A stretch of DNA of 64,000 bases from Oscillospiraceae bacterium. GTDB lineage: Bacteria > Bacillota > Clostridia > Oscillospirales > Oscillospiraceae. The translations under genes and the position numbers were made by a program. Of this stretch, positions 1-64,000 are shown piece by piece; positions within the stretch are counted from its first letter, which is position 1; each line of letters starts with the position of its first letter. The notes under the pieces were generated by a model, which was given only the letters and a program-made list of their open reading frames with translations, made no database searches and was not told the origin of the DNA. The stretch spans positions 116,971-180,970 of the forward strand of contig SVMI01000003.1 in assembly GCA_015067495.1 (NCBI GenBank), written 5' to 3'.

Positions 1-2
1 TG

Positions 3-299
3 GTTGCAAAGCACGTTTTTGAGGAAAACGATGCGGTAGTGCAGGCGATTCGGTATCATACCACCGGAAGAGCCAACATGACCCTTCTGGAAAAGATCAT
101 TTATGTGGCGGATTACATGGAGCCAAACCGGGATTTTCCGGGCGTGGAAAAGCTCAGGGAGCTGGCGTTCAGCGATCTTGACCAAGCCCTTCATCTGGGA
201 TTGAAGATGACATTGGAAATACTTTTAGAGCAGGGCAGTGAGGTCTCGCCCGGATCACGGGAGGCACTTGCATGGCTCGAAACGAAAGGAACGATTTGA
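3..299 (+). CDS. yqeK: YqeK-like HD-domain hydrolase, C-terminal part (truncated by window start)
   Basis: Open frame from window start; motif IRYHTTGRANMTLLEKIIYVADYMEPNRDFPGV typical of YqeK; directly upstream of rsfS. Confidence 0.85.
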   Translation, partial: VAKHVFEENDAVVQAIRYHTTGRANMTLLEKIIYVADYMEPNRDFPGVEKLRELAFSDLDQALHLGLKMTLEILLEQGSEVSPGSREALAWLETKGTI

Positions 300-662
300 A
301 TGATGACTGCAAAAGAAGTCGCCTTGGCGGTAACCAAGGCGTTGGATGAAAAGAAGGGCATCGATATCAAGCTGCTGAAGATTGACCGGGTGTCGAGCCT
401 TGCAGATTATTTTCTGATCTGTACCGGCAACTCCAGCACCCACGTCAAGACACTTTGCGATTACGCGGAGTATGTTCTTGAGGAGCTGGGCGAGCCGATG
501 CTGGGTCGTGAGGGACACCGGGGCAACTCTTGGGAGCTGCTGGACTTTGGCTCTATCGTTGTCCATGTCTTTACGGACGAAGCGCGCAAGTTCTATGATC
601 TGGAGCGTCTGTGGGCAGACGCGGAGCAAGTAGATCTGGCAAGCATTCTGCTGCCTGACTGA
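300..662 (+). CDS. rsfS: Ribosome silencing factor RsfS (YbeB/Iojap family)
   Basis: DRVSSLADYFLICTGNSSTHVKTL and EGHRGNSWELLDFGSIVVHVF motifs; yqeK-rsfS-leuS order. Confidence 0.93.
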   Translation: MMTAKEVALAVTKALDEKKGIDIKLLKIDRVSSLADYFLICTGNSSTHVKTLCDYAEYVLEELGEPMLGREGHRGNSWELLDFGSIVVHVFTDEARKFYDLERLWADAEQVDLASILLPD

Positions 663-680
663 TTGATAGAGGTGAAAAGC

Positions 681-3107
681 ATGCCGAATTATGATTATTC
701 TGCCATTGAGAAGAAATGGCAAGCATACTGGGAAGAGCATAAGACCTTCCATACGGATGTGTGGGATTTTTCCAAGCCGAAGTACTACGTGCTGGATATG
801 TTCCCGTATCCCTCCGGCGTGGGTCTGCATGCAGGTCACCCGGAAGGCTATACCGCAACGGATATTATGTCCCGCATGAAGCGCATGCAGGGCTTTAACG
901 TGCTGCACCCCATGGGCTACGACTCCTTCGGTCTGCCTGCGGAGCAGTATGCTGTTGACACCGGCAATCATCCCAATGGCTTTACCCAGAAGAACATCGA
1001 GACCTTCTCCAAGCAGCTGAAGGAGCTGGGCTTCGACTATGACTGGTCCAAGGTGGTCGCCACTTCTGACCCTGAGTTCTACAAGTGGACTCAGTGGATC
1101 TTCAAGAAGCTGTGGGAAGCAGGCTATGCCAAGCGCATCGAGATGCCTGTCAACTGGTGTGAGGCACTGGGCACGGTATTGGCAAACGATGAGGTCATCG
1201 ATGGCAAGTCCGAGCGCGGCGGCTATCCCGTTGTGAAGAAGATGATGATGCAGTGGGTCATCGACCAGCCTGCATTTGCTGAGAAGCTGCTGGAAGGTCT
1301 GGATGAGATCGACTGGCCTGAGTCCACCAAGGAGATCCAGCGCAACTGGATCGGCAAGTCTACCGGCGTTGAGGTGGACTTCCAGCTGGTTGGCGGCGGC
1401 GAATTTTCCATCTATACCACCTGTATCGAGACCATCTACGGCATCACCTTCATGGTTCTTGCCCCTGACGGCAAGATCACCGCAAGCCTGCTTGATCGCG
1501 TAGAAAACCGCGAGGAGGTTCAGGCTTACATTGACGAGGCAGCCAAGAAGAGCGATATCGACCGCACCGATGCCACCAAGACCAAGACCGGCTGTCCCCT
1601 GAAGGGCATTTACGCCATCAACCCCGTCAACGGCAAGGAAGTGCCGGTGTTCATCGGCGACTTCGTGCTGGGCAATTACGGCACCGGCGCGGTTATGGCT
1701 GTTCCCAGCCACGATCAGCGTGACTTTGAGTATGCTGTGGCACACAACATCCCCATGATTCAGGTGATTGAGGGTCGCGATGTTTCCGAGTGCGCCTTCG
1801 AGAAGCAGGATTACCTCGGCAAGGGCTGCAAGCTGGTCAACTCCGAGGAATTTACCGGCTTGACTGTTGAGGAAGCCAAGGAAGCCATCACCTGCAAGCT
1901 GGAAAAGGCAGGCGTCGCCAGAAGAAAGGTCAATTACCACTTCCGTGAGTGGATCTTTGCCCGTCAGCGCTACTGGGGCGAACCCGTTCCCTGCGTCTAC
2001 ACCGAGGACGGCGAAACCGTCTTTCTGCCCGATGAGCAGCTGCCTGTTGTGCTGCCCGTCCTTGAGGATTACAAGGGTCGCGGCGGTCAGGCACCGCTGG
2101 AGAACGCCGAGGAGTGGAAGTTCTATGATCAGGACGGTCTGAAGGGCAAGCGTGAGACCTCTACCATGCCCGGCTCTGCAGGCTCTTCCTGGTACTACAT
2201 GCGCTATATCGATCCCAACAACGACAAGGCATTCTGTGATTCCGAGCTTCTGAAGCACTGGATGCCCGTCGACCTCTACATCGGCGGACCTGAACATGCC
2301 GTCGGTCACCTGATCTACTCCAGAATCTGGAACCGCTTCCTCTATGACAACGGTCTTGCACCCACGAAGGAGCCTTTCAAGAAGCTGGTCCATCAGGGAA
2401 TGATCCTTGGCGAGAACGGCATCAAGATGGGGAAACGTTTCCCCGAATTTGTGGTCAATCCCAGCGATATCGTCCGGGAGTATGGCGCGGATACCCTGCG
2501 TCTTTACGAGATGTTCATGGGACCGCTGGAGGTCTCCAAGCCTTGGAGCATGACCGGCGTTGCCGGCGCAAAGAAGTTCATCAACCGCGTGTGGAACTTC
2601 TTCACTGAGCCTGCCAATATCACGGAAACCGATGACGGCAAGCTGACCAAGATCTACCATCAGACGGTCAAGAAGGTCACCTCGGACTTTGAGGTGTTGG
2701 GCTTCAATACCGCCATCGCACAGATGATGGTATTCGTCAACGAGGTCTATAAGAACGGCACCTGCCCCAGAGAATACGCAGAGGGCTTTATCAAGATGAT
2801 CTCCTGCATCATTCCTCACGTGGGTGAGGAGATCTGGCAGCTGCTGGGTCATGACACCACCATCGCCTACGAGTGCTGGCCCACCTACGACGAGGCAAAG
2901 TGCAAGGACAGCGTCGTGACGATTGCCGTTCAGGTTAACGGCAAGATGCGCGGCACTGTTGAGATGGAAGCAGACCTTGATAATGATGCTGTGGTTGCCA
3001 ACGTGCTGGCAAATGAGAAGATCGCTGCCTTCCTTGAGAAGAACGGCGGCAGCATCGTCAAGACCATCGTGGTCAAGAATAAGCTGGTCAATCTGATCGT
3101 GAAGTAA
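681..3107 (+). CDS. leuS: Leucyl-tRNA synthetase
   Basis: MFPYPSGVGLHAGHPEGYTATDI (HIGH region), GKRFPEFVVNPSDIV near KMSKS region; start chosen at MPNYDYSAIEKKW after RBS. Confidence 0.96.
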   Translation: MPNYDYSAIEKKWQAYWEEHKTFHTDVWDFSKPKYYVLDMFPYPSGVGLHAGHPEGYTATDIMSRMKRMQGFNVLHPMGYDSFGLPAEQYAVDTGNHPNGFTQKNIETFSKQLKELGFDYDWSKVVATSDPEFYKWTQWIFKKLWEAGYAKRIEMPVNWCEALGTVLANDEVIDGKSERGGYPVVKKMMMQWVIDQPAFAEKLLEGLDEIDWPESTKEIQRNWIGKSTGVEVDFQLVGGGEFSIYTTCIETIYGITFMVLAPDGKITASLLDRVENREEVQAYIDEAAKKSDIDRTDATKTKTGCPLKGIYAINPVNGKEVPVFIGDFVLGNYGTGAVMAVPSHDQRDFEYAVAHNIPMIQVIEGRDVSECAFEKQDYLGKGCKLVNSEEFTGLTVEEAKEAITCKLEKAGVARRKVNYHFREWIFARQRYWGEPVPCVYTEDGETVFLPDEQLPVVLPVLEDYKGRGGQAPLENAEEWKFYDQDGLKGKRETSTMPGSAGSSWYYMRYIDPNNDKAFCDSELLKHWMPVDLYIGGPEHAVGHLIYSRIWNRFLYDNGLAPTKEPFKKLVHQGMILGENGIKMGKRFPEFVVNPSDIVREYGADTLRLYEMFMGPLEVSKPWSMTGVAGAKKFINRVWNFFTEPANITETDDGKLTKIYHQTVKKVTSDFEVLGFNTAIAQMMVFVNEVYKNGTCPREYAEGFIKMISCIIPHVGEEIWQLLGHDTTIAYECWPTYDEAKCKDSVVTIAVQVNGKMRGTVEMEADLDNDAVVANVLANEKIAAFLEKNGGSIVKTIVVKNKLVNLIVK

Positions 3108-3131
3108 TTTCGAAAAAATTGGAATTATTTC

Positions 3132-3160
3132 TTGACATTTGCAGAAATAGCTTGTATAAT
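3132..3160 (+). promoter_or_regulatory. Sigma-A type promoter for rpsU
   Basis: TTGACA - 17 bp - TATAAT. Confidence 0.85.
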
Positions 3161-3231
3161 ACTCTAGCTTGAGTATCAAGCCCTGAACGCATCCAGGACT
3201 TAGCCGGATGCTATCGGAGGGAGGGAAAACA

Positions 3232-3414
3232 ATGTCTGAAATTCGCGTCAAGGAAAACGAGACCCTGGAAAGCGCCCTGCGTCGTTTTAAGCGTAGCTGC
3301 GCCAAGGAAGGCGTGATCGCTGAAGTTAAGAAGCGCGAGCATTATGTCAGCCCCAGCCTGAAGCGTAAGCAGAAGTCTGAAGCTGCCCGTAAGAACAAGA
3401 GAAAGTTCTACTAA
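3232..3414 (+). CDS. rpsU: 30S ribosomal protein S21
   Basis: [63 protein letters not shown] ggagggagg upstream. Confidence 0.97.
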
Positions 3415-3437
3415 TATCCCTCTTGCGTTATGTGCTC

Positions 3438-3467
3438 AAAACCGCCCTGCATTGCAGGGCGGTTTTT
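3438..3467 (+). terminator. Rho-independent terminator of rpsU
   Basis: aaaccgccctgca-ttgcagggcggttttt. Confidence 0.9.
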
Positions 3468-3477
3468 ACGTTCAAAA

Positions 3478-3504
3478 GAAAGCCACCGGCGAGCCGGTGG
3501 CTTT
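3478..3504 (-). terminator. Terminator for the minus-strand gene ending at 3507
   Basis: Inverted repeat agccaccggc-gagccggtggct with T-run on minus strand. Confidence 0.8.
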
Positions 3505-3506
3505 GC

Positions 3507-5504
3507 TTATTTACAGATGAGAATGCAGCTCTCGAGACCGCAAAGGGTTTCTTCAATCACATAGCCGGTTTCGGTTTTGCGATAGTTCGGTGTGTATCCA
3601 TCAGGATGGGACGGGGTGATGATTTCAAGCTGCGTAAAGACCGCATCCGTTTCGATGTGCAGCGATTCATAATCGTCATCGCAGAAGTTTACAAGCATGA
3701 GGATCAGTTTTCCGTCCTTGCGGAAGGAATAGGGTGCCACGTTTTCTTCCGTGACGAAGAATTTGTCGGCAAGCAATCCGCTTTTGTTCATTGCCTGCTT
3801 GATCACGTGTTCCCGCAGGGGATGGTACATGCCGTAGGGAATCGGTTCGGTACGGTTATACTTGTGCGGTTCGATGAAGGCGTTTCCAACGACAGTCATA
3901 CCGGCGCCGAAGGGCTGCTCATAAGCATCCATCATGGTGGTGTAGGCTGTTTTCTCCCGGTTGCCATAGGTGACATGCACATAATCGCCCGTGCCGAAGA
4001 AGCTGGTTGCCCTCATCTTGGTGATGCCGTACAGCTTTTCGCCGGTGCAGAGCTGTTCAAAGGTCTTGATGCTCTTTCGCTCCACAAAGCATTCGTAGCC
4101 ATCGGCGTCGATCAGCTGCTGCAGACCCATGTCAAACAGCGCTTCCACACCATTGCCGTTGAGGATGACGAAGTTATTCGCAAAGAGCTTTTCTATCTGC
4201 GTCTTGGAAAGGGAACGAAGTACTTGTCCGTCTACTGCAACCACTCCACCCGTCATATCCGCATCTGCGCTGTAGTGGCAGTTGACGCCCAGCAGGGCAA
4301 GCCATGCCATCAGCTCGCCGGTGGTGTCGGTGAAACCGTTGATGTAATCGCCGCTGTCTGCCTTTGCGGTGTACGCCACGTCCTCGTTGACAAGAACTGC
4401 CACACCCGTCATATCGGCAGGGGAGAGCTTCAATTCCTCAGCCCGGCTCAAATACGGCTTGATGGAAGCGTACATTTTGGCAAGGCGCTCGTAGTTGATC
4501 GCGCCGTTGCCGTTGAACTCGAAAATAGAAAAGGTCGAGCCGGAAAGAAGCAGGGGAATCGCGTTCAGCTGCTGAAATTTGTTGAAACGGACGCTCTTGG
4601 TGTAGTTGCCGTGGGGGTTGTTCTCGATCTCCGTCACACAATTGGCGGTATTGTCGGTCAGATAGCGGTTGAGCATCGACCAACAGTGCAGGCGAGTGCC
4701 GCTTTGCTGGGGGGAGAACTGACGGGGAACACCGGTGGTGATGCGGTTGAAAGGCTTTTCCCGTCCGTCGGATGCAAGAGTTTTGAAAAATGCGGGATAG
4801 CGTCTGCCTTCTTCAAGATAGGCACCGCCGGTCATCAGACCGAAGCAGCGCTGATCCACGTGGTCAGCGATATACTGCAGTGTGTCCTCCATGGTCTCGC
4901 GGCTGATGTCCACAAATGCTTTTCTGGCGGCGGCATCGGTGCCAATCAGCCTGACAAAGGTCTCTCGGTCATAGGAAGTGCCGAGCCGCTCGTTATAAAG
5001 GCGCATGTGTTCCTCACAGAAGCAGCCCCGTTTGATGTTTTTTGCAGAGCCATGTCCGTGCAGGCGGAAGTCATCTTCCAGCCAGATTGTGTCGGGCTGA
5101 ATGGCTTCTACATAGAAGTTCAGCAGCTCTGCGTAGTATTTCCGCCAGTTTTCGCAAGCGGGGCAGGCGACCATTTCCGCCGTCGCGCCGTCGTGACCCA
5201 CAAAGGTGCGGAAATTCTGACCGTCCTTCAAGGATCTTCCGCCGTCGTAGTGTCCAATGGTCATCCAAGGGTTGAGGGAAACGGTGATGCCCATTTCCTT
5301 CAGGTACGTGCTTGCGCGGTTGATGACCTGCGCATAGGGCTTCGCTTCTTCAATGGTGATGTGACCGATGGCAAGCTCCTCGCAGCCAATGAAGAAAATC
5401 ACATCGTCGATCTTTGCCTTTTTGCAAAAATCAAGCATATTTTCAAGCCGTTCCTCAAAGTCGAGGGTGGGCGGCAGCTGGATTCGCAAATGATAACGGA
5501 ACAT
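3507..5504 (-). CDS. Putative glycoside-hydrolase-like (TIM barrel) protein of unknown specificity
   Basis: 665 aa; QPDTIWLEDDFRLHGHG and CENWRKYYAELLNFYVEAI resemble GH42-like/beta-galactosidase-type barrels; no exact family recognised. Confidence 0.5.
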   Translation of the reverse strand: MFRYHLRIQLPPTLDFEERLENMLDFCKKAKIDDVIFFIGCEELAIGHITIEEAKPYAQVINRASTYLKEMGITVSLNPWMTIGHYDGGRSLKDGQNFRTFVGHDGATAEMVACPACENWRKYYAELLNFYVEAIQPDTIWLEDDFRLHGHGSAKNIKRGCFCEEHMRLYNERLGTSYDRETFVRLIGTDAAARKAFVDISRETMEDTLQYIADHVDQRCFGLMTGGAYLEEGRRYPAFFKTLASDGREKPFNRITTGVPRQFSPQQSGTRLHCWSMLNRYLTDNTANCVTEIENNPHGNYTKSVRFNKFQQLNAIPLLLSGSTFSIFEFNGNGAINYERLAKMYASIKPYLSRAEELKLSPADMTGVAVLVNEDVAYTAKADSGDYINGFTDTTGELMAWLALLGVNCHYSADADMTGGVVAVDGQVLRSLSKTQIEKLFANNFVILNGNGVEALFDMGLQQLIDADGYECFVERKSIKTFEQLCTGEKLYGITKMRATSFFGTGDYVHVTYGNREKTAYTTMMDAYEQPFGAGMTVVGNAFIEPHKYNRTEPIPYGMYHPLREHVIKQAMNKSGLLADKFFVTEENVAPYSFRKDGKLILMLVNFCDDDYESLHIETDAVFTQLEIITPSHPDGYTPNYRKTETGYVIEETLCGLESCILICK

Positions 5505-5557
5505 TTTATCTCTCCTTCCTTTGCAGTACTGTCATTATAGCATCATTCCAAAGTTCG

Positions 5558-6268
5558 TCAAGAAGAAAAGTCCCGTAATTCCTGAAAAAGCCCGACAGCT
5601 CCCTTGACACCCAGTGCTTCCGCTTCTGCCAGCCAAGAGGCAAGCTCGGCGCAGCTTCTGCATAGGCTGAAAACGATCTGCTCCTGTTCAATTTTAATGT
5701 GATAACGGCAGTGCAGCGTGTCATCATAATGGGGACACGCATCGCAGGTTGTGTACGAAAGGGGAAGATAGTGGGAAGTATCCTTGTCTACAAGAACCTG
5801 CGCGCATATGGGTGCGGCATCCAGCCAAATCTCCCGGTTTCGGTATGGCTCCAGATATTCCGGGAGCGGCTGCCAGAGGGGTTCAGGCGGCAAAAAGATC
5901 GGACAGTCAAGTGTGTCTGCATAGCAGGAAGACACCACAACGGGGCAGGAAAGGGTTGATACAATGCGCTCGGTCAATGTCCGCAGTCCGTCATGATCCG
6001 GGCGCTGAAAATCCAGTAAAAGTGCCGCAGGATGGAGCTTTGTAACGGCATCGGACAGCTGTGAGAGGATTACATCGCACCCATGATCCTGATAAGGAGT
6101 GCTGTCGTCCAAAATCAGCAGGGAGTTAGGCGGCAGCTGCGCGGGGAAATTGCACAGCCCCTCGCCGCTGGGGGAAAAGTGACACGCCATCCACCCAAGG
6201 CGCGTCGGTAGCTGCGTACAGGTGAGAAATTCAGCGCCCGTCATGGCAAGATATATGGGAATTGGCAT
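5558..6268 (-). CDS. Hypothetical protein with Cys-rich segment (CDACPHYDDTLHCRYH...CRSC)
   Basis: ATG at 6268 preceded by aaaggtggg RBS; longer ORF extension is antisense to yqeG. Confidence 0.6.
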   Translation of the reverse strand: MPIPIYLAMTGAEFLTCTQLPTRLGWMACHFSPSGEGLCNFPAQLPPNSLLILDDSTPYQDHGCDVILSQLSDAVTKLHPAALLLDFQRPDHDGLRTLTERIVSTLSCPVVVSSCYADTLDCPIFLPPEPLWQPLPEYLEPYRNREIWLDAAPICAQVLVDKDTSHYLPLSYTTCDACPHYDDTLHCRYHIKIEQEQIVFSLCRSCAELASWLAEAEALGVKGAVGLFQELRDFSS

Positions 6269-6329
6269 GGACAAAACCCACCTTTCATGATATAATCCCA
6301 GCATACCATATGAAAGCGCGGTAATTTTT

Positions 6330-6833
6330 ATGTCATTTTCCCTGCTGCCAAAGGTTCTGACCGACCGCATTACCGATCTGAGCGTTTCGTTTTTTGAAGA
6401 ACGGAACATCCGGCTGGTGATGCTGGATTTTGACAATACCGTTGTGCCATACACCACGAATGAACCGGCGGAGCAGGTGCAGACATGGCTGGAGGAGATC
6501 AAGCGTTCTTCCCTGTCGCTGTGCATCCTGTCAAACTCCCACAAAAGCCGCGTGCGAAAGTTCTGTGAGTGCTACGGCATCGATTGCATCACCCATGCCC
6601 GCAAGCCTTTTTCCAAGGGTATCCGCGCCTGCATGGCACGCTACGGCGCGGAGCCATGGGAATGCGCGCTGATCGGAGATCAGATCTATACGGACGTTCT
6701 GGGCGCGAACTGCTGCGGTGTCACATCGATCCTTGTGCGGTCGATCCACAATCATACTTTCTGGCTGAAGGCACGTCATGTGCTGGAAAAGCCCTTTATC
6801 TATGCTGCAAAGAAAAGGAGACTCAGACTATGA
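6330..6833 (+). CDS. YqeG family HAD IIIA-type phosphatase
   Basis: VMLDFDNTVVPY, ILSNSHKSRVRKFC, IGDQIYTDVLGAN motifs. Confidence 0.9.
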   Translation: MSFSLLPKVLTDRITDLSVSFFEERNIRLVMLDFDNTVVPYTTNEPAEQVQTWLEEIKRSSLSLCILSNSHKSRVRKFCECYGIDCITHARKPFSKGIRACMARYGAEPWECALIGDQIYTDVLGANCCGVTSILVRSIHNHTFWLKARHVLEKPFIYAAKKRRLRL

Positions 6834-7894
6834 AAAATCTTGAAAAGTACCTGACCCTGCTCGATGGGGAAGTGGATGGTCTGCTGCTGACCAGCCGCTA
6901 CAGCCGCCACTACGGCGCGGAGTTCGACATCGCTGAGGGTGCTGCCATCGTTACGAAAAAGGGCTGCCGCTATTTCACCGACAGCCGTTACATCGAATCC
7001 GCGCAGAACGGCATCAAGGGCTTTGAGGTCATCGACATCGTCACCGAAAAGGGCTACGTCGGCTGCCTGAACAAAGCCATCGCGGAGTTCGGCGTCAAGA
7101 CTCTCGGCTACGAGGAGAGCTATCTGACTGCCCGTGAGCTTTTCACCTATGAAAAAACGCTCAACGCCCGTCTTGTGCCTATGAACGACAAGATCAACGG
7201 CTTCCGCGCTGTCAAGGAGGCGTGGGAGCTTGACCTGATGCGCAAGGCACAGGCGATCGCAGATAAGGCATTTACCGAAGTGCTGACACGCATCAAGCCC
7301 GGCATGACCGAGCTGGAGCTGCAGGCGGAGCTGATCTACTGCCTGTATAAGAACGGCGGTCAGGGTCTGTCCTTTGATCCCATCGTGGTTTCCGGCCCGA
7401 ATACCAGCCTGCCCCACGGCGTTGCGGGGGAACGGGTGATTCAGGAAGGGGACTTCATCACCATGGACTTTGGTGTTCTGTATCAGGGCTACTGCTCCGA
7501 TATGACCCGCACCGTGGCGGTCGGATATGCAACTGACGAGATGAAGAAGGTCTATGAGACTGTCCTGCAGGCGCAGCTTGCAGGTCTGGCAGCGACCAAG
7601 GCGGGCGTACCCGGCTGTGAGATCGATGCTGCTGCCCGCAAGGTCATCACCGATGCAGGCTATGGCGAATACTTCGGTCACGGCTACGGTCACAGTCTCG
7701 GTCTTGAGGTCCACGAGAGTCCCAGCCCCAATGCCAGAAATCAGGAGGGCATCCCCGAAAACGCGGTCTGCTCCGCCGAACCCGGCATCTATCTGCCCGG
7801 AAAATTCGGCGTCCGCATTGAGGATGTGACCATTTTTACAGCTGATGGCTATGAAAACATCACTTTCAGCCCGAAAAATCTGATAATTGTCTAA
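6830..7894 (+). CDS. M24 family metallopeptidase (Xaa-Pro aminopeptidase-like)
   Basis: MDFGVLYQGYCSDMTRTV, GHGYGHSLGLEVHESP, AEPGIYLPGKFGVRIEDV; ATGA overlap with preceding gene. Confidence 0.92.
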   Translation: MKNLEKYLTLLDGEVDGLLLTSRYSRHYGAEFDIAEGAAIVTKKGCRYFTDSRYIESAQNGIKGFEVIDIVTEKGYVGCLNKAIAEFGVKTLGYEESYLTARELFTYEKTLNARLVPMNDKINGFRAVKEAWELDLMRKAQAIADKAFTEVLTRIKPGMTELELQAELIYCLYKNGGQGLSFDPIVVSGPNTSLPHGVAGERVIQEGDFITMDFGVLYQGYCSDMTRTVAVGYATDEMKKVYETVLQAQLAGLAATKAGVPGCEIDAAARKVITDAGYGEYFGHGYGHSLGLEVHESPSPNARNQEGIPENAVCSAEPGIYLPGKFGVRIEDVTIFTADGYENITFSPKNLIIV

Positions 7895-7912
7895 AAAACT
7901 TTCGATACCCCC

Positions 7913-7941
7913 TTGAAAAAATCGGATCGATAGGTTAAAAT
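7913..7941 (+). promoter_or_regulatory. Candidate promoter for efp
   Basis: TTGAAA - 17 bp - TAAAAT. Confidence 0.55.
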
Positions 7942-8004
7942 ATACTGGTTAAAATACGTACATTTTAAAACCCGCAAGGGTCATACAATTAGGAGGATAT
8001 AAAA

Positions 8005-8568
8005 ATGATTTCTGCAGGCGATATTAGAAATGGTATTACCTTCGAGATGGACGGCAAGGTTATGCAGGTCATCGAATTCCAGCACGTCAAGCCCGGCAAG
8101 GGTGCTGCTTTCGTTCGTGTCAAGATGCGCAACGTCATCACCGGCGGCGTGACTGAAACCAGCCTGAACCCCTCTGCAAAGTTCCCCACCGCTTTCGTTG
8201 AGAGAAAGAAGATGGAGTACTCCTACAACGACGGCGAGCTGTACTACTTCATGGACCCCGAGACCTACGATATGGTTCCCCTGAATGCTGACGTTCTGGG
8301 CGACGGCTTCAAGTTCGTCAAGGAAAACGACGTTTGCACCATCATGAGCTACAAGGGCAACGTCTTCGGCGTTGAAGTTCCCAACTTTGTTGACCTGGTC
8401 GTCACTAAGACCGAACCCGGCTTTGCCGGCAACACCGCCACCAACGTTACCAAGCCCGCAACTGTTGAGACCGGCGCTGAGATCAAGGTGCCTCTCTTTA
8501 TCAACGAGGGCGACAAGGTTCAGATCGATACCCGTACCGGCGAATATCTGGGCCGCTCCAAGGCTTAA
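8005..8568 (+). CDS. efp: Elongation factor P
   Basis: [43 protein letters not shown]-term [18 protein letters not shown]. Confidence 0.97.
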
Positions 8569-8598
8569 TATTTATCCAACCCCGAAAGGAGAAGCATT

Positions 8599-9051
8599 AT
8601 GACGATTTCCGAAAAAGCTGCCTATTTGAAGGGCCTCATGGATGGCTTGAACCTCGACACCGAAAAGGATGAGGGCAAGATGATCGCAGCCATTGTAGAC
8701 CTGCTTGGCGATGTGACCAAGAAGCTGACGGCTGTGGAGGATACCACGATCGCCATCTCCGACGAACTGGATGAGATCGAAGAAGATCTCGACGCAATCG
8801 AAGACTTCATCCTCGATGAGGATGACGACGATGACTACGACGATGACGATGATGATTACGACGAGTACGAAGATGACGAAGACTACGATGAGGAAGGCTT
8901 CGACTTCGGCGACGAGGACAGCATCATTTACGAGGTGCAGTGCGCCTGCGGCGAGATCATCAACTTCGACGAAGAGACCCTCGAGCAGGGCGGCATGACC
9001 TGCCCCAACTGTGGCGAATCCCTTGAGTTCACCACCGAAGACGAGGAGTAA
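8599..9051 (+). CDS. CD1247 N-terminal-domain-like protein with Asp-rich linker and C-terminal Cys4 zinc-ribbon
   Basis: MTISEKAAYLKGLMDGLNLD..., DDDDDYDDDDDDYDEYEDDED, CACGEI...CPNCGESL. Confidence 0.75.
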   Translation: MTISEKAAYLKGLMDGLNLDTEKDEGKMIAAIVDLLGDVTKKLTAVEDTTIAISDELDEIEEDLDAIEDFILDEDDDDDYDDDDDDYDEYEDDEDYDEEGFDFGDEDSIIYEVQCACGEIINFDEETLEQGGMTCPNCGESLEFTTEDEE

Positions 9052-9065
9052 TTCTAATAACCGAT

Positions 9066-9097
9066 ACTGCCGCAGCGATCCCGCTGCGGCAGTTTTT
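9066..9097 (+). terminator. Rho-independent terminator
   Basis: actgccgcagcg-atcc-cgctgcggcagttttt. Confidence 0.88.
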
Positions 9098-9107
9098 GGA
9101 GGAAAAT

Positions 9108-9521
9108 ATGAAACATAAAGAATTTTTCCGCACGGTCAAATTTGTGCTGTTTTCCATTTCTGCCGGTGTGATCCAGATGGGCAGCTTTGCCCTGCTCAAT
9201 GAGCTGGCGGGTTTGGAGTATTGGCTTTCCTATCTGATCGCGCTGGTGCTGTCGGTGCTGTGGAACTTCACCTTCAACCGCCGCTATACCTTCCAGTCTA
9301 CGGAGAACATCGGTCGTGCGATGCTACTGGTGGGTCTTTACTACTGCGCGTTCACACCGCTGTCCACTTGGCTGGAGCATATTTTGGCAGGTGATATGGG
9401 CTGGAATGAGTATCTGGTGACCTTCCTCAATATGCTGCTGAACATGGTGACGGAGTTCCTCTTCCAGCGCTTTGTGGTCTATCGCAAATCCATTGACACC
9501 AACGAACTAGCAAATAAATAA
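9108..9521 (+). CDS. GtrA family membrane protein
   Basis: Four hydrophobic segments; WNFTFNRRYTFQ and NMVTEFLFQRFVVYR motifs. Confidence 0.88.
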   Translation: MKHKEFFRTVKFVLFSISAGVIQMGSFALLNELAGLEYWLSYLIALVLSVLWNFTFNRRYTFQSTENIGRAMLLVGLYYCAFTPLSTWLEHILAGDMGWNEYLVTFLNMLLNMVTEFLFQRFVVYRKSIDTNELANK

Positions 9522-9525
9522 AATG

Positions 9526-9552
9526 AAGCCGAGCCTTGATGGCTCGGCTTTC
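9526..9552. terminator. Bidirectional terminator between gtrA-like gene and rsmI
   Basis: aagccgagcc-ttgat-ggctcggctt. Confidence 0.8.
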
Positions 9553-9553
9553 C

Positions 9554-10384
9554 TTATTCACGCAACGCGGCGTCGTAAACGACGTTTTTGGGAAGATCCA
9601 GCTCCTTGGCGGTCTGCTTGATGGCATCCTTGCGGGAAAGTCCCTGCTCCATCAGCTGCTGTACCCGTGCGGCGGCATCAGCGGTGGTAGCGACCTCTTT
9701 TTCTATAGCCGGCGCGCCGGCGACGATCAGGACAAATTCGCCCTTGGGAGCGTTCTCGGTGTATTTTTCCAGAGCTTCGCCCAAAGTTGTGCGGACGACC
9801 TCCTCGTGGAGCTTGGTCAGCTCACGGCACAAGCTGAGGGGGCGATCAGCACCGAAAACGGCAGCCATGTCTTCAAGCGTGTTGGTCAGCTTGTGAGGGG
9901 CTTCATAAAAGATCATAGTCCGGGTCTCGCCGATCAGGCTTTCCAGATGCTCCCGGCGGCTCTTTTTTGCGGTGGAGAGGAAGCCCTCGAAGCAAAATCT
10001 TCCCGTACTCTGTCCCGAGATGCTCAGCGCGGTGATGGCAGCGCAGGGACCGGGGATGGCGCAGACGGTAATGCCTGCTTCGGCGCACTGCTTTACCAGC
10101 TCCTCGCCGGGGTCGGAGATAGCGGGGCTTCCCGCATCGGACACCAGCGCGCAGGTTTCGCCTGCCAGAATCCGCTCGACAATTTTCTCGCCCTTGGCGG
10201 CCTTGTTATGCTCAAAGTAGCTGACAAGGCTTTTTTTAATGCCCAGATAGTTCAGGAGCTTCAGCGTGACACGGGTGTCCTCCGCGGCGATGAAATCCGC
10301 CTGCTCCAATGTTTCGCGGCAGCGCACGGAGATGTCTCCGAGATTGCCGATGGGGGTGGGTACCAGATAAAGCATTCCTGCCAT
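9554..10384 (-). CDS. rsmI: 16S rRNA (cytidine(1402)-2'-O)-methyltransferase
   Basis: LYLVPTPIGNLGDISVRCRETLEQADFIAAEDTRVTLKLLN; VSDAGSPAISDPG. Confidence 0.95.
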   Translation of the reverse strand: MAGMLYLVPTPIGNLGDISVRCRETLEQADFIAAEDTRVTLKLLNYLGIKKSLVSYFEHNKAAKGEKIVERILAGETCALVSDAGSPAISDPGEELVKQCAEAGITVCAIPGPCAAITALSISGQSTGRFCFEGFLSTAKKSRREHLESLIGETRTMIFYEAPHKLTNTLEDMAAVFGADRPLSLCRELTKLHEEVVRTTLGEALEKYTENAPKGEFVLIVAGAPAIEKEVATTADAAARVQQLMEQGLSRKDAIKQTAKELDLPKNVVYDAALRE

Positions 10385-10394
10385 GGTCTGCCTC

Positions 10395-11084
10395 CTAAAT
10401 GTGATAAATGGATCGGTAGTATTGTGAAGGGTTGCCGTCAGCGTCTTTCAGACATGCTTCCTCCCAAGTAAGTCCGGGTTTGCCGCCCTTGCGGCAGGAC
10501 AGAAGGATCAGACTGACCTGCCCGTCCGGCTTGTGTCGGACGGTGCAGAGGCGTTTCGGTTCAAGGGAATGGGCAGCGGCGCAGGCACAAAGCTGTGCAA
10601 GCCGCTCCGGCTTGTGAACCAAGAAAAAGTCGCCGCCGTATTTCAGCATTTTCGATGCGGCAGCGAAAAGCGCATCTGTGGTGCAGCAGTCGTCACGCCG
10701 CGCCAGCGGTGCTGTGCTGCTGGCGGGTCCGCCGGAATAGTAGGGGGGATTGGAAACGCAGCAGTCAAAGCTGCCAGGTATCAGATCCCCGGGGATCATA
10801 CGCAGGTCGGCGCATATACTTACCATACGCTCCTGAAGTGCGTTACGACGGATGTTTTCCAATGCTGCGTTATGCGCCGTCTCGTCCAGCTCAATGCCGG
10901 TGACGTGACAGGCGGTATCCTTCGCGCAGAGCAGAACGCCCAGCGTGCCGCAGCCGGAACCCAGATCCAGCGCCCGGGCGTTGGCAGGCAAACGGACGAA
11001 ATCCTGCAGCAGCATGGAATCGGTGCTGAGAGGGAAAGCACCGGCACAGATATCCAATGTAAAACCGTTCGACAGAAATTCCAT
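10395..11084 (-). CDS. tRNA1(Val) (adenine(37)-N6)-methyltransferase-like SAM methyltransferase (YfiC/TrmN6 family)
   Basis: DLGSGCGTLGVLLCAKDTACHVTGIELD and SNPPYYSGG; start at MEFLSNGFTLDI. Confidence 0.85.
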   Translation of the reverse strand: MEFLSNGFTLDICAGAFPLSTDSMLLQDFVRLPANARALDLGSGCGTLGVLLCAKDTACHVTGIELDETAHNAALENIRRNALQERMVSICADLRMIPGDLIPGSFDCCVSNPPYYSGGPASSTAPLARRDDCCTTDALFAAASKMLKYGGDFFLVHKPERLAQLCACAAAHSLEPKRLCTVRHKPDGQVSLILLSCRKGGKPGLTWEEACLKDADGNPSQYYRSIYHI

Positions 11085-11091
11085 AAAAACC

Positions 11092-11139
11092 TCAAAAAAA
11101 TCAGTCTGCGCAGCCGGGTAACCAGCCTGCGCAGACTGT
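11092..11139 (-). terminator. Terminator of the small ferredoxin gene
   Basis: Inverted repeat cagtctgcgcag...ctgcgcagactg followed by T-run on minus strand. Confidence 0.75.
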
Positions 11140-11154
11140 GTGCGTTCGGAAGAA

Positions 11155-11325
11155 TCAGCCTTCCTCAATAGCCTCAACGGGGCAGTTGTCGGCACAGGCG
11201 CCGCAGCTGACACAAACATCAGCATCGATGACGAACTTGTCTTCGCCCTCGGAGATAGCCTCGACGGGGCAGTTGTCAGCGCAGGAACCGCACTTGACAC
11301 AAGCATCAGTGATATTGTAAGCCAT
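11155..11325 (-). CDS. 2x[4Fe-4S] ferredoxin, 56 aa (below the length cut of the ORF track)
   Basis: Manual translation MAYNITDACVKCGSCADNCPVEAISEGEDKFVIDADVCVSCGACADNCPVEAIEEG; GGAGGG RBS. Confidence 0.95.
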   Translation of the reverse strand: MAYNITDACVKCGSCADNCPVEAISEGEDKFVIDADVCVSCGACADNCPVEAIEEG

Positions 11326-11485
11326 GATTTTCCCTCCATTATGTGTATTTCATGCCTTATGCCGCAAGGGCACAAGCGCACCTTTATTCTAGCATGGATT
11401 TCAGAAAACGCAATCCCTTTTTTGAAATCTTCCGTATATTTTTTGTCAGCAGGGGCAAAAATTTCCATTCAGGGAGTGATTGGGA

Positions 11486-13808
11486 GTTGCGATACGAAGA
11501 AAAAACAGTCCGCCTGATCATGGATGCGGCGGAAATCGCACGGGGGATGGGTCACAGCTTTGTGGGCAGCGAGCATCTGCTTCTGGCACTGAGCAGCAGC
11601 CCCGGCTGGATCGCGCAGGTGCTTGCGGGCTGCGGCATGAGCTTTCCCTTCGGAGAAGCGGCACTGCGATCCGGCTTTGGCTGCGGGTCACCCAGCTTAC
11701 CACTGCCGCAGGGACTGACAATCGGTGCAAAAAACACCCTGCGGGGAGCGTACACAGAAGCGCGGGCGCAAGGCTGCACAAAGATTCGGTGCAGCCACGT
11801 GTTTTTGTCACTGCTGCGCGGTGAGGAGTCCGGCGCGCAGCGGCTTCTGTCCCTTTTCTGTAAAGATCGAAACGAATTATTTACCCAAACCATTACCTGT
11901 ATCCGACGGCTGGAGCAGCCGCGGCAGGAGAATTTGAAGGAGGCGGTCAAAACGAAACTGTTGGAACAATTCAGTGAGGATCTGCTTTTGAAGGCAGCGG
12001 AGATGGATCCCGTGATCGGCAGAGAGCAGGAGATCGACGCGGTGATCGGTATTCTTTGCCGAAAAAACAAGAATAATCCCGCTCTCATCGGCGAGCCGGG
12101 CGTCGGCAAAACAGCCATTGCAGAGGGCTTGGCACAGCGGATGTCGGTGGGCAACGTGCCGCCGCAGCTGAAGGACAAACGGCTCATCAGCCTGAATATG
12201 GCAAATCTGGTCGCCGGAACAAAATACCGCGGCGAATTTGAAGAGCGGCTGCGGGATGTTCTGGCGGAGATCAGACGCTGCGGCGACATCATTTTGTTTG
12301 TGGACGAAATGCACACCATCGTCGGTGCGGGTGCTGCCGAAGGCGCCATCGATGCGGCAAATATCTTCAAGCCCGCTTTGGGCAGGGGAGAGCTGCAGCT
12401 TTTGGGTGCGACCACTTTGACGGAATACAAAAAATATATCGAAAAAGATCCGGCATTGGAGCGGCGTTTTCGTCCCGTTATGATCGAAGAGCCTGATCGG
12501 GAGGCGACCCTTGCCATTCTGGAAGGGATCAGACCGGGGCTGGAGCGTCACCATAGAATGCGCATCATGCCCGAGGCAGTAGAAGCGGCACTGCAGCTGT
12601 CGGTGCGGTATCTTCCTGATTTGTTTCTGCCGGACAAGGCAATCGATCTGCTGGATGAGGGTGCATCCCATGCCCGTATGGACGATATGCAGAGCAGACA
12701 TATCATCACCCAGCAGAATCTGGAGCAGGCACTCAGTGAGGCGGTGCGGGAGAGCCGGTTTGAAAAGGCGGCGGAGATCCGTGACAAAATGCGAAAAATG
12801 TCAGTCTCGGAAGATAAAAGACGTCCACGGGTGGTAACGGCGACGGATGTGGCTTGGGCGGTATCCGCCCGAACGGGTATTCCCGTTGGGCGGCTGACTG
12901 CGGATCAGCGGCAGCGGCTTTTGGAGCTGGAGCAGATCCTCGGCGCGTCGGTAATAGGGCAGGAGAAGGCGGTGCGGAGGGTGGCAGAAGCAGTACGGCG
13001 GGGCTTTTCCGGCATCTGCGACGAGAACCGACCGATTGCGTGCCTGCTTTTTTCAGGTCCGACGGGTGTCGGTAAGACGGAGCTTTGTCGTGCGCTGGCG
13101 GAGGAGATGTACGGCAGCCGGGACGCGATGATCAGGCTCGATATGACGGAGTATATCGAAAAGCAGTCTGTTGCCCGTCTGATCGGCGCACCTCCCGGCT
13201 ATGTGGGCTATGAGGAGGGCGGCAAGCTGACCGAAGCGGTGCGCCGTCGTCCTTACTCGCTGGTGCTGCTGGATGAATTGGAAAAGGCACATCCTGATGT
13301 ATTGGGGCTGTTGCTCCAGATCATGGAGGAAGGCATACTGACCGATGCCGGTGGACGGCATGTCAGCTTCCGAAATACCATCGTGGTTATGACCTCCAAT
13401 GTGGGCGGGGAGATCCGCGGTGACGGATTAGGCTTCCGCCCGGAGGGGAGCGGCACCCAGCGGGAGGAAGCACTTCGTCAGGCGTTCTTGCCGGAGTTTC
13501 TGGGGCGTCTTGATCAGATCGTTGCCTTCGAGCCGTTGGGTAAGGAGGAACTGGTCCAGATCGCACAGAAATACCTGAAACAGCTTGCCCTGCGGACACA
13601 GAAGCTGGGCATTCGTTTGGAATTTAGTGAGGAGCTGTCTGCATTTCTTGCAGGTCAATGCAAAGAGCGAACCGGCGCGCGGAATTTGCGCCGTCTTGTG
13701 CAGGAGCAGGTGGAAGCACCGCTGGCAAGCAGGTTGCTGCAAAGCGCGAAAAAACCGTCCTGCATCCGGGCAGAGACTGATCAGGGGATGGTCTGTTTCC
13801 AAATTTAA
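11486..13808 (+). CDS. clpC: ATP-dependent Clp protease ATP-binding subunit (ClpC-like); start codon uncertain (possible TTG near 11486 or ATG 11521)
   Basis: Clp N-domain repeats, Walker A GEPGVGKTAIAEGLAQR and GPTGVGKTELCRALAEEM, UVR-like ESRFEKAAEIRDKM, GLGF loop. Confidence 0.85.
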
Positions 13809-13890
13809 GCAAATAATATAGAACAAGCGTTCGAAAATTGGGATTTCAGGGTGTTTTTGCAGAAAATTTGCATTTTTTTAGAAAAAAAGA

Positions 13891-13919
13891 TTGATTTTTC
13901 AGAAACAAGGTATTATACT
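13891..13919 (+). promoter_or_regulatory. Promoter of the dcw cluster
   Basis: TTGATT - 17 bp - TATACT. Confidence 0.8.
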
Positions 13920-13927
13920 GTCATTAA

Positions 13928-13965
13928 GTGGAGTAAAAGGGATGCAAAGTGGAGCAAAATGGAGG
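13928..13965 (+). promoter_or_regulatory. Candidate MraZ operator: about 10-bp-spaced TGGAG-type repeats in the mraZ leader
   Basis: gTGGAGtaaaaGGGATgcaaagTGGAGcaaaaTGGAGg, repeat starts about 13929/13939/13950/13960. Confidence 0.7.
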
Positions 13966-13977
13966 AGGTGAGCATCA

Positions 13978-14406
13978 ATGATCGGCAAATATCCCGCAAA
14001 ACTGGACGACAAGAACCGTTTGATCGTCCCTGCAAAGCTGCGCGAAGAGCTGGGTGAAGACTTTTACGTCACGTTGGGCGTAAACTGCGGTCATCGATGC
14101 CTGACCATCTACACTTCTCCCGACTGGCAGACCCTGAGCGATAACTACAACACCCTGCCCATTTCTCAGAAGGGTGCTGCAACCAGCCTGATCTTCATGA
14201 ACGCCGTTGAATGCGAACCCGACAGGCAGTTCCGCTTCAGCCTTTCCCAGTTTTTGCTGAGCTACGCGGGAATCGGCAAGGAAGTCATGATCGTCGGTCG
14301 TGCAGGTCAGGCAGAGATCTGGGACATGAACGAATTTGAAGCCTTCGAGGCGGAAAATCTTACACCTGAAAAGCTGCTGGCATCGCTGGAGGCGATCGGA
14401 CTATGA
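13978..14406 (+). CDS. mraZ: Division/cell wall cluster transcriptional repressor MraZ
   Basis: MIGKYPAKLDDKNRLIVPAKLREELGEDFYVTLG; upstream of rsmH. Confidence 0.96.
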   Translation: MIGKYPAKLDDKNRLIVPAKLREELGEDFYVTLGVNCGHRCLTIYTSPDWQTLSDNYNTLPISQKGAATSLIFMNAVECEPDRQFRFSLSQFLLSYAGIGKEVMIVGRAGQAEIWDMNEFEAFEAENLTPEKLLASLEAIGL

Positions 14407-15338
14407 GTGAGTTTCATCATGTGTCCGTGCTGCTGGGCGAATGCATTGAGGGACTGAATATTAAGCCGGACGGCATCTATGTGGACGGCACGCTGGGCGG
14501 CGCGGGACATTCTTTTCAGATCGCGTCCCGTTTGACCACCGGCAGACTGATCGGTATTGACCGTGACCCTGTGGCACTGAAGGCGGCAGGGGAGCGACTG
14601 ACACCTTACAGCGACCGGGTGACGTTGGTACACTCCAATTTCTGTAACATCGACAAGGTACTGGAGGATTTGGATATCGACGGCGTGGATGGCATCCTGT
14701 TGGATCTGGGCGTGTCCTCTCCGCAGCTGGACGATGCCCAGCGCGGTTTTTCCTATATGGCAGATGCGCCGCTGGATATGCGCATGAATAACGATGACAT
14801 TCTCACAGCGGAAGCTGTTGTGAACACGTGGTCTTATGAAGAGCTGCGGCGCATCCTCTTCGATTACGGCGAGGAGCGCTATGCGCCTCAGATCGCGGCA
14901 AACATCTGCCGCAAGCGTGAAGAAAAGAAAATCGCTACCACTCTTGAACTGGTAGACGTGATCCGCGGCGCGATGCCTGCTGCAGCTCTGCGGGAGAAGC
15001 AGCATCCGGCAAAGCGCAGCTTTCAGGCGATCCGCATCGCCGTCAACGATGAGCTGGGTGCGGTGCGTCAGGTGATGGATGCCGCCATTCCGAAGCTGAA
15101 TCCCGGCGGCAGACTGGCGATCATTACCTTCCATTCCTTGGAAGACAGAATTGTCAAAAACGGCATGAACGATGCGGCGAAGGGCTGCATCTGTCCGCCG
15201 AGCTTCCCGGTCTGTGTCTGTGGCAAAAAGCCGCAGGTTAAGATCATTACCCGCAAGCCGATCGTTTCCGGCGAGGATGAATTGGAACGAAACCCCAGAG
15301 CGCGCAGCGCGAAGCTGCGTATCTGCGAGAAGATTTAA
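14403..15338 (+). CDS. rsmH: 16S rRNA (cytosine(1402)-N4)-methyltransferase
   Basis: FHHVSVLLGECIEGLNIKPDGIYVDGTLGGAGHS; AKRSFQAIRIAVNDEL. Confidence 0.97.
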   Translation: MSEFHHVSVLLGECIEGLNIKPDGIYVDGTLGGAGHSFQIASRLTTGRLIGIDRDPVALKAAGERLTPYSDRVTLVHSNFCNIDKVLEDLDIDGVDGILLDLGVSSPQLDDAQRGFSYMADAPLDMRMNNDDILTAEAVVNTWSYEELRRILFDYGEERYAPQIAANICRKREEKKIATTLELVDVIRGAMPAAALREKQHPAKRSFQAIRIAVNDELGAVRQVMDAAIPKLNPGGRLAIITFHSLEDRIVKNGMNDAAKGCICPPSFPVCVCGKKPQVKIITRKPIVSGEDELERNPRARSAKLRICEKI

Positions 15339-15356
15339 CGAAGGAGGGGACTTTTC

Positions 15357-15824
15357 GTGGCAAAGCAGTCTGATGTCCGATATATCAATCATTATGTGTC
15401 CGGCTCGCTGGCTTACCGGCAAGAGGAAAAGTCCCGCCGGAAGAGCAATGCTCAGCTGCCGAAGCTGAAGCCCAATCAGAAGATCGTGATCCCTGTCGAT
15501 CCGCTGGCGATGATCGGCATCGTCCTTGCCTTTGTGCTGATGATCACGATGATCGTGTCCGTGGTTCATTGGAATCAGGCACAAAAGGAAACAGAGGCAC
15601 TGAAGAATTACGTCGCTGCCCTGCAGGAGGAGAATCTCCGCCTTCAGGATACATACAAGTCCGGCTATGACCCGGATGAGATTCGTGAAATCGCGTTGAA
15701 TATGGGCATGATCCCCGCGGATCAGGCGACCCACATTCAGATGCAGGTGGTCGTACCGCAGGTCGAGGAGCAGCCTGAGGGCTGGGCGGCTGTTTGGGCA
15801 TTTATACTGGGAATGTTTGCATAA
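15357..15824 (+). CDS. FtsL-like cell division protein (GTG start)
   Basis: Single TM helix followed by coiled coil; position between rsmH and PBP. Confidence 0.75.
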   Translation: MAKQSDVRYINHYVSGSLAYRQEEKSRRKSNAQLPKLKPNQKIVIPVDPLAMIGIVLAFVLMITMIVSVVHWNQAQKETEALKNYVAALQEENLRLQDTYKSGYDPDEIREIALNMGMIPADQATHIQMQVVVPQVEEQPEGWAAVWAFILGMFA

Positions 15825-15926
15825 TATTTCGGAAGGCCAATATGATTGAGATAGCTGCAATGGGCGGCGAGGGATTCCCTTGCTGCCCATTGAAAGCCTA
15901 AAGCCAATCAGAAAGGCCGGTGTCCT

Positions 15927-18050
15927 ATGCCGAAAAAGGCAAAAAAGCGAAGCTACGCCCGTATCCGCGCGGATTCGGGGCATCACAGAAGGATTTTGAT
16001 CATCATGGCGGTGCTGGGCATGCTGGCATTCTTGCCGGTGGGCTTGCAGCTTTATCAGCTGATGATCACGGATTACGATTATTTTTCCAATCTTGCTCTG
16101 CGCAATCAGACAAGAACCACTGCTGTCACAGCACATCGCGGTACGATCTACGATGCAAACATGAACATTCTTGCGATTTCCGAAACAGTGGAGAATGTCT
16201 ACCTTGATCCTCATGAGCTGAAGCAGTCCAAGGCAGATCTTGACAAAATTTCCGCCGATCTGGCGCAGCTGCTGGATCTGGATGCCCAATGGATCGCCGC
16301 CCGCGGAAAAGACCTGACCAAGCGGTATCAGCAGATCGCCGCGCGGGTAGAGCAGGACACGGCAGCGCAGATCCGAAGCTACATCAATACAAATCACATC
16401 TCCGGCATCCATCTGGAGCCAAGCTCGAAGCGAAGCTATCCCTACGGAACGTTGGCGGCGCAGGTCATCGGCTTTACCAATGCTTCCAACACCGGCTCTG
16501 AGGGCGTCGAGGCGGCATATAATTCCTATCTGGAAGGAAAAGCCGGCAAGGTGATCACCACCAAGGGCAATAACGAGATGGATATGCCCTTTTCCTACGA
16601 AAATTACGTGCAGGCGATCCCGGGGTGCAGCGTTGTTCTGACCCTCGACACCACTGTGCAGGCATGTCTTGAAAAGCAAATGCAGACCGCTATTGAGCGT
16701 TACGATGTTCAAAACGGCGCGTTTGGCATCGTAATGGAGGTCAAAACCGGGAAGATCCTCGCTATGGCGACTCTCGGAAGCTATGACCCGAACAACTACC
16801 TTGAGATCGCTGATCCTCAGGCACTGCTGGAGGTAGAGCAGCTTAAGACGGATTACCTGATGCATCCTGAGGACACACAGGCATATCGTGACGGCAAGGC
16901 TGCCTATGAAACGGCAGTATCCGCCGCGCGGCTCAAGCAATGGCGAAACAGGGTGATCTCTGACGGCTATGAGCCGGGGTCGACCTTCAAGGTGCTGACC
17001 ATGGCGGCTGCGCTGGACTGCGGCGCGATCGACCTGAATACAAGCTTTCACTGCTCCGGCGCGGAGAAAATACCGGGGCGGTCACAATTACTGCACTGCT
17101 GGCGCTCCACCGGTCACGGTGCAGAAAAAACACCTCAAGCACTTCAAAATTCCTGCAACATCGCTTTTGCACATATCGCCCTGAAGCTGGGCGGTGAGCG
17201 GTTTTATGATTACATCAGCCGCTTTGGCATCAGGGAAAAGACCGGCATTGATCTGGCAGGGGAGAGCAAGGGCGTCTTCTTCTCAAAAGAGCTGATCGTT
17301 GACACCGAAAAGTGGGGAACAGCATCCCTGACCTCCGGCTCCTTCGGACAGACCTTTAAGCTGACACCGCTGCAGCTGGTGCGGGCGATCTCGGCAGTGG
17401 TCAACGGCGGCAACCTGATGGAGCCGTACATCGTGTCCGAGGTACTGGATCACAACGATCAGACAGTCTTGAAGCAAGAACCGACGGTGACCCGTCAGGT
17501 GATCAGCCCGGAAACATCGAAGACCATGTGCGGTCTTTTGGAGTCAGTCGTGGCGGTCGGAACGGCAAAAAATGCCTCTGTTGCCGGATTTTCCATAGGT
17601 GGAAAGACGGGAACAAGTGAAAAAATAGACATATTAGACGAGAATGGATCGCCGACGCTCGATAAAATCGTATCATTTGTGGGGATTGCGCCGATGGACG
17701 ATCCACAGTATATTGTATTGGTGGCACTGGACACCCCGTCCCGCGAGACCGGGCTGTATATTTCGGGCGGCATGATGGCGGCACCGACGGTTGGTGCGGT
17801 GATGGCGGACATCCTGCCTTATCTTGGCGTGCAGCGAACGGCATCGGAGGACACGAATAAAGACGTGACAGTTCCAGATCTGATGGGCATGTCCCCGGAG
17901 CAGGTCACAAAGGAACTGAAAGCTGTTGGCTTGACCGCCAAGTGCGTCGGCACGGGCGAAGCAGCGACACAGCAAATACCGCAAGCCGGTCAAAGCGTTC
18001 CGGCGGGCAGTGAGATCCTGGTATATTTCGAAGAAAAAGACCCGACATGA
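15927..18050 (+). CDS. Penicillin-binding protein 2/SpoVD-FtsI-like transpeptidase with C-terminal PASTA domain
   Basis: GYEPGSTFKVLTMAAALD (SxxK), KTGTSEK, VTVPDLMGMSPEQVTKELKAVGL PASTA. Confidence 0.93.
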   Translation: MPKKAKKRSYARIRADSGHHRRILIIMAVLGMLAFLPVGLQLYQLMITDYDYFSNLALRNQTRTTAVTAHRGTIYDANMNILAISETVENVYLDPHELKQSKADLDKISADLAQLLDLDAQWIAARGKDLTKRYQQIAARVEQDTAAQIRSYINTNHISGIHLEPSSKRSYPYGTLAAQVIGFTNASNTGSEGVEAAYNSYLEGKAGKVITTKGNNEMDMPFSYENYVQAIPGCSVVLTLDTTVQACLEKQMQTAIERYDVQNGAFGIVMEVKTGKILAMATLGSYDPNNYLEIADPQALLEVEQLKTDYLMHPEDTQAYRDGKAAYETAVSAARLKQWRNRVISDGYEPGSTFKVLTMAAALDCGAIDLNTSFHCSGAEKIPGRSQLLHCWRSTGHGAEKTPQALQNSCNIAFAHIALKLGGERFYDYISRFGIREKTGIDLAGESKGVFFSKELIVDTEKWGTASLTSGSFGQTFKLTPLQLVRAISAVVNGGNLMEPYIVSEVLDHNDQTVLKQEPTVTRQVISPETSKTMCGLLESVVAVGTAKNASVAGFSIGGKTGTSEKIDILDENGSPTLDKIVSFVGIAPMDDPQYIVLVALDTPSRETGLYISGGMMAAPTVGAVMADILPYLGVQRTASEDTNKDVTVPDLMGMSPEQVTKELKAVGLTAKCVGTGEAATQQIPQAGQSVPAGSEILVYFEEKDPT

Positions 18051-18067
18051 ACGGGAAAGGAGTTACC

Positions 18068-19519
18068 ATGAAACTGAAAGAGCTTCTTGCGGGTGTTTCC
18101 GTGCTGGAATGCACCGCAGACATGGAACTGGATATTGCAGGCGTTTGCCACGACACGAGAAAGCAGATGGCTCCCGGCAGCCTTTTTGTGGCATTGACGG
18201 GCTTTGCCTTTGACGGGAACAAGTATATCCCTATGGCGTTGGAAAAGGGTGCTGCGGTGATTGTAACGGCGAAGAAGCCGGAAAGTGACATCCCCTATGT
18301 GCTGGTTGAGTCTGATCGCCTTGCGCTGGCGCAGATCGGCGCGAATTACTACGGACATCCGGCACGCAGCATGACCATGATCGGCATCACCGGCACCAAC
18401 GGCAAGACCTCCACGACCCTGCTTCTGAAGCACGTTTTGGAGGTGACGCTGGGCGCGAAGGTCGGCTTGATCGGTACGATGGAAAACCTGATCGGTGACT
18501 GTGTCATCCCCACCGAGCGAACGACCCCCGAAAGCTTTGAGCTGCAGGGCTTATTTGCCCAAATGCGGGATGCCGGCTGCACCCATGTGGTGATGGAGGT
18601 GTCGTCCCACGCCGTCGCGCTGCACCGGGTGGGCGGAGTTCACTATGATGTGGCTGCCTTCACCAATCTGACAGAGGATCATCTGGATTTCCACAAGACC
18701 ATGGAAGCCTACTGCGATGCCAAAGCAGAGCTGTTTGCCCATTGTGACAAGGCGGTCATCAATCTTGACAGCCCGTGGGCGGAGCGCTTCAATGCCCGCG
18801 CGCCGGAAAGCCGCATCCGCTATTCCATGGAGAAGCCTGCGGAGCTTTATGCTTCGGATGCGGAGCTTCGTTCTGACGGTGTCAGCTTTATCGCCCATTA
18901 CGGCGAGGAGACAGCAACGGTCAGTCTGCCGATTCCCGGCGGCTTTGCGGTCAGTAACGCGCTGACCACGTTAGGCGTCGCGTTGCAGCTGGGCATCAAG
19001 CTTTCGGAGGCGGCAGCTGCACTTAAAACAGCAAAGGGCGTGCGGGGCAGAGTGGAGGTCGTTCCCACCCCGGGTAAGCCTTATACTGTACTGATCGACT
19101 ATGCCCATACCCCCGACGGCTTGGAAAATGTCCTTGGCTCGGTTCAGACCTACTGCAAGGGCAGATTGATCGCGGTGTTCGGCTGCGGCGGTGACCGGGA
19201 TCCCATCAAACGTCCCATCATGGGCAAAATCGGCGTGGAAATGGCGGATCTGGCGGTCATTACCTCCGATAATCCCCGCACGGAAGACCCGGAAGCGATC
19301 ATTGAGGACATCGTCAAGGGTCTGCCGGAGGGCGCGAAAAACTACGTTGTCATCTGCGACCGACGAAAAGCGATCCGTTATGCTATGGACATTGCGACGA
19401 AAGATGATATAATTGTGTTGGCAGGCAAAGGCCATGAAACCTATCAGGAGATCAACGGCGTGAAGCATCATCTCGACGAGCGGGAGGAAGTAACAGCACA
19501 CCTGATGGAAATGAGGTAA
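18068..19519 (+). CDS. murE: UDP-N-acetylmuramoyl-tripeptide synthetase MurE
   Basis: GITGTNGKTSTTLLLKHVLE, DHLDFHKTMEAYCDAK, DNPRTEDPEAI. Confidence 0.96.
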   Translation: MKLKELLAGVSVLECTADMELDIAGVCHDTRKQMAPGSLFVALTGFAFDGNKYIPMALEKGAAVIVTAKKPESDIPYVLVESDRLALAQIGANYYGHPARSMTMIGITGTNGKTSTTLLLKHVLEVTLGAKVGLIGTMENLIGDCVIPTERTTPESFELQGLFAQMRDAGCTHVVMEVSSHAVALHRVGGVHYDVAAFTNLTEDHLDFHKTMEAYCDAKAELFAHCDKAVINLDSPWAERFNARAPESRIRYSMEKPAELYASDAELRSDGVSFIAHYGEETATVSLPIPGGFAVSNALTTLGVALQLGIKLSEAAAALKTAKGVRGRVEVVPTPGKPYTVLIDYAHTPDGLENVLGSVQTYCKGRLIAVFGCGGDRDPIKRPIMGKIGVEMADLAVITSDNPRTEDPEAIIEDIVKGLPEGAKNYVVICDRRKAIRYAMDIATKDDIIVLAGKGHETYQEINGVKHHLDEREEVTAHLMEMR

Positions 19520-19523
19520 GCGT

Positions 19524-20885
19524 ATGGCAAAAATCACACTGGAACAGGCGGCACTTTGGTGCGGCGGTACTGTGGATCCCAAATATGCGCAGGTGACCTT
19601 CTACGGGGCGGGCAACGACTCCCGTTCGATTGAGAAAGGTCAGCTGTTTGTCGCACTGCAGGGCGCGCGCGACGGACATGATTATATCCCTATGGCACTC
19701 CAAAACGGCGCAGCAGCGGTACTGTGTACCCATTGCGACGGCGATTTTCCTGCCATCGTGGTGGAAGATACCCGCATCGCACTGGGTCAGATCGCTGCGG
19801 GAGAGCGTCAGCGCATCGGCATGAAGGTGGTTGGCGTTACCGGCTCTGTGGGCAAGTCCACCACGAAGGAAATGATCAGCACCGTGCTTGGCACGACCTT
19901 CCGTGTGAGCAAGACACCCGCCAATCACAACAATGACATCGGCATGCCCATGGCGATCCTTTCGATCCCTGAGGAGGCGGAGATCGCCATTCTCGAGATG
20001 GGTATGAATCACTTCGGCGAAATTTCTTATCTGACCAATATCGCAAAGCCGGATGTGGCTGTCATCACCAACATCGGCACGATGCACATTGAGCATCTTG
20101 GTTCCCGGGAGGGTATTCTCAAAGCAAAGCTTGAGATTCTTGAGGGTCTGGCATCCGACGGAACGATCATCCTCAATGGCGACGATGACCTTCTGTGGAG
20201 CGTCCGTGACCGGGCAGATGTACCTCATCTGTACTTTGGCGCATCCAATGACAAATGTGAGGTCTGCGCCTGCGATGTGAATATGGAGGATGGCACGCTG
20301 TCGTTTAAGGTAACGGCACAGAATACGGTTTTTTCCGTCACGCTGCCCCTTGAGGGTGAGCATTATGTGCTGGATGCGCTGGCAGCGGTCAGCGCGGGTC
20401 TGAAGCTTGGCGTGCAGCCTGAGAAAATTGCGGCGGCACTGGCAGATTTTCAAAATATGGCAGGCCGTCAGGAGATTTTTGAAGCCAAGGGCTATACCAT
20501 CATCAAGGACTGCTACAACGCAGGCCCTGAATCCATGGCGGCAGCGTTGGCGGTGCTGGGTAAGAAAAAGAGCCGCCGCATCGCGGTTCTCGGAGATATG
20601 CTGGAGCTGGGCATGCGTTCCCCCGCGGAGCATTACCGCATCGGCCGCATCGCAGCAGAGCATGCGGATGTCGTTCTTGCTTACGGTCCGAATGGCAGCC
20701 GTGTTGTCAGCGGCGCGGTCACCGGCGGTATGAGCGAAGCGAAGGTACGTGCCTTTGAAGACAGAAAGGCATTGGTTGCAACGTTGAAGCTGATGGCAAA
20801 GCCCGGTGATGTGGTACTTTTCAAGGGCAGTCACGGAATGCACATGGAGCTTGCTTTGGAAGCCTTTTTGAGCGACGAAGCATAA
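19524..20885 (+). CDS. murF: UDP-N-acetylmuramoyl-tripeptide-D-alanyl-D-alanine ligase MurF
   Basis: GVTGSVGKSTTKEMISTVL, NHNNDIGMPMAIL, DCYNAGPESM. Confidence 0.96.
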   Translation: MAKITLEQAALWCGGTVDPKYAQVTFYGAGNDSRSIEKGQLFVALQGARDGHDYIPMALQNGAAAVLCTHCDGDFPAIVVEDTRIALGQIAAGERQRIGMKVVGVTGSVGKSTTKEMISTVLGTTFRVSKTPANHNNDIGMPMAILSIPEEAEIAILEMGMNHFGEISYLTNIAKPDVAVITNIGTMHIEHLGSREGILKAKLEILEGLASDGTIILNGDDDLLWSVRDRADVPHLYFGASNDKCEVCACDVNMEDGTLSFKVTAQNTVFSVTLPLEGEHYVLDALAAVSAGLKLGVQPEKIAAALADFQNMAGRQEIFEAKGYTIIKDCYNAGPESMAAALAVLGKKKSRRIAVLGDMLELGMRSPAEHYRIGRIAAEHADVVLAYGPNGSRVVSGAVTGGMSEAKVRAFEDRKALVATLKLMAKPGDVVLFKGSHGMHMELALEAFLSDEA

Positions 20886-20900
20886 GCGGAGGAGATAGAT

Positions 20901-21875
20901 ATGACAAGAATACTGGTAACGGTTCTGGCAGGCGGCATTTTGTCCGGCTTGATCGGCGTGCTGCTTTTGCCGGTGCTGCGTGCGCTGAAAGCGGGTCAAT
21001 CGATCCGCGAGGTAGGACCCACTTGGCACAACAATAAGGCAGGCACGCCTATGATGGGCGGTCTGTTCTTCATTCTCGGCACGATCCTTTGTCTGATCGG
21101 AAACATCCCGATCATGGTGGATCATACCGTGTTTTATGTGCTGGCACTGGGTCTGTGCTTCGGTCTTGTGGGCTTTCTGGATGATTTTTGCAAGGCAAAG
21201 TACAAGCGCAATCTGGGTCTGACCTCGATCCAAAAGGCACTGTTGCAGATGGCGGTCTCTGCCATCTTTGTCTATCTGCTTTATAAGCAGGATCCCACCC
21301 GCTGCAACATCTACATTCCCTTTGCAAATACTCATTTTTACGTACATCCGCTGCTTTATGTTTTCTTCTCCATGTTTGTCATGATCGGCTGCGACAATGC
21401 GGTCAATATCACAGACGGCGTGGACGGACTGTGCGGCAGCGTGACGCTGCCGGTGATGATCTTCTTCACCGCGGCGGCTTTTATGCTGAAAAAGCTGGAC
21501 CTTGCGATTTTGCCCGCTGCCTTGACCGGCGGTCTGATCGCATACCTGTTTTTCAACTGGCACCCGGCGAAGGTCTTCATGGGTGACACCGGCTCGCTGT
21601 TTTTGGGCGGTATCGTATGCGCCCTGTCCTTTGCTCTGAATATGCCCCTGATCTTGATTTTGGTAGGCTTTGTCTACCTTGTGGAGACATTGTCGGTCAT
21701 TTTGCAGGTGGGCTATTTCAAGGTGACCCATGGCAAACGTATTTTCAAAATGGCACCGATCCATCATCACTTTGAGATGTGCGGCTGGAAGGAAGTAAAG
21801 ATCGTGCTGATCTTTACCGCAGTGTCCGCAGTGATGTGTGTTTTGGCTTGGTTTGGTATTTCAGGACTGTTCTGA
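20901..21875 (+). CDS. mraY: Phospho-N-acetylmuramoyl-pentapeptide-transferase
   Basis: KAGTPMMGGLFFI, NITDGVDGLCG, FMGDTGSLFLGG, APIHHHFE. Confidence 0.97.
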   Translation: MTRILVTVLAGGILSGLIGVLLLPVLRALKAGQSIREVGPTWHNNKAGTPMMGGLFFILGTILCLIGNIPIMVDHTVFYVLALGLCFGLVGFLDDFCKAKYKRNLGLTSIQKALLQMAVSAIFVYLLYKQDPTRCNIYIPFANTHFYVHPLLYVFFSMFVMIGCDNAVNITDGVDGLCGSVTLPVMIFFTAAAFMLKKLDLAILPAALTGGLIAYLFFNWHPAKVFMGDTGSLFLGGIVCALSFALNMPLILILVGFVYLVETLSVILQVGYFKVTHGKRIFKMAPIHHHFEMCGWKEVKIVLIFTAVSAVMCVLAWFGISGLF

Positions 21876-21894
21876 TATCCGAAAGGAGTAGCTT

Positions 21895-23055
21895 ATGGCA
21901 GCAGCAAGACTGCGTGCCAAAGAGGACCGTCGGGATTTTCCCGGCGAAAGGGTGGACAAGACATTTTTGATACTGACGCTGTTGCTGCTGGCGATCGGAT
22001 TGATCATGCTGTGGTCAGCCAGCGCGGCGCAGAGTATGTATGACACCGGCTATCAGATTTCTACAAAATACCTGCAAAAGCAGGCGGTTTGCGCGGTTTT
22101 GGGACTTGGCTGTATGTATTTGTTCAGCCGCATCCCTGCATCCTTCTGGCTGAAAGCCGCATGGCCCCTATACGGCATCAGCATTGGGATGCTGCTGCTC
22201 GTGTTGGTGGCGGGAGAGTCGGTCAACGGCGCAAGACGCTGGATCAACATCGCAGGACTCCAGTTTCAGCCGTCCGAAATCGCAAAATTTACAATGATCG
22301 TGCTGTTTGCAAAGCTGACGAAAGCCTTCGGCACGGAAACGCACAAATTCCGCTACGGTGTTCTTGGCTTTGGCGCGGCACTGCTGGGGATCTTGATCCC
22401 GCTGGCACTGGAGAAGCACTTGTCTGCCATTTTGTTGATGGGCATGGTGGCAGTGGTCATCATGTTCGTAGCGGGAACCAGCGGCAAATGGCTGCTGGCA
22501 GGTGCCGGTGCGGCAGTAGCCTTTGTTGTGGTCTATGTGTCTTTCATGGGCTATGCCGGTGATCGCATCACGGCGTGGCTGCACCCGGAGAATGACCCCT
22601 CCGATACCGGCTATCAGATATTGCAGTCCCTCTATGCCATCGGCTCAGGCGGACTGTTCGGCTTGGGTTTCGGAAAGAGCAGGCAGAAATATCTCTATTT
22701 GCCCTTTCAGTATAATGACTACATCTTCGCGATCGTTTGTGAGGAGTTGGGTCTGATCGGTGCGCTTTTGATCATGGTGCTGTTTGCTGCGCTGATCCTG
22801 CGTGGCTTTTGGATCGCTCTGCGGGCATCGGATCGATTTTCCACGATCCTCGCGACGGGACTGGTGGCTTTGATCGCGGTGCAGACGGTGTTAAATCTTG
22901 GCGTCGTGACAAACCTGCTGCCATCTACAGGAATTGCCCTGCCGTTTTTCTCCTACGGCGGCACGGCATTGGCGGTAAACTTGGGAGAAATGGGAATCAT
23001 TTTGAGCATTTCCCGCCAGCGAAATCAGACAAAGAATCAGGAGGCACTGTTATGA
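21895..23055 (+). CDS. ftsW: FtsW/RodA/SpoVE family SEDS glycosyltransferase
   Basis: Polytopic; GARRWINIAGLQFQPSEIAKFTMI, NLLPSTGIALPFFSYGGTALAVNLGEMGIIL. Confidence 0.95.
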   Translation: MAAARLRAKEDRRDFPGERVDKTFLILTLLLLAIGLIMLWSASAAQSMYDTGYQISTKYLQKQAVCAVLGLGCMYLFSRIPASFWLKAAWPLYGISIGMLLLVLVAGESVNGARRWINIAGLQFQPSEIAKFTMIVLFAKLTKAFGTETHKFRYGVLGFGAALLGILIPLALEKHLSAILLMGMVAVVIMFVAGTSGKWLLAGAGAAVAFVVVYVSFMGYAGDRITAWLHPENDPSDTGYQILQSLYAIGSGGLFGLGFGKSRQKYLYLPFQYNDYIFAIVCEELGLIGALLIMVLFAALILRGFWIALRASDRFSTILATGLVALIAVQTVLNLGVVTNLLPSTGIALPFFSYGGTALAVNLGEMGIILSISRQRNQTKNQEALL

Positions 23056-24176
23056 ATGTGATCTTTACCTGCGGCGGCACGGGCGGACATATCAACCCCG
23101 CCATCGCAGTTGCCAATATGATGAAAAAGCGACATCCCGACTGCAACATCCTCTTCATCGGCGCAAAGGGACATATGGAGGAGGAGCTTGTTCCCAAAGC
23201 GGGCTACCGACTGGAGACCCTTCCCGGCTCCGGCATGAGCCGCGGCAAGAGTTTCGCGGCACTGAAGAAAAACGTCAAGGCGATCAAATGCGTGCTGGAT
23301 GCAGTTTCTCAATGCAAGCGGATCATCCGGGAATTTAAGCCGGATGTGATCATCGGCACAGGCGGCTATGCCAGCTTTCCGGCTCTTTATGCCGGCAGCC
23401 AGCTGAAGGTTCCCGTCTGTGTCCATGAGGCAAATGCCGTGCCGGGTCTGACCACCAAGCTGGCGGCAAAGTTAGCCGATCGGGTGCTGGTCTGTTTTGA
23501 GGAGAGCAAAAAGTTTTATAAAAATCCCGAAAAGATCGAAGTGGTCGGCATGCCGATCCGTGATGAATTTTGGACGACTGACCGTGAAAAAGCCCGTCGG
23601 GAACTGGGAATAGGGGAGAAACCGCTTCTGGTCTCCACTTTCGGCAGTCAGGGCGCGAAGGCGATGAATGAAATGGTGGCGGAGCTTTTTGCCATTGAGC
23701 AGAAAAATGGTTTTCCGTTCCACCACATCCATGCAGTCGGCAGCTTCGGCTGGAAGTGGATGCCTGACCTTGTGAAGGAAAAAGGTGTGGAGCTCGACAC
23801 CTGTGACAGCATCGAGATGCGTGAGTACATCTACAATATGCCGACGGTGCTGGCAGCAGCCGATATTGTGATCGGTCGTGCCGGCTCCGGCACGTGCAAT
23901 GAGATCGCCGCGACGGGTACACCCTGCATTCTGATCCCGTCGCCCAATGTGACCAACAACCATCAGGAAAAGAACGCCCGCGTTCTTTCCGACAACGGCG
24001 GTGCGGTTCTGATTCTTGAAAAGGATTGCACCCCGCAGATGCTCTACGAGCAGATCACCCGTCTGCTTGCGGATCAGGATCAACAGCGGACGATGCGCAT
24101 CGCCCTGCAAAAGCTGGCTGTCCTTGACTCCACAGATCGGATCTGCAATGTTCTGGAGCATCTGGCAGCGAAATAA
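23052..24176 (+). CDS. murG: UDP-N-acetylglucosamine-N-acetylmuramyl-(pentapeptide) pyrophosphoryl-undecaprenol GlcNAc transferase
   Basis: MNVIFTCGGTGGHINPAIAVA; GRAGSGTCNEIAATGTPCILIPSP; ATGA overlap with ftsW. Confidence 0.96.
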   Translation: MNVIFTCGGTGGHINPAIAVANMMKKRHPDCNILFIGAKGHMEEELVPKAGYRLETLPGSGMSRGKSFAALKKNVKAIKCVLDAVSQCKRIIREFKPDVIIGTGGYASFPALYAGSQLKVPVCVHEANAVPGLTTKLAAKLADRVLVCFEESKKFYKNPEKIEVVGMPIRDEFWTTDREKARRELGIGEKPLLVSTFGSQGAKAMNEMVAELFAIEQKNGFPFHHIHAVGSFGWKWMPDLVKEKGVELDTCDSIEMREYIYNMPTVLAAADIVIGRAGSGTCNEIAATGTPCILIPSPNVTNNHQEKNARVLSDNGGAVLILEKDCTPQMLYEQITRLLADQDQQRTMRIALQKLAVLDSTDRICNVLEHLAAK

Positions 24177-24203
24177 AGACAGTAATTCCCGGAGGAACCG
24201 AAT

Positions 24204-25130
24204 ATGGATACAAAAGAAAAGACGAGGCGAACACCTTCGCCCAACCGTCCGCCGGCAAATCGCCGTGTTGCAGCTGCATCGGAAAAGAAGCCGGCACAGC
24301 CGCAAAAAACACCGCAGGACGTGGTGTATCTTCCGCCCAAGCCGTTGGCTCGCGGAAAGCTTCTGCTGCGACTTGCAACCGTTGCCGCGATTGTCATTGC
24401 GATCGTATTGGCGATGTCTGTGTTTTTTAAGGTGGAGTATATTGAGGTCTCCGGCGTCAATCAGTACACTCCGTGGGATATCTCTGAGGCATCCGGCATT
24501 CGGGAAGGCGACCATCTGATGTCCTTCGGCATTGCCGGCGCGGCAGCGAAGATCATGGAGCTGCCCTATGTCAAGGACGTACGCATCGCCATCAAACTGC
24601 CCAATAGGGTTTTGATCGAAGTGACAGAGGTGGAGGTGACCTATGCCGTCAAGGCGCAGGATGATGCGTGGTGGCTGCTCAGTTCCAAGGGACAGATCGT
24701 CGAGAAGGCAGAAGAAGGGGAGCAGGAGCAGCATACGAAGATTTTGGGTGTGCATGTTTTGAACCCGGTGGCCGGTCAAAGTGCCGTAGCGCAGGAGACA
24801 CATGAGCAGTCCACGATGCCCGACGGAACAACAGTCCCGCCTGTGGTGACCTCGGCACAGCAGCTTTCTGTTGCGCTGGATATTACGGAGTATCTGGAAA
24901 ACAACGGCATCATTGGCGATGCCCAAAGCATCGATGTCAACGATCTGGGGGATATTCAGATCTGGTATGGATCTCAGTATCAGGTCAAGCTGGGCGATAC
25001 CAGCCAGCTGTCTTACAAGATCAGCTTCATGAAGCAAGCGATCGAGCAGCGTGAAACCTATGACAGCGGTGTCATGGAAATCAAAGTTGTTGACGGCGAT
25101 CTGAAGCTTTACTACACTTCTTTCCAGTAA
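24204..25130 (+). CDS. ftsQ: FtsQ/DivIB-type cell division protein with POTRA domain
   Basis: Basic N-term, single TM, VEYIEVSGVNQYTPWDISEASGI POTRA start; between murG and ftsZ. Confidence 0.88.
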   Translation: MDTKEKTRRTPSPNRPPANRRVAAASEKKPAQPQKTPQDVVYLPPKPLARGKLLLRLATVAAIVIAIVLAMSVFFKVEYIEVSGVNQYTPWDISEASGIREGDHLMSFGIAGAAAKIMELPYVKDVRIAIKLPNRVLIEVTEVEVTYAVKAQDDAWWLLSSKGQIVEKAEEGEQEQHTKILGVHVLNPVAGQSAVAQETHEQSTMPDGTTVPPVVTSAQQLSVALDITEYLENNGIIGDAQSIDVNDLGDIQIWYGSQYQVKLGDTSQLSYKISFMKQAIEQRETYDSGVMEIKVVDGDLKLYYTSFQ

Positions 25131-25176
25131 AACCAAAATTTTTTCTAAAAAAGTTGCGAAAAAACCAAAAAGGATA

Positions 25177-25205
25177 TTGACCAAACAGAATTTTCACGAT
25201 AGAAT
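25177..25205 (+). promoter_or_regulatory. ftsZ-proximal promoter
   Basis: TTGACC - 17 bp - TAGAAT. Confidence 0.7.
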
Positions 25206-25280
25206 ATAGGAGTACATTTGTAATTTGTAGCAGTATGGGCATATTCCAGACTGCAAAACGATACATAGGAGGAAGAGCAT

Positions 25281-26342
25281 ATGTCTGATATGTTTCAAGA
25301 TCGCGTAGTAAAAATTAAGGTAATTGGCGTCGGCGGTGCCGGTAACAACGTTATCAACCGTATGATCGAAGCCGGTGTCCAGGATGTTGACTTTGTTATT
25401 CTGAATACCGATAAGCAGGATCTGAACAAGTCCAGCTGCAGAAACAAGGTGCAGATCGGTGAGAAGCTCACCGGCGGTCTGGGTGCAGGTGCAAAGCCCG
25501 AGATCGGCAAGAAGTCCGCAGAGGAGAGCCGTGCAGCCATTGCCAAGATTCTGGAAGGTGCGGACATGGTGTTCATTACTGCTGGTATGGGCGGCGGTAC
25601 CGGTACCGGTGCAGCTCCCATCGTTGCTGATCTGGCACACGAGGCAGGCATTCTGACCGTTGGTGTCGTCACCAAGCCCTTCAAGTTCGAGGGTGCAAAC
25701 CGCATGCGTCAGGCGGAAGAAGGCATTGCTGAACTGGCAGAAAAGGTTGACTCCCTGATCGTGATCCCCAACGATCGTCTGAAGTATGTTACCGATCAGA
25801 AGATCACCTTCGCCAACGCATTCGGCATCGCTGACGATGTGCTGAAGCAGGCTGTGACCTCCATCTCCGAGCTGGTTGGTTCTTCCACCCGCGTCATCAT
25901 CAACCTGGACTTCGCTGACGTTTCCGCTGTCATGAAGGATGCGGGTCGCGCACACATGGGTGTCGGCGTCGCTTCCGGCCGCGAGAAGGCTGAGCAGGCT
26001 GCTCTGGCTGCCATCAACAGCCCCCTGCTGGAGACCTCCATCAACGGCGCTACCGGCGTTCTGGTCAACGTGACCGGCTCTGCTGAGCTGACTCTGGATG
26101 ACGTTGAGACCGCTGCCGGCATCGTTCAGGAGAACGCAAACCCCGATGCAAACATCATCTTCGGCGCTACCTGCTCCGATGAGTATGAAGATGAGATGCG
26201 CGTTACCGTTATCGCTACCGGCTTTGAGCAGAAGAAGGACGCAGCACAGTCCAAGGGTGAAGCTGGCGAGGCTGGCGGTGCAGCTGCAAAGTCTGCTGAT
26301 GTCAGCGATATTGACGATATCTTCGATATCTTCAAGCGCTGA
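25281..26342 (+). CDS. ftsZ: Cell division protein FtsZ
   Basis: GVGGAGNNVINRMIEAG, GMGGGTGTGAAPIVA tubulin signature. Confidence 0.98.
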   Translation: MSDMFQDRVVKIKVIGVGGAGNNVINRMIEAGVQDVDFVILNTDKQDLNKSSCRNKVQIGEKLTGGLGAGAKPEIGKKSAEESRAAIAKILEGADMVFITAGMGGGTGTGAAPIVADLAHEAGILTVGVVTKPFKFEGANRMRQAEEGIAELAEKVDSLIVIPNDRLKYVTDQKITFANAFGIADDVLKQAVTSISELVGSSTRVIINLDFADVSAVMKDAGRAHMGVGVASGREKAEQAALAAINSPLLETSINGATGVLVNVTGSAELTLDDVETAAGIVQENANPDANIIFGATCSDEYEDEMRVTVIATGFEQKKDAAQSKGEAGEAGGAAAKSADVSDIDDIFDIFKR

Positions 26343-26356
26343 GAAACTGACTTGAT

Positions 26357-26387
26357 ACATCCCGGGCTGTTGCCCGGGATGTTTTTT
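26357..26387 (+). terminator. Rho-independent terminator of ftsZ
   Basis: acatcccgggc-tgtt-gcccgggatgttttt. Confidence 0.9.
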
Positions 26388-26397
26388 AGGAGGACAC

Positions 26398-27147
26398 ATG
26401 GACGCATACAAAGCATTGGCGGCAAGCTATGACCGCCTGACCAATGATGTGGACTATCAGGCAGTTGTTGACTTTTATATGCAGATCCTGCAGCGGGAAG
26501 GACTGAAACCCCGCACGGCAGTGGATCTGGCATGCGGAACGGGTTCTGTGGGTATCCTGTTGGCAAAGCGGGGACTGCAGGTGACCTGCGTCGATCTGTC
26601 AGAGGACATGCTGACTGTCGCCAGTGAAAAAGCGCAGTCTCTTTTCAATCCGCCTGTGTTTGTCTGCCAGCCGCTGCAGGCACTGCGTCTGCCCAGAGGA
26701 GTCGATCTGGCGGTATGTGCGCTGGATAGTCTTGATTATATTACAGACCCTGCAGACTGCGCTGAGGCGATCAGACGGGTCTATAAGGTGCTGAATCCGG
26801 GCGGTGTCTTCATCTTTGATGTAAATACGCCGGAGAAACTCCGGGCGATGGACGGTCAGGTCTTTCTCGACGAGGACGACGACGTCTATTGCGTCTGGCG
26901 AGGCGAATTTGATGAGCAAACCAATATCTGCTCCTACGGAATGGACTTGTTCCAGCGGGTCGGCAATGGTTGGCAGCGCTCTTTCGAGGAACACTGCGAA
27001 TATGCTTACACGCAAGAGCAACTGCTGCAATATCTTTGTGAAGCGGGCTTCTCTCACATTGAGGTCTATGGTGACCGCAGATTTGAAGCGCCCGCCGAGG
27101 GCGAGCAGCGCATCTACTTCAAGGCAAGAAAGGGAAAACGCAAATGA
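26398..27147 (+). CDS. Class I SAM-dependent methyltransferase
   Basis: AVDLACGTGSVGILLAKRGLQVTCVDLSEDML. Confidence 0.88.
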   Translation: MDAYKALAASYDRLTNDVDYQAVVDFYMQILQREGLKPRTAVDLACGTGSVGILLAKRGLQVTCVDLSEDMLTVASEKAQSLFNPPVFVCQPLQALRLPRGVDLAVCALDSLDYITDPADCAEAIRRVYKVLNPGGVFIFDVNTPEKLRAMDGQVFLDEDDDVYCVWRGEFDEQTNICSYGMDLFQRVGNGWQRSFEEHCEYAYTQEQLLQYLCEAGFSHIEVYGDRRFEAPAEGEQRIYFKARKGKRK

Positions 27148-28022
27148 ACGATTACTTGGTACGCGGAATGACCATGGATGGCTTTGTGAAGGTCGTGGCG
27201 ATCCGCTCTACGAATTTAGTGCGCAGAGGCGCTGAGATACAGAAGACCACTCCCAACGCCACAGCGGCATTTGGGCGGTCTCTGACGGCAGCTTCCATGA
27301 TGGGCAATATGCAGAAGGTGGACAATGGCTCTATGACGCTGCAGATCCGGGGCGGCGGACCTATCGGCACGATCACGGTGGTGTCCGATCCCGAGGGCAA
27401 CGTCCGTGGCTGTGTGACTGAGCCGAATGTGCCGCTGGTGGAGAAATTCCCCGGCAAGCTGGACGTGGGCGCAACGGTCGGTACGGACGGCGCGCTGACG
27501 GTCATCCGTGACCTGCAGATGAAAGAGCCTTATATCGGTCAGGTGCCACTGGTTTCCGGCGAGATCGGCGACGATGTGACCGCCTATTTTGCCCAGAGTG
27601 AACAGACACCCACAGCCTGCGCCCTTGGTGTGCTGGTGGATACGGATTGTTCGGTGAAGGTTGCCGGCGGCTATCTGGTGCAGCTGCTGCCGGGTGCGCC
27701 GGATGAGGTGATCGATGCCGTCGAAAAGGGCATTCAGAGAGCCGGCGCAGTGACCAAGATGCTGGAAGCGGGTCTGACTCCTGAGGAGATCCTCGGTCAG
27801 GTATGCGGTGATCTGGGCGTTGTGTTCATGGAGACTACCGAGGTTTCCTATCGCTGCTACTGCTCCCGCGAGCGTGTGACGTCTGCCTTGATCAGCCTTG
27901 GCAGGGAAGAGCTGACGCAGATCGCGCAGGAGGGAAAGGCATTTCCCGTCGAATGTCAGTTCTGCGATACGGTCTATGAATTTACCCCGGAAGAGGTTCA
28001 GCGGCTGCTGAAAAAAATCTGA
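27144..28022 (+). CDS. hslO: Hsp33 family redox chaperone
   Basis: GSMTLQIRGGGPIGTITVVSD; CYCSRERV...VECQFCDTVYEF (CxC...CxxC). Confidence 0.95.
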   Translation: MNDYLVRGMTMDGFVKVVAIRSTNLVRRGAEIQKTTPNATAAFGRSLTAASMMGNMQKVDNGSMTLQIRGGGPIGTITVVSDPEGNVRGCVTEPNVPLVEKFPGKLDVGATVGTDGALTVIRDLQMKEPYIGQVPLVSGEIGDDVTAYFAQSEQTPTACALGVLVDTDCSVKVAGGYLVQLLPGAPDEVIDAVEKGIQRAGAVTKMLEAGLTPEEILGQVCGDLGVVFMETTEVSYRCYCSRERVTSALISLGREELTQIAQEGKAFPVECQFCDTVYEFTPEEVQRLLKKI

Positions 28023-28097
28023 TCTGAATGGCAAAATGGTGGTTCCTGAGGGCTTTTCATCCCCTGAAAATTTGTTAAAAATTTGCAGGAAAAAAGC

Positions 28098-28126
28098 TTG
28101 ACAAATGCGCCCATTCTGTGTATAAT
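28098..28126 (+). promoter_or_regulatory. Consensus promoter of tRNA cluster
   Basis: TTGACA - 17 bp - TATAAT. Confidence 0.9.
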
Positions 28127-28166
28127 AGTCAACGTCGCTGAGGTGAGAGCTCTGCCGACAAGGTAT

Positions 28167-28242
28167 GGGAGCATAGCTCAGCTGGGAGAGCATCTGCCTT
28201 ACAAGCAGGAGGTCACAGGTTCGAGCCCTGTTGTTCCCACCA
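28167..28242 (+). tRNA. tRNA-Val(TAC)
   Basis: Cloverleaf by eye; anticodon loop cttacaa; CCA encoded. Confidence 0.95.
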
Positions 28243-28249
28243 TTTATAT

Positions 28250-28326
28250 GGCCCGGTGGTGCAGTCGGTTAGCACGCCAGCCTGTCACGCTGGAGGTCGA
28301 CGGTTCGAGTCCGTTCCGGGTCGCCA
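28250..28326 (+). tRNA. tRNA-Asp(GTC)
   Basis: Cloverleaf; anticodon GTC (gccagcctGTCacgctgg); CCA encoded. Confidence 0.95.
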
Positions 28327-28377
28327 TTTATCAATAATGCATCTTGGTGCATGGGGGAGGAAATATTCTCCTCATAT

Positions 28378-28453
28378 GCCTCTGTAGCTCAGTCGGTAGA
28401 GCAGTGGACTGAAAATCCACGTGTCGTTGGTTCGATTCCGACCGGAGGCACCA
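28378..28453 (+). tRNA. tRNA-Phe(GAA)
   Basis: Cloverleaf; gtggactGAAaatccac; CCA encoded. Confidence 0.95.
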
Positions 28454-28476
28454 TGGTTCCCTTTGGGAACCAAGAT

Positions 28477-28552
28477 GCGGGTGTAGCTCATCCGGTAGAG
28501 CGCCACCTTGCCAAGGTGGAGGTAGCGAGTTCGAGCCTCGTCACCCGCTCCA
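28477..28552 (+). tRNA. tRNA-Gly(GCC)
   Basis: Cloverleaf; ccaccttGCCaaggtgg; CCA encoded. Confidence 0.95.
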
Positions 28553-28587
28553 AAAATTAGGAACGCGTTGCGTTCCTAATTTCATAT

Positions 28588-28662
28588 GGTACCGTAGCCA
28601 AGTGGTAAGGCCCCGGTCTGCAAAACCGTTATTCGCCAGTTCAAATCTGGCCGGTACCTCCA
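28588..28662 (+). tRNA. tRNA-Cys(GCA)
   Basis: Cloverleaf; cggtctGCAaaaccg; CCA encoded. Confidence 0.94.
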
Positions 28663-28700
28663 AAACAAAACGCACACCATAAGGTGTGCGTTTTGTTTTG
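28661..28700 (+). terminator. Terminator-like hairpin directly after tRNA-Cys
   Basis: aaaacaaaacgcacacc-ataa-ggtgtgcgttttgtttt. Confidence 0.85.
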
Positions 28701-28717
28701 GAGAAAAACAGGACGGA

Positions 28718-28834
28718 CAGATTTGAAGATCTGAATGCAACAGTCCGGGGGACTGTTGCCGCCGACGGCTGGACGGAGGCGAACCTTAATTTTTGCCTTC
28801 GGCAAAAATGCAAACAAATCTGGCCGGTACCTCC
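28718..28834 (+). repeat. tRNA-tail-associated structured repeat, copy A (inverted T-arm segment + about 80-bp core + duplicated tRNA-Cys 3' end)
   Basis: Core 28733-28814 nearly identical to minus-strand cores at 63562-63640 and 63730-63808; 20-bp caaatctggccggtacctcc repeated at 28642-28661 and 28815-28834. Confidence 0.9.
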
Positions 28835-28837
28835 GTG

Positions 28838-28873
28838 AAAAACGACAAGTTTCAAAAGAAACTTGTCGTTTTT
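28838..28873 (+). terminator. Terminator-like hairpin after the duplicated tRNA-Cys tail
   Basis: aaaaacgacaagtttc-aaaa-gaaacttgtcgttttt. Confidence 0.85.
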
Positions 28874-28876
28874 CAA

Positions 28877-29064
28877 TGATATCCGTTCCTTTCGGAACGG
28901 GTGATATATCTTTGATGTGATATCGCTCTTCGAGCGGTGATATATACCTTCGGCATATGAAGGAACGGATATTATATCGTGCTTGCGAAGCAAGTATATC
29001 ATGCGGCGAATGCCGTATATCATATTGCGTTAGTAATATATCATTCAGAATCCGAAGCAATAAT
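28877..29064. repeat. Array of variable mini-hairpins joined by near-constant GATATATC-type spacers
   Basis: tgatatCCGTTCctttcGGAACGGgtgatatatc...gatatCGCTCttcGAGCGgtgatatata...tatatcatGCGGCgaatGCCGTatatcat. Confidence 0.75.
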
Positions 29065-29152
29065 TATTTTTGCCTTGTGTCAAATGATATCACTTCGCCT
29101 TGCACCCTCGACACTTTTATGTTATTATTTACAAAAAGGAGGGTGATTTTGA

Positions 29153-29524
29153 ATGACAAAAAAAGAATTCTATGATAAGTGGATCGAAACATTTGCAGCA
29201 GATATTCCTGAACAGGACATACAAAAGTATGTAAAGTCTACTGGTAATTTAATTTGGCACATTTTTTCATGGGAATTGTTAGACGAAGGACGATATTTCA
29301 TCGGGGAAAAAGCGAAGGCTGCTTACGATCAGATTGATAAAGAAGGTGCTATTTGCATTGCGTGGTTTGAGGATGAGCATACCAAGGATATCGTTGCTGA
29401 TTTGAATATCGCCGCCGCGTTAGATGACTTTGTTGAAATATATGTTGTTGGAAAGAATTTTGAATGGACGTACATTAAAACCCATGAGAGTATGTGTGGT
29501 CCGTATTTTATGAGTGATAAGTGA
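29153..29524 (+). CDS. DUF4275-like protein
   Basis: NLIWHIFSWELL and overall length; RBS aaaaaggagggtg. Confidence 0.6.
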   Translation: MTKKEFYDKWIETFAADIPEQDIQKYVKSTGNLIWHIFSWELLDEGRYFIGEKAKAAYDQIDKEGAICIAWFEDEHTKDIVADLNIAAALDDFVEIYVVGKNFEWTYIKTHESMCGPYFMSDK

Positions 29525-29552
29525 TATTTTAACTTATTGTGCATTTGCCCCA

Positions 29553-29586
29553 AAAGTCGCACACCTTCAGGTGTGTGGCTTTTTTG
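29553..29586 (+). terminator. Rho-independent terminator
   Basis: aaagtcgcacacc-ttca-ggtgtgtggctttttt. Confidence 0.85.
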
Positions 29587-29664
29587 TTGCTGCTACTTGC
29601 CTTTCGCTGTGTGCGGTAGTATAATAAACCTAGCAAACTACACCGCAAGAAAGAAGAATCCCAT

Positions 29665-30453
29665 ATGCAAATCATCGATTTTCACTGCCATATTTATCCC
29701 GTGGCAGTTGCCCAAAAGGCAGCGCAGAGCATCTGCGAGTTTTACGAGCTGGAAGGCGGACACATGGACGGAACAGTGGAAACGCTGCTCCGTCAGGGCA
29801 ATGCTGCAGGCATTGACCGTTTTGTTGTCCTGCCCGTGGGCATGCGCCCGGACAAGGTGCGTCATGTGAATGATTTTATCCTTGCTGAGGCTGCCAAAGA
29901 GCCGCGGTTTATCGGCTTTGGCACTGTCCATGCGGGCATGGAGGATATTGCCGGGGAAGCGGAGTACATCATCCGCGCCGGTCTTCACGGCATCAAAATG
30001 CACCCGGATTTTCAGAAATTCGACATTGACGATCCGCGGCTGTTCCCGCTGTATGAGACGGTGCAGGGGAGAATGCCTGTGATGTACCACATGGGCGACA
30101 AGCGGTACGACTATTCCCATCCTGCCAAGCTGCGCCGGGTGATGGAGCTGTTTCCGAAGCTGCAGACGGTGGCTGCCCATTTCGGCGGCTACAGCATGTA
30201 TGAAACGGCGTACGAAATCCTGCACGACAAGGAGAACAGCATTTTTGATGTTTCCAGCTCTCTGATGTTCATGCCGGAGGGAGTGGCAGAGAAGTACATC
30301 AATGCCTTTGGCGCGGAACGAATGGTCTTCGGAACGGACTATCCCCTTTGGGATCCCGTTGTGGAAACAAAACGCTTTTTCAGCCTGAAGCTGACGGATG
30401 AGCAGTTTGAGAGAATTGCCCATAAGACCGCAGAGGAATTTTTGGAGTTGTAA
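29665..30453 (+). CDS. Amidohydrolase family protein
   Basis: IDFHCHIYPVAVAQ, GLHGIKMHPDFQKF, VAAHFGGYSMYE, FGTDYPLWDP. Confidence 0.85.
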   Translation: MQIIDFHCHIYPVAVAQKAAQSICEFYELEGGHMDGTVETLLRQGNAAGIDRFVVLPVGMRPDKVRHVNDFILAEAAKEPRFIGFGTVHAGMEDIAGEAEYIIRAGLHGIKMHPDFQKFDIDDPRLFPLYETVQGRMPVMYHMGDKRYDYSHPAKLRRVMELFPKLQTVAAHFGGYSMYETAYEILHDKENSIFDVSSSLMFMPEGVAEKYINAFGAERMVFGTDYPLWDPVVETKRFFSLKLTDEQFERIAHKTAEEFLEL

Positions 30454-30517
30454 CTTGCGGCTGAATCCATTGTATGCTATAATGAAGAAGCCAAATTAAA
30501 AAAGAGAGGTGCTATTC

Positions 30518-31468
30518 ATGATTGGTTCCGGATTGAAAAAGCTTGCTGCCGAATACGGCATGAAGGTAGATCGCGGCGTTGCCTACGGCAGCCTTCAGGG
30601 TTTTGCTGCCACCATGTGTGAGGGAAGCGGCTGGAAACGCATCGCATTTTCCACCACCTTTTCTGATCCTGTGCAGAAGACAGCGTTTATGGATGCGGTT
30701 CAGGCTGTGGATGTACAAAAGACTTACCGGGTAAGTGGGCTTGGTATCGCAGCTGATGGCGTTCAGATCAATTTTGTGGATAATCCCGGCACTATGGGCA
30801 AGATCCGTGAGTTTTTGGCATGGTTTTTGCCGCTGCTGCAGGAATACGGCGCATCCGCATGGGATGTCTGCCCCGAGTGCGGCTATCAGATCACGGATGG
30901 CAAGTGGATGCTCTCCGACGGCAATGTTGCCCGCTACTACCACGATGCCTGTGCTCAGAAGGCTCTGCGTGAGGTAGAGGATCAGAATGAACAGCGTAAG
31001 CAGCAGGATAACGGCTCTTACCTGAAGGGTACAATCGGCGCGCTGCTTGGTGCGCTGATCGGTGCTGTTGTCTGGGCGGTTGTGCTGATCGCCGGTTACG
31101 TGGCTTCGATTATTGGTCTGCTGATCGGTTGGCTGTCTGACAAGGGCTATCGCCTGCTGGGCGGCAGAAACGGTAAGGGCAAGATCGCGATCCTGATCGT
31201 TGCGGTTATTTTGGGTGTCGTGATCGGCACGTTGGGCGCAGATGCCATCACCCTTGCGCAAATGATCAATGAAACTCCCGGTGCAACTGCCACCTATGCA
31301 GATATTCCCATGCTGCTGATTGCACTCCTCGCCGAGGATGAGGGTTACCGCAGCGCACTGCTTGGCAACATCGGCATGGGATTACTGTTCGCCGCGTTGG
31401 GCGTTTACTGGTTCGTCATCCGCACCGGCAAGGAAGTTGCGGACGCAAAGCTGGTAGAGCTGAAATAA
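30518..31468 (+). CDS. Hypothetical membrane protein with CPECG motif and hydrophobic C-terminal half
   Basis: WDVCPECGYQI; several TM-like segments; RBS before MIGSGLKK. Confidence 0.6.
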   Translation: MIGSGLKKLAAEYGMKVDRGVAYGSLQGFAATMCEGSGWKRIAFSTTFSDPVQKTAFMDAVQAVDVQKTYRVSGLGIAADGVQINFVDNPGTMGKIREFLAWFLPLLQEYGASAWDVCPECGYQITDGKWMLSDGNVARYYHDACAQKALREVEDQNEQRKQQDNGSYLKGTIGALLGALIGAVVWAVVLIAGYVASIIGLLIGWLSDKGYRLLGGRNGKGKIAILIVAVILGVVIGTLGADAITLAQMINETPGATATYADIPMLLIALLAEDEGYRSALLGNIGMGLLFAALGVYWFVIRTGKEVADAKLVELK

Positions 31469-31485
31469 GAAGCAAAAAGTACATA

Positions 31486-31520
31486 AAAAACCGACCCGGT
31501 AGATCAAATCTACCGGGTCG
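31486..31520. terminator. Terminator between convergent genes (stronger T-run for minus-strand ilvE)
   Basis: gacccggtaga-tcaaa-tctaccgggtc. Confidence 0.85.
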
Positions 31521-31534
31521 TGCTTTGTTTTTGA

Positions 31535-32608
31535 TTATTTTCCGACCTTCAATCTCCAGCCAAATTCGTCGGGGAGTCTGCCCAGCTGGATGCCGGTGAT
31601 GGTATCGTACAGCTTGAGGCTCAATTCGCCGGTCTCGCCGTCCTGAATGGTCATCACATCGTCCTTGTAGCGCAGCTTGCCGACAGGGGAGATGACAGCG
31701 GCTGTGCCGGTGCCGAAGCACTCTTCCAGTGTGCCGTCCGCCTGCGCCTGCAGCAGCTCATCGACGGAGATCTTCCGTTCTTCCACCTCATAGCCCCAGC
31801 TCTTGCACAGCTGGATGACGGAGTTACGGGTGATGCCGGGCAGGATCGAGCCGCTGAGTGCGGGAGTGACCACTTTGCCGGCGATCTTGAAGAAGATGTT
31901 CATGGCACCCACTTCCTCGATGTACTTGCGGTCAACGCCGTCCAGCCACAGAACCTGAGAGAAGCCGGCATCATGCGCCTTCTTCTGTGCGATCAGGGAA
32001 GCGGCGTAGTTGCCGCCGGTCTTGGCAAAGCCAATGCCGCCGCGGACAGCGCGGACATATTCATCCTCGATCCAGATGCCCACGGGGGCAAGACCGCTTT
32101 CATAGTAAGCGCCGCTGGGAGCAAGGATGATCATAAAGAGATAGGTTTTAGACGGAGCAACGCCCAAAAACTCATCGGTTGCGATGATGAAGGGGCGGAT
32201 GTACAAGGATGTACCCGGCTCGGTGGGGATCCAGTCCCGATCCACATCCACAACGGTGCTGACAGCCTGCACGAAATCTTCAACGGGAATCTGGGGAATC
32301 ACCAAACGGTCGTTGGTGGAATTGGTGCGCTTGGCGTTCATGTCGGGACGGAACAGATAAACCTCGCCATCCTCATTTTTGTAAGCCTTCAGACCTTCGA
32401 ACATCTCCTGACCGTAGTGGTAGACCATGGCGGCAGGGGAGAGGCTGATGTTGTGGAACGGCTCGACCCGGGGATCGTGCCAGCCCTTGCCCTCGGTGTA
32501 GTTCATGACGAACATGTGGTCTGTAAAGATCTTGCCGAAGCCCAGCTTCTGACCCTTTGCGGGCTTTTCCTTGGGTTCGGTCGTCTTGATAATCTTAATA
32601 TCCAGCAT
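31535..32608 (-). CDS. ilvE: Branched-chain amino acid aminotransferase
   Basis: VEPFHNISLSPAAMVYHYGQEMFEGLKAYKNEDGEVYLFRPDMNAKR; EVGAMNIFF; GTGTAAVISPVG. Confidence 0.95.
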   Translation of the reverse strand: MLDIKIIKTTEPKEKPAKGQKLGFGKIFTDHMFVMNYTEGKGWHDPRVEPFHNISLSPAAMVYHYGQEMFEGLKAYKNEDGEVYLFRPDMNAKRTNSTNDRLVIPQIPVEDFVQAVSTVVDVDRDWIPTEPGTSLYIRPFIIATDEFLGVAPSKTYLFMIILAPSGAYYESGLAPVGIWIEDEYVRAVRGGIGFAKTGGNYAASLIAQKKAHDAGFSQVLWLDGVDRKYIEEVGAMNIFFKIAGKVVTPALSGSILPGITRNSVIQLCKSWGYEVEERKISVDELLQAQADGTLEECFGTGTAAVISPVGKLRYKDDVMTIQDGETGELSLKLYDTITGIQLGRLPDEFGWRLKVGK

Positions 32609-32621
32609 AGGAAACATCCTT

Positions 32622-33158
32622 TCAAACGTAATCGTAGCCGATTTGCAGAGCCTTGCAGTTGATGTCGATCAGGTTTACCTTCTTGGCGGGGATAAATGCC
32701 TCGAAGGTCTCTTTGTTATTCTCGAATGCGACAGCGCCGGTCTCCTTGATGACCTTGCCGGTCAGAACCATATTGGAAAGGGTGGCAAAGCCCGCATCCT
32801 TGGCAAGCTGGGTCGCGGGGATGTAGAACACATCCACATCGGTACGCTCGACCTTGGCATCGATCAAAGTGGAGTCGATGAAGATCTTACCGCCGGGAAC
32901 GACGGAATCGACAAACTTCTGAAGGCTGGGCAAATTCATAGCGACCAGCACATCAGGCTCAGTGATGATGGGGCTGCCAACGGGCATATCCGAGAGAATG
33001 ACGGAGCAGTTCGCCGTGCCGCCGCGCATTTCAGGGCCGTAAGAGGGCAGCCAAGAGACATTCTGCTCCTCCAGCATACCCTTGTAGGCGAGGAACTTAC
33101 CGGCAAACAGAACGCCCTGTCCGCCGAAGCCTGCAATCAGGATCTGAGTGGTTTTCAT
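32622..33158 (-). CDS. korC: 2-oxoacid:ferredoxin oxidoreductase subunit gamma
   Basis: [40 protein letters not shown]. Confidence 0.92.
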
Positions 33159-33913
33159 TTTGCAGCCTCCTTTGCAGCGGTTCTGTCCTTATAAACGCCG
33201 ATGGGGTAGTAGGGGAGCATATCGCTTTCCACCCACTCCAGTGCCTGCTGAGGCGTCATACCCCAGTTGGTGGGGCAGGCAGAAACAACTTCCACAAGGC
33301 TGAAGCCCTTGCCCTCCATCTGGTTCTGGAATGCCTTTTTGATCGCCTTCTTGGCGTTCTTGACGTTCTTGACGTTGTTGACAGCCACACGGGTCACATA
33401 CTCGGGACCCTCCAGCGTTGCCAGCATTTCGCAAACACGGATGGGCCAGCCGCAGTGGTTGACATCACGTCCGTAAGGGGAGGTCTGGGTGACCTGACCG
33501 GGAAGGCTGGTGGGTGCCATCTGACCGCCGGTCATGCCGTAGATGGCATTGTTGACGAAGATGACGGTGATATTTTCGTTTCTTGCCGCGGCGTGGACAG
33601 TTTCAGCCATGCCGATGGAGGCGAGGTCGCCATCGCCCTGATAGGTAAAGACGATGTTCTCGGGACGGCAGCGCTTGATGCCGGTTGCGGTGGCGGGAGC
33701 GCGTCCGTGGGCAGCCTCGATCATGTCGCAGGCGAAGTAATCATATGCCATAACGGCACAGCCGACGGGAGCGACACCGATGGTCTTGCCCTCGATGCCC
33801 AGCTCGTCAATGGCTTCGGCGACCAGACGGTGAATGATACCGTGGGGGCAGCCGGGGCAGTAGTGCAGCACGGCATCGGTCAGGGCTTTGGGTTTTTCAA
33901 ATACGACAGCCAT
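33155..33913 (-). CDS. korB: 2-oxoacid:ferredoxin oxidoreductase subunit beta (TPP-binding)
   Basis: [49 protein letters not shown]. Confidence 0.93.
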
Positions 33914-33916
33914 AGT

Positions 33917-34975
33917 TTACACTCCTTTCTGGGCATTGCGGATGGCATCCAGCACCTGATCGGGGCTGGGGATCATGCCGCCGGCGCGGTTGCAAAGAGA
34001 AACGGGACGCTTGCACTCCGTTGCAAGGCGGATGTCCTCGATCATCTGACCCATGTTCAGCTCCACAGAGATGAAGCTCTTGACCTTGTCTGCCGCAGCG
34101 CGCAGTGCCTTGGTGGGGAAGGGCCAAAGGGTGATGGGACGGATCAAGCCAACCTTGATGCCCTCGGCTCTTGCGGCAACGACGGCATTTTTGGCAACGC
34201 GGGAGGCAATACCGAAGGCAACCACGCAATACTCGGCATCTTCCATCATGTACTCTTCCCACATGGGCTCGTTCTCTTCGACGATTTTATAGCGCTCGTA
34301 GCGCTCGAAATTCTTCTGCTCCAGCTCATCGGGCTTCAGGTACAGAGAGTTGACAATGTTGTGCTTGCGCTTACACTCCGTGCCGGTCAGTGCCCAAGGC
34401 TTTTCATAGGTCTCCACCTCGGCATCCTCAAAGGAGATCGGCTCCATCATCTGACCGATGGTGCCGTCAGCAAGGATCATGGCAGTCATCAGGTATTTGT
34501 CGGCAAGATTGAAGCCCTTGATGGTCAGAGATGCCATTTCCTGCACGGATGCAGGGGCGAGAACGATCATACGGTAGTCACCGTGACCGCCGCCCTTAGT
34601 CGCCTGAAAGTAGTCGGACTGGGAGGGCTGGATGCCGCCCAGACCCGGGCCGCCACGCTGGACGTTGACCACCAATGCGGGAACATCAGAACCGGCAATG
34701 TAGCTCAGACCCTCGGATTTCAGGCTGATTCCGGGGCTGCTGGAGGAGGTCATGACACGCATGCCGGCAGCAGCAGCGCCATAAACCATGTTAATGGATG
34801 CGATCTCGCTTTCCGCCTGCAGGAAGACACCGCCGATCTTGGGCATCTTCTTTGCCATGTAGGCAGCGATCTCGGTCTGGGGGGTGATGGGGTAACCGAA
34901 GTAGTGGCGGCAGCCGGCACGGATGGCGGCTTCGGCGATGGCTTCGTTGCCCTTCATAAGTACTTTCTGAGCCAT
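33917..34975 (-). CDS. korA: 2-oxoacid:ferredoxin oxidoreductase subunit alpha (VorB/KorA-like)
   Basis: GNEAIAEAAIRAGCRHYFGYPITPQTEIAAYM; TSSSSPGISLKSEGLSYIAG. Confidence 0.93.
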   Translation of the reverse strand: MAQKVLMKGNEAIAEAAIRAGCRHYFGYPITPQTEIAAYMAKKMPKIGGVFLQAESEIASINMVYGAAAAGMRVMTSSSSPGISLKSEGLSYIAGSDVPALVVNVQRGGPGLGGIQPSQSDYFQATKGGGHGDYRMIVLAPASVQEMASLTIKGFNLADKYLMTAMILADGTIGQMMEPISFEDAEVETYEKPWALTGTECKRKHNIVNSLYLKPDELEQKNFERYERYKIVEENEPMWEEYMMEDAEYCVVAFGIASRVAKNAVVAARAEGIKVGLIRPITLWPFPTKALRAAADKVKSFISVELNMGQMIEDIRLATECKRPVSLCNRAGGMIPSPDQVLDAIRNAQKGV

Positions 34976-34986
34976 ATCGATCCTCC

Positions 34987-35193
34987 TTACTTTTCTACGG
35001 TGATGATGCAGTCAGGACACATGGTGGCGCAAAATGCGCAAGCAATGCACTTGTCCTGCTGGACCATGACCGCAGGGGAATAGCCTTTCTTGTTGATCTG
35101 CTCTGTGTCGATCGCCAAGCAGCCCTTGGGGCAGGCGTTGACGCAAAGACCGCAGCCCTTGCACAGATCCGTCAGGAACGTTACTTTTGCCAT
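34987..35193 (-). CDS. korD: 2-oxoacid:ferredoxin oxidoreductase delta subunit (2x[4Fe-4S])
   Basis: DLCKGCGLCVNACPKG...DKCIACAFCATMCPDC. Confidence 0.92.
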   Translation of the reverse strand: MAKVTFLTDLCKGCGLCVNACPKGCLAIDTEQINKKGYSPAVMVQQDKCIACAFCATMCPDCIITVEK

Positions 35194-35220
35194 ATTGAGT
35201 TCCTCCTTAGAAGTTGTCTA

Positions 35221-35919
35221 TTAGCCGAACAGCGGGCGAGCCTTCTGCTCCGGCAAATCAAAATATTTCTCCTGCAGGCGCATGGGAAGCAGATTTTCCA
35301 CCTTGCCTGCAAGTTGCTCTGCGACCGCTTCTTCCGCAGTGGTCAGCCAAAGGGGCAGCCCGGAAAGGTCGCTGAGCTTTTTCATGTATTCACCCGTTTC
35401 CAGCACGGCTTCGGCGGTGGTTTCCGTGCCGAGGTTGGCGTTGTTGACGATGCAGGTGAAAGCAAGCGAGCAAGCTGCTTCAATTTCACGCATCACTTCC
35501 AGTGCTTCCTCAGGGGTACGGGTCAGGGGACGGTAGGGGTTGGCAACGAATGCCATGCGGTAGTCGTTTTCCTCCTTGATAAAGGGGGTATAACGCCCCA
35601 GTGCATAAGCACCCCGGTCATCGCCGCCGATGTCCATGATGCCATAGATCGATTTGTCCTGCACCAGCCGGTATGCCTCCGCCGGAAGGGCAGGGAGATC
35701 GACATTGGTGTTGGCAAATTGGGGTGAGACAAGCTCCACACCGGCATTTTCCAGCACGGCGGCACTGTCTTTGGTGCGGAAGTAGGGATTGACGATGTCA
35801 AGGTCTGCGATGCAGACCTTTTTGCCCTCCGCCGCCAGATGCAGGGCATAGTTGACAGCGATATTGGTCTTGCCGCTGCCGTAATGCCCGGCAAATAATG
35901 TAAGTCTTTTGTGATTCAT
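35221..35919 (-). CDS. P-loop (MinD/CobQ-like) nucleotide-binding protein
   Basis: LFAGHYGSGKTNIAVNYALHLAAEGKKVCIADLDIVNPYFRTKD. Confidence 0.8.
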   Translation of the reverse strand: MNHKRLTLFAGHYGSGKTNIAVNYALHLAAEGKKVCIADLDIVNPYFRTKDSAAVLENAGVELVSPQFANTNVDLPALPAEAYRLVQDKSIYGIMDIGGDDRGAYALGRYTPFIKEENDYRMAFVANPYRPLTRTPEEALEVMREIEAACSLAFTCIVNNANLGTETTAEAVLETGEYMKKLSDLSGLPLWLTTAEEAVAEQLAGKVENLLPMRLQEKYFDLPEQKARPLFG

Positions 35920-35939
35920 ATTGCCCTTTCTTGCGTCGG

Positions 35940-36043
35940 AAATGGATAATTGATAATTGACAATTAAGGTGTTGCCTGCGGCAAAGATTTATAATTTATC
36001 GGCGAAGCCGATACCTAAATTGTCCATTGTACATTGTCCATTT
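35940..36043. repeat. MITE-like imperfect palindromic element
   Basis: aaatggataattgataattgacaatta...aattgtccattgtacattgtccattt with internal hairpin atcggcgaagccgat; reaches the stop codon of the gene ending at 36042. Confidence 0.7.
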
Positions 36044-38333
36044 ATAGCTTTTTGCGGATGATCTTGCCACTGATCGTCTTGGGCAGGCTTTCCTTGAATT
36101 CGACGATTCTCGGGTACTTGTAGGGCGCGGTGCGCTTCTTGACGTAGTCCTGAATCTGCTTTTTCAGCTCGTCTGTACCCTTAAAGTCCTTCACAAGCAC
36201 GATGCTTGCCTTGACCACCTGACCGCGAACCTCGTCAGGAGCAGCGGAAACGCCGCATTCCAGCACGTAAGGCAGCTCCATGATGACGTTTTCGATCTCA
36301 AAGGGTCCGATGCGGTAGCCGGAGGACTTGATGACGTCATCGGCACGACCTACGTACCAGTAGAAGCCGTCTTCGTCCATCCATGCAAGGTCGCCGGTGT
36401 GGTAGAAGCCGTCGCGCCAAGTCTCGGCGGTGACCTCTTCATTGCCCTCGTAGGCATAGGCAAGACCGCAGGGAAGACCGTTCTTGATGTTGATACAGAT
36501 CTCGCCGGTTTCGCCGGGTTCTGCTTCTTCCCCTTCGGCGGTGAGCAGATGCACATCGTAAAGAGGAACGGGCTTGCCCATAGAGCCAAGCTTGTGGGAG
36601 CTGCCGTTGAGGTTGCCGATGATGAGGGTGGACTCGGATTGACCGAAGCCTTCCATAATCGCAAGCCCGGTCGCCTTCTGGAACTGGCGGTAGACCTCGG
36701 GATTCAGGGCTTCGCCGGCGGTGGAGGCATGCTCGATGCTGCTCAGGTCAAAGCGGGAAAGATCCTGCTTGGCAAGCATGCGGTACATGGTGGGCGGTGC
36801 GCAGAAGGTAGTGATCTGATACTTCGCAAACAGGGGCAGGATCTTTTCTGCGTCAAAGCGGTCAAAGTCGTAGACAAAGATGGGTGCTTCGCACAGCCAT
36901 TGTCCGTAGATCTTGCCCCATGAGGACTTTGCCCAGCCGGTGTCGGAGATGGTCAGATGCAGACCGTCAGGGTTGACCCGGTGCCAGTATTTGGCGGTGA
37001 TGAAATGACCCAAGGGATATTTGTAGTTGTGCGCTGCCAGCTTGGGGTAGCCGGAGGTGCCGGATGTAAAGAACATCAGCATGGGGTCTGAGCCACAGGG
37101 AGCATCCTCAGCGCGGGCAAAGTGGCTGGAGTACATGGGGTACTCGTCATTGAAGTCGTGCCAGCCGTCCTTTTTGCCGCCCACGAGGATCTTGTGTTTC
37201 AGATCGGGACACTGGGCGGCGGCTGCATCCACCGCATCGGAAACATCGCCGTCAGCGGTGCAGAGGATGGCACTGATCTTGCCGAACTGGAAGCGGTAGG
37301 TGAAATCTTTTTCCAACAGCTGGTTGGTAGCGGGGATCGCCACGGCACCCAGCTTATGCAGCGCCAGAACACTGAACCAGTACTGATAGTGGCGCTTCAG
37401 CACCAGCATCACCCGGTCGCCCCGCTTGATGCCCATCGCCTTAAAATAGTTGGCGGTACGGGCAGATTCCTTCTTCATATCCTGGAAGGTGAAGCGGCGT
37501 TCTGTTCCGTCCTCTGCAAGGTGGAGCATCGCCAGCTTTTCAGGCTGGGTTCTGCCAAGCTCGTCCACAATGTCAAATGCAAAGTTGAACTGTTCCTCAC
37601 CCTTGAAGGAGATCTCCTTCAAAAGACCGTCCTCGACCTTGCGATCGATAAACTTGCGGTAAATGCGCTTCTTCTTGTCCGGCTCGCGGCGCTTGACATC
37701 GGGAACGGCAACGGTAGCTGCCTGTTCGTCCTCACGGGCGGCAGAGTTGCTCAGCACGATGGCGTAGAAGGCGCAATCCTCGCCCTGCACGGCGATCATG
37801 CCGTGGGGGATAGAGGAGTCGTAATAAATACAGTCGCCGGGATTCAGGATCTCAGACTTGCCGCCGATCTGGATCTTCATGTGACCGCGGATGACGATGT
37901 CACATTCCTGACCCTCGTGGCTGGTCAGCTCGATCTGCTCGCTTTCAGCACCCTCACGATAGCCAAGCTCCATATAAAGGGGCAGGGCAATACGGTTGCG
38001 GAAGCCGGCAGCCAGGTTGTAGCCGATCATGTGATGGGCTTCCTCGATCTTTTGACCCTCGCCCTTACGCGTCAGCGCATAGGTGCGCAGCTTCGGGCTG
38101 TGACCTTCCAGAAGGTCGGACATATCGACACCGAAGACCAGCGCGCAGCGGTACAGAAAGGCGATGTTCAGATCCTTCTGACCTGCCTCACAAAGGCGGT
38201 ATTCCTCCACCGACAAGCCTGTGCGGGCGGCGACCTCTTCTTCAGAGAAGCCGGAAACCTCACGAAGCTCCCGGATGCGGCTCGCCATTTCCTTGATCTT
38301 GTATGTAATTTCGGTCAGATTGTCGTTTCTCAT
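36042..38333 (-). CDS. XRE HTH - cupin - AMP-binding (acyl-CoA synthetase) fusion protein, under Val T-box
   Basis: HTH IRELREVSGFSEEEVAARTGLS; cupin YYDSSIPHGMIAVQG; ANL MLMFFTSGTSGYPKLAAHN, GYRIGPFEIENVIMELPYV. Confidence 0.92.
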   Translation of the reverse strand: MRNDNLTEITYKIKEMASRIRELREVSGFSEEEVAARTGLSVEEYRLCEAGQKDLNIAFLYRCALVFGVDMSDLLEGHSPKLRTYALTRKGEGQKIEEAHHMIGYNLAAGFRNRIALPLYMELGYREGAESEQIELTSHEGQECDIVIRGHMKIQIGGKSEILNPGDCIYYDSSIPHGMIAVQGEDCAFYAIVLSNSAAREDEQAATVAVPDVKRREPDKKKRIYRKFIDRKVEDGLLKEISFKGEEQFNFAFDIVDELGRTQPEKLAMLHLAEDGTERRFTFQDMKKESARTANYFKAMGIKRGDRVMLVLKRHYQYWFSVLALHKLGAVAIPATNQLLEKDFTYRFQFGKISAILCTADGDVSDAVDAAAAQCPDLKHKILVGGKKDGWHDFNDEYPMYSSHFARAEDAPCGSDPMLMFFTSGTSGYPKLAAHNYKYPLGHFITAKYWHRVNPDGLHLTISDTGWAKSSWGKIYGQWLCEAPIFVYDFDRFDAEKILPLFAKYQITTFCAPPTMYRMLAKQDLSRFDLSSIEHASTAGEALNPEVYRQFQKATGLAIMEGFGQSESTLIIGNLNGSSHKLGSMGKPVPLYDVHLLTAEGEEAEPGETGEICINIKNGLPCGLAYAYEGNEEVTAETWRDGFYHTGDLAWMDEDGFYWYVGRADDVIKSSGYRIGPFEIENVIMELPYVLECGVSAAPDEVRGQVVKASIVLVKDFKGTDELKKQIQDYVKKRTAPYKYPRIVEFKESLPKTISGKIIRKKL

Positions 38334-38353
38334 AGATGCTCCTTCACGGGATT

Positions 38354-38617
38354 AAAAAACAGCCCGTCTCAAAGATTGATCCTTTGAGACGAGCTGAGTA
38401 TCAACCCGCGGTACCACTCAAATTGCATCTGCTTTCGCAGATACCACTCATGGGCAGCTTGCCCGCAGCACTGACGCAGCTGGCGCGGGAGAGGTCTAAT
38501 AGCTTTCGCGTTCTTCTCTCCGGCTCGGGAGCGACAGACCGGCTGCATCCACCGTGGCTTGCACCAACCGCCACTTCTCTTGGGTGGGTCTTGCAGAAGA
38601 TCCTCTCCGTCAAAGCC
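38354..38617 (-). promoter_or_regulatory. T-box riboswitch, specifier GTC (Val) at 38533-38535
   Basis: AGAGAAGTGGCGGTTGGTGCAAGCC Stem I distal loop; TGTCGCTCCCGAGCC specifier loop; GAGTGGTACCGCGGG T-box (38404-38418); terminator GCCCGTCTCAAAG/CTTTGAGACG + T-run. Confidence 0.92.
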
Positions 38618-38628
38618 TTTTCTCAAAA

Positions 38629-38657
38629 ATCATATCACTTTATTGTGTAATTGTCAA
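38629..38657 (-). promoter_or_regulatory. Promoter of Val T-box unit
   Basis: TTGACA - 17 bp - TATGAT on minus strand. Confidence 0.85.
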
Positions 38658-38661
38658 CAAA

Positions 38662-40935
38662 TTATAGCTTATTTCTCATGATCTTACCGCTGATGGTTTT
38701 GGGCAGCTCGTCACGGAAAACAACGATACGGGGGTACTTGTAGGGCGCGGTGTGGGTCTTGACGTAGTTCTGGATCTCCTTCTTCAGTTCCTCGGTGCCT
38801 TCTGTACCGGGAACGAGAACGATGCTCGCCTTGACCACCTGACCTCTGACCTCGTCGGGAGCGGCGGAAACACCGCACTCCAGAACGTAAGGCAGCTCCA
38901 TGATCGTACTCTCGATCTCGAAGGGTCCGATGCGGTAGCCGGAGGACTTGATCACGTCATCGGCTCTGCCCACATACCAGTAGTAGCCGTCCTCATCCCG
39001 CCATGCAACATCGCCGGTGTGATACATACCGTCGTGCCAGACGGAGTCGGTGGCTTCCTGATTGCGGTAGTAGCCCAGATACACGCCGCAGGTGGGAGCG
39101 GGATCGGTGTGGATGACGATCTCACCGTTGACGCCGTCAGCCACGCTCTTTCCGTCGCTGTCTACAATATCGATGCCATAGCCGGGAATGGGCTTGCCCA
39201 TAGCACCGGGCTTGATGGCTGTACCGTACAGATTTGCGATACCGAGGGTCATTTCTGTCTGACCGAAGCCCTCGTGGATGCGAAGACCCGTTGCCTTTTC
39301 AAACTGATAGAAGACCTCGGGGTTCAGTGCCTCGCCCGCAGTTGTGGCATGGTGGATAGAGGAAAGATCAAACCGGGAAAGATCCTGCTTGATCAGCATC
39401 CGATACATGGTAGGCGGCGCGCAGAAGGTGGTGATGTTGTACTTTGCAAACATGGGCAGGATCTTCTCTGCGTCAAATCGGTCAAAGTCATAAACAAACA
39501 CACTGCCTTCGCACAGCCACTGACCGTAGAGCTTGCCCCACAGAGCTTTGCCCCAGCCGGTTTCGGAGATGGTAAAGTGCAGACCGTCCTTTTCCACCAG
39601 ATGCCAGTACTTGGCGGTCACATAGTGACCCAGCGCGTATTTGTAAGAATGCATTGCCATCTTGGGATAGCCGGTGGTGCCGGAGGTGAAGAGCATCAGC
39701 ATGGGATCATCGCCGCAAGGAGCATCTTCAGTACGGAGATACCGGCGGCTGAAGAGACAGTATTCTTCATTGAAATCGTGCCAGCCTTCTCTCTGACCGC
39801 CTACAAGCACCTTGGTCAGGGTCAATCCGGCGGACTTTTCAGCCAGCTCTACCTGATGGGCGGTCTCGCCGTCTGCGGTACACAGGATCGCGGAAACGCC
39901 GCCGGCTTCAAAGCGGTAAACGAAGTCGTGTTCCTTCAGCTGATTGGTGGCGGGGATGGCGATGGCACCCAGCTTGTGCAGACCGAGGATCGCATACCAG
40001 AATTGATAGTGGCGCTTCAGCACCAGCATCACCCGGTCGCCCCGCTTGATGCCGAGAGATTTGAAGTAATTGGCACTCTGACTGGAAGCGTCCTTCATGT
40101 CCTTGAAGGTGAAACGGCGCTCGGTCATGTCGTCAGCAATGTGGATCATTGCCAGCTTGTCGGGATCCTTGCGGGCGATGGCATCGACGGTGTCGAAGGC
40201 AAAGTTGTAACGCTCAGTGTTGGCGAAGTTGATGCCGGTCATGACACCGCTGTCATCCTCGCTGCCCCAGACGAACTCATTGCACAGCAGCTTCTCGTCC
40301 TGCACGCGCTTTGCTTTGGCGGTGGGATGATGGAGAGCCGTGTCGGTTTTGTCGCCTGCCATGATCATGGACAGGAACACACAGTCGCTGCCGTCGATGG
40401 CGATCATGCCATGGGGAGTAGAGGACTGGTAAAAAATGCTGTCGCCCTCGTGAAGAACCTCCTCGTGTTCGCCGATGCGGATGCGCATGGAGCCACGGAT
40501 GACAAGGTCAAATTCCTGACCGTCGTGGGTGGAGGTATGGATGGGCTTGTTCTGAAGCTCCTCGGAGTATTCGTAGGTGACCCAGTAGGGGGTAGCCAGC
40601 TTACGGCGGAACATGGCAGCCATGTCCTGAATGGTGATGCCGTCCTCACTGGCCGTGACCATGCCCTTGCCCCGGCGTGTGACAGTATAAGCAGAGAGCT
40701 TGGCGGTGTGACCTTCCAGCAGCTCCGTCAGCTCCAGACCGAAGATCTTGGCACACTTGTGCATAAAGGAAAAAGGCAGATCTGCAGCACCTGCTTCGTA
40801 TTCCATATACAGATCCTGAGAAATCTCGGTCTTCTCAGCCATTTCCTGTATGCTGTAACCCACGATCGCACGCATTTCGCGAATTCGTGCCGCCACATCC
40901 ATTAACTGACTGCCGACTGTGTTGTGATTACTCAT
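38662..40935 (-). CDS. XRE HTH - cupin - AMP-binding (acyl-CoA synthetase) fusion protein, paralog, under Ile T-box
   Basis: Start MSNHNTVGSQLMDVAARIREMRAIVGYSIQEMAEKTEIS; cupin FYQSSTPHGMIAIDG; LMLFTSGTTGYPKMAMHS. Confidence 0.92.
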   Translation of the reverse strand: MSNHNTVGSQLMDVAARIREMRAIVGYSIQEMAEKTEISQDLYMEYEAGAADLPFSFMHKCAKIFGLELTELLEGHTAKLSAYTVTRRGKGMVTASEDGITIQDMAAMFRRKLATPYWVTYEYSEELQNKPIHTSTHDGQEFDLVIRGSMRIRIGEHEEVLHEGDSIFYQSSTPHGMIAIDGSDCVFLSMIMAGDKTDTALHHPTAKAKRVQDEKLLCNEFVWGSEDDSGVMTGINFANTERYNFAFDTVDAIARKDPDKLAMIHIADDMTERRFTFKDMKDASSQSANYFKSLGIKRGDRVMLVLKRHYQFWYAILGLHKLGAIAIPATNQLKEHDFVYRFEAGGVSAILCTADGETAHQVELAEKSAGLTLTKVLVGGQREGWHDFNEEYCLFSRRYLRTEDAPCGDDPMLMLFTSGTTGYPKMAMHSYKYALGHYVTAKYWHLVEKDGLHFTISETGWGKALWGKLYGQWLCEGSVFVYDFDRFDAEKILPMFAKYNITTFCAPPTMYRMLIKQDLSRFDLSSIHHATTAGEALNPEVFYQFEKATGLRIHEGFGQTEMTLGIANLYGTAIKPGAMGKPIPGYGIDIVDSDGKSVADGVNGEIVIHTDPAPTCGVYLGYYRNQEATDSVWHDGMYHTGDVAWRDEDGYYWYVGRADDVIKSSGYRIGPFEIESTIMELPYVLECGVSAAPDEVRGQVVKASIVLVPGTEGTEELKKEIQNYVKTHTAPYKYPRIVVFRDELPKTISGKIMRNKL

Positions 40936-40959
40936 AGCTTTTTCCTTCCTTTCGTAAAT

Positions 40960-41211
40960 AAAAAACGCCTCAAGCAAAAGCTTGAGACGAGCAAAAACAT
41001 ACCCGCGGTACCACTCAAATTGCAACAGCTGTTGCCACCTTCAGACTCCAACAAGTCCTATCCCTTAACGCGGGCAAACGGGAGAAGCCTACTCATGACA
41101 CTTTTCAGTCCTCCGGCTCGGAAGTGATAGGTATGCGGAGCGAAAATTGCCGGTTTTCACCAACCACCGACTCTCTGAAAATTTCCTGCTCCAACCGTCT
41201 TCGTCAAAGCC
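40960..41211 (-). promoter_or_regulatory. T-box riboswitch, specifier ATC (Ile) at 41126-41128
   Basis: CAGAGAGTCGGTGGTTGGTGAAAACCGG; CCTATCACTTCCGAGCC specifier loop; GAGTGGTACCGCGGG (41001-41015); terminator CGTCTCAAGC/GCTTGAGGCG + T-run. Confidence 0.92.
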
Positions 41212-41229
41212 TTTTTCCATGTTGCAAAC

Positions 41230-41258
41230 AGTATAACATGTATTTGCAGAGAAGTCAA
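41230..41258 (-). promoter_or_regulatory. Promoter of Ile T-box unit
   Basis: TTGACT - 17 bp - TATACT on minus strand. Confidence 0.85.
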
Positions 41259-41316
41259 ATGTTTTTCTGTCCAAAACAAAAAACGGAATAACGGCGAAAA
41301 TTGTACAATATTACAG

Positions 41317-41346
41317 TTGACAAGGGGGCGTAAATGGGATTATAAT
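41317..41346 (+). promoter_or_regulatory. Promoter of Leu T-box unit
   Basis: TTGACA - 18 bp - TATAAT. Confidence 0.88.
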
Positions 41347-41365
41347 GTCACATATATGTTTGAAA

Positions 41366-41615
41366 GACTTTGATGGAAATCTCGTCCTTTCCGGGACGCT
41401 TCAGAGAGCCGGCGGTTGGTGTGAGCCGGTGCGGAAGGGCTGGACGATCTGGTTCCGGAGTCGATCCTGTGAACGGCTGCTTAGTAATGGGATCCGTATT
41501 CCTGCGTTAAAGGATAGCGCTTGTTGGAGCGTGAAGAGATCTCCCGTCAGGGGGATAATCAGGGTGGTACCACGGATAGAAATTCGTCCCTGAGGCAGCT
41601 TGCCTCAGGGCTTTT
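41366..41615 (+). promoter_or_regulatory. T-box riboswitch, probable specifier CTG (Leu) at 41449-41451
   Basis: CAGAGAGCCGGCGGTTGGTGTGAGCCGG; GACGATCTGGTTCCGGAGTC specifier loop; AGGGTGGTACCACGG T-box (41561-41575); terminator CCTGAGGCA/TGCCTCAGG + T-run. Confidence 0.9.
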
Positions 41616-41636
41616 TGTTTGAAAGGAGTGTTTGAC

Positions 41637-43037
41637 ATGCTGAAAGTCAGCGACATTACAATGAAACAGGTGGCAGAGGGCTTTTCTCTTACCTTTAAGG
41701 AAAAGATCGAGCTTTCCAAGCTGCTTGACAAGCTGGGTGTGTCGGTGATCGAGGTGGAGGGCTTGAGCGGTTCCCGTTCCGATGCCCTTCGTATCAAATC
41801 CATCGCCTTGGCGGTGACGGACAGCGTCGTTGCCGCTCCTGTTGAACTGAGTGAGGAGAGCATCGCCGCCACTTGGGCAGCGTTGCAGCAGGCGAAGCAT
41901 CCCCGCCTGCAGGTTTGCGCGCCGGTCAGCTCTGTACAGATGGAATATCTGTACCATAAGAAGCCCGATGCCATGCTTAAAGCCATCGCGGATGCAGTCA
42001 GAGCCTGCGCCGCATTGACCGATACGGAATTTATCGCTCAGGACGCGACCCGGAGCGAGCCGGAATTTCTCTGTCAGGTGATCGGCGCGGCGATCGAAGC
42101 CGGCGCAAAGACCGTGACGGTCATGGACTCTGCCGGCAGAATGCTTCCCAATGAGTTTTCCGCGTTTGTTGCAGGCTTGTATCAGATAATTCCCGCGCTC
42201 AAAGATGTCACGCTGGGCATCGGCTGTGCCAATACACTGGCAATGGCTGACAGCTGCGTCATCGCGGCGGTGGCATGCGGCGCAGGGGAGGTCAAGGCGG
42301 CTGCCTATCCCATCGACAGTGCTGATCTTGGTAATGTTGCGAGAATCATCGCTGCAAAGGGTGACAGCTTCGGCGCGCAGACCGGCATCCGCGTGACCCA
42401 GCTCAGCCGCAGCATTGAGCAGATCAACCGCATGTGCAGCACCGACAGAAGCAAGACCTCTCCCTTCGACACTGGTGTGCAGGAGGAGTCCGGCATTTAT
42501 CTGACAGCCCACGACGACGTTCAGGCAGTCCGTATGGCGGTTGAGCGGCTTGGCTATGATCTGTCGGAAGACGAGGTTTTGAAGGTATACGAAGCGTTCA
42601 GCCGCATCGCGGCAAAGAAAACGCAGGTCAATATCCGCGAGCTGGATGCCATTGTTGCGTCCGCTGCCATGCAGGTGCCGCCGACCTATGTGCTGGAGTC
42701 TTATGTGATCACTTCCGGCAATACGGTCTCCGCGACGGCGCATATGAAGCTCGTCAAAAACGGCACAGCACTGGAAGGTGTTTATCTTGGAGATGGACCG
42801 ATCGATGCGGCATTCCTTGCCATCGAGCAGATCACCGGTCAGCATTATGAGCTGGATGATTTCCAGATTCAGGCTGTGACCGAGGGTCGTGAAGCAATGG
42901 GTCAGACGGTGGTCAAGCTCCGTGCCGGCGGCAAGGTGTACTCCGGCAGAGGTATTTCCACCGATATCGTTGGTGCCAGCATCCATGCGTACCTGAGCGC
43001 ACTGAATAAGATCGCATATGAGGAGGAGACGGTATGA
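41637..43037 (+). CDS. LeuA/2-isopropylmalate-synthase-like protein with LeuA regulatory domain but altered metal-ligand motifs (possible pseudoenzyme)
   Basis: SLTFKEKIELSKLLDKLGVSVIE, DATRSEPEFLCQVIGAAIEAGAKTV; C-term LESYVITSGNTVSATAHMKL...GRGISTDIVGASIHAYLSALN. Confidence 0.85.
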   Translation: MLKVSDITMKQVAEGFSLTFKEKIELSKLLDKLGVSVIEVEGLSGSRSDALRIKSIALAVTDSVVAAPVELSEESIAATWAALQQAKHPRLQVCAPVSSVQMEYLYHKKPDAMLKAIADAVRACAALTDTEFIAQDATRSEPEFLCQVIGAAIEAGAKTVTVMDSAGRMLPNEFSAFVAGLYQIIPALKDVTLGIGCANTLAMADSCVIAAVACGAGEVKAAAYPIDSADLGNVARIIAAKGDSFGAQTGIRVTQLSRSIEQINRMCSTDRSKTSPFDTGVQEESGIYLTAHDDVQAVRMAVERLGYDLSEDEVLKVYEAFSRIAAKKTQVNIRELDAIVASAAMQVPPTYVLESYVITSGNTVSATAHMKLVKNGTALEGVYLGDGPIDAAFLAIEQITGQHYELDDFQIQAVTEGREAMGQTVVKLRAGGKVYSGRGISTDIVGASIHAYLSALNKIAYEEETV

Positions 43038-45544
43038 AGCTGTCCTTTTCCACCCGTGGCTGGCCCAACCTGAGTTGGGAAGAGATGATGCAGACCGCTT
43101 TGGATATGGGTTTTTCCGGCATTGAGGTCTACAATCTGCCCAAGCTGACCGATTTTATCGATAAAAGCGGCCCGTTCCACAAATACCAGACGGCAGCAAC
43201 AGCCCGCCAGTTAAAAGACAAAAAGCTCCAGATCCCTTGCTTCGACACACCCTGCGATCTGTCCAGCGATGATACGGCTGTGGATACCCTTTCTGCACTG
43301 ATGGAGGTTGCCCACAATGCACAGGTTCCTTATGTGGTCGCCTGCGTGCTGCAGGATCGGGAAGACGTGGTGATCCGTCGGCTGTCTGTTCTGCTCCAAA
43401 AGGCGGAGCAGCTGGGCGTTGGCTTGCTGATCAAAACCAGCGGCATCTATGCCGACACCAAGCGTCTGCGTGAAATGATGGATGGCTTTGCAAGCGACTA
43501 TCTGGGCGTTTTGTGGGATGTGCATCATCCCTACCGGGACTTTTCGGAAAGCTGCGACACCACGATCAAAAATCTTGGTGCCTATGTTTGCCACGTGCAT
43601 CTGCGTGATTCGGATGACGAAGGTGTCTATCAGCTGATCGGGGAGGGTACGATGCCCATTGCCGACGTGATGCGGGCGTTGTCCTCTGTCAATTACGACG
43701 GCTTTATCTCTCTGGAGTGGAAGCCGGAATGGTTGGAGGATCTGCAGGATCCTGAGGTCATCTTCCCGTACTTTGTCAACTACATGAGCCGCTTCCATTC
43801 CACCCGCGGCATGAAAAAATCCCTCTATTTCAACCACGACGGCACCGGACAGTACATCTGGAAGAAGGATGAGCTGATCAACCTGACTTTCCCGCAGGTG
43901 CTGGATCGGGTGGCGGAGGAATTTCCCGATCAGTACTGCTTCAAGTACACCACCCTCGATTACACCCGCACCTATGCGGAATTCCGCGAGGATGTGGATC
44001 GTTTTGCCCGCGCTCTCGTTTCCATGGGCGTGAAGGCTGGATCAAAGGTGGCAGTTTGGGCGACCAATGTGCCGGCATGGTATATCACCTTCTGGGCAAC
44101 CACCAAGATCGGCGCGGTGTTGGTCACCGTCAATACCGCCTATAAGATCCATGAGGCAGAGTATCTGCTGCGCCAGTCCGATACACACACGCTGGTGATG
44201 ATCGATTCCTGTCTGGACTCCAACTATGCCCAGATCATCAATGCGCTTTGCCCTGAAATCGCAGGCACCAAAGCCGGTCAGCCCCTGCATTGCAAGAAGC
44301 TGCCCTTCTTGCGCAATGTCATTACTGTCGGCTTCAAGCAGCCCGGCTGCCTGACCTTCGATGAGGCAATGGCGCGCTATGATCTTGTAAGTCGCGAGCA
44401 GGTGGCAAGGATGGCGGCGGCGGTTCGCCCTGACGATGTGTGCAATATGCAATATACCTCCGGCACGACAGGCTTCCCCAAGGGCGTTATGCTGACCCAC
44501 TATAATGTGGTCAACAACGGCAAATGCATCGGCGACCGCATGGGTCTGTCCACGGCAGACCGCATGATGATCCAAGTTCCCATGTTCCACTGCTTTGGCA
44601 TGACGCTGTCCATGACATCCTCCATGACCCACGGTGCTACCATGTGTCCGATGCCTTACTTCTCTGCAAAGGCGTCTCTTGCCTGCATCAATCAGGAAAA
44701 GATCACCTGCTTCAACGGCGTTCCGACCATGTTCATCGCCATGTTCAATCATCCTGATTACCGCAAGACGGACTTCAGCCACATGCGTACCGGCATCATG
44801 GCGGGTGCAGGGTGTCCCCCGGAGCTGATGCGCCGTGCCGCACAGCCGGACGAGATGAATATGTATGGCATCGTCAGTGTCTACGGTCAGACCGAATGCG
44901 CCCCCGGCAATACCATGTCCTCTTGGACGGATTCGCTGGATGTCCGCACCAATACCGTAGGCTACAGCTTCCCCCATGTGCGTTGTAAGATCATCGATCC
45001 CGAAACCGGCGAGGAAGTGCCGGACGGAGTCAACGGCGAATTTTGCGCCAAGGGCTACAACACCATGAAGGGCTATTACAAAATGCCCCAAGCCACCAAG
45101 GACACCATCGATGCCGACGGCTGGTTGCATTCCGGCGACCTTGCCTGCCGCGACAGTGAGGGTAACTTCCGCATCACCGGCAGACTCAAGGATATGATCA
45201 TCCGCGGCGGTGAGAACATCTACCCCAAGGAGATCGAGGAGTTTATCTATACCCATCCCGCGGTCAAGGATGTGCAGGTCATCGGCGTGCCGGACAAGAA
45301 GTACGGCGAGGAGATCATGGCGTGCATCGTGCTGAAAGAGCCGGGCGCGATCACCGAGGCGGAGATGAGTGACTACATCAAAGCCAGTATGGCACGTCAC
45401 AAAGTACCGAAGTACATCGAATTTGTGGATAGCTTCCCCATGAACGCTGCCGGCAAAGTCCTCAAGTACAAAATGCGCGAGGATGCCGCAAAGCGGCTCG
45501 GTCTTGTGGGCGACGGCTCGGACACTGCCAAGAGTACATTGTAA
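43034..45544 (+). CDS. Fusion of xylose-isomerase-like TIM barrel with AMP-binding acyl-CoA synthetase
   Basis: N-term MKLSFSTRGWPNLSWEEMMQTALDMGFSGIEVYN and GVLWDVHHPYRDF; C-term MQYTSGTTGFPKGVMLTHYN, VYGQTECAPGNTM, GRLKDMIIRGGENIYPKEIEEF. Confidence 0.92.
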   Translation: MKLSFSTRGWPNLSWEEMMQTALDMGFSGIEVYNLPKLTDFIDKSGPFHKYQTAATARQLKDKKLQIPCFDTPCDLSSDDTAVDTLSALMEVAHNAQVPYVVACVLQDREDVVIRRLSVLLQKAEQLGVGLLIKTSGIYADTKRLREMMDGFASDYLGVLWDVHHPYRDFSESCDTTIKNLGAYVCHVHLRDSDDEGVYQLIGEGTMPIADVMRALSSVNYDGFISLEWKPEWLEDLQDPEVIFPYFVNYMSRFHSTRGMKKSLYFNHDGTGQYIWKKDELINLTFPQVLDRVAEEFPDQYCFKYTTLDYTRTYAEFREDVDRFARALVSMGVKAGSKVAVWATNVPAWYITFWATTKIGAVLVTVNTAYKIHEAEYLLRQSDTHTLVMIDSCLDSNYAQIINALCPEIAGTKAGQPLHCKKLPFLRNVITVGFKQPGCLTFDEAMARYDLVSREQVARMAAAVRPDDVCNMQYTSGTTGFPKGVMLTHYNVVNNGKCIGDRMGLSTADRMMIQVPMFHCFGMTLSMTSSMTHGATMCPMPYFSAKASLACINQEKITCFNGVPTMFIAMFNHPDYRKTDFSHMRTGIMAGAGCPPELMRRAAQPDEMNMYGIVSVYGQTECAPGNTMSSWTDSLDVRTNTVGYSFPHVRCKIIDPETGEEVPDGVNGEFCAKGYNTMKGYYKMPQATKDTIDADGWLHSGDLACRDSEGNFRITGRLKDMIIRGGENIYPKEIEEFIYTHPAVKDVQVIGVPDKKYGEEIMACIVLKEPGAITEAEMSDYIKASMARHKVPKYIEFVDSFPMNAAGKVLKYKMREDAAKRLGLVGDGSDTAKSTL

Positions 45545-45550
45545 AAATCA

Positions 45551-45590
45551 AAAAACACAGTCTTTTTCGTGGAAAAAGGCTGTGTTTTTA
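45551..45590 (+). terminator. Rho-independent terminator
   Basis: aaaaacacagtctttttc-gtgg-aaaaaggctgtgttttt. Confidence 0.88.
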
Positions 45591-45695
45591 CAAATTTTGA
45601 AACAAATTGGGACAAAAACTGCGTCAACGCTTGCAAACGGAGCAAAAGAGGAGTATACTGTAATTACCGATATCCGTATGAAGGAGGATGCCTTT

Positions 45696-47501
45696 ATGGA
45701 GAGAATCAGGAAATCAATGCTGCAACAGGTTCTTTGTATGGCTTTGTCGCTGCTGTTGCTGCTGACACTACTGCCGCAGGTGACATTTGCTGCCGATACA
45801 GACCGTTACGGCTATACAAAACTGGAAAGCGCGAAAGAAAAGAAGCTTTATGGCATGCTTGTCGATGCGGTGGAAGACTGTAAGGATGAGCTTGCTGTAT
45901 CTGCTGAGGGCTTCACCCTTGCTGAACTTGAGAGTGCTTCCCAGATGGTCGGTCGTGATTACCCGGAGTTTTTCTACTATCAGACCTATGGTGCGTCTCA
46001 TATCGACGGCATCGTACAGAAGATTTATTTTAAGTATATTCTGAACGGTCAGCTGGTTCAGGGCAATAGCCCGGAGCTGAAGGCAGCCCGCGCAGCACTG
46101 GACAAAAAGGTCAATGAGATCGTCAAGGGTGCCACGGGTGACAACTATCAGAAGGCACTGTACCTGCACGATTATCTCGTCAACAACCTTATTTATCAGA
46201 GCACCAATAATGATCAGAATGCCTACGGCGCACTGATTGAAGGTAAGGCGGTATGCGCCGGTTACAGCCATGCCTATCAGCTGCTGCTGCGCAAGGTGGG
46301 CATTGAAAGCTTTTACATCACCGGTGAGTCCAAGGGCATTCCCCATGCATGGCTGCTGGTATTTTTGAACGACGAATGCTATTACACCGATGTTACATGG
46401 GATGACCCTATGACACCCGACGGTCATCAGATCCTGGGTCACTATTATTTTAATATGTCCTACGACGACATCAGCAAGGATCACACGACGGATGCTGATT
46501 ACGCCCAATGGCTGCCTAAGAAGCATGACCATAAGGATATGTATTACTTTGAGCATGATGCCCGGGAAGGTAACGGTATCGGTTGGTTTAACAGCAGTAC
46601 AACTTCCGCAACGCTCTATAACCACCTGAAAAAGGAAGGTAACTTCTACTATTGCGATTTCCGCTACGATGATGCCAATATGGAAGATTGGCTGAAGGAT
46701 GCGATCAATAGCCTGAGCGGTCAGTTGGGCGGTGTTCAAGGGGCATCGTGGGAAACAATCGGAAATGAGTACATGCTTACCATCACAACGCAGGTACAGT
46801 CCCATACCATCAGTAAGGTGAGTGCGAAAGCAGCCACCTGCCGGAGCGAGGGCAATACGGAGTACTACGTTTGCACCACCTGCAATCAGTATTTCAAGGA
46901 TGCCAACGGCGATCAGGAGATCGCAGATAAGAACTCTGTGAAGATCGCAATGAAGGCACATACGCCCGGCAGTTGGAAAACAGATGCCCATAACCACTGG
47001 AAAGAATGCACAGCCGACGGCTGCAAGACCATGATCGCAGGCACAAGTGCAATTCATGTCGACCAGAACGGTGATCAGCGTTGCGATACCTGCAGCTATC
47101 AGCTGCCGTCGAACGATTCCACCGATCCGACCAATCCTACGAATCCGACCAATCCGACCAATCCGACCAATCCCACCAATCCCACTGAGGTTGTTACGGA
47201 TCCCACAGAGGAAGTAACGGATCCCACCGAGGAAAGCACCGAACCGACACAGGGCGAAACCGATCCCACCGAGGAAAGCACACCTTCTACGGAAGAAACA
47301 ACACCTTCCGGCGATGACCCGACTGATCCGACGGAACCTTCTGCACCTGCGGCAACAGATCCCACGAAGCCCGCCGATCCGGCAGGGGATGCAGGTCTGC
47401 CGATCGATCCGAAGCTCCTCATTCTGGCAGCGGCGGTGGTTGGTTTGATCGGTATCATTGCCGTGATCGCCTCGCTTACACGGAAAAAGCGTAAGGCTTG
47501 A
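45696..47501 (+). CDS. Secreted transglutaminase-like protein with Thr/Pro repeat stalk and C-terminal TM anchor
   Basis: Signal peptide; AVCAGYSHAYQLLLRKVGIES...HAWLLVFL...YYTDVTWDDP triad; (PTN)n; C-term TM + RKKRKA. Confidence 0.88.
   Translation: MERIRKSMLQQVLCMALSLLLLLTLLPQVTFAADTDRYGYTKLESAKEKKLYGMLVDAVEDCKDELAVSAEGFTLAELESASQMVGRDYPEFFYYQTYGASHIDGIVQKIYFKYILNGQLVQGNSPELKAARAALDKKVNEIVKGATGDNYQKALYLHDYLVNNLIYQSTNNDQNAYGALIEGKAVCAGYSHAYQLLLRKVGIESFYITGESKGIPHAWLLVFLNDECYYTDVTWDDPMTPDGHQILGHYYFNMSYDDISKDHTTDADYAQWLPKKHDHKDMYYFEHDAREGNGIGWFNSSTTSATLYNHLKKEGNFYYCDFRYDDANMEDWLKDAINSLSGQLGGVQGASWETIGNEYMLTITTQVQSHTISKVSAKAATCRSEGNTEYYVCTTCNQYFKDANGDQEIADKNSVKIAMKAHTPGSWKTDAHNHWKECTADGCKTMIAGTSAIHVDQNGDQRCDTCSYQLPSNDSTDPTNPTNPTNPTNPTNPTNPTEVVTDPTEEVTDPTEESTEPTQGETDPTEESTPSTEETTPSGDDPTDPTEPSAPAATDPTKPADPAGDAGLPIDPKLLILAAAVVGLIGIIAVIASLTRKKRKA
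47125..47185 (+). repeat. In-frame 9-bp tandem repeats (NPT units) in the stalk
   Basis: gaccaatcc-type repeats, about six units. Confidence 0.85.
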
Positions 47502-47515
47502 AAAGGAGCAATAGA

Positions 47516-48307
47516 ATGAAAATTTATGTCATGGTCGATATTGAAGGCATCAGCGGAGTCTACTGCAGTGAGCAGGTCACACCTGCCAGCGGCAGATTTG
47601 CCGAGGGCAGAAAGTATATGACTGAGGACATCAATGCCTGCGTTGCAGGTCTTCGCGATGCGGGTGTGGATGAGATCATCGTTCACGACTGCCATGGCGG
47701 CAGCTATTCGCTGAACTGGGCGGATGTTTCTCCGGAAGCAGACGGCTACATCTGCGGCACTATCGGTGATTCACGGTATGTGGATATTGATGACTGTGAT
47801 GGTCTGATCCTGCTTGGCTATCATGCGATGGCGGGTACTGCGGGAGCTGTGTTGGAGCATACCTACTCCTCCAAGCGAATCCAAAATATGTACATCAACG
47901 ATGTTTTGGTGGGAGAGACCGCAGTGGATGCGGCAATTGCCGGAGAGCATGGTGTGCCGGTGATCATGGTCAGCGGTGACGATAAGCTCTGTGCCGAAGC
48001 CAAGCGCTTTTTGCCGGATGTGGTGACAGCGCAGGTCAAGAAAGGCTTGTCCACTCAGGGAGCGGTCTTGCTTCCGCCGGAAAAGGCACACCGGCTCATT
48101 CATGACAAGGCAATGGAGGCGGTTAAGAAGCTGCCGTTGATCAAACCCTATGTCATTCCTGCACCGATCACGCATAAAATTGAGCTGATGGAGCGATGCC
48201 AGCTACCCAATGCGGCGGGAAAGCCCTATATGAACGTAATCGACGGACGCGCGTATTCTGTTGCAGCAGATTCTGTTGAAGAAGCAAGAATGCGTTCCGG
48301 CGGCTGA
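47516..48307 (+). CDS. M55 family metallopeptidase (D-aminopeptidase DppA-like)
   Basis: MKIYVMVDIEGISGVYCSEQ; HDCHGGSYSLNW; LLGYHAMAGT. Confidence 0.92.
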   Translation: MKIYVMVDIEGISGVYCSEQVTPASGRFAEGRKYMTEDINACVAGLRDAGVDEIIVHDCHGGSYSLNWADVSPEADGYICGTIGDSRYVDIDDCDGLILLGYHAMAGTAGAVLEHTYSSKRIQNMYINDVLVGETAVDAAIAGEHGVPVIMVSGDDKLCAEAKRFLPDVVTAQVKKGLSTQGAVLLPPEKAHRLIHDKAMEAVKKLPLIKPYVIPAPITHKIELMERCQLPNAAGKPYMNVIDGRAYSVAADSVEEARMRSGG

Positions 48308-48333
48308 CAATTGTGAAATCTAAAAAATAGTTC

Positions 48334-48371
48334 AAATCCCTTCCGTTAAGAAATTGACAGAAGGGATTTTT
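48334..48371 (+). terminator. Terminator of M55 gene; overlaps the -35 of the downstream promoter
   Basis: aaatcccttc...gaagggattttttt. Confidence 0.75.
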
Positions 48372-48382
48372 TTCGGTATTAT
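48354..48382 (+). promoter_or_regulatory. Promoter of rhamnose operon
   Basis: TTGACA - 17 bp - TATTAT. Confidence 0.75.
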
Positions 48383-48478
48383 ATAGTGTGAGATAACTGC
48401 GGGAACGGCATTGGTCTGTCAAGTCCGCACAAATGGTAAAATAATTAAAAATAAACATATTTCAGGAGGTTACGAATC

Positions 48479-49753
48479 ATGAGTGAAACAAAGATCGCAA
48501 ATGCCTATGAATACGCAAAGGGTGTCTATGCCGCTATGGGCATCGACGTGGAAGCTGCAATGGAAAAGCTGGCAGCTGTTCCCGTTGCGCTGCACTGCTG
48601 GCAGGGCGATGATGTCCGCGGTTTTGACACCGACCCCAGCAAGCCCCTGACCGGTGGCATCCAGACCACCGGCAACTACCCCGGCCGCGCACGTACCCCG
48701 GAGGAGCTGATGGCTGATATCGACATGGTTCTGAAGCTCTGCCCCGGCACCAAGAAGATGAACCTCCATGCAAGCTATGCCATTTTTGAGGATGGCGAGT
48801 GGGCAGACCGGGACAAGCTGGAGCCCAAGCACTTCAAGAAGTGGGTGGATTTCTGCAAGGAGCGCGGTCTGGGCTGTGACTTCAACCCCACCTTCTTCTC
48901 CCATCCCAAGTGCGATCCGCTGACCCTGACCTCCCCCAATGAGGAGACTCGCCGCTTCTGGATCGACCACGGCAAGGCATGTATCCGTATTTCCCAGTAT
49001 CTTGCCGAAGAGCTGGGTCAGCCCTGCATCATGAACATCTGGACCGGCGACGGTTTCAAGGATGTTCCTGCTGACCGCCTTGGACCGAGAGTGCGCTACA
49101 AGGAGTCCATTGACGAGATCCTCTCCGAGCCTTTCGACTTTAATAAGGTCAAGCCCTGTGTGGAATCCAAGGTCTTCGGTATCGGCGTGGAAGCTTACAC
49201 CGCCGGTTCTGCGGAGTTTGCGCTGGGCTATGCGGCAATGAACAAGGATCGCTGCATCCCCCTGATGGACAACGGTCACTACCACCCCACTGAAGTAGTC
49301 TCCGACAAGATCCCCGCGCTGCTTGCCTTCTTCCCCGAGATCGCCCTGCACGTCACCCGTCCCATCCGCTGGGACTCTGACCACGTTGTTCTGTTTGACG
49401 ACGAGACCAAGGAGATTGCCAAGGAGATCGTCCGCTGCGGCGGTCTTGAAGGCTCTGTCAAGATCGCGCTGGACTATTTTGATGCCTCCATCAACCGCAT
49501 CGCCGCATGGACTGTCGGCTTCCGTAACTTCCAGAAGGCACTGCTGAATGCGCTGCTTTGCCCCAACGAGGAGCTGAAGGCAATGCAGGACAGCGACAAC
49601 TGGACGGAGCTGCTGGTCCGTCAGGAAGAGCAGAAGACCCTGCCCTTCGGCGAGATCTGGAACGAATACTGCCGCCGCTGCAACGCCCCCGTTGACGGCG
49701 AATGGTTTGCCATCGTCAAGAAGTACGAAGCAGAAGTTCTTTCTGCGCGCTAA
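48479..49753 (+). CDS. rhaA: L-rhamnose isomerase
   Basis: VALHCWQGDDVRGFD; GGIQTTGNYPGRART; MNLHASYAIFEDGEW; FNPTFFSHPKCD. Confidence 0.95.
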   Translation: MSETKIANAYEYAKGVYAAMGIDVEAAMEKLAAVPVALHCWQGDDVRGFDTDPSKPLTGGIQTTGNYPGRARTPEELMADIDMVLKLCPGTKKMNLHASYAIFEDGEWADRDKLEPKHFKKWVDFCKERGLGCDFNPTFFSHPKCDPLTLTSPNEETRRFWIDHGKACIRISQYLAEELGQPCIMNIWTGDGFKDVPADRLGPRVRYKESIDEILSEPFDFNKVKPCVESKVFGIGVEAYTAGSAEFALGYAAMNKDRCIPLMDNGHYHPTEVVSDKIPALLAFFPEIALHVTRPIRWDSDHVVLFDDETKEIAKEIVRCGGLEGSVKIALDYFDASINRIAAWTVGFRNFQKALLNALLCPNEELKAMQDSDNWTELLVRQEEQKTLPFGEIWNEYCRRCNAPVDGEWFAIVKKYEAEVLSAR

Positions 49754-49765
49754 GGAGGAAGAAAG

Positions 49766-50845
49766 ATGTTTTTTGAGAAGAACGCAACGCTCCTGAAGGA
49801 GTTTTCCCGTGTTTCCAAGACTGCCGGTGCCCGTGCTGACTACGTTCAGGGCGGCGGCGGCAACACCTCCGTCAAGCTCTCTGACGGTCTGATGGCGATC
49901 AAGGCCTCCGGCTTCTGCCTTTCCGACATCGAGCCGGATAAGGCATACGCCGTTCTGGACGGCGCCGCAGTCCGTGAGTTCTACCTGACCAGCGAGCCTG
50001 ACCAGTTTGAAAACGTGGAAACTGCCGGTTCCACCAAGGCAAAGGAATCCGTCAAGACCATCGAGGGTCTTGCACAGCTGCGTCCCTCTGTGGAAGCCGG
50101 TTTCCATTCCATTTTGAAGAAGTTTGTTGTCCATACCCACAGCGTTTATGCAAACCTCGCTGCCTGCGCGGTCAACTGCAAGGAAATCTGCGAGGCTGCC
50201 TTTGCAGGTGCTGATTACAGCTGGGGCATGGTTCCCTATGTGGATCCCGGCGCAAACCTGACCTTCGCCATCCGTAACGAGCTGCGCCGCGTGGAGGCGG
50301 AGACCGGCAAGGTTCCTTCCATCATCATCATGCAGAACCACGGCATCATCGCCCATGACGACGACCCCGATGCCTGCCTTGCCTTGCACGCAGATGCCAA
50401 CGAGCGTCTGGCAAAGCAGTTCGGCATCACGGGCGATTGCTTCCCCAAGGTGGAGATCAGGGAAGTGGAGGAGGGGCTTTATGAGGCAGCAACTCCCTAC
50501 CTGACGGAAGCTTTGGCAAAGGGGGATTACACCGAGCAGTTCCTGTTGGAGCAGCCGCTGTACCCGGACCAGATGGTCTTCCTGATCGGCACCTTCTCCA
50601 TGGATAAGGATACCGTCGAGGAAGGTCAGTGCGTCGCTGACAGCAAGACAGGCCGCGTCCTGATGCGTATGGATGCCAAGAAGGCACAGGTTCTTGCAGA
50701 GACCCTGACCGCTGTGGTGTTTGTCATCACCAACATCAAGGCAGCGGGTCATCCGCTGTCCACCATGGGCGAAGCCGCTAAAAACTTCATTGCCAACTGG
50801 GAAAGCGAAAAGTACCGCAAGTCCTTGGCAGGTAAGAAAGGTTGA
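49766..50845 (+). CDS. Class II aldolase/adducin family protein (RhaD-like)
   Basis: VQGGGGNTSVKLSDG; FVVHTHSVYANLAAC; IIIMQNHGIIAHDDD. Confidence 0.88.
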   Translation: MFFEKNATLLKEFSRVSKTAGARADYVQGGGGNTSVKLSDGLMAIKASGFCLSDIEPDKAYAVLDGAAVREFYLTSEPDQFENVETAGSTKAKESVKTIEGLAQLRPSVEAGFHSILKKFVVHTHSVYANLAACAVNCKEICEAAFAGADYSWGMVPYVDPGANLTFAIRNELRRVEAETGKVPSIIIMQNHGIIAHDDDPDACLALHADANERLAKQFGITGDCFPKVEIREVEEGLYEAATPYLTEALAKGDYTEQFLLEQPLYPDQMVFLIGTFSMDKDTVEEGQCVADSKTGRVLMRMDAKKAQVLAETLTAVVFVITNIKAAGHPLSTMGEAAKNFIANWESEKYRKSLAGKKG

Positions 50846-50849
50846 TATT

Positions 50850-52307
50850 ATGAAAAATTTACTCGCTTTTGATCTCGGCGCGAGCAACGGTCGTGCGATT
50901 TTGGGACAGCTGGAAAACGGTAAGCTGACCATGCGCGAGCTGCACCGCTTTGAAAACAACTACATCGAAATGAACGGCGTGTTCTACTGGGATCTGCCCT
51001 ATCTGTACGCCCAGCTGAAGCAGGGTCTGCTTGCCTTTAAGCAGGCGAATGTGGGTGATCTTGATTGCTTCGGCATTGACACTTGGGGCGTTGACTACGG
51101 TCTGCTGGACAGAAACGGTCATCTGCTGGGCAATCCCCGCGCTTACCGCTACGCGGTGGACGAGGATTTCGAGGAGACGTGGAAAACTGTTGATTTTCCG
51201 ACCCTTTTCGAGCGCACCGGCATTGCCAACATGAATTTCAATACAGTCTATCAGCTCTATCGCCGCAAGCGCGAGGGCGACGTTGCTCTCGAGCAAGCAC
51301 AGAAGCTGCTGCTGATGCCCGATCTGTTGGGTTATTTCCTGACGGGTGAAGTGAAGTCTGAGTACACAAATGTCACCACCGCAATGCTTTATAACCCCAC
51401 CACCAAGGACTGGGATTGGGAGACCATCCGCGCATTGGGTCTTCCTGAGCATATCTTTACCGAGATGGATCGGGCAGGCTGCCTGCGTGGCAAGCTGCGT
51501 CCTGAGCTGGCAGAGGAGTTGGGTCTGAATCAGGCGAATTTCGCAGCCGTCGGCACCCATGATACCGCCTCTGCTGTGGCAGCCATCCCCGGCGAGGGCA
51601 GCTTCGCATTCTGCTCCTCCGGCACATGGTCGCTGTTCGGTGTTGAGACCGACAAGCCCATCCTGCGCGACGATGTCCGCGATGCCAACTTCTCCAACGA
51701 AGGCACCATTCAGGGCGGTTTCCGTCCCCTGAAGAATATCATGGGTCTGTGGCTCATTCAGGAGTGCCGCAGAGATTGGATCAAGGCCGGCACCAAGTAC
51801 AGCTGGGACGAGATCGTACAGGAGGCCAAGAAGGCAGAACCTCTGCGCTCGGTCATTGATCCCGATTATGGCGAATTTTTTGCCGGCGGCAACATGGTCG
51901 CCAAGATCCGAAAGTTCTGTGCAGATACGAACCAGCCCATTCCCGAAACTGTCGGTCAGATCGCACGCTGCATCTATGAATCTCTGGCACTGAAGTACCG
52001 CTGGGCGCTGGAACGCCTTGAGGAGATCAAGGGTCAGCCCATCGACACCCTGAACATCGTTGGCGGCGGCATCCAGAACAAGCTGCTCAACCAGATGGTG
52101 GCAGACTCCATCAACCGCCCCGTCATCACCGGCCCCGTTGAGGGCGCTGCCATCGGTAACCTCTTGGCGCAGGCAATGGCTTTGGGCGAGATCAAGGATC
52201 TTACCGAGCTGCGTCAGGTGGTGCGTAACTCTGAAGCGGTTGAGACCTATCAGCCCAATCACACACAGGCTTGGGAAGATGCTTATCAGCGTCTGCTGAA
52301 GCTGTAA
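50850..52307 (+). CDS. rhaB: Rhamnulokinase
   Basis: MKNLLAFDLGASNGRAILGQL; GIDTWGVDYGLLD; GTHDTASAVAAIP; NIVGGGIQNKLLNQMVAD. Confidence 0.95.
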   Translation: MKNLLAFDLGASNGRAILGQLENGKLTMRELHRFENNYIEMNGVFYWDLPYLYAQLKQGLLAFKQANVGDLDCFGIDTWGVDYGLLDRNGHLLGNPRAYRYAVDEDFEETWKTVDFPTLFERTGIANMNFNTVYQLYRRKREGDVALEQAQKLLLMPDLLGYFLTGEVKSEYTNVTTAMLYNPTTKDWDWETIRALGLPEHIFTEMDRAGCLRGKLRPELAEELGLNQANFAAVGTHDTASAVAAIPGEGSFAFCSSGTWSLFGVETDKPILRDDVRDANFSNEGTIQGGFRPLKNIMGLWLIQECRRDWIKAGTKYSWDEIVQEAKKAEPLRSVIDPDYGEFFAGGNMVAKIRKFCADTNQPIPETVGQIARCIYESLALKYRWALERLEEIKGQPIDTLNIVGGGIQNKLLNQMVADSINRPVITGPVEGAAIGNLLAQAMALGEIKDLTELRQVVRNSEAVETYQPNHTQAWEDAYQRLLKL

Positions 52308-52337
52308 TCACATTATCAAACCGAAGGAGGATATTTT

Positions 52338-53630
52338 ATGAACATTCAATACATTCATCCCGCCGACCAACTGGTCATGTTTATGCAGCGCATCTATGAC
52401 AAAGGTCTGACGACAACCTCCGGCGGCAATCTCTCCATCAAAGATGACGAGGGTAACATCTGGATCACCCCCGCCGGTGTGGATAAGGGCACACTGACCC
52501 GGTCTGACATCGTCTGCGTCAAGTCTGACGGAACCATCGTCGGTACGCACAGACCCTCTTCCGAGCTGCCCTTCCATGCGTCTGTTTACAAAATGCGCCC
52601 GGATCTGCAGGCAGTTCTGCATGCCCACCCTTCCGCACTGGTAGCATTCTCCATCGCCCGCTGCTGCCCGAATCTGGATCTGATCCCCTCGGTGCGCAAG
52701 GTCTGCACCGACGTGCAGATCGCGAAGTACGATGTCCCCGGCAGCGATGCACTGGGCGAGAAGATCGGTGAGGTTTTTGCCCGGGGCTGCGACATTGCAA
52801 TCTTGGAAAACCACGGTGTCTGCATCGGTGCAAAGGATATGTTTACCGCATTCCAGCGGTTTGAAACGCTGAACTACACCGCGACGCTTGAGGGGCTTGC
52901 AAAGAAGATCGGCAAGGTGCGCCCGCTGCCCACCGATGCCTACCGCATCAGCAGCACCCAGTTCCACACCAAGATGGACGATTTCATTCCCCGCACCCGT
53001 ACCTCTGAGGAACTGGCTGCCCGCCGTGACATGATCACCCTGATCAAGCGTTCCTACAAGATGGGTCTGTTTACCGCCAACCATGGCACTTACTCCGTCC
53101 GTCTGGCTGACGGCAGCTTCCTGATCACGCCCTTCGGCTATGACAGAGCGTATCTGCAGGAGGATGATCTTGTCCGCGTCAAGGGCGGCATGAAGGAGCA
53201 GGGCAAGACCCCCTCCCGTGCGGTCAACTTCCATGAGAAAATCTACCAGAAGCAGCCTGAGATCAAGGCGATCCTGCAGGCACATCCCGTCCACTCCATG
53301 GCATTTGCCGTGACGGATGCGGAATTTGATCCCCGCACCATTCCGGAAAGCTACATCCTGCTGCGGGATGTGAAGAAGCTGCCCTATGAGAACATCTACA
53401 TCGATGCAGATGCGACTGCGGATGAGTTCAGCCCCTCCCGTCCTGCCATGATGGTTGAAAACAGCTGCGTCGTCGTCACCGGCGAAAGCCTGCTGCAGGC
53501 GTTTGACCGTTTGGAGGTCATGGAATCCACTGCAACGTCTATCATTTTGTCCAAGGAGGTCGGTCCGATCGTGCATATTACGGACGAAGAAGTTGACGAC
53601 CTGAAGGTGGCATTCCACTTAAAAGATTGA
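52338..53630 (+). CDS. Tandem (two-domain) class II aldolase/adducin family protein
   Basis: Domain 1 TSGGNLSI...LHAHPSALVAF...LENHGVCIG; domain 2 NHGTYSVR...LQAHPVHSMAF...VENSCVVV. Confidence 0.87.
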   Translation: MNIQYIHPADQLVMFMQRIYDKGLTTTSGGNLSIKDDEGNIWITPAGVDKGTLTRSDIVCVKSDGTIVGTHRPSSELPFHASVYKMRPDLQAVLHAHPSALVAFSIARCCPNLDLIPSVRKVCTDVQIAKYDVPGSDALGEKIGEVFARGCDIAILENHGVCIGAKDMFTAFQRFETLNYTATLEGLAKKIGKVRPLPTDAYRISSTQFHTKMDDFIPRTRTSEELAARRDMITLIKRSYKMGLFTANHGTYSVRLADGSFLITPFGYDRAYLQEDDLVRVKGGMKEQGKTPSRAVNFHEKIYQKQPEIKAILQAHPVHSMAFAVTDAEFDPRTIPESYILLRDVKKLPYENIYIDADATADEFSPSRPAMMVENSCVVVTGESLLQAFDRLEVMESTATSIILSKEVGPIVHITDEEVDDLKVAFHLKD

Positions 53631-53645
53631 AAGAACGGTGATGGA

Positions 53646-55658
53646 ATGAAAATGCACGGCATTTCCGTGTGCAACCCGGTGGACATTGATCGCGATTATC
53701 TGTTGTACACTGTGGAATACGCACACAAAATGGGCTTTGACCACCTGCAGGTGATCGGCCCGATCCACGACTACGTAAAGGGCAATATCGAGGGCATGAC
53801 CCCTTACCGCAAGTACGCACAGTTCAACGACGAGAAGGACGATGCGTACGTTGCGATGAATCTCGACGTGGTGAACGAAGCCTGCAAAAAGGCACATGAC
53901 TACGGCATCAGAACCTACATGTGGCATCACGAGCTGGCAGTACCTGCCCGTTTTCAGGAGGTCTATCCCGAGATCCGCAACAGCTACGGCGACGTGGAGA
54001 TCACACATCCCCTGATCAAGGACTTTTTAGAGGAAAAAATCAAGGATTTCTTCCATTTTTACCCCTATTTCGACGGAATTATCCTGACTTTGCACGAAAC
54101 CCAGATCCCCCTTCTGAAGCTGAAAAATCAGAAGCTTGACAAGATCGAGCGGGTGCAGTACGTCACGAAGATCCTCTATGATTCCTGCAAGGCACTGGGC
54201 AAGGAGCTGATCGTCCGTCCCTTCGCCAGTATCGAGGAAGATTACGTGATGATGACCGCGGCTTATGAGCAGATCTCCAAGGATCTGGTCATCATGGACA
54301 AGTGGACGCAGTTTGACTGGAGTCTGACCATGCCCAGCAACCGTTTCTACAGCAAGATCAAGAACAATCCTCTGTTGGTGGAGGCTGACATTTTCGGCGA
54401 ATTTTTCGGCAAGGGCAGATTGCCCCTGATGCTCAAGGAGCATATCAAGGAGAAATTCCGTTACTGCGCTCAGTTCGCGCCCAACGGCTATGTCGCCCGC
54501 ATCGACCGTGCCGGTGAAATTCCCTTTGATAGTGTCAACGAGGTCAACCTGAATATCTATGCTGCCGCACTGCGTGGCGGCGACGTGGATGAGGCGATCG
54601 AGAAGTTCTTTGCGGAGAAGTATGGCACATATGCCGCTGAAGTCAAGGCACTGATGGAGCCGACGGAGGAGATCCTCAAGAAGACCATCTATACCTCCGG
54701 GTACTACTTCTCTGAGCTGAGCTATTTCCCGGCTCTTAATCATTCCAAAAATCATTTCTATTTTGAGATGATGACCAAGGATTGCGCCCTTGCATCCAAT
54801 GAGTGGTTCATTCCCCGGGGCTGGAATCGCGGTTCAATCGCAGACTTGATCGCGGAAAAGGAGACAGCTGCCAAGGAAGCCGAGACGCTTTATGAACAGC
54901 TGCTGAAGCTGGAGGGCAAACTGGAAGCAGGGGAGTATCAGAAGCTGTGGCTGAAGTTCTATAATCTGAAGCTGGTCACGGCAATCTGGCTGGAGCTGAT
55001 CAAGACCTTCATTTACTACGCCCGCTTCTTTGAAACGAGAGATCCTGCGGATGAAGCGGCGCTGGAGAACGCGCTGAATGCGCTTCTTGCATATAACTGT
55101 GAGGGCTTTGACAAGCTGGGCGATGATTTCTACTGCAAATACTCCACCATCCAACACGAGAAGACGAATATCGACACCTTCGTTGAGAGCGTGCGCGCCG
55201 GCTTCCTCTTCGAAAAGGAGCAAAGAGCGCTGCTCGAAAATGACCCTGCTGTGCTGGACTTCATCCTCTGCGGCAGCGCCATGGAGGGTCACAAGATCCA
55301 AAAAGAAGTCAATTTCAGCGATACGCTGATGCGCGGCGGCGAACCCTTCCGCATCCCGGGCAATATGCGCGGCATGCAGTGGAGTCGCATCACCGCCCAT
55401 GGCTGGTTCAGCTACGAAGTCAAGGTGACCCCCAACGCGGTCAACCGCATCAAGCTGGTCATCGAGGGCATGAACGATCAGATCGATGCCAAGGTGACCA
55501 TCGGCGATCAGGAATATGTGATCTCCGAAGCCGCGGCGGGCAAGAAGGAGATCGAGCTTCTCTACACTGAAAGTGCCGGCAGCGACGTGACCCGGATTCG
55601 CATCGACAAGATCACCGGGAATGTTCCCTGTGTATTTCGCATTCAGGTCATGAAATGA
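53646..55658 (+). CDS. Putative glycoside-hydrolase-like protein, co-directional with rhamnose genes
   Basis: N-terminal TIM-barrel-like MKMHGISVCNPVDIDRDYLLYTVEYAHKMGFDHLQVIGPIHDY; WHHELAVP; family uncertain. Confidence 0.5.
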   Translation: MKMHGISVCNPVDIDRDYLLYTVEYAHKMGFDHLQVIGPIHDYVKGNIEGMTPYRKYAQFNDEKDDAYVAMNLDVVNEACKKAHDYGIRTYMWHHELAVPARFQEVYPEIRNSYGDVEITHPLIKDFLEEKIKDFFHFYPYFDGIILTLHETQIPLLKLKNQKLDKIERVQYVTKILYDSCKALGKELIVRPFASIEEDYVMMTAAYEQISKDLVIMDKWTQFDWSLTMPSNRFYSKIKNNPLLVEADIFGEFFGKGRLPLMLKEHIKEKFRYCAQFAPNGYVARIDRAGEIPFDSVNEVNLNIYAAALRGGDVDEAIEKFFAEKYGTYAAEVKALMEPTEEILKKTIYTSGYYFSELSYFPALNHSKNHFYFEMMTKDCALASNEWFIPRGWNRGSIADLIAEKETAAKEAETLYEQLLKLEGKLEAGEYQKLWLKFYNLKLVTAIWLELIKTFIYYARFFETRDPADEAALENALNALLAYNCEGFDKLGDDFYCKYSTIQHEKTNIDTFVESVRAGFLFEKEQRALLENDPAVLDFILCGSAMEGHKIQKEVNFSDTLMRGGEPFRIPGNMRGMQWSRITAHGWFSYEVKVTPNAVNRIKLVIEGMNDQIDAKVTIGDQEYVISEAAAGKKEIELLYTESAGSDVTRIRIDKITGNVPCVFRIQVMK

Positions 55659-55663
55659 TCAAA

Positions 55664-55694
55664 ATAAAAGAGGTCGGGCAAACCGACCTCTTTT
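55664..55694 (+). terminator. Rho-independent terminator
   Basis: aaaagaggtcgg-gcaaa-ccgacctcttttt. Confidence 0.88.
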
Positions 55695-55714
55695 TCGCAA
55701 AAGGAGAAAGAAAA

Positions 55715-56941
55715 ATGAACGCAAAAGAAATGATGAAAATATTTGAAGATACCGCATACGTCCGCATGGGCGGCTCGGCGGAGGAGCTGCGCGCGGCGGA
55801 ATATCTGCAAGGCTACTGCAAGCAGCTGGGTATGGATGCAACCATCGAAGCCTTCGACGTGGACATGGCGACCATGGAAAGGGCGACCTTGACTGTGGAT
55901 GGCAGGGAAATCCCCTGCAAGGGCTATTTCTGCGCCGGCAGCGGGGAAGTGGAAGCACCCTTTTATTACCTGCGCAGCACCGATGCTTACAGCCTTTCGC
56001 TGTGCAAGGGCAAGATCGTTATGGTGGACGGCTACATGGGTTACTGGCTGTATCAGGATATTTTGCAGAACGGCGCGGTGGGCTTTATCACCTATGACGG
56101 CGATGCCAACTATGCCGACTGCGACATCGACCAGCGGGAGCTGCGTACCTATGTCAGCAAAGGCAACAAGCTGCTGGGCGTGAACATCAACGCAAAATCC
56201 GCCATCGAGCTGATCCGCACCGATGCCAAGACCGCAAGGATCTCCCTTTCCCAGCGGGAATATATGGGAAAATCCCATAACGTGGTACTGGATCTGCCCG
56301 GCGAGATCCCGGAGTACATTGTGCTGACAGCCCATTATGATTCTACATCACTTTCCAATGGCGCATATGACAATATGTCCGGCTCTGTGGGCATTCTGGC
56401 GATCGCGGAGCATTTTGCGAAGAACCCACACCGCTACGGCATGCGCTTTATCTGGTGCGGCAGCGAAGAGCGGGGACTGCTGGGCGCAAAGGCCTACTGC
56501 GCTGCTCATGAAGAAGAACTGAAAAATGTGGTCATGAATATTAACCTTGACATGATCGGCTGCATCATGGGCAAATTCATCGCCTGCGCCACCGCGGAAG
56601 AGGCGATGGTGCAGTACCTGAAGTATTTCAGCTCCGAAACTGGCTTCGGCGTTTCTGCCTATCAGGATGTCTACTCCAGTGACTCCACGCCCTTTGCGGA
56701 TAAAGGCATTCCTGCGGTCTCCTTTGCCCGGGTAGCACCCCGCAGCACCGCCACCATTCACAACAGCTACGATACGATCGCGGTCATGAAGGGGGAACAG
56801 ATGGAGCAGGATGTGCAGTTCATCATCGCCTTTACGGAGCGTATGGTCAACGCGAAGCGATGCCCCGTTGCCCGCGAAATGCCCGGCAATATGAAGGAGA
56901 AGCTGGACAATTATCTCGGTCGCAAGCGGGATAAAACGTAA
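55715..56941 (+). CDS. M28 family metallopeptidase
   Basis: VLTAHYDSTSLSNGAYDNMSGSVGILAIAEH; IWCGSEERGLLGAKAYC; NINLDMIG. Confidence 0.92.
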   Translation: MNAKEMMKIFEDTAYVRMGGSAEELRAAEYLQGYCKQLGMDATIEAFDVDMATMERATLTVDGREIPCKGYFCAGSGEVEAPFYYLRSTDAYSLSLCKGKIVMVDGYMGYWLYQDILQNGAVGFITYDGDANYADCDIDQRELRTYVSKGNKLLGVNINAKSAIELIRTDAKTARISLSQREYMGKSHNVVLDLPGEIPEYIVLTAHYDSTSLSNGAYDNMSGSVGILAIAEHFAKNPHRYGMRFIWCGSEERGLLGAKAYCAAHEEELKNVVMNINLDMIGCIMGKFIACATAEEAMVQYLKYFSSETGFGVSAYQDVYSSDSTPFADKGIPAVSFARVAPRSTATIHNSYDTIAVMKGEQMEQDVQFIIAFTERMVNAKRCPVAREMPGNMKEKLDNYLGRKRDKT

Positions 56942-57056
56942 GAATTGAAGTACATACAGAAAAGTGAACAATTTAATTGTAAATATTTTGTTTTTCCCTT
57001 TACCATGCTGTTTTTTTGTGGTAAACTAAGAAAAACTTCACTTCCGGGAGGCTACT

Positions 57057-60011
57057 ATGAATTTACCCTTGATCCGTGGCAAAAAATGGAACTATCTCGC
57101 TGTCGCCTTTGCGATTCCGGCGCTGGCGGTTCTGTGCCTGATGATCGCCGTGGGCTGCACGCCCTTCGGTACAAAATCTATGTTGTATTCCGATTGCTGG
57201 CATCAGTATTTCCCATTCTTCAAGGCCTTCCGTGAAGCCCTGCGAAACGGCGACAGTCTGCTGTTCAACTGGGACATTGGCATGGGACTTGACTATCTCG
57301 GTCTGATGTCCTACTATCTGGCATCACCGCTGAACCTTTTGAGCGTGCTGCTGCCGGATAGCTGGGTGCTGCCGTATTTTCAGCTGCTGACACCCATCAA
57401 GCTGGGTCTTGCCTCGCTGTTTTTCGCCATCTTCCTGAAAAAGATCTTCAACAAGGACGATCTGTCCATTGCGCTGTTTGGTTCTTTCTACGCACTGTGC
57501 GCATGGGCACTGGGTTACCAGTGGAACATCATGTGGCTGGATTCCTTTGCGCTGCTGCCCTTGGTGGCATTGGGAACGATCCTGCTGCTGCGGGACAAGA
57601 AGTACGTGCTTTACACCATTACGCTGTGTCTGGCGGTTTTGGTCAACTATTATATCGGCTTCTTTGTCTGTATTTTTGTACTGCTGATCTTTATTTGCTA
57701 TCAGATCACCAACTGGACGACTGCCAAGCGCTTTTTTGAGGATTTCCTGCGCATTGCAATCTTTACGGTTCTTGCCATCGGTATGACCGCTGTTTTGGAG
57801 ATCCCGACCCTTGCGGCGTTGGGCAATACCCAGTCCGGCGTCAACAAATTCCCGGACAGCTTCTCTTTGAACATCGTCCAGTACGCGGACTGCGCCGCGG
57901 CACGTGAGGCTTGGAATGTTTACAAGCAGGCGGTCGAAGCAGGAGATATTGCTGTCATGCAGTGGATCCGTGCGATTCTTGTATCTATCCCGCCTGTTTT
58001 CGACGGTATTGTACAGGTTGCAGGTAATATCGGCGGCGGTATCAGCCCTACCTTCAAGGAAGGTCTGCCCAATGTCTACAGCGGTGTCGGTACAGTGGTT
58101 CTGGCATTTTTATTCCTGAGTTCGAAGGATGTCAAGCGCCGTGAACGCTACTGCGCCCTTGGTCTGCTGCTGTTTATCATGGCGAGCTTTGTGATCCGCC
58201 AGCTGGATTATATCTGGCACGGCTTCCATTTTACCAACATGATCCCGTATCGCTTTAGCTTCCTGTTCTCCTTTGTGATGCTTTATATGGCGTACCGGGC
58301 TTATACCATGCGCGAGAGCTTTAAGGTCTGGCAGGTGATCGTATCCGGCGCGCTGGCGGTGATCGTGATCTTCCAGTCCAGCCTGACTGCCGGTGTGTCC
58401 AAGGCACTGGCAGCGACGGGGGAGATGTTCAGTCTTCTGTTCCAGTCCATGTCTCCTGACCCTGCTGTGCAGCAGACGGCGGCGCAGTCCCTTGAGACTC
58501 TTTACAACACCCACGGCGATGCCTATGTATTTCTGGTGTTCAACGTGGTGTTCCTGCTGCTGTATCTGATCCTGCTGCTGTATCCGATCCTGAACAAGAC
58601 AACCCCTGCACCGCAGCAATCCAAGAAAAAGAATAAGAAGGATAAAAAAGCTGAGCGGGAAGAGGAGAAGCCGCAGCCCGCTGCTCCCGCCAAGGTCGCA
58701 ACAGCAATTCTCGGTCTTGTCATGGTACTGGAGCTGACCATGAATGTGGTCAATTTCGGCGTCAACTTCTCCTACACCAACCTGCAGGGCTATCCCCGGG
58801 GTACGACCTACACGGAATCCATGATCCGTTATATGAAGGAGCGGGAGGACGAGCTTTTCTACCGCACCGAGGTCACCCATGCGCAGACCCTTAATGACGG
58901 TGCGCTGAATAACTACCACGGCGTTTCCACTTTTACAAGCTCCGCAAACGTCAAGGTCACAGAGTTTATGAGAGTGATGGGCTATAGCGCAAAAAACACC
59001 TATAACCGCTACTGCTTCGAGGAAAGCTCGCCGGTTGCCAATCTGTTTTTGAACCTGAAATATATGCTCGAGCGGGATGGCAAGGTGGAGAAAAACTCCT
59101 ACTTTGAGTCAGTGCACAGCTACGGAAACGTGTTTCTGCTTGAGAATAAGGCGTATCTGCCCCTCGGTTTCCTTGCGGAACCCGCACTTGGCGAGTATGA
59201 TTTCTTCGTGACTGACATGCCCGCCTTTGTCCGGCAGAATCAGATCTTTACTGCGGCAACGGGTGTGGAGGAGAATGTTTGGAATACCGGCACCGCTGCG
59301 AAGCTGACCATTGTTCCTCAAAATGTGACGATCACCAGCAGCACCGAAACCGGCTACTGCAATTATGAAGCCAAGAACGGCAGCGGCAAGCTGACCTATC
59401 GCTATGAGATCAAGACATCGGGCTTGATGTGTCTTGACCTGACGATGCCGGCGCGAAACAGCTTCAACGTCTACCTCAACGGCGCACACCTTTACAGCGA
59501 ATCCTTGACTCTGCCGCAGACGCTGGCAGTCTGTGAGGTTGTTCCCGGTGATGTCGTGGAGGTCAGAATTACCTGCAAAGCCAATGAAAGCAACAACATG
59601 ACCATCCGCCCTGCGATTATGGACGATGCGATCTTCCGCGACGGCTACGATGTTCTGTCTGCCTCCACGCTGAAGCTGACGGAGTTTACCAACACGAAGA
59701 TTGTCGGCAACATCACCTGTGATCGTGACGGTTTGCTCTACACCTCCATTCCTTACGACGGAAACTGGAAGGCAATGGTGGACGGTAAGGAGGCGGAGAT
59801 CTCTCTGGTTGCGGACGTGATGGTTGCATTGGAGCTCAGCGAGGGTGAGCATGAGATCGTTTTCGTCTATGAAAACAAGGCGTTTAATGTGGGTCTAGTG
59901 ATCTCCATCGTCTGCCTGTTGGCATTCCTTGGTATTCTCTATTGGGATCACCGTGTGTGGTGCAATGATAAATTGCGCAAGGCATGGTCGAAGATCTCCC
60001 GCAAAGCATAA
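57057..60011 (+). CDS. YfhO family membrane protein
   Basis: Polytopic 984 aa; LLFNWDIGMGLDYLGLMSYYLASPLNLLSVLLP; C-terminal YTSIPYDGNWKAMVDGKEAEI. Confidence 0.9.
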   Translation: MNLPLIRGKKWNYLAVAFAIPALAVLCLMIAVGCTPFGTKSMLYSDCWHQYFPFFKAFREALRNGDSLLFNWDIGMGLDYLGLMSYYLASPLNLLSVLLPDSWVLPYFQLLTPIKLGLASLFFAIFLKKIFNKDDLSIALFGSFYALCAWALGYQWNIMWLDSFALLPLVALGTILLLRDKKYVLYTITLCLAVLVNYYIGFFVCIFVLLIFICYQITNWTTAKRFFEDFLRIAIFTVLAIGMTAVLEIPTLAALGNTQSGVNKFPDSFSLNIVQYADCAAAREAWNVYKQAVEAGDIAVMQWIRAILVSIPPVFDGIVQVAGNIGGGISPTFKEGLPNVYSGVGTVVLAFLFLSSKDVKRRERYCALGLLLFIMASFVIRQLDYIWHGFHFTNMIPYRFSFLFSFVMLYMAYRAYTMRESFKVWQVIVSGALAVIVIFQSSLTAGVSKALAATGEMFSLLFQSMSPDPAVQQTAAQSLETLYNTHGDAYVFLVFNVVFLLLYLILLLYPILNKTTPAPQQSKKKNKKDKKAEREEEKPQPAAPAKVATAILGLVMVLELTMNVVNFGVNFSYTNLQGYPRGTTYTESMIRYMKEREDELFYRTEVTHAQTLNDGALNNYHGVSTFTSSANVKVTEFMRVMGYSAKNTYNRYCFEESSPVANLFLNLKYMLERDGKVEKNSYFESVHSYGNVFLLENKAYLPLGFLAEPALGEYDFFVTDMPAFVRQNQIFTAATGVEENVWNTGTAAKLTIVPQNVTITSSTETGYCNYEAKNGSGKLTYRYEIKTSGLMCLDLTMPARNSFNVYLNGAHLYSESLTLPQTLAVCEVVPGDVVEVRITCKANESNNMTIRPAIMDDAIFRDGYDVLSASTLKLTEFTNTKIVGNITCDRDGLLYTSIPYDGNWKAMVDGKEAEISLVADVMVALELSEGEHEIVFVYENKAFNVGLVISIVCLLAFLGILYWDHRVWCNDKLRKAWSKISRKA

Positions 60012-60050
60012 AAATATGCCGTGAGAGCATTGCTCTCACGGCGTTTCTTT
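60012..60050. terminator. Terminator between convergent genes
   Basis: gccgtgagagca-ttgctctcacggc. Confidence 0.8.
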
Positions 60051-60884
60051 TGTAAAACGGGTGGCATATCCACAACGGCGGCAAAGCTCTTCCGGGGCAT
60101 TGCCGGTGCGGAAGCCGTCAAAAATGGCTCTGGCGCGGTGGGTTTCCAAAATGTCAGACAATTCCTCGTGCAAAAGGTTGCCGAGGGCAATGTCGCCCTC
60201 GTGATCGAGGCAGCAGGGGACGACTGTACCGTCGCACAGAACGCCGATGTGGTCGCGCATGCCATAACAGAAAACCCGCTGGCTTTTCTGAGATGCCTGC
60301 AGATCCGGCCATTCGAATTTGTCCGCGTGTTCCAGATAGACCTTTTGCCCAATACGGATACCCCGAGGCTCCGTGACCCACGGCTCGGGGAAATAGCGGT
60401 GGAGGATCTCAATGATTTTTTGATTTTCCGCGTCTGCGCCGCCCTGATTCCAAAGTCGATAGGATACAATCACCTTGCCCTGCGCCTGTACGCCAAAGCG
60501 GAAACAGCCGTCCAGATAGTCAGCAAGGGGGATCGTCAGATTGTTGGCTTCATAGGCATGGAGGGAAATGTTGACCTTGTGAAGCCCCTTTGCGCCGCAA
60601 AGACGCTCCCCGTGAGCGGGGAGGGCGATGCCATTCGTAGTCAGGATGACCCGAAAACCAGCCTGCGCAGCCAGTTCCAAAAAATGATGCAGCTGCGGGT
60701 GACAAAGAGGTTCACCCATCAGGTGGAAGTAGAGAAAATCCGTCCAAGGGCGAAGCTTTTCGAGAAGAATTGAAAAATCTGCTTCCTCCATTGCCTGCTT
60801 CGTGCGCCTTGTGCCGGGGCAGAAGCTGCATTTCAGATTGCAGATATTTGAAATTTCCAGATATACCTTGCGAAACCGTTTCAT
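60036..60884 (-). CDS. Radical SAM/SPASM domain protein
   Basis: EISNICNLKCSFCPG (CxxxCxxC); SPASM-like VLCDGTVVPCCLDHEGDIALGNL...CRRCGY; start at MKRFRKVYLE. Confidence 0.92.
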   Translation of the reverse strand: MKRFRKVYLEISNICNLKCSFCPGTRRTKQAMEEADFSILLEKLRPWTDFLYFHLMGEPLCHPQLHHFLELAAQAGFRVILTTNGIALPAHGERLCGAKGLHKVNISLHAYEANNLTIPLADYLDGCFRFGVQAQGKVIVSYRLWNQGGADAENQKIIEILHRYFPEPWVTEPRGIRIGQKVYLEHADKFEWPDLQASQKSQRVFCYGMRDHIGVLCDGTVVPCCLDHEGDIALGNLLHEELSDILETHRARAIFDGFRTGNAPEELCRRCGYATRFTKETP

Positions 60885-61013
60885 CTTGCCCCTCCGTTCT
60901 TTTTCTATATCATAAGATCGGGCAGGGGAAAAGTCAAGCGGCGAGACATGCTGAAGTGGTTGCAATTTGCACGTTTGGTGGTATAATGAAAAGAAAAACA
61001 AGGAGAATTGCGT

Positions 61014-62375
61014 ATGTTTGACACCATCGCTGCCGTATCTACCGGGCTTTCCGTTTCCGCGATCGGCATCATTCGCCTGACGGGCGATGATTGCGCCAAT
61101 GTTGCCGGGAAGGTATTCGAATTGAATAACGGACAGTCTTTGCCGCAGGCGAAGAACCGACAGCTGGTGCTGGGTACGCTGCACGATCAGCAGGGACGTG
61201 TGATCGACCAATGCTGCGCCATCTACTCCCGTGCGCCCCATACCTATACGGGAGAGGATACGGTGGAATTTCACTGCCATGGATCGCCTGCCGTGCTGGC
61301 AGCGGGGCTGGAAAGTCTTTACGCAGCCGGCGCAAGACCTGCCAAGCGGGGCGAGTTTACCAAACGGGCATTTTTGAACGGCAAGCTGGATCTGACCCAA
61401 GCGGAGGCGGTGATCGACCTGATCGAAGCGGAGAGCGCGGATGCGGCGGCGAATGCAGCCGGACAAGTGGGCGGCGTTTTACAAAAAAAGCTCTCGCCCA
61501 TCTATGACCGCCTGACCGACCTTTGCAGCCATTTCCATGCAGTGCTGGACTATCCCGATGAGGATATTGAGGATTTCGGACTTGCCAACTACGAAGCACC
61601 ACTACGCAGCGATGCCAAGGCGCTTTACAGTCTTCTTTCCACCTATGGGCAGGGACGCATCCTGAAGCACGGCGTTGCGGCTGCGATCGTCGGTCGTCCG
61701 AATGTAGGCAAGAGCAGCCTTCTGAACGCACTGGCTGGTTATGAGCGGGTGATCGTCACAGAGGTCGCCGGAACAACACGTGACACAGTAGAAGAGACGG
61801 TTATGCTGGGCAATACCCGCCTTCGTCTGATCGACACCGCCGGCATCCGTGACACGGATGACCGCATCGAAGCCATGGGCGTGGAGCGATCCAAGGCGGC
61901 GATGAAGGATGCGGATCTTGTGATCTTCGTCTGCGACGGAAGCGAAGCTCTGACAGAAGATGACCGGGCGATCATGGAGCTGTGTGCTGACCACGAGCAT
62001 GCGGTTGCGCTGATCAATAAGAGCGATCTTGGTAAGAAGGTGCAGCCTTCCGACCTTCCCTTCCTATACGTGATCGAGATCTGCGCCAGCACCGGCGAGG
62101 GTCTTGAGCAGCTGGCGGATGTGGTGGATCTGATGTTTGAGGGCAATATGCCTTGCGATGGCTCGATCCTGACAAACGCCCGCCAGTGCGATGCCTGCCG
62201 ACGTGCTTATGAAGCCATGCTGCGGGCGCTGCAGGGGCTGAAGCTGGGCTTGACACCTGATGCGGTGCTGATCGATGTGGAGGAAGCCATGGAAGCGATG
62301 GGAGAGGTGACCGGCGCAACGGTGCGCGAGGACATCACTGCCCGTATTTTTGAACGATTTTGTGTAGGAAAGTAA
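61014..62375 (+). CDS. mnmE: tRNA uridine-5-carboxymethylaminomethyl(34) synthesis GTPase
   Basis: IAAVSTGLSVSAIGIIRLTG; GRPNVGKSSLLNAL; AGTTRDTVEE; C-terminal RIFERFCVGK. Confidence 0.97.
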   Translation: MFDTIAAVSTGLSVSAIGIIRLTGDDCANVAGKVFELNNGQSLPQAKNRQLVLGTLHDQQGRVIDQCCAIYSRAPHTYTGEDTVEFHCHGSPAVLAAGLESLYAAGARPAKRGEFTKRAFLNGKLDLTQAEAVIDLIEAESADAAANAAGQVGGVLQKKLSPIYDRLTDLCSHFHAVLDYPDEDIEDFGLANYEAPLRSDAKALYSLLSTYGQGRILKHGVAAAIVGRPNVGKSSLLNALAGYERVIVTEVAGTTRDTVEETVMLGNTRLRLIDTAGIRDTDDRIEAMGVERSKAAMKDADLVIFVCDGSEALTEDDRAIMELCADHEHAVALINKSDLGKKVQPSDLPFLYVIEICASTGEGLEQLADVVDLMFEGNMPCDGSILTNARQCDACRRAYEAMLRALQGLKLGLTPDAVLIDVEEAMEAMGEVTGATVREDITARIFERFCVGK

Positions 62376-62378
62376 AGT

Positions 62379-63506
62379 ATGATCTATTTTGATAATTCTG
62401 CCACCACAAAGCCGTGCGACGCCGCTGTGGAGGCTGTGAACAAGGCGTTGACGCAGGGGTGGGGAAATCCCAGCGCGCTGTACCAATTCGGCATAGACGC
62501 ATCCAGAACGCTCCGTACGGCGCGTACCCAAGTAGCATCTGCCATGGGCGCGGAAAATGACCGGGTGTTCTTTACCTCAGGTGGCACGGAGGCGGACAAC
62601 TGGGCGATCCTCGGCTCGATCAAACGCATGGGAAAGCGCGGCAAGCACGTCGTCACCACTGCTATCGAGCATCATGCGGTACTCAATGTGATGAAGCAGC
62701 TGCAAAATGAGGGCTTCGAGATCACCTATCTTCAGCCTGATGAAATGGGCAGGATCACCCTCGATGCGTTGAAGGCAGCACTGCGGGCGGATACGAGCCT
62801 CGTTTCTGTGATGATGGTCAACAACGAGGTCGGTTCTGTGATGCCTATTTCCCAGATGGCGAAGCTGACACACAAGCTGTGCCCAGAGGCGATCTTCCAT
62901 ACCGATGCGGTGCAGGGGTTCATGAAGGTTCCCTTTGCAGCCAAAACCCTTGGTGCTGACCTGATCTCGGTGTCTTCCCACAAGGTACACGGGCCAAAGG
63001 GCTGCGGTGCGCTCTACATCAGCCCGCGGCTTCGTTCCTTCCCGCCGCTGATGATCGGCGGAGGGCAGGAGGGGGGCTTCCGCAGCGGCACAGAGGCAAC
63101 GCCTGCCATTCTCGGTTTTGCGGCAGCCTGCGTCGCGCTGCAGCCCACCTTCCGGGGGGACATTCAGCGCGAGAAGCAGCTGCTGGAGCTCTTGATCGAA
63201 CGTCTTTCCGCCATGGAGGGCGTGCAGATCAACGGCGCACATGACGCGCCGCACATTCTGTCGCTGTCGATCCCGGGCGTGCCGACTCAAAATTCCATCA
63301 ACATTCTGCAGGATGCGGGCATCTGCGTTTCTGCAGGCTCTGCCTGCGCCAAGGGTCACCGCAGCCATGTGCTGGAGGCAATGAAGCTGCCGCCCGAGGT
63401 GATGGACGGCTCGTTCCGCATTTCCCTCAGCCGGGAAACGACGGAGGAGGAGATCGCACAGCTCCTGAATGGTATTCAGGCGATTTTGGATTGGAGTAAA
63501 CGATAA
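62379..63506 (+). CDS. Cysteine desulfurase family protein
   Basis: MIYFDNSATTKPCDAAVEAV; SVSSHKVHGPKGCGALYI; SAGSACAKGHRSHVLEAM. Confidence 0.95.
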   Translation: MIYFDNSATTKPCDAAVEAVNKALTQGWGNPSALYQFGIDASRTLRTARTQVASAMGAENDRVFFTSGGTEADNWAILGSIKRMGKRGKHVVTTAIEHHAVLNVMKQLQNEGFEITYLQPDEMGRITLDALKAALRADTSLVSVMMVNNEVGSVMPISQMAKLTHKLCPEAIFHTDAVQGFMKVPFAAKTLGADLISVSSHKVHGPKGCGALYISPRLRSFPPLMIGGGQEGGFRSGTEATPAILGFAAACVALQPTFRGDIQREKQLLELLIERLSAMEGVQINGAHDAPHILSLSIPGVPTQNSINILQDAGICVSAGSACAKGHRSHVLEAMKLPPEVMDGSFRISLSRETTEEEIAQLLNGIQAILDWSKR

Positions 63507-63510
63507 AAGA

Positions 63511-63539
63511 AAAGCCGGTGCCTATAAAGCACCGGCTCT
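63511..63539 (+). terminator. Rho-independent terminator
   Basis: agccggtgc-ctataaa-gcaccggct. Confidence 0.85.
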
Positions 63540-63706
63540 TGGCGGAGTGAGAGGGATTTGATTTGCATTTTGCCGTTGGCAAAACTAAGGTTCGCCTCCG
63601 TCAAGCCGTCGGCGGCAACAGTCCCCCGGACTGTTGCATTTAGAACGGTTCAAATCCCTTTTATCATCTTAACAAATAAAGACCGCCGAATGGCGGTCTT
63701 TATTCG
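63539..63706 (-). repeat. tRNA-tail-associated structured repeat, copy B (minus orientation), with tRNA-Ser-like 3' end
   Basis: 168-bp unit; minus strand ...GGGATTTGAAC-core-CAAATCCCTCTCACTCCGCCA; unit ends in aataaagaccgcc/ggcggtctttatt hairpin. Confidence 0.92.
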
Positions 63707-63874
63707 TTGGCGGAGTGAGAGGGATTTGATTTGCATTTTGCCGTTGGCAAAACTAAGGTTCGCCTCCGTCAAGCCGTCGGCGGCAACAGTCCCCCGGACT
63801 GTTGCATTTAGAACGGTTCAAATCCCTTTTATCATCTTAATAAATAAAGACCGCCGAATGGCGGTCTTTATTTG
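63707..63874 (-). repeat. tRNA-tail-associated structured repeat, copy C, tandem duplicate of copy B
   Basis: Same 168-bp unit with two C/T differences by eye. Confidence 0.92.
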
Positions 63875-64000
63875 TTGTGTAAGGACTATAAAAAAGATAT
63901 TTTCGGCCGTTTTGCGTATGACTTCGAACTCTCACAAAACATCTTGAGCTTTCTAATTTAGTGTGTGGTGGTGAGCCACCGTCAATCGATTAGTGGCTGT

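Follow-up and report, generated by a model that had tools for sequence, protein, structure and literature searches.

The window analyzed here comprises 64,000 nucleotides of contig SVMI01000003.1 from an Oscillospiraceae bacterium and contains an operon of five tRNA genes in the order Val-Asp-Phe-Gly-Cys. Upstream of this operon a promoter-like site is present at 28098, which displays a perfect TTGACA-17-TATAAT arrangement. The last gene, tRNA-Cys(GCA), is followed by a small structured element. The features of the site, together with a second occurrence of the element in the window, are as follows:

28588..28662, plus strand: tRNA-Cys(GCA) (ARAGORN; Rfam tRNA, 64 bits)
28642..28661, plus strand: tRNA 3' tail, left copy, from the T-loop to the CC of CCA (repeat comparison)
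28658..28703, plus strand: terminator hairpin t1 with perfect arms of 21 nt (repeat and fold analysis)
28714..28727, plus strand: inverted copy of the tRNA T-arm, CGGACAGATTTGAA, the 5' strand of the closing stem P0
28729..28814, plus strand: type A core with three hairpins (covariance model match, 101.8 bits)
28737..28759, plus strand: hairpin P1, GCAACAGTCC-GGG-GGACTGTTGC
28760..28781, plus strand: hairpin P2, with tandem GA and a GCTGGA loop
28789..28809, plus strand: hairpin P3, ATTTTTGCC-TTC-GGCAAAAAT
28815..28834, plus strand: direct copy of the tRNA-Cys 3' tail from position 56 to CC, the 3' strand of P0 (20/20 identical)
28836..28875, plus strand: terminator hairpin t2 with perfect arms of 18 nt, the start of a Gut-1-bearing unit
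63541..63875, minus strand: the element twice in tandem with a period of 168 bp, its arms being those of tRNA-Ser(GCT); this tRNA-Ser(GCT) lies outside the window (contig end)

The original prediction for this site had described an intact tRNA-Cys with its hairpin, two core hairpins, a perfect 20-bp copy of the tRNA 3' end, a second, different terminator and an insert without coding capacity, and all of these are present. What it had missed are the inverted T-arm copy, hairpin P2, the Gut-1 RNA and an outer GGAG at 28700-28703, which is a partial outer complement. The direct repeat CAAATCTGGCCGGTACCTCC (28642-28661 and 28815-28834) matches at all of its 20 nt, and its two copies are spaced by 173 nt; a perfect repeat of this length less than 200 nt apart is far beyond chance. 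The inverted T-arm copy is 93% complementary to 28640-28653. Folding of the 221-nt stretch yielded -109 kcal/mol compared to -55 ± 4 in shuffled sequences (z = -13.5). Between t1 and t2 no convincing coding sequence was found, the sole open reading frames being antisense read-throughs of the tRNA and the repeat. An Rfam scan of the region revealed only the tRNAs and Gut-1 above the gathering score and gave no match for the core.

The Gut-1 RNA (RF01706; 28874-28948, 66.5 bits in Rfam) lies directly after t2 and is enclosed by a larger inverted repeat (28876-28891 / 28960-28975). The terminator-plus-Gut-1 unit is also found directly behind tRNA-Gln(ctg) (L052), and a similar unit lies behind a tail copy of tRNA-Asp (L034). 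Therefore, an attachment to tRNA tails seems likely for Gut-1 as well. It resembles the element in this position and adjoins it in the window, but it is a repeat of a separate kind, which has a terminator and an inverted repeat of its own. Elsewhere in the window, on the minus strand at 36042-41025, two adjacent paralogous open reading frames of 763 and 787 amino acids are present, which look like fusions of a helix-turn-helix/cupin part with an acyl-CoA synthetase.

Repeats of this kind are known from Escherichia coli. Here, a tRNA-linked repeat (TLR) is defined by 18–19 bp at its 3' end that are identical to the end of the upstream tRNA or 5S gene (PMC8144298). The definition also comprises a place downstream of the RNA gene in a tRNA or rRNA operon, and transcription and processing along with that operon (PMC8144298). 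The element in the window lies downstream of an RNA gene in a tRNA operon, behind the last of five tRNAs, and its 3' end is identical to the tRNA-Cys tail at 20 of 20 positions. One copy is present at tRNA-Cys and two in the Ser array, and three to four are seen in relatives. The Rfam family RtT (RF00391) had no match up to E = 1 in 27500-29500, and it does score on E. coli tyrT and lysV. Because of this, the element is classed among the TLRs on the grounds of definition and anatomy and is not assigned to RtT.

The genome of the window (1.98 Mb, 21 contigs, 97% complete) gave 15 matches to a covariance model of the core, which was built from nine copies, and a DNA search also gave many copies. 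When the 420 nt behind all 44 tRNAs and the tmRNA were inspected, the same layout was found behind Cys, Val(gac), Val(cac), Ser(cga), Ser(gga; partly replaced), Pro(tgg), Pro(cgg), Lys, Gly(gcc), Ala(cgc), Gln(ctg), Leu(tag) and tmRNA. Behind His, Glu, Leu(gag), Ser(gga) and Asp, this place is taken by a second core type, AGGGC...GCCCGTGG. The genome-wide search proposed in the original prediction thus revealed a multi-copy core whose copies elsewhere are flanked by tRNA 3' tails as well; copies that lack such flanks, which were named there as a refuting case, did not turn up in it.

Several of these loci differ in detail. The second core type, read as AGGGC-hairpin-GCCCGTGGGA (L022, L041, L064, L117, L034), carries the same inverted T-arm. 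A third core type behind Pro(ggg) and Met (L053, L157, L132) has a different tRNA junction, since its inverted and direct copies meet at the variable loop (about position 44-50) and not at the T-loop. Behind tRNA-Val(cac) (L035 1578-1997) the tail copy recurs four times in a row, separated by about 45-50 nt of spacer in which GCGCCGCAAGGCGC is found. Behind tRNA-Val(gac) (L012 1-4001) three repeats alternate with cargo-like open reading frames, two copies of one for a small Cys-rich peptide and one of 626 amino acids that is peptidase-like, which gives the impression of cargo acquired between the tail copies.

A census not relying on the core was restricted to tRNAs with at least 120 nt downstream free of another tRNA, and the recurrence of their own tail (score at least 12) within 400 nt was scored. 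It was positive for 13 of 30 tRNAs in the own genome and for 15 of 32 in the relative G054, compared to a background of 0.5–0.9% for the tails of other tRNAs. In two model-negative control genomes, one of them a member of the same genus, no such recurrence was seen (0 of 25 and 0 of 26).

Within the genus, the core model matched 53 of 61 genomes with up to 23 copies each, and at the family level 12 of 151 genomes and 9 of 106 genera; most of the genomes are metagenome assemblies, the best-scoring loci were sampled first and the E-values of the model are rough. The named matches are Oscillospiraceae metagenome assemblies, several labelled from ruminants. Beyond the family the matches are weak, and the search at order level gave five single ones (L272-L276). 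Of these, L273, at a tRNA-Tyr, is clearly a TLR, though its core is a different one. L272 has a core, but with arms that are not of its own tRNA, and L276 seems to be an orphan copy with yet another type of core. L274 and L275 were rejected as members, since they have no adjacent tRNA and look like chance. In L273, which belongs to another family of the order (G284), position 58 is where the tail copy begins, just like in E. coli tyrT, and a Gut-1-like unit lies behind the repeat. A search of viral contigs gave one match at a prophage edge (L278), where the end of a tyrosine integrase is followed by the 3' part of tRNA-Thr(ggt) as attR and then by an intact repeat. This edge accounts for some orphan repeats without a tRNA. 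A motif scan for copies linked to 5S rRNA, as in E. coli rrB, picked up no 5S tail, a result that bears neither way.

An empty site, which the original prediction had proposed to look for between strains, was seen in a relative. In G054 the orthologous Val-Asp-Phe-Gly-Cys operon ends behind Cys with nothing but a plain terminator. At this position in G026, by contrast, the element is present four times in tandem, with units of about 202 bp. Overall, arrays of 2–4 copies with units of about 165–202 bp were observed. Between Arg(tct) and His of G054 a copy lies inside the operon without t1, which indicates that t1 is not obligatory. Only about 11 of 32 copies have a t1 that is more like t2 than the 99% null level allows, so that t1 counts as a putative part of the unit, and the two are near identical at some loci. 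These last loci, together with the tRNA-Val(cac) locus, which is a pure tail array, would fit a simple tandem duplication of tRNA tail and terminator with subsequent drift, but this explanation, like that of an assembly artefact, is hardly credible, since the same core is found behind unrelated tRNAs in independent assemblies of many species and the units differ in the core, not in the flanks.

The arms of the element follow the neighboring tRNA. Among 127 distinct copies from the own genome and its relatives, 85 lie within 250 nt and 99 within 2500 nt of a tRNA or tmRNA; these 99 have it upstream on the same strand, with 30 kinds in all, and the remaining copies belong to arrays, lie at the end of a contig or stand away from their tRNA. 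In 71 copies the direct arm begins at tRNA position 55 or 56, and in 45 it extends to position 76, so that 55/56 to 76 is the commonest extent in the family, and the inverted arm covers about positions 52-54 to 62-70. Against its own tRNA the direct arm scored 16.2 compared to 6.0 ± 0.26 in permutations and the inverted arm 11.8 compared to 6.8 ± 0.20; the own tail was a better match than that of any other tRNA in 83 of 99 copies and, set against the same isoacceptor of other species, was better in 104 cases, tied in 9 and worse in 6, all of these being counts over related and partly tandem copies, hence not independent trials. A covariation of the two P0 arms beyond that of the tRNA was rejected, since only 4 of 870 positions changed jointly. 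Because both arms follow the tRNA and not each other, selection on P0 as a stem gains no support.

For the core hairpins, double changes between copies were observed in 17 of 27 pairs compared to 7.2 in shuffles. Together with the conservation of all three hairpins, this would fit a functional small RNA or a 3' processing element of tRNA operons that is kept by selection on RNA structure. A precedent exists in E. coli, where the RrA/B/F TLRs are transcribed and bind Hfq/CsrA, no other function of TLRs being known (PMC8144298). The composition of the stems, however, points elsewhere. In 111 distinct copies of the element 2681 Watson-Crick, 34 G-T and 19 A-C pairs were counted, whereas the acceptor and T stems of tRNAs from the same genomes gave 998, 99 and 2, respectively. 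G-T pairs thus make up 1.2% in the element compared to 9% in tRNAs and are nearly as rare as A-C. Selection on RNA tolerates G-U pairs; stems that are almost purely Watson-Crick point to hairpin copying at the DNA level. Since the element is also missing from well-assembled relatives and behind an orthologous tRNA-Cys gene, and its tandem copy number is variable, selection for an RNA function appears unlikely as the explanation.

Turnover of the hairpins is seen in a tandem pair of units that lies behind Asp in G054. The two agree in the first 61 letters and, with one exception, in about the last 40, and between these like flanks lie wholly different, near-perfect stems. Furthermore, the P1 loop is mostly GGG in G000 (9 of 15) and GGT in G054 (12 of 14). 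This would suggest that whole hairpins are replaced or corrected in DNA and homogenized within genomes.

A further possibility is a remnant or miniature element integrated by a tyrosine or serine integrase at tRNA 3' ends, with the tails as attL and attR. The original prediction had noted this likeness, and it holds insofar as the insertion is bordered by direct repeats of the 3' part of the tRNA, just as in tRNA-integrated prophages and genomic islands, and an empty Cys site exists in G054. Direct repeats from the T-loop to the tRNA end are a usual site of integrases, and in L278 a real prophage att site adjoins such a repeat. What does not hold is the strict reading with a single att site, which would give one tail sequence; instead, the arms match 30 tRNA or tmRNA kinds, each copy with the tail of its neighbor, and the inverted arm is not predicted by attL/attR. 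The unit of 173 bp has no coding capacity and lacks an integrase gene, in contrast to tRNA-integrated elements, and the att site of the L278 prophage starts in the anticodon region, has a longer repeat and carries an integrase. Tyrosine recombinases were found in 24 of 24 genomes tested; being present everywhere, Phage_integrase is uninformative as a partner, and one element-bearing genome (G151) has a single tyrosine recombinase match. Taken together, integration by an integrase is quite improbable.

Even less probable, and in our view very remote, is a retro-element with reverse transcription primed at the T-loop and an inverted arm that acts like a primer-binding site. The inverted arm starts with TGG in many copies, complementary to the tRNA 3' end as in retroviral primer sites, and the 3' junction is constant at T-loop position 55/56. 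In most copies, however, unrelated bases stand in place of the middle part of the acceptor complement. Among the element-bearing genomes tested, RVT_1 was absent in 9 of 12 (G000, G001, G017, G025, G054, G059, G163, G196, G151) and Y1_Tnp likewise in 9 of 12. A reverse transcriptase or a Y1 transposase is unlikely as general partner, since each is missing from most host genomes tested.

In its most probable reading, the element is a small insertion without coding capacity that sits where a tRNA transcription unit ends. It leaves the tRNA intact and has the order terminator, inverted T-arm of the host tRNA, three-hairpin core and direct copy from position 55/56 to the 3' end. As a tentative proposal, which fits best among the mechanisms considered, it may spread at the DNA level by copying at T-loops with host enzymes. 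Here, an incoming core would receive T-arm sequence copied on the spot on both of its sides, either through hairpin-driven template switching or through recombination of single-stranded DNA; the inverted arm would be the product of a fold-back and the direct copy that of the return to the target. Tandem arrays would grow and shrink by recombination between tail copies. The element would be transcribed only where the polymerase reads through t1, as the last part of the tRNA operon. It would mostly be a tolerated hitch-hiker, any role as a small RNA being secondary.

The element is present or absent at orthologous tRNAs, its arms are local, its arrays have grown in tandem and its hairpins turn over. 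Movement would be one reading of these comparisons, in which, with one genome per species, gain is not always separable from loss, and concerted evolution by gene conversion could mimic mobility. Most probably, the element is a tRNA-linked repeat for which an origin by local copying, transcription by read-through and the status of a hitch-hiker are proposed.

Among known repeats, MITEs and REP/BIME sequences are likewise short, non-coding, rich in hairpins, multi-copy and patchy among relatives. In contrast to these, the element is strictly linked to tRNAs and its arms are copied from the target. The inverted arms required of a MITE are present but host-derived, an autonomous relative was not found, and unlike REP/BIME most host genomes tested have no Y1 (RAYT-type) transposase.

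The closest likeness is to the TLRs of E. coli, which have been known since 1978 with their origin unexplained and occur with 1–5 copies per locus, 22 copies at ten loci in K-12 (PMC8144298). The rr TLRs sit between dual terminators and conserved RrB homologues are confined to Enterobacteriales (PMC8144298). The anatomy is the same in both groups. The E. coli repeats (tyrT/tyrV with the rtT RNA, argQZYV, lysV, rrA/rrB/rrF) also lie behind tRNAs, end in a tail copy of 18–20 nt and form tandem arrays with a period of 170–200 bp, and in lysV and rrnB the core lies between two terminators. Re-reading of the MG1655 loci revealed tail copies from 58/59 to 76 in the Tyr, Arg and Lys TLRs and an inverted T-arm before the core in Tyr (GGGGAAGGAT) and Arg (GGGAGGAT). 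In the argV TLR three hairpins are closed by a stem, and P1 directly adjoins P2, just like in the window. The tyrT repeats are 178 bp apart, and t1 and t2 of lysV are near-identical. Folding of the lysV TLR gave no clear three-hairpin structure, and the inverted match reported there is placed differently.

Both groups differ in the start of the tail copy, which is 58/59 in E. coli and 55/56 in the Oscillospiraceae, and in their cores, between which no sequence similarity was detected. They also differ in extent, since the element is found behind nearly half of the scoreable tRNAs in two genomes and behind tmRNA, compared to ten loci in E. coli K-12 (PMC8144298). As far as the literature found shows, this TLR family is new to Bacillota, and in sequence it is unrelated to the Rfam RtT family. 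This second family, from another phylum, is far richer. Its scores of copies lie behind 30 tRNA kinds, and it offers empty sites, tandem arrays and freely changing hairpins for comparison. By this, features become visible that were hidden by the single E. coli loci, namely the inverted T-arm, the fixed T-loop junction, the ends that follow the local tRNA and the stems that are kept Watson-Crick as if corrected in DNA. How such a repeat gains the tail of its neighbor is now open to comparison and experiment, and a group of gut bacteria with the element behind about half of their tRNA genes represents a large natural data set on the origin of TLRs. It is conceivable, if still rather doubtful, that TLRs of Enterobacteriales and Oscillospiraceae spread by the same transposition-like process, in which the target supplies the ends and the T-arm would be copied once inverted and once direct around the core via host replication or recombination of single-stranded DNA.

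Follow-up and report, generated by a model that had tools for sequence, protein, structure and literature searches.

Repeats behind tRNA genes of Oscillospiraceae carry arms matched to the adjacent tRNA and resemble the RtT repeats of Escherichia coli

Our analysis describes a family of short, structured repeats that follow the tRNA and tmRNA genes of Oscillospiraceae and that, as a rule, are closed by two arms matching the tail of the very tRNA behind which they are located. Based on this design, the elements very probably correspond, in clostridia, to the RtT repeats of enterobacteria known from E. coli. We propose, with a probability of roughly 0.6, that they represent RtT-like non-coding repeats closed by a helix, P1, which is formed by an antisense arm (S') and a sense arm (S), and that these arms originate from template switching and are then partly kept by a fold of the sense strand. 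The window, the whole stretch of 64,000 nucleotides that was analysed, belongs to an Oscillospiraceae genome (assembly GCA_015067495.1), which is referred to as the host genome or G000; G-numbers designate genomes and L-numbers designate loci. It harbors three copies of the element, A, B and C.

Copy A and the displaced copies B and C

Copy A occupies positions 28718-28834 on the plus strand, 3' of the gene for tRNA-Cys(GCA) at 28588-28662 on the same strand, which was identified by ARAGORN and Rfam. The tRNA gene is followed by terminator 1 (28663-28703, plus strand), a perfect palindrome, CTCCAAAACAAAACGCACACC ATAA GGTGTGCGTTTTGTTTTGGAG, which reaches into the CCA end of the tRNA and, according to sequence, fold and mirror geometry, forms the mirror axis between the tRNA-Cys tail and S'. 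The element itself, with all its parts on the plus strand, starts with S' (28718-28727, CAGATTTGAA), which in comparison with the tRNA is antisense to nt 54-63 of tRNA-Cys. S' is followed by the junction J1/2 (28728-28736, GATCTGAAT), which is conserved in part in the alignment, by hairpin P2 (28737-28759, GCAACAGTCC GGG GGACTGTTGC), on which fold and covariance model agree, by hairpin P3 (28760-28781, CGCC GA CG GCTGGA CG GA GGCG) with a tandem G.A internal loop, by hairpin P4 (28789-28809) and by the junction GCAAA (28810-28814), which is conserved in the alignment. The element ends with S (28815-28834, CAAATCTGGCCGGTACCTCC), in which 20 nt of the tRNA-Cys tail, beginning at nt 56 and running through the acceptor stem, are repeated in sense orientation. 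Both arms correspond to T-loop, T-stem and acceptor sequence of this tRNA, S' as antisense and S as sense copy. The first eight letters of S', CAGATTTG (28718-28725), pair with the start of S, CAAATCTG (28815-28822). Directly behind copy A, at 28837-28874 on the plus strand, the sequence predicts terminator 2 with a 17-bp stem and a 4-nt loop. Compared to shuffled sequence, copies A, B and C yielded folding z-scores of -6.0, -5.7 and -5.4, respectively. Rfam searches, covering the window at the gathering threshold and nine loci at E values up to 5, assigned the core to no known family. Elsewhere in the window, Rfam identified two T-box leaders in divergent, adjacent arrangement, one at 40980-41216 on the minus strand and one at 41361-41594 on the plus strand.

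Copies B (63538-63659) and C (63706-63827) are located on the minus strand. Copy B extends from S' at 63650-63659 through the core and S, a tRNA-Ser(GCU)-like tail, to about 63538, and copy C, with S' at 63818-63827, is a tandem duplicate of B which includes the terminator. Both share the arm AGGGATTTGA and the tail TCAAATCCCT, the latter at 63552-63561 and 63720-63729, and their arms equal the tail of tRNA-Ser(GCU), ...TCAAATCCCTCTCACTCCGCCA. A tRNA search of the window, which stops at the contig end, detected no tRNA gene beside B and C. The tRNA-Ser(GCU) gene of the host is located on another contig with no element 3' of it; in other genomes (L153) the element lies directly 3' of tRNA-Ser(GCU). 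The most plausible reading of B and C is that of a displaced array, and a tRNA gene next to them may have escaped detection beyond the contig end. As tRNA-adjacent copies they were ruled out, since no tRNA adjoins them within the contig. In the stretch 63541-64000, B and C adjoin the end of the window, which is also the end of the host contig (C6).

An initial annotation of the window had compared the three copies. Re-reading of their sequences located all quoted sequences at the positions given, and the comparison proved to be accurate: between A and B/C, two pairs of the arms are changed on both sides, and the terminal hairpin differs symmetrically by one pair. Similarly, the copy A arm matches the tail of tRNA-Cys and the B/C arms match that of tRNA-Ser(GCU). 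The more general statement that the arms covary with the tRNA they abut applies to copy A and to the family as a whole, but has to be withdrawn for B and C, which abut no tRNA gene.

Spread of the family and match of the arms

A DNA search of the host genome located the element at 14 places. A covariance model for this core (type I), which was built from 15 copies and has 92% of cells paired, displays two-sided changes in 29 of its 37 pairs and returned 16 matches in the host genome. Type I is present in 53 of the 61 genomes of the genus, with up to 24 copies per genome, and absent from 8 of the 61 at the threshold used. It was further found in four of 199 genomes sampled from the order and, among 399 genomes sampled across the phylum, exclusively in the host. 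Records sharing a 25-base motif with the element are mostly metagenome-assembled genomes of uncultured Oscillospiraceae, many of them with ruminant gut sample names. The element has a size of roughly 100 bases and the inserts comprise about 100-170 bp. Nearly all copies with sufficient contig sequence reside about 40-58 nt 3' of a tRNA or tmRNA gene on the same strand, and 34 kinds of tRNA/tmRNA carry type I copies (154 copies grouped), including most isoacceptors and tmRNA. On the tRNA strand, the layout is tRNA, terminator, S', core, S and terminator. Tandem units such as B and C occur at L148, L152, L167, L176 and L178. The type I core was not matched among phage and plasmid records; two IMG/VR contigs carry copies. 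On one of these (L334), the element adjoins a tRNA-Thr which is cut in the region of the anticodon loop, and this edge is possibly the border of a provirus integrated in tRNA-Thr.

The relation between arm and tRNA was determined by a shuffle test on 127 non-redundant copies, in which the arms, with anchors defined by the element, were compared to their own tRNA and to shuffled tRNAs. At nt 56-63, S' was perfect with respect to its own tRNA in 77% of the copies and S in 91%, compared to 8% (maximum 16%) and 9%, respectively, for shuffled tRNAs; the acceptor part of S (nt 66-73) was perfect in 62% of copies and in 2% after shuffling. Thus, the arm strongly depends on the identity of the tail, which is the opposite of the independence that the initial annotation had named as the observation that would speak against its claim. 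As all T-arms are alike and the TTCRA of the T-loop is universal, part of every arm match is trivial, and it might be argued that any arm would match by chance or as an alignment artefact. This explanation is refuted by the shuffled tRNAs, for which perfect arms amount to 8-9% as opposed to 77-91%, and perfect acceptor parts to 2% as opposed to 62%.

The extent of the match differs between both arms. Among 105 copies, the identity of S' to the antisense tRNA is 96-100% at nt 54-62 and reaches chance level by nt 69. The identity of S to the tRNA is 92-99% at nt 56-69 and still 63% at the CCA; its left edge is sharp at C56, with nt 55 at chance, and from nt 56 S reaches the tRNA 3' end in 42 of the 105 copies. 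In about 8% of copies S' is extended as antisense of acceptor and CCA, with 0.4% expected by chance. The idea that S' invariably inverts the whole of tail and terminator was rejected, as this extension is limited to those 8%. In a further unit behind tRNA-Pro(GGG) (L040, about 1650-1800), the antisense part covers CAAGAGGCCTCG, which are letters of the tRNA 5' of the T-arm, and the mirrored segment is thus not always confined to the tRNA tail.

Two more core types, II and III, occur in the same layout. Type II is located behind tRNA-Asp in the host genome (L060) and behind several tRNAs in another family (L062-L067). Type III follows the genes for tRNA-Glu, -His, -Leu(GAG) and -Ser(GGA) in the host genome and was detected in 34 of the 199 genomes of the order, many of these matches being weak; in the type III and related loci that were inspected from other families, the preceding gene encodes tRNA-Leu, -Ser or -Ala and the arms match it. 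By inspection, at least 16 of the 45 tRNA/tmRNA genes of the host are directly followed by an element of these kinds.

Origin of the arms and constraint on the fold

Within a single genome, cores that are 87-95% identical are found behind different tRNAs, each with its own matched arms. Such cores reside behind tRNA-His, -Gly(CCC) and -Asp in G021, behind tRNA-Val(CAC) and tmRNA in the host genome and behind tRNA-Arg and -Glu in G251. In these same-genome alignments, the identity of the cores is limited by ...TCGAA to the left and by GCAAAC to the right. Where S is intact, the sequences of both terminators agree (alignment score of at least 22) in 18% of the copies, compared to 0.2% for terminators from different loci, and the duplicated block therefore extends from tRNA nt 56 to roughly the end of the terminator. 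Furthermore, when the T-arm is reflected across the terminator axis, its image coincides with S' to within about 5 nt in most of the 127 copies. One change could be followed in an orthologous trio behind tRNA-Pro(CGG) (L071, L177 and L188), in which the core is common to all three. Left of S', L188 and L177 exhibit CAGG(G/A)GCGCA; in L071, CAGGGGCGCA has been changed to TCGGAATGGC, which is antisense of the acceptor with one mismatch, and terminator 1 is the same in L071 and L188. Here, S' was rewritten as antisense tRNA by one multi-base change in a single lineage, by which an imperfect inverted repeat became a near-perfect one. This is the signature of a template switch, of which L071 is the one clear case. 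Template switching creates and repairs RNA hairpins and is able to rewrite inverted repeats in one event (Monttinen and Loytynoja 2022, PMC8794818).

Taken together, the mirror geometry, the direct duplication, the rewriting event and the limits of the core at letters of the T-loop render template switching the most likely source of the arms, for which we would accept even odds. The switches might take place during DNA replication at two fold-back points, one in the T-loop of the tRNA and one at the terminator hairpin. Replication would stall, the nascent strand would fold back on the terminator and the tRNA tail would be copied as S' up to the universal TTCRA of the T-loop, where microhomology would then allow the strand to acquire a core from the repeat of another tRNA. 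The strand would subsequently go back to its own T-loop and re-copy S and the terminator. Afterwards, P1 and the hairpins would be kept, at least partly, by constraint on the sense-strand fold. In the simplest case this would be the fold of an RNA that is produced by read-through or is released from the pre-tRNA transcript by processing, in keeping with the E. coli annotation of RtT/RttR. The order of the switches, the ectopic donor of the core and the constraint at the RNA level are what we infer, as are the role of the cores and the way in which they spread. Template-switch (quasipalindrome) mutation as described (PMC8794818) readily accounts for the creation or repair of an arm in one step and for two-sided changes; it is known as a mutational mechanism and not as a family of repeats with a constant core which moves among tRNAs. 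A simple mirror-copy model would require extra decay of, or selection on, S' to account for the acceptor part, which is far better conserved in S than in S'. It also speaks against the proposed mechanism that only one clear rewriting event could be polarised and that no pair of sequences before and after an insertion was found: flank matching yielded differences in the number of units and orthologous occupied sites, but no clean empty site to set against a fresh insertion.

Alternatively, the elements might be inserted site-specifically. A tyrosine recombinase would integrate a small non-autonomous element at the T-loop, so that S would be the displaced half of attB and S' and the core would be contributed by the element. 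T-arms of tRNAs are common att sites, and tRNA-targeting integrative elements likewise leave the tRNA 3' end, starting in the T-loop, as a direct repeat, as is the case for S with its sharp edge at nt 56 and its frequent extension to the tRNA 3' end (42/105 copies). Such an integration would, however, depend on att sequences pre-matched to each tRNA, yet near-identical cores carry different arms. The duplicated block takes in the terminator, and the elements differ from integrative elements in their antisense arm and their tiny size, with inserts of about 100-170 bp which contain no integrase. We therefore consider integration an improbable origin.

Similarly improbable is a dedicated mobile element of the retro- or single-stranded DNA type, in which S' would serve as a guide to tRNA T-arms and would be corrected against the target upon insertion. 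It would agree with the short reach of the S' match, which in most copies is restricted to some 10 nt at the T-loop, and with a direct repeat that starts at nt 56 and stops near the end of the T-tract of the terminator, a span close to the 3' part of the pre-tRNA transcript. The enzymes to be expected in carriers are missing from several genomes rich in copies. Reverse transcriptase (RVT_1), as in retroelements and retrons, was not found in G000, G017, G025, G251 and G252 (11-21 copies each), and Y1 transposase, as in REP-type (RAYT) systems, was not found in G000, G025, G035 and G251 (11-18 copies each). G000, G025 and G251 thus possess neither and still carry 11-18 copies, and no protein partner was seen. 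Accordingly, both enzymes were rejected as drivers; other recombinases, or loss of the enzyme, may be compatible with these genomes. The initial annotation had further considered a recombination substrate or a transposition intermediate, which finds no support in the host genome, where neither Y1 transposase nor RVT_1 was found.

Since inverted repeats can be rewritten by one mutational event, as exemplified by the L071 trio and by published work (PMC8794818), covariation alone does not prove selection, and because compensatory changes in stems can arise by mutation alone, evidence for constraint has to come from other sources. The selected structure for which the initial annotation had argued is therefore confirmed as a folded element with genuine covariation of arm and tail, but the covariation is insufficient to demonstrate selection. 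In the stems, as read on the tRNA strand, G.U outnumbers A.C by 88 to 29 in all copies, by 39 to 18 in 63 non-redundant representatives (p=0.004) and by 20 to 4 in 22 non-redundant representatives (p=0.0008), an excess to which strand-biased mutation of transcribed DNA and the leaning of covariance-model alignments to pairs may contribute. The numbers indicate that pairing favours the tRNA strand. Several unpaired positions are almost invariant in the alignment, and the retention of S' is limited to exactly the P1 segment. The bias of G.U over A.C and the retained P1 segment are independent of covariation and hint at selection. Constraint at the RNA level might thus equally well exist or not; that the elements fulfil a specific cellular function appears doubtful.

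If the arms were matched purely by selection, the elements would be cis-regulatory or processing RNAs in which P1 and the hairpin of tRNA and S' tune termination, 3' processing or the decay of read-through pre-tRNA. This would be in line with the pairing bias towards the sense strand, the conserved unpaired positions, the fixed place and strand behind tRNAs and the mutual exclusion of the S:S' and S':S foldings. It is at odds with the 8 of 61 genus genomes lacking copies at the threshold used, with the loss, tandem amplification and displacement (B/C) of copies, with at least one arm that was rewritten in one event and with cores that are completely different between types, and we regard it as unlikely. 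Pairing with the T-arm of the tRNA, as brought forward in the initial annotation, is one option, as S' pairs just as well with the S of the same element or, across the terminator, with the tail of the tRNA. The well over a hundred tRNA-matched inverted repeats provide a natural data set to separate template-switch mutation from selection on RNA, and they caution that mutation of inverted repeats can generate covariation, the evidence by which RNA structures are usually proven.

Relation to RtT and other repeats

RtT RNA (RF00391), which comprises the tyrT/tyrV distal repeats and RttR, exhibits the same design: it is located behind a tRNA on the same strand and has an antisense arm, a multi-hairpin core, a sense copy of the tail up to the CCA and tandem units. 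Its closing helix in Rfam, GGGGAAGGAU:AUCCUUCCCC, consists of the antisense and the sense tail of tRNA-Tyr and ends in CCACCACCA. The clostridial elements share the position 3' of a same-strand tRNA, the closing helix of antisense and sense tail and the tandem units of tail and terminator. Two further tRNAs were found to be followed by the RtT core. In Klebsiella and E. coli this is tRNA-Pro(CGG), where the arms read GAGGAT / ATCCTCTATCACCGACC and the terminator has been copied; in Providencia it is tRNA-Lys, where the arms read GTGCAGG / CCTGCACGACC. Matched arms at tRNA-Tyr, -Pro and -Lys reveal that the enterobacterial arms also follow the tRNA. In E. coli K-12 (NC_000913.3), an RtT-type element with a duplicated terminator resides behind proK (L377), where the annotation examined shows no feature; it includes a second S', behind which a different palindromic sequence is located. 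A site without RtT was sought behind proK of E. coli, and K-12 proved to be occupied as well. Since the laboratory strain K-12 has this layout at both proK and tyrTV, direct tests of origin and function are feasible there. Among open-access papers, to which our search was confined and which do not include subscription titles such as older studies on tyrT, no earlier account of tRNA-matched repeats was found.

Nine clostridial loci did not match RF00391 at E values up to 5, nor did the window at the gathering threshold. The design is common to both groups of elements; as judged by sequence, the cores are unrelated and the clostridial elements are not members of RF00391. They differ from RtT in their hairpins and junctions and are located behind most isoacceptors and tmRNA, as opposed to the few tRNAs found here for RtT. 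Conversely, RtT additionally contains a sense copy of the 5' strand of the T-arm, and its tyrT locus includes the small protein gene tpr. In K-12, RttR carries an annotation as small RNA. With the clostridial elements, RtT, so far a little-studied oddity of E. coli, would become one example of a design found repeatedly, with unrelated cores, in unrelated bacteria. More speculatively, repeats armed with tRNA tails, with unrelated cores in Oscillospirales and Enterobacterales, might form a bacteria-wide class that spreads from tRNA to tRNA by rewriting of the arms and yields a structured RNA derived from pre-tRNA with a common function in tRNA biology; we consider this extension rather unlikely.

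REP/BIME-type repeats and palindromic repeats of Gordonibacter are likewise short intergenic mosaics of several hairpins, and the hairpin GCAACAGTCCRGTGGACTGTTGC is common to the latter and the clostridial elements. In contrast to REP/BIME, the clostridial elements have arms derived from the tRNA of the host, and the host genome is devoid of Y1 transposase. The hairpin ACAGTCC-GGT-GGACTGT recurs between core types and is also a module of non-tRNA repeats in Gordonibacter. In this genus, which belongs to another phylum, the GTCATCCTGAGC...AAGGATCC repeats (L232, L281, L286, L287 and L297) embed the P2 hairpin and are located away from tRNAs in the loci read. Gut-1 RNA (RF01706) is also composed of several hairpins and is located directly 3' of copy A; it is a separate family of different sequence, in which no tRNA-derived arms were seen. 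The stretch at 28837-28950, which comprises terminator 2 of copy A and the multi-hairpin Gut-1 array GAAAAACGACAAGTTTC...AATGATATCCGTTCC, is found a second time in the host genome, with hardly any change, directly 3' of tRNA-Gln (L127). Terminator and Gut-1 array represent a second repeat family at tRNA ends, which carries its own terminator.

Follow-up and report, generated by a model that had tools for sequence, protein, structure and literature searches.

A valine T-box leader heads an acyl-CoA synthetase-Vor-IlvE operon that probably serves valine synthesis from isobutyrate in an Oscillospiraceae bacterium

The T-box leader TB1 (38354-38622, minus strand) very probably acts by tRNA-Val antitermination, so that shortage of valine induces an operon for converting isobutyrate to valine, while the related synthetases ANL2 and ANL3 play the parallel part for isoleucine and leucine. 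The leader was found in a window of 64,000 nucleotides, the whole stretch of DNA analyzed here, which belongs to a 1.98-Mb draft genome (97.1% complete). Three T-box units lie side by side in it: a Val box followed by an acyl-CoA synthetase (ANL1), a 2-oxoacid:ferredoxin oxidoreductase (Vor) and IlvE; an Ile box followed by ANL2; and a Leu box followed by a LeuA-like gene and ANL3.

TB1 is a genuine and complete leader. Transcription would start from a sigma-70-type promoter, TTGACA-17-TATGAT (38629-38657, minus strand), which agrees with the consensus at 11 of 12 positions; the scan found one such site where 0.4 are expected. The match to the T-box family RF00230 is full length (38622-38382; 81.7 bits, E 2.8e-18, local search), and the leader ends in an intrinsic terminator of 16 pairs with a U-run (38354-38396, minus strand; annotated as a feature at 38360-38396) that folds at -22 kcal/mol and excludes the antiterminator. 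The score lies under the Rfam gathering score of 93 bits, which is a threshold of the library and not an anatomical feature; a default Rfam scan of the window therefore shows only the two neighboring leaders, TB2 and TB3. Stem I contains the internal loop that bears the specifier, as T-boxes do. The antiterminator is made of TTTGAG/CTCAAA, a 7-nt TGGTACC bulge of the TGGN type, and GCGGG/CTCGT, and its 3' strand doubles as a strand of the terminator, CTCGTCTCAAA, making the two structures mutually exclusive.

Comparison of 24 orthologous leaders shows that 95% of the cells in Stem I and the antiterminator are paired, against 36-50% in slid controls. Compensatory changes occur at 16 pairs, all in Stem I, and none of 500 shuffles scored as high; the antiterminator pairs are nearly invariant and all are kept. 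Since Stem I of TB1 folded as a single sequence is no better than its shuffles (z 0.17), the structural case is built on covariation, not on energy. The complete leader described in an earlier sequence-only reading (promoter, T-box, terminator) is thus real. Its T-box mechanism is canonical and the RNA is an ordinary T-box.

The specifier of TB1 is GTC (Val; 38533-38535, minus strand), located in the internal loop immediately 5' of the CTCC strand of a CTCC/GGAG helix. The genome has 13 T-boxes, and nine leaders with a known target were used to calibrate a rule in which the specifier triplet is followed by 6 nt and GAG. The rule reads the expected codon in valS (GTC), ileS (ATC), metS (ATG), thrS (ACC), pheS (TTC), trpB (TGG) and tyrS (TAC); alaS (GCC) and cysS (TGC) also give the expected codon but need a looser anchor. 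The same rule gives GTC for TB1, ATC for TB2 and CTG for TB3. A tRNA-Val(GAC) gene is present in the genome, alongside the TAC and CAC isoacceptors. The valine specificity proposed by the sequence-only reading therefore holds, given the register from nine leaders, the GTC of valS at the same place and the presence of only GTC or GTA in orthologues. The purine that it placed after the specifier is there in TB1 (G) but is not a strict rule of the genome: C follows the specifier in the ileS, tyrS and Phe-ANL leaders. That another tRNA reads an overlapping triplet, for example TGT (Cys), is highly improbable. The T preceding GT(C/A) is indeed kept in most orthologous leaders, but the calibrated register and the valS leader fix the frame, only a GTN reading makes the exchange of C and A synonymous, and the Ile and Leu leaders behave in the same way. 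Automatic calls of a Pro or Ser specifier in seven Val leaders were rejected; in these the GAG anchor is mutated (e.g., to AAG) and GTC is still in place.

The gene behind TB1 encodes, as had been proposed, an acyl-CoA synthetase of the ANL type. ANL1 (36042-38333, minus strand) is a fusion of an XRE helix-turn-helix, a cupin and an AMP-binding domain, and is predicted to be an isobutyryl-CoA synthetase from Pfam domains, the MbcS model at a score under its cut-off, and the structure 3etc. It is followed on the same strand by a CooC/ParA-like ATPase that is conserved in the operon (35221-35919); VorB, the 2-oxoacid:ferredoxin oxidoreductase alpha subunit (33917-34975; NF005507, 549.9 bits, above the subfamily cut-off of 399); the beta (TPP) subunit (33155-33913; domain and family models); the gamma subunit (32622-33158; PF01558); and IlvE, the branched-chain aminotransferase (31535-32617; TIGR01123, 412.8 bits, above the equivalog cut-off of 250). 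With IlvE and VorB in the operon, the valine specifier matches the metabolism downstream. The target was earlier seen as an exception to T-box logic; that view does not hold, as ANL1 opens what appears to be a valine biosynthesis operon (Vor and IlvE) in a genome with no detectable IlvC or IlvD.

ANL2 (38662-40935, minus strand) is a paralogue of ANL1 (58% identical) with the same XRE-cupin-ANL architecture, and is predicted to be a 2-methylbutyryl-CoA synthetase. It lies behind TB2 (40980-41216, minus strand; RF00230, 104.2 bits), whose specifier is ATC (Ile) at 41128-41126. MbcS (NF047394) is the nearest NCBIfam model for both proteins, at 419.8 bits for ANL1 and 434.2 bits for ANL2 against an equivalog cut-off of 850; with scores so far below the cut-off, the two may be said to work like MbcS, not to be MbcS, and homology does not fix their substrates. 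The XRE helix-turn-helix and cupin are fused to the synthetases at 38333-36042 and 40935-38662 (minus strand), and these could possibly be DNA-binding enzymes that add a second layer of control.

On the opposite strand, TB3 (41361-41594; RF00230, 115.4 bits) carries the specifier CTG (Leu) at 41449-41451 and precedes the LeuA-like gene (41619-43037, plus strand). The start of the next gene (43034-45544, plus strand) overlaps the LeuA-like stop; it encodes an AP_endonuc_2 domain (xylose-isomerase-like TIM barrel) fused to ANL3, a predicted isovaleryl-CoA synthetase on the strength of models and context. ANL3 is FadD-like by model and thus a different kind of ANL from ANL1 and ANL2. MbcS acts on 2-methylbutyrate and isobutyrate, hardly on isovalerate, and feeds FabH (PMC10026030). 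This preference fits the presence of two MbcS-like paralogues behind the Val and Ile boxes and of another kind of ANL behind the Leu box. Neither the Ile-box nor the Leu-box genes have a Vor of their own.

The LeuA-like protein lacks the catalytic residues of isopropylmalate synthase (IPMS) but keeps the LeuA allosteric domain (PF08502, 107 bits, cut-off 24.9). In an alignment to 3rmj, the catalytic R-D-G and the metal-binding H-x-H-N-D are preserved in none of 47 LeuA-like sequences where aligned, and the gene is nevertheless conserved behind Leu T-boxes (45 leaders). Completion of a normal leucine pathway by this gene was ruled out, as the catalytic motifs are lost and there is no separate LeuC; the only aconitase-family protein in the genome is a 647-aa aconitase. 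Our guess is that the LeuA-like protein is a leucine-sensing pseudoenzyme that controls ANL3.

Searched with a nucleotide profile made from the 13 leaders of the genome, 80 related loci, which come mostly from ruminant gut metagenomes, for the most part showed T-boxes at equivalent positions; the closest named loci belong to Oscillospiraceae MAGs from the guts of herbivores, chiefly ruminants. Across the related loci one arrangement is found again and again, Ile box-ANL2-Val box-ANL1-ATPase-VorB-beta-gamma-IlvE, accompanied in most relatives by a divergent or nearby Leu box-LeuA-like-ANL3 unit. The specifier before ANL1 is a valine codon in 66 of 67 leaders (GTC 24, GTA 42; the exception is L043), that before ANL2 is ATC in all 61 readable leaders, and that before the LeuA-like gene is a leucine codon in 45 of 45 (CTG 27, CTC 14, CTT 4). 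The loci are close relatives and such counts are not independent; changes counted on trees are a fairer measure. In a phylogeny of 141 ANL proteins, the Val versus Ile label shows a single change, at the split of the paralogues (support of 100 on either side). The Val codon, by contrast, has switched between GTC and GTA five times or more, always synonymously. The Leu codon, traced on a separate tree, has changed four times or more. Thus the specifier evolves like a codon: the Val/Ile class changes once while the Val and Leu codons change repeatedly.

In 12 related loci with both ANLs (L022, L023, L024, L034, L036, L037, L041, L046, L047, L048, L069 and L093), no Val box was detected between ANL2 and ANL1, where the gap is 19-271 nt. 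The Val box is therefore not indispensable, and the Ile box may be what drives ANL1 in these loci. L043 and L049 have no detected ANL2 but do have an Ile box upstream of ANL1, possibly reflecting a changed tRNA control of ANL1.

IlvC and IlvD had no match in the genome, although each was found in 14 of 14 control genomes; it is unlikely but possible that both were missed through the draft state of the assembly. Among 99 genomes including this one, split by hand according to the fusion ANL, IlvC is encoded in 2 of 31 genomes with the fusion and in 33 of 68 without it (Fisher p 3e-5, uncorrected for kinship). Within the genus, the proportions are 1 of 18 and 18 of 43, respectively.

A T-box activates its genes in response to the uncharged cognate tRNA; valine synthesis is therefore the expected task of an operon in which a Val box precedes ANL, Vor and IlvE. 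Under valine shortage, uncharged tRNA-Val would base-pair both with the GTC of Stem I and with the UGGU bulge, allowing the antiterminator to form and ANL1, the ATPase, Vor and IlvE to be transcribed. ANL1 would then convert external isobutyrate, with ATP and CoA, to isobutyryl-CoA; the Vor complex would carboxylate this reductively, using CO2 and reduced ferredoxin, to 2-oxoisovalerate; and IlvE would aminate the oxoacid to valine. Similar routes, with Vor and IlvE in common, would start with ANL2, behind the Ile T-box, from 2-methylbutyrate to isoleucine, and with ANL3, behind the Leu T-box, from isovalerate to leucine. Gene content by itself is neutral as to direction. An aminotransferase and Vor set serves branched-chain amino acid oxidation in anaerobes, and oxidative use of this Vor is compatible with its sequence. 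A catabolic, Stickland-type operon, in which transamination of valine and oxidation by Vor to isobutyryl-CoA would provide energy and the ANL would run in reverse, is nonetheless quite unlikely. A Val T-box induces at valine scarcity, the reverse of the regulation that catabolism calls for; being AMP-forming, the ANL costs ATP; and with IlvC and IlvD missing the cell needs a source of the oxoacid.

The ANLs might instead act in membrane-lipid salvage: once branched-chain amino acids are exhausted, they would prime fatty acid synthesis with branched acyl-CoA. Such a role has been suggested for the Staphylococcus aureus enzyme MbcS, the closest family, which supplies FabH (PMC10026030). We consider it unlikely here: the Val-box operon goes on with Vor and IlvE rather than with fatty acid genes, distinct Val, Ile and Leu boxes correspond one to one with the amino acids, and IlvC and IlvD are absent. 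Amino acid and lipid uses of the ANLs could coexist. The isobutyrate-to-valine operon, with its isoleucine and leucine counterparts, remains the preferred explanation, and it could account for the synthesis of all three amino acids in genomes that lack IlvC and IlvD.

Elsewhere in the genome, a Phe (TTC) T-box heads an operon of an ANL, an SSS sodium symporter, IorA, IorB and PaaK (L014 1297-8439, G000:C15), apparently the same logic applied to an aryl acid, for aryl-acid-to-Phe salvage. Phe auxotrophy was ruled out as its background because prephenate dehydratase is encoded, and the operon is therefore taken as salvage. A Tyr (TAC) T-box is followed by an M28-like peptidase gene and then tyrS (L016 2268-4705, G000:C19). 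A Gut-1 RNA (RF01706, 66.5 bits; 28874-28948, plus strand) occurs in the window directly after five clustered tRNA genes.

For rumen and gut anaerobes, isobutyrate, 2-methylbutyrate and isovalerate are well-known starting points for valine, isoleucine and leucine, and rumen bacteria use branched acids as growth factors. From sequence alone an anabolic ANL and Vor look no different from catabolic ones, nor can the acid of each paralogue be told; the T-box codon supplies both the direction (induction by starvation) and the substrate (which amino acid). Acyl-CoA synthetases of many uncultured Clostridia from herbivore guts can thereby be given annotations that are open to test. A broader model is more tentative: the cluster may form an acid-to-branched-chain-amino-acid regulon in which the specifier names the ANL substrate, the LeuA-like protein, co-transcribed with ANL3 and still bearing the leucine-binding allosteric domain, exerts feedback on isovalerate activation as a leucine-sensing pseudoenzyme, and the XRE-cupin part of ANL1 and ANL2 gives acid-dependent control at the DNA level. 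No acyl-CoA or ferredoxin-oxidoreductase target turned up when the main text of two open T-box surveys was searched by term, and full-text literature searches with T-box and acyl-CoA terms returned nothing. As the two surveys are a part of the major ones, absence from the literature is unproven. The regulon looks new in that amino-acid-specific T-boxes assign substrates to paralogous acid-activating enzymes and a conserved, catalytically dead LeuA-like protein stands under a Leu T-box.

Several known systems resemble parts of this one. TB1 shares with the valS- and ilv-type Val T-boxes of Firmicutes in RF00230 the promoter, a Stem I with AGAGA and GGTTGGTG, the specifier loop, the UGGN-bulge antiterminator, the competing terminator and a Val specifier matching tRNA-Val(GAC); it differs from them in its acyl-CoA synthetase-Vor-IlvE target and in scoring below the gathering cut-off. 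ANL1 and ANL2 resemble S. aureus MbcS, a methylbutyryl-CoA synthetase whose substrates are Val and Ile precursors, over the whole ANL part, but they carry a fused XRE and cupin and are predicted to act in amino acid rather than lipid synthesis. The best solved-structure match of ANL1 is the AMP-binding protein of PDB 3etc (687 bits, residues 225-761), although the matched chain lacks the XRE-cupin part. Rumen bacteria form valine from isobutyrate (Allison & Peel 1971, cited in PMC7356843) and isoleucine from 2-methylbutyrate (cited in PMC7356843). The chemistry predicted here and its ecological setting are those of such Allison-type reductive carboxylation, by which rumen anaerobes obtain Val, Ile and Leu from branched short-chain acids. 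The present analysis differs in proposing, from sequence, the genes, the amino-acid-specific regulation and the assignment of paralogues. These three together appear to be new, while the pathway is old biochemistry.

Follow-up and report, generated by a model that had tools for sequence, protein, structure and literature searches.

The tandem pair of 168-bp units located at the end of the analyzed stretch of DNA (64,000 nt, referred to as the window) belongs to a family of hairpin-rich repeats found just downstream of stable-RNA genes, in which one core is bordered by ends that match the adjacent gene. Comparison of the cores shows, at the level of sequence, that they have spread between tRNAs within genomes and have been refitted with target-matched ends. 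The pair had been noticed in an earlier inspection of the letters alone (the sequence-only reading), the finding of which was confirmed and proved to be much larger in extent than first noted.

Organization of the units in the window

Both units lie on the minus strand, head to tail, at positions 63539–63706 (copy 1, distal) and 63707–63874 (copy 2, proximal), and are 99% identical. The two differences previously counted by eye are exact (63673 C/63841 T and 63705 C/63873 T), and the recent tandem duplication that had been proposed is supported. Read on the minus strand, each unit is composed of a terminator-like hairpin, a left arm (GGGATTTGAACC), a core, and a tail (CAAATCCCTCTCACTCCGCCA). 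This tail, described earlier as tRNA-Ser-like, does match a tRNA gene of the same genome: it is the 3' end of tRNA-Ser(GCT), from C56 of the T-loop through CCA (21/21 nt), and the next-best among the 36 tRNAs examined match it at 18/21 positions. Allowing up to three mismatches, these 21 nt recur nowhere else in the window beyond the two units (chance expectation, 0.01). The hairpin AATAAAGACCGCC/GGCGGTCTTTATT reported beside the tail was found as well, and is intrinsic-terminator-like. Three points were absent from the sequence-only reading, namely the inverted copy of the tail (left arm) present in each unit, the identity of the shared hairpin as a terminator, and the occurrence of copies at tmRNA and even at one 5S rRNA gene.

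In copy 1, the direct copy of the tRNA-Ser(GCT) tail occupies positions 63540–63560 (21/21 identity), and the core comprises hairpins P4 (TTTTGCC...GGCAAAA; 63568–63584), P3 (CGCC-GA-CG-loop-CG-GA-GGCG; 63593–63614), with tandem G.A mismatches common to many copies and covariation in 4/4 pairs, and P2 (GCAACAGTCCGGGGGACTGTTGC; 63615–63637), with 97.5% of cells paired and two-sided changes in 8/10 pairs. The left arm, an inverted copy of the tRNA-Ser T-arm, is found at 63647–63658, and an intrinsic-terminator-like hairpin (inverted repeat I4; 63671–63708) separates the tail of the proximal copy from the left arm of the distal one. The tail (63708–63728) and the left arm (63815–63826) of copy 2 were located by sequence, and another terminator-like hairpin (inverted repeat I3; 63839–63876) is present upstream of this copy. 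All of these features are on the minus strand.

The statement that no intact tRNA is found nearby holds within the window, but the parental tRNA-Ser(GCT) is present in the assembly (C21:10728–10819), where it is located 119 bp from a contig end and oriented toward that end. The end of the window is itself the end of contig C6 (180970), 126 bp past the Ser array. Since both the gene and the array are near contig ends, the absence of tRNA-Ser beside the array is probably due to a gap in the assembly. A search for an empty site at this locus by way of nifS gave no useful ortholog because the neighbors of nifS are not conserved. A dispersed motif, GGGCTACAAAAAAGATATTTTCGGC...TTCGAACTCT, is found at 63884–63950 of the window, on C21 after tRNA-Ser(GCT), and in L011, L110, L111, L114 and L426; adjoining tRNAs and units, it may represent another repeat family.

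The window contains another copy, located after tRNA-Cys(GCA) (28588–28662, plus strand, as are the other features of this locus). The palindromic terminator of the gene (CCAAAACAAAACGCACACC...GGTGTGCGTTTTGTTTTGG; 28663–28701) is followed by a left arm (CAGATTTGAA; 28718–28727), which is an inverted copy of the tRNA-Cys T-arm, a core with P2, P3 and P4 (28728–28814), a direct copy identical to the 3' tail of tRNA-Cys (CAAATCTGGCCGGTACCTCC; 28815–28834), and a second terminator-like hairpin (28839–28875). The core is 95% identical to the Ser core over 64 nt and 88% identical over its whole length, and carries the tail of tRNA-Cys.

A hairpin array spaced by GATATATC/TATATCAT motifs occupies positions 28874–29040 and partially matches the Rfam family Gut-1 (RF01706). 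Such arrays were also observed in L011, L135, L412 and L415, near tRNA/tmRNA genes and units, and a dispersed repeat may include Gut-1. Elsewhere in the window, two divergent T-box leaders are located back to back (40980–41216, minus strand, and 41361–41594, plus strand).

Distribution of the family

Using BLAST and a covariance model (R1) built from 11 copies, at least 17 copies were identified in the 2-Mb genome of the window (G000). The proposal of a single core traveling with various tRNA tails within one genome was thus borne out well beyond the two window loci: besides tRNA-Cys and the Ser(GCT) pair, copies of the core adjoin tRNAs Ser(CGA), Gly(GCC), Ala(CGC), Pro(TGG), Pro(CGG), Lys(TTT), Val(GAC, in an array), Val(CAC) and Gln(CTG), as well as tmRNA. 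Altered cores were found at Asp(GTC), at Leu(TAG), where the core is partly replaced, and at Ser(GGA), where a replaced core was detected by BLAST. Where the gene is present, the units of G000 are always in sense orientation, 13–56 nt downstream. Repeatedly, the stable-RNA gene is followed by a terminator, the left arm, the core (P2, P3 and often P4), the direct tail copy and a terminator, with a unit size of about 100–180 bp; from the gene to its tail copy, this arrangement is kept throughout G000.

Across the genus, copies were found in 105 of 121 genomes, including 31 of the 35 high-quality ones (four are unit-free), with a maximum of 29 per genome; they adjoin tRNAs for most amino acids and tmRNA. 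Among the 30 tmRNA loci fetched, ten have a copy directly after ssrA. R1 matched none of the 11 genomes searched that belong to other families within the order. Most of the named contigs bearing the P2 hairpin are MAGs of Oscillospiraceae obtained from ruminant guts, and a like architecture with different cores was observed in other Clostridia (L105, L119, L135, L140, L153, L156 and L170). In L160 (1–520), the 3' tail and terminator of a 5S rRNA gene recur after it as three tandem copies, with only the P2 hairpin in between.

Phage and plasmid collections contained no match to the element. In the single viral contig L221, a 3' fragment of tRNA-Thr has a unit directly after it, and the contig end appears to be the border of a prophage in tRNA-Thr; a 16-mer scan of viral contigs was too short for specificity and was left out of the evidence. 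Exact matches to the hairpin GCAACAGTCCGGTGGACTGTTGC are present in unrelated bacteria as well, namely Salipiger (L142, 5326–5349) and the Actinomycetes YP4.bin77 (L137/L144/L157/L165/L173/L181). These are apparently other repeats, once inside a transposase-like gene, with no tRNA nearby.

Matching of the ends and spread of the cores

The correspondence between the ends and the adjacent gene was evaluated in the 95 copies with a gene directly upstream (gene–unit distance, 13–56 nt). The distal tail is identical to the gene over 9 nt in 74 of these copies, whereas shuffling of the genes gives 5.9 on average and at most 15. The left arm pairs with the tail of its own gene at 8.38 of nine positions, while shuffling gives 7.16, with a maximum of 7.44. 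Where the gene and the distal tail are discordant, the left arm mostly follows the gene (set of 121 copies); L171 and L454 are exceptions, in which a change is common to the left arm and the distal tail and is missing from the gene. Pairing of the left arm with the distal tail (P1) was set aside as independent covariation, given that both arms track the tRNA.

In all tRNA cases inspected, the unit boundary reads GTTCRA, which corresponds to the T-loop. Fixed terminal inverted repeats common to all copies are absent, the ends varying by gene and matching the host, and no fixed promoter was recognized between the terminator and the left arm. In 18 of 89 cases, the similarity between the terminators on either side of the unit exceeds the 99% null; thus, the duplicated segment can include both the tail and the terminator. 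In the tmRNA of L424 (1501–1848), the T-arm is altered on both strands (ACGGG/CCCGT vs. AGGGG/CCCCT), and the distal tail of the unit retains the usual tmRNA sequence. This element may preserve an older tmRNA tail.

The core identities group modestly by genome (difference of 0.025 in mean identity; one of 2000 permutations as high) and not by T-arm, for which 894 of 2000 permutations reach as high a value. As core similarity follows the genome and not the tRNA, the cores would have spread within genomes and been refitted with matching ends. In G000, the tmRNA and Val(CAC) cores are 92% identical, the Cys and Ser(GCT) cores 88% and the Cys and Gly cores 87%, with differing ends. L146 carries a Tyr-type left arm/half joined to a tRNA-Pro tail, and in L078 a whole tRNA-Pro with its unit has been duplicated around cargo.

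Within the core, 97% of the cells of P2 and P3 are paired, two-sided changes occur in 12 of 14 pairs, and the tandem G.A mismatches of P3 are often kept. For the whole structure, two-sided changes were found in 21 of 25 pairs, a value reached in none of 500 shuffles. G.U makes up 2.3% of the core pairs, compared with 10.4% in tRNAs, 10.7% in tmRNAs and 11% in shuffled cores. The low G.U share and the near-perfect palindromes hint at selection or correction at the DNA level; the hint is a weak one, since the terminators, which act as RNA, share a low value (1.8%). The core has no tRNA likeness and its conservation extends across copies located beside different tRNAs, and a tRNA pseudogene or a simple tRNA duplication was therefore rejected. 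An Rfam scan of the whole window gave no match at gathering thresholds; at the repeat, only sub-threshold, chance-level hits to terminator-like hairpins were obtained, and a known RNA was rejected as well. No paper describing the core hairpin sequences or such elements was found in the open-access literature.

Hairpin sites alternate with small genes at several loci (the Val array of G000, L121, L110, L135 and L454). In the Val array, units are separated by a gene for an HTH protein and a 67-aa Cys-rich ORF, which are duplicated; L121 (Tyr) has three units with two segments of hypothetical genes in between; L135 (Met) carries a DMP19-family gene and L454 (Tyr) a PhdYefM/ParE toxin-antitoxin pair. 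The cargo extends from the CCA end of one tail to the terminator of the next unit, and most units have none. The Cys-rich 67-aa gene, the one cargo family followed, was found in 24 of 121 genomes and, if a tRNA or unit is near, this is mostly tRNA-Val; free exchange of cargo between tRNAs is thus unsupported.

Origin of the repeat and relation to known systems

Based on these observations, we propose, with middling confidence, that the repeat is an array of non-autonomous, hairpin-rich mobile elements which settle just downstream of stable-RNA genes, and we infer that they propagate at the DNA level. The exchange would start at the conserved T-loop (GTTCRA, beside C56), the tail-terminator segment of the target would be duplicated, and the left arm would be copied back from it. 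One conceivable route is recombination of a folded single-stranded hairpin, by analogy with the attC sites of integrons. The other is template switching at the palindromic terminator: the nascent strand would fold back and copy the tail, producing the left arm, its shared TCGAAC end would find the left arm of another unit, the core would be copied, and synthesis would return to the target at CRA. The window pair would then be a later tandem duplication of one Ser(GCT) copy. Either route could account for the ends, although neither is proved. No dedicated recombinase tracking the element was found: tyrosine recombinases, searched at the level of the PF00589 family, are encoded in all of the 41 genus genomes tested, unit-free ones included, and the genome of the window (17 copies) contains no match to Y1 transposases (PF01797).

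A stronger version, in which mobile DNA fits itself to its target, the core inserting beside any gene with a tRNA-type T-loop and copying its 3' tail in both orientations, is put forward tentatively and is somewhat doubtful. If it is true, target-matched ends can arise without a target-specific recombinase, and tRNA 3' ends would be platforms for the accumulation of small genes, e.g., toxin-antitoxin pairs.

The main rival of a DNA-level element is a structured non-coding RNA transcribed via read-through of the tRNA terminator, which we regard as rather unlikely. In such an RNA, the left arm and the distal tail would form P1 around a three- or four-way junction and the 3' end would mimic tRNA; selection would keep the arms matched, and spread would be a mere by-product of gene conversion. 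Helix covariation fits RNA too, and that of P2 and P3 is strong. The conserved G.A mismatches of P3, the junction nucleotides, which constitute a fixed set, and the common compensatory changes of both arms away from the tRNA in L171 and L454 are also in line with an RNA. On the other hand, no Rfam model matched in the window at gathering thresholds, G.U pairs are very few, the cores of different species have no link to tRNA identity, and copies are missing at many orthologous tmRNA loci and in the four unit-free high-quality genomes. Moreover, the left arm mostly tracks the tRNA where tRNA and distal tail disagree, and the interval from the terminator to the left arm has no recognizable fixed promoter.

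An integron-like cassette system residing on tRNA genes, with either the tail-terminator-left arm or the left arm-core-tail segment serving as an attC-like folded site that captures cargo, seems decidedly improbable. Arrays in which units alternate with small genes (the Val array of G000, L121, L454 and L135) are consistent with it, as are the imperfect inverted repeat, unpaired bulge and apical hairpin, which resemble those of attC (compare PMC2727003). Against this, the T-loop sequence GTTCRA differs from the attC core GTTRRRY, the search for a dedicated integrase identified none, the cargo family tested is mostly near tRNA-Val, and most units are cargo-free. Least probable of all, and very much so, are satellites of tRNA-targeting tyrosine integrases, each unit being a minimal attP/attR pair mobilized in trans with a T-loop crossover: the direct repeat from the T-loop to CCA is as expected for T-loop integrases such as that of Ms6 and prophages apparently do use these genes (L221), but in a single genome one core family has more than ten unrelated tails, the terminator is likewise duplicated without moving along with the core, this reading offers no explanation for the inverted copy, and the tmRNA T-stem of L424 is changed on both strands.

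One core family occurs at tmRNA and at the tRNAs of most amino acids, with the ends matched in each case; such matching may arise through copy-back synthesis, hairpin recombination or selection on an RNA. The units are assembly-breaking repeats beside essential RNA genes and sit where small genes accumulate; hence, they are relevant to the genome plasticity of abundant gut bacteria. They also supply copies of tRNA tails, which prophage integrases might use.

Several known systems share individual traits with the units. REP/BIME sequences mobilized by RAYT (Y1) and MITEs are likewise small, non-coding, dispersed hairpin repeats present in many copies, but the units have a strict position and orientation after stable-RNA genes and target-dependent ends; the former were rejected for want of a Y1 transposase in G000, and the latter because the units have no fixed ends. 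The structured non-coding RNAs of gut Firmicutes in Rfam (e.g., Gut-1, RF01706) resemble the units in being intergenic, covarying hairpin junctions, whereas no Rfam model matches the units, the arms of which derive from the neighboring tRNA and the occurrence of which is patchy. Integron cassettes and their attC sites are also imperfect palindromes folding as hairpins, and form arrays with small cargo, including toxin-antitoxin genes. Unlike attC sites, the units are anchored on tRNA/tmRNA genes, have arms that match the host gene and a conserved multi-hairpin core, and are mostly empty; the attC R boxes (GTTRRRY/RYYYAAC) are absent from them, and no IntI was identified at the level of the PF00589 search.

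An element that makes use of a tRNA gene normally targets a single tRNA via a single integrase, and no established explanation for ends matched to many targets was found in the open-access literature searched. A further parallel is provided by T-loop integrative elements and prophages such as mycobacteriophage Ms6, in which a direct repeat starts at the T-loop and the tRNA stays whole; the attP of Ms6 can be adapted to alternative tRNA-Ala T-loops (PMC1762012). At their far border, the units do repeat the tRNA 3' end directly (74/95 identical over 9 nt), but the 168-bp unit contains no gene and, thus, no integrase of its own. Lacking an integrase and having ends that vary by target, the units fit poorly with a plain tRNA-integrating island, which was ruled out by these features together with the many targets and the inverted copy. 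Compared with other elements at tRNA 3' ends, the units are distinguished by their size of 100–180 bp, by a repeat that often includes the terminator, by the inverted copy of the tail, and by one core serving many targets.
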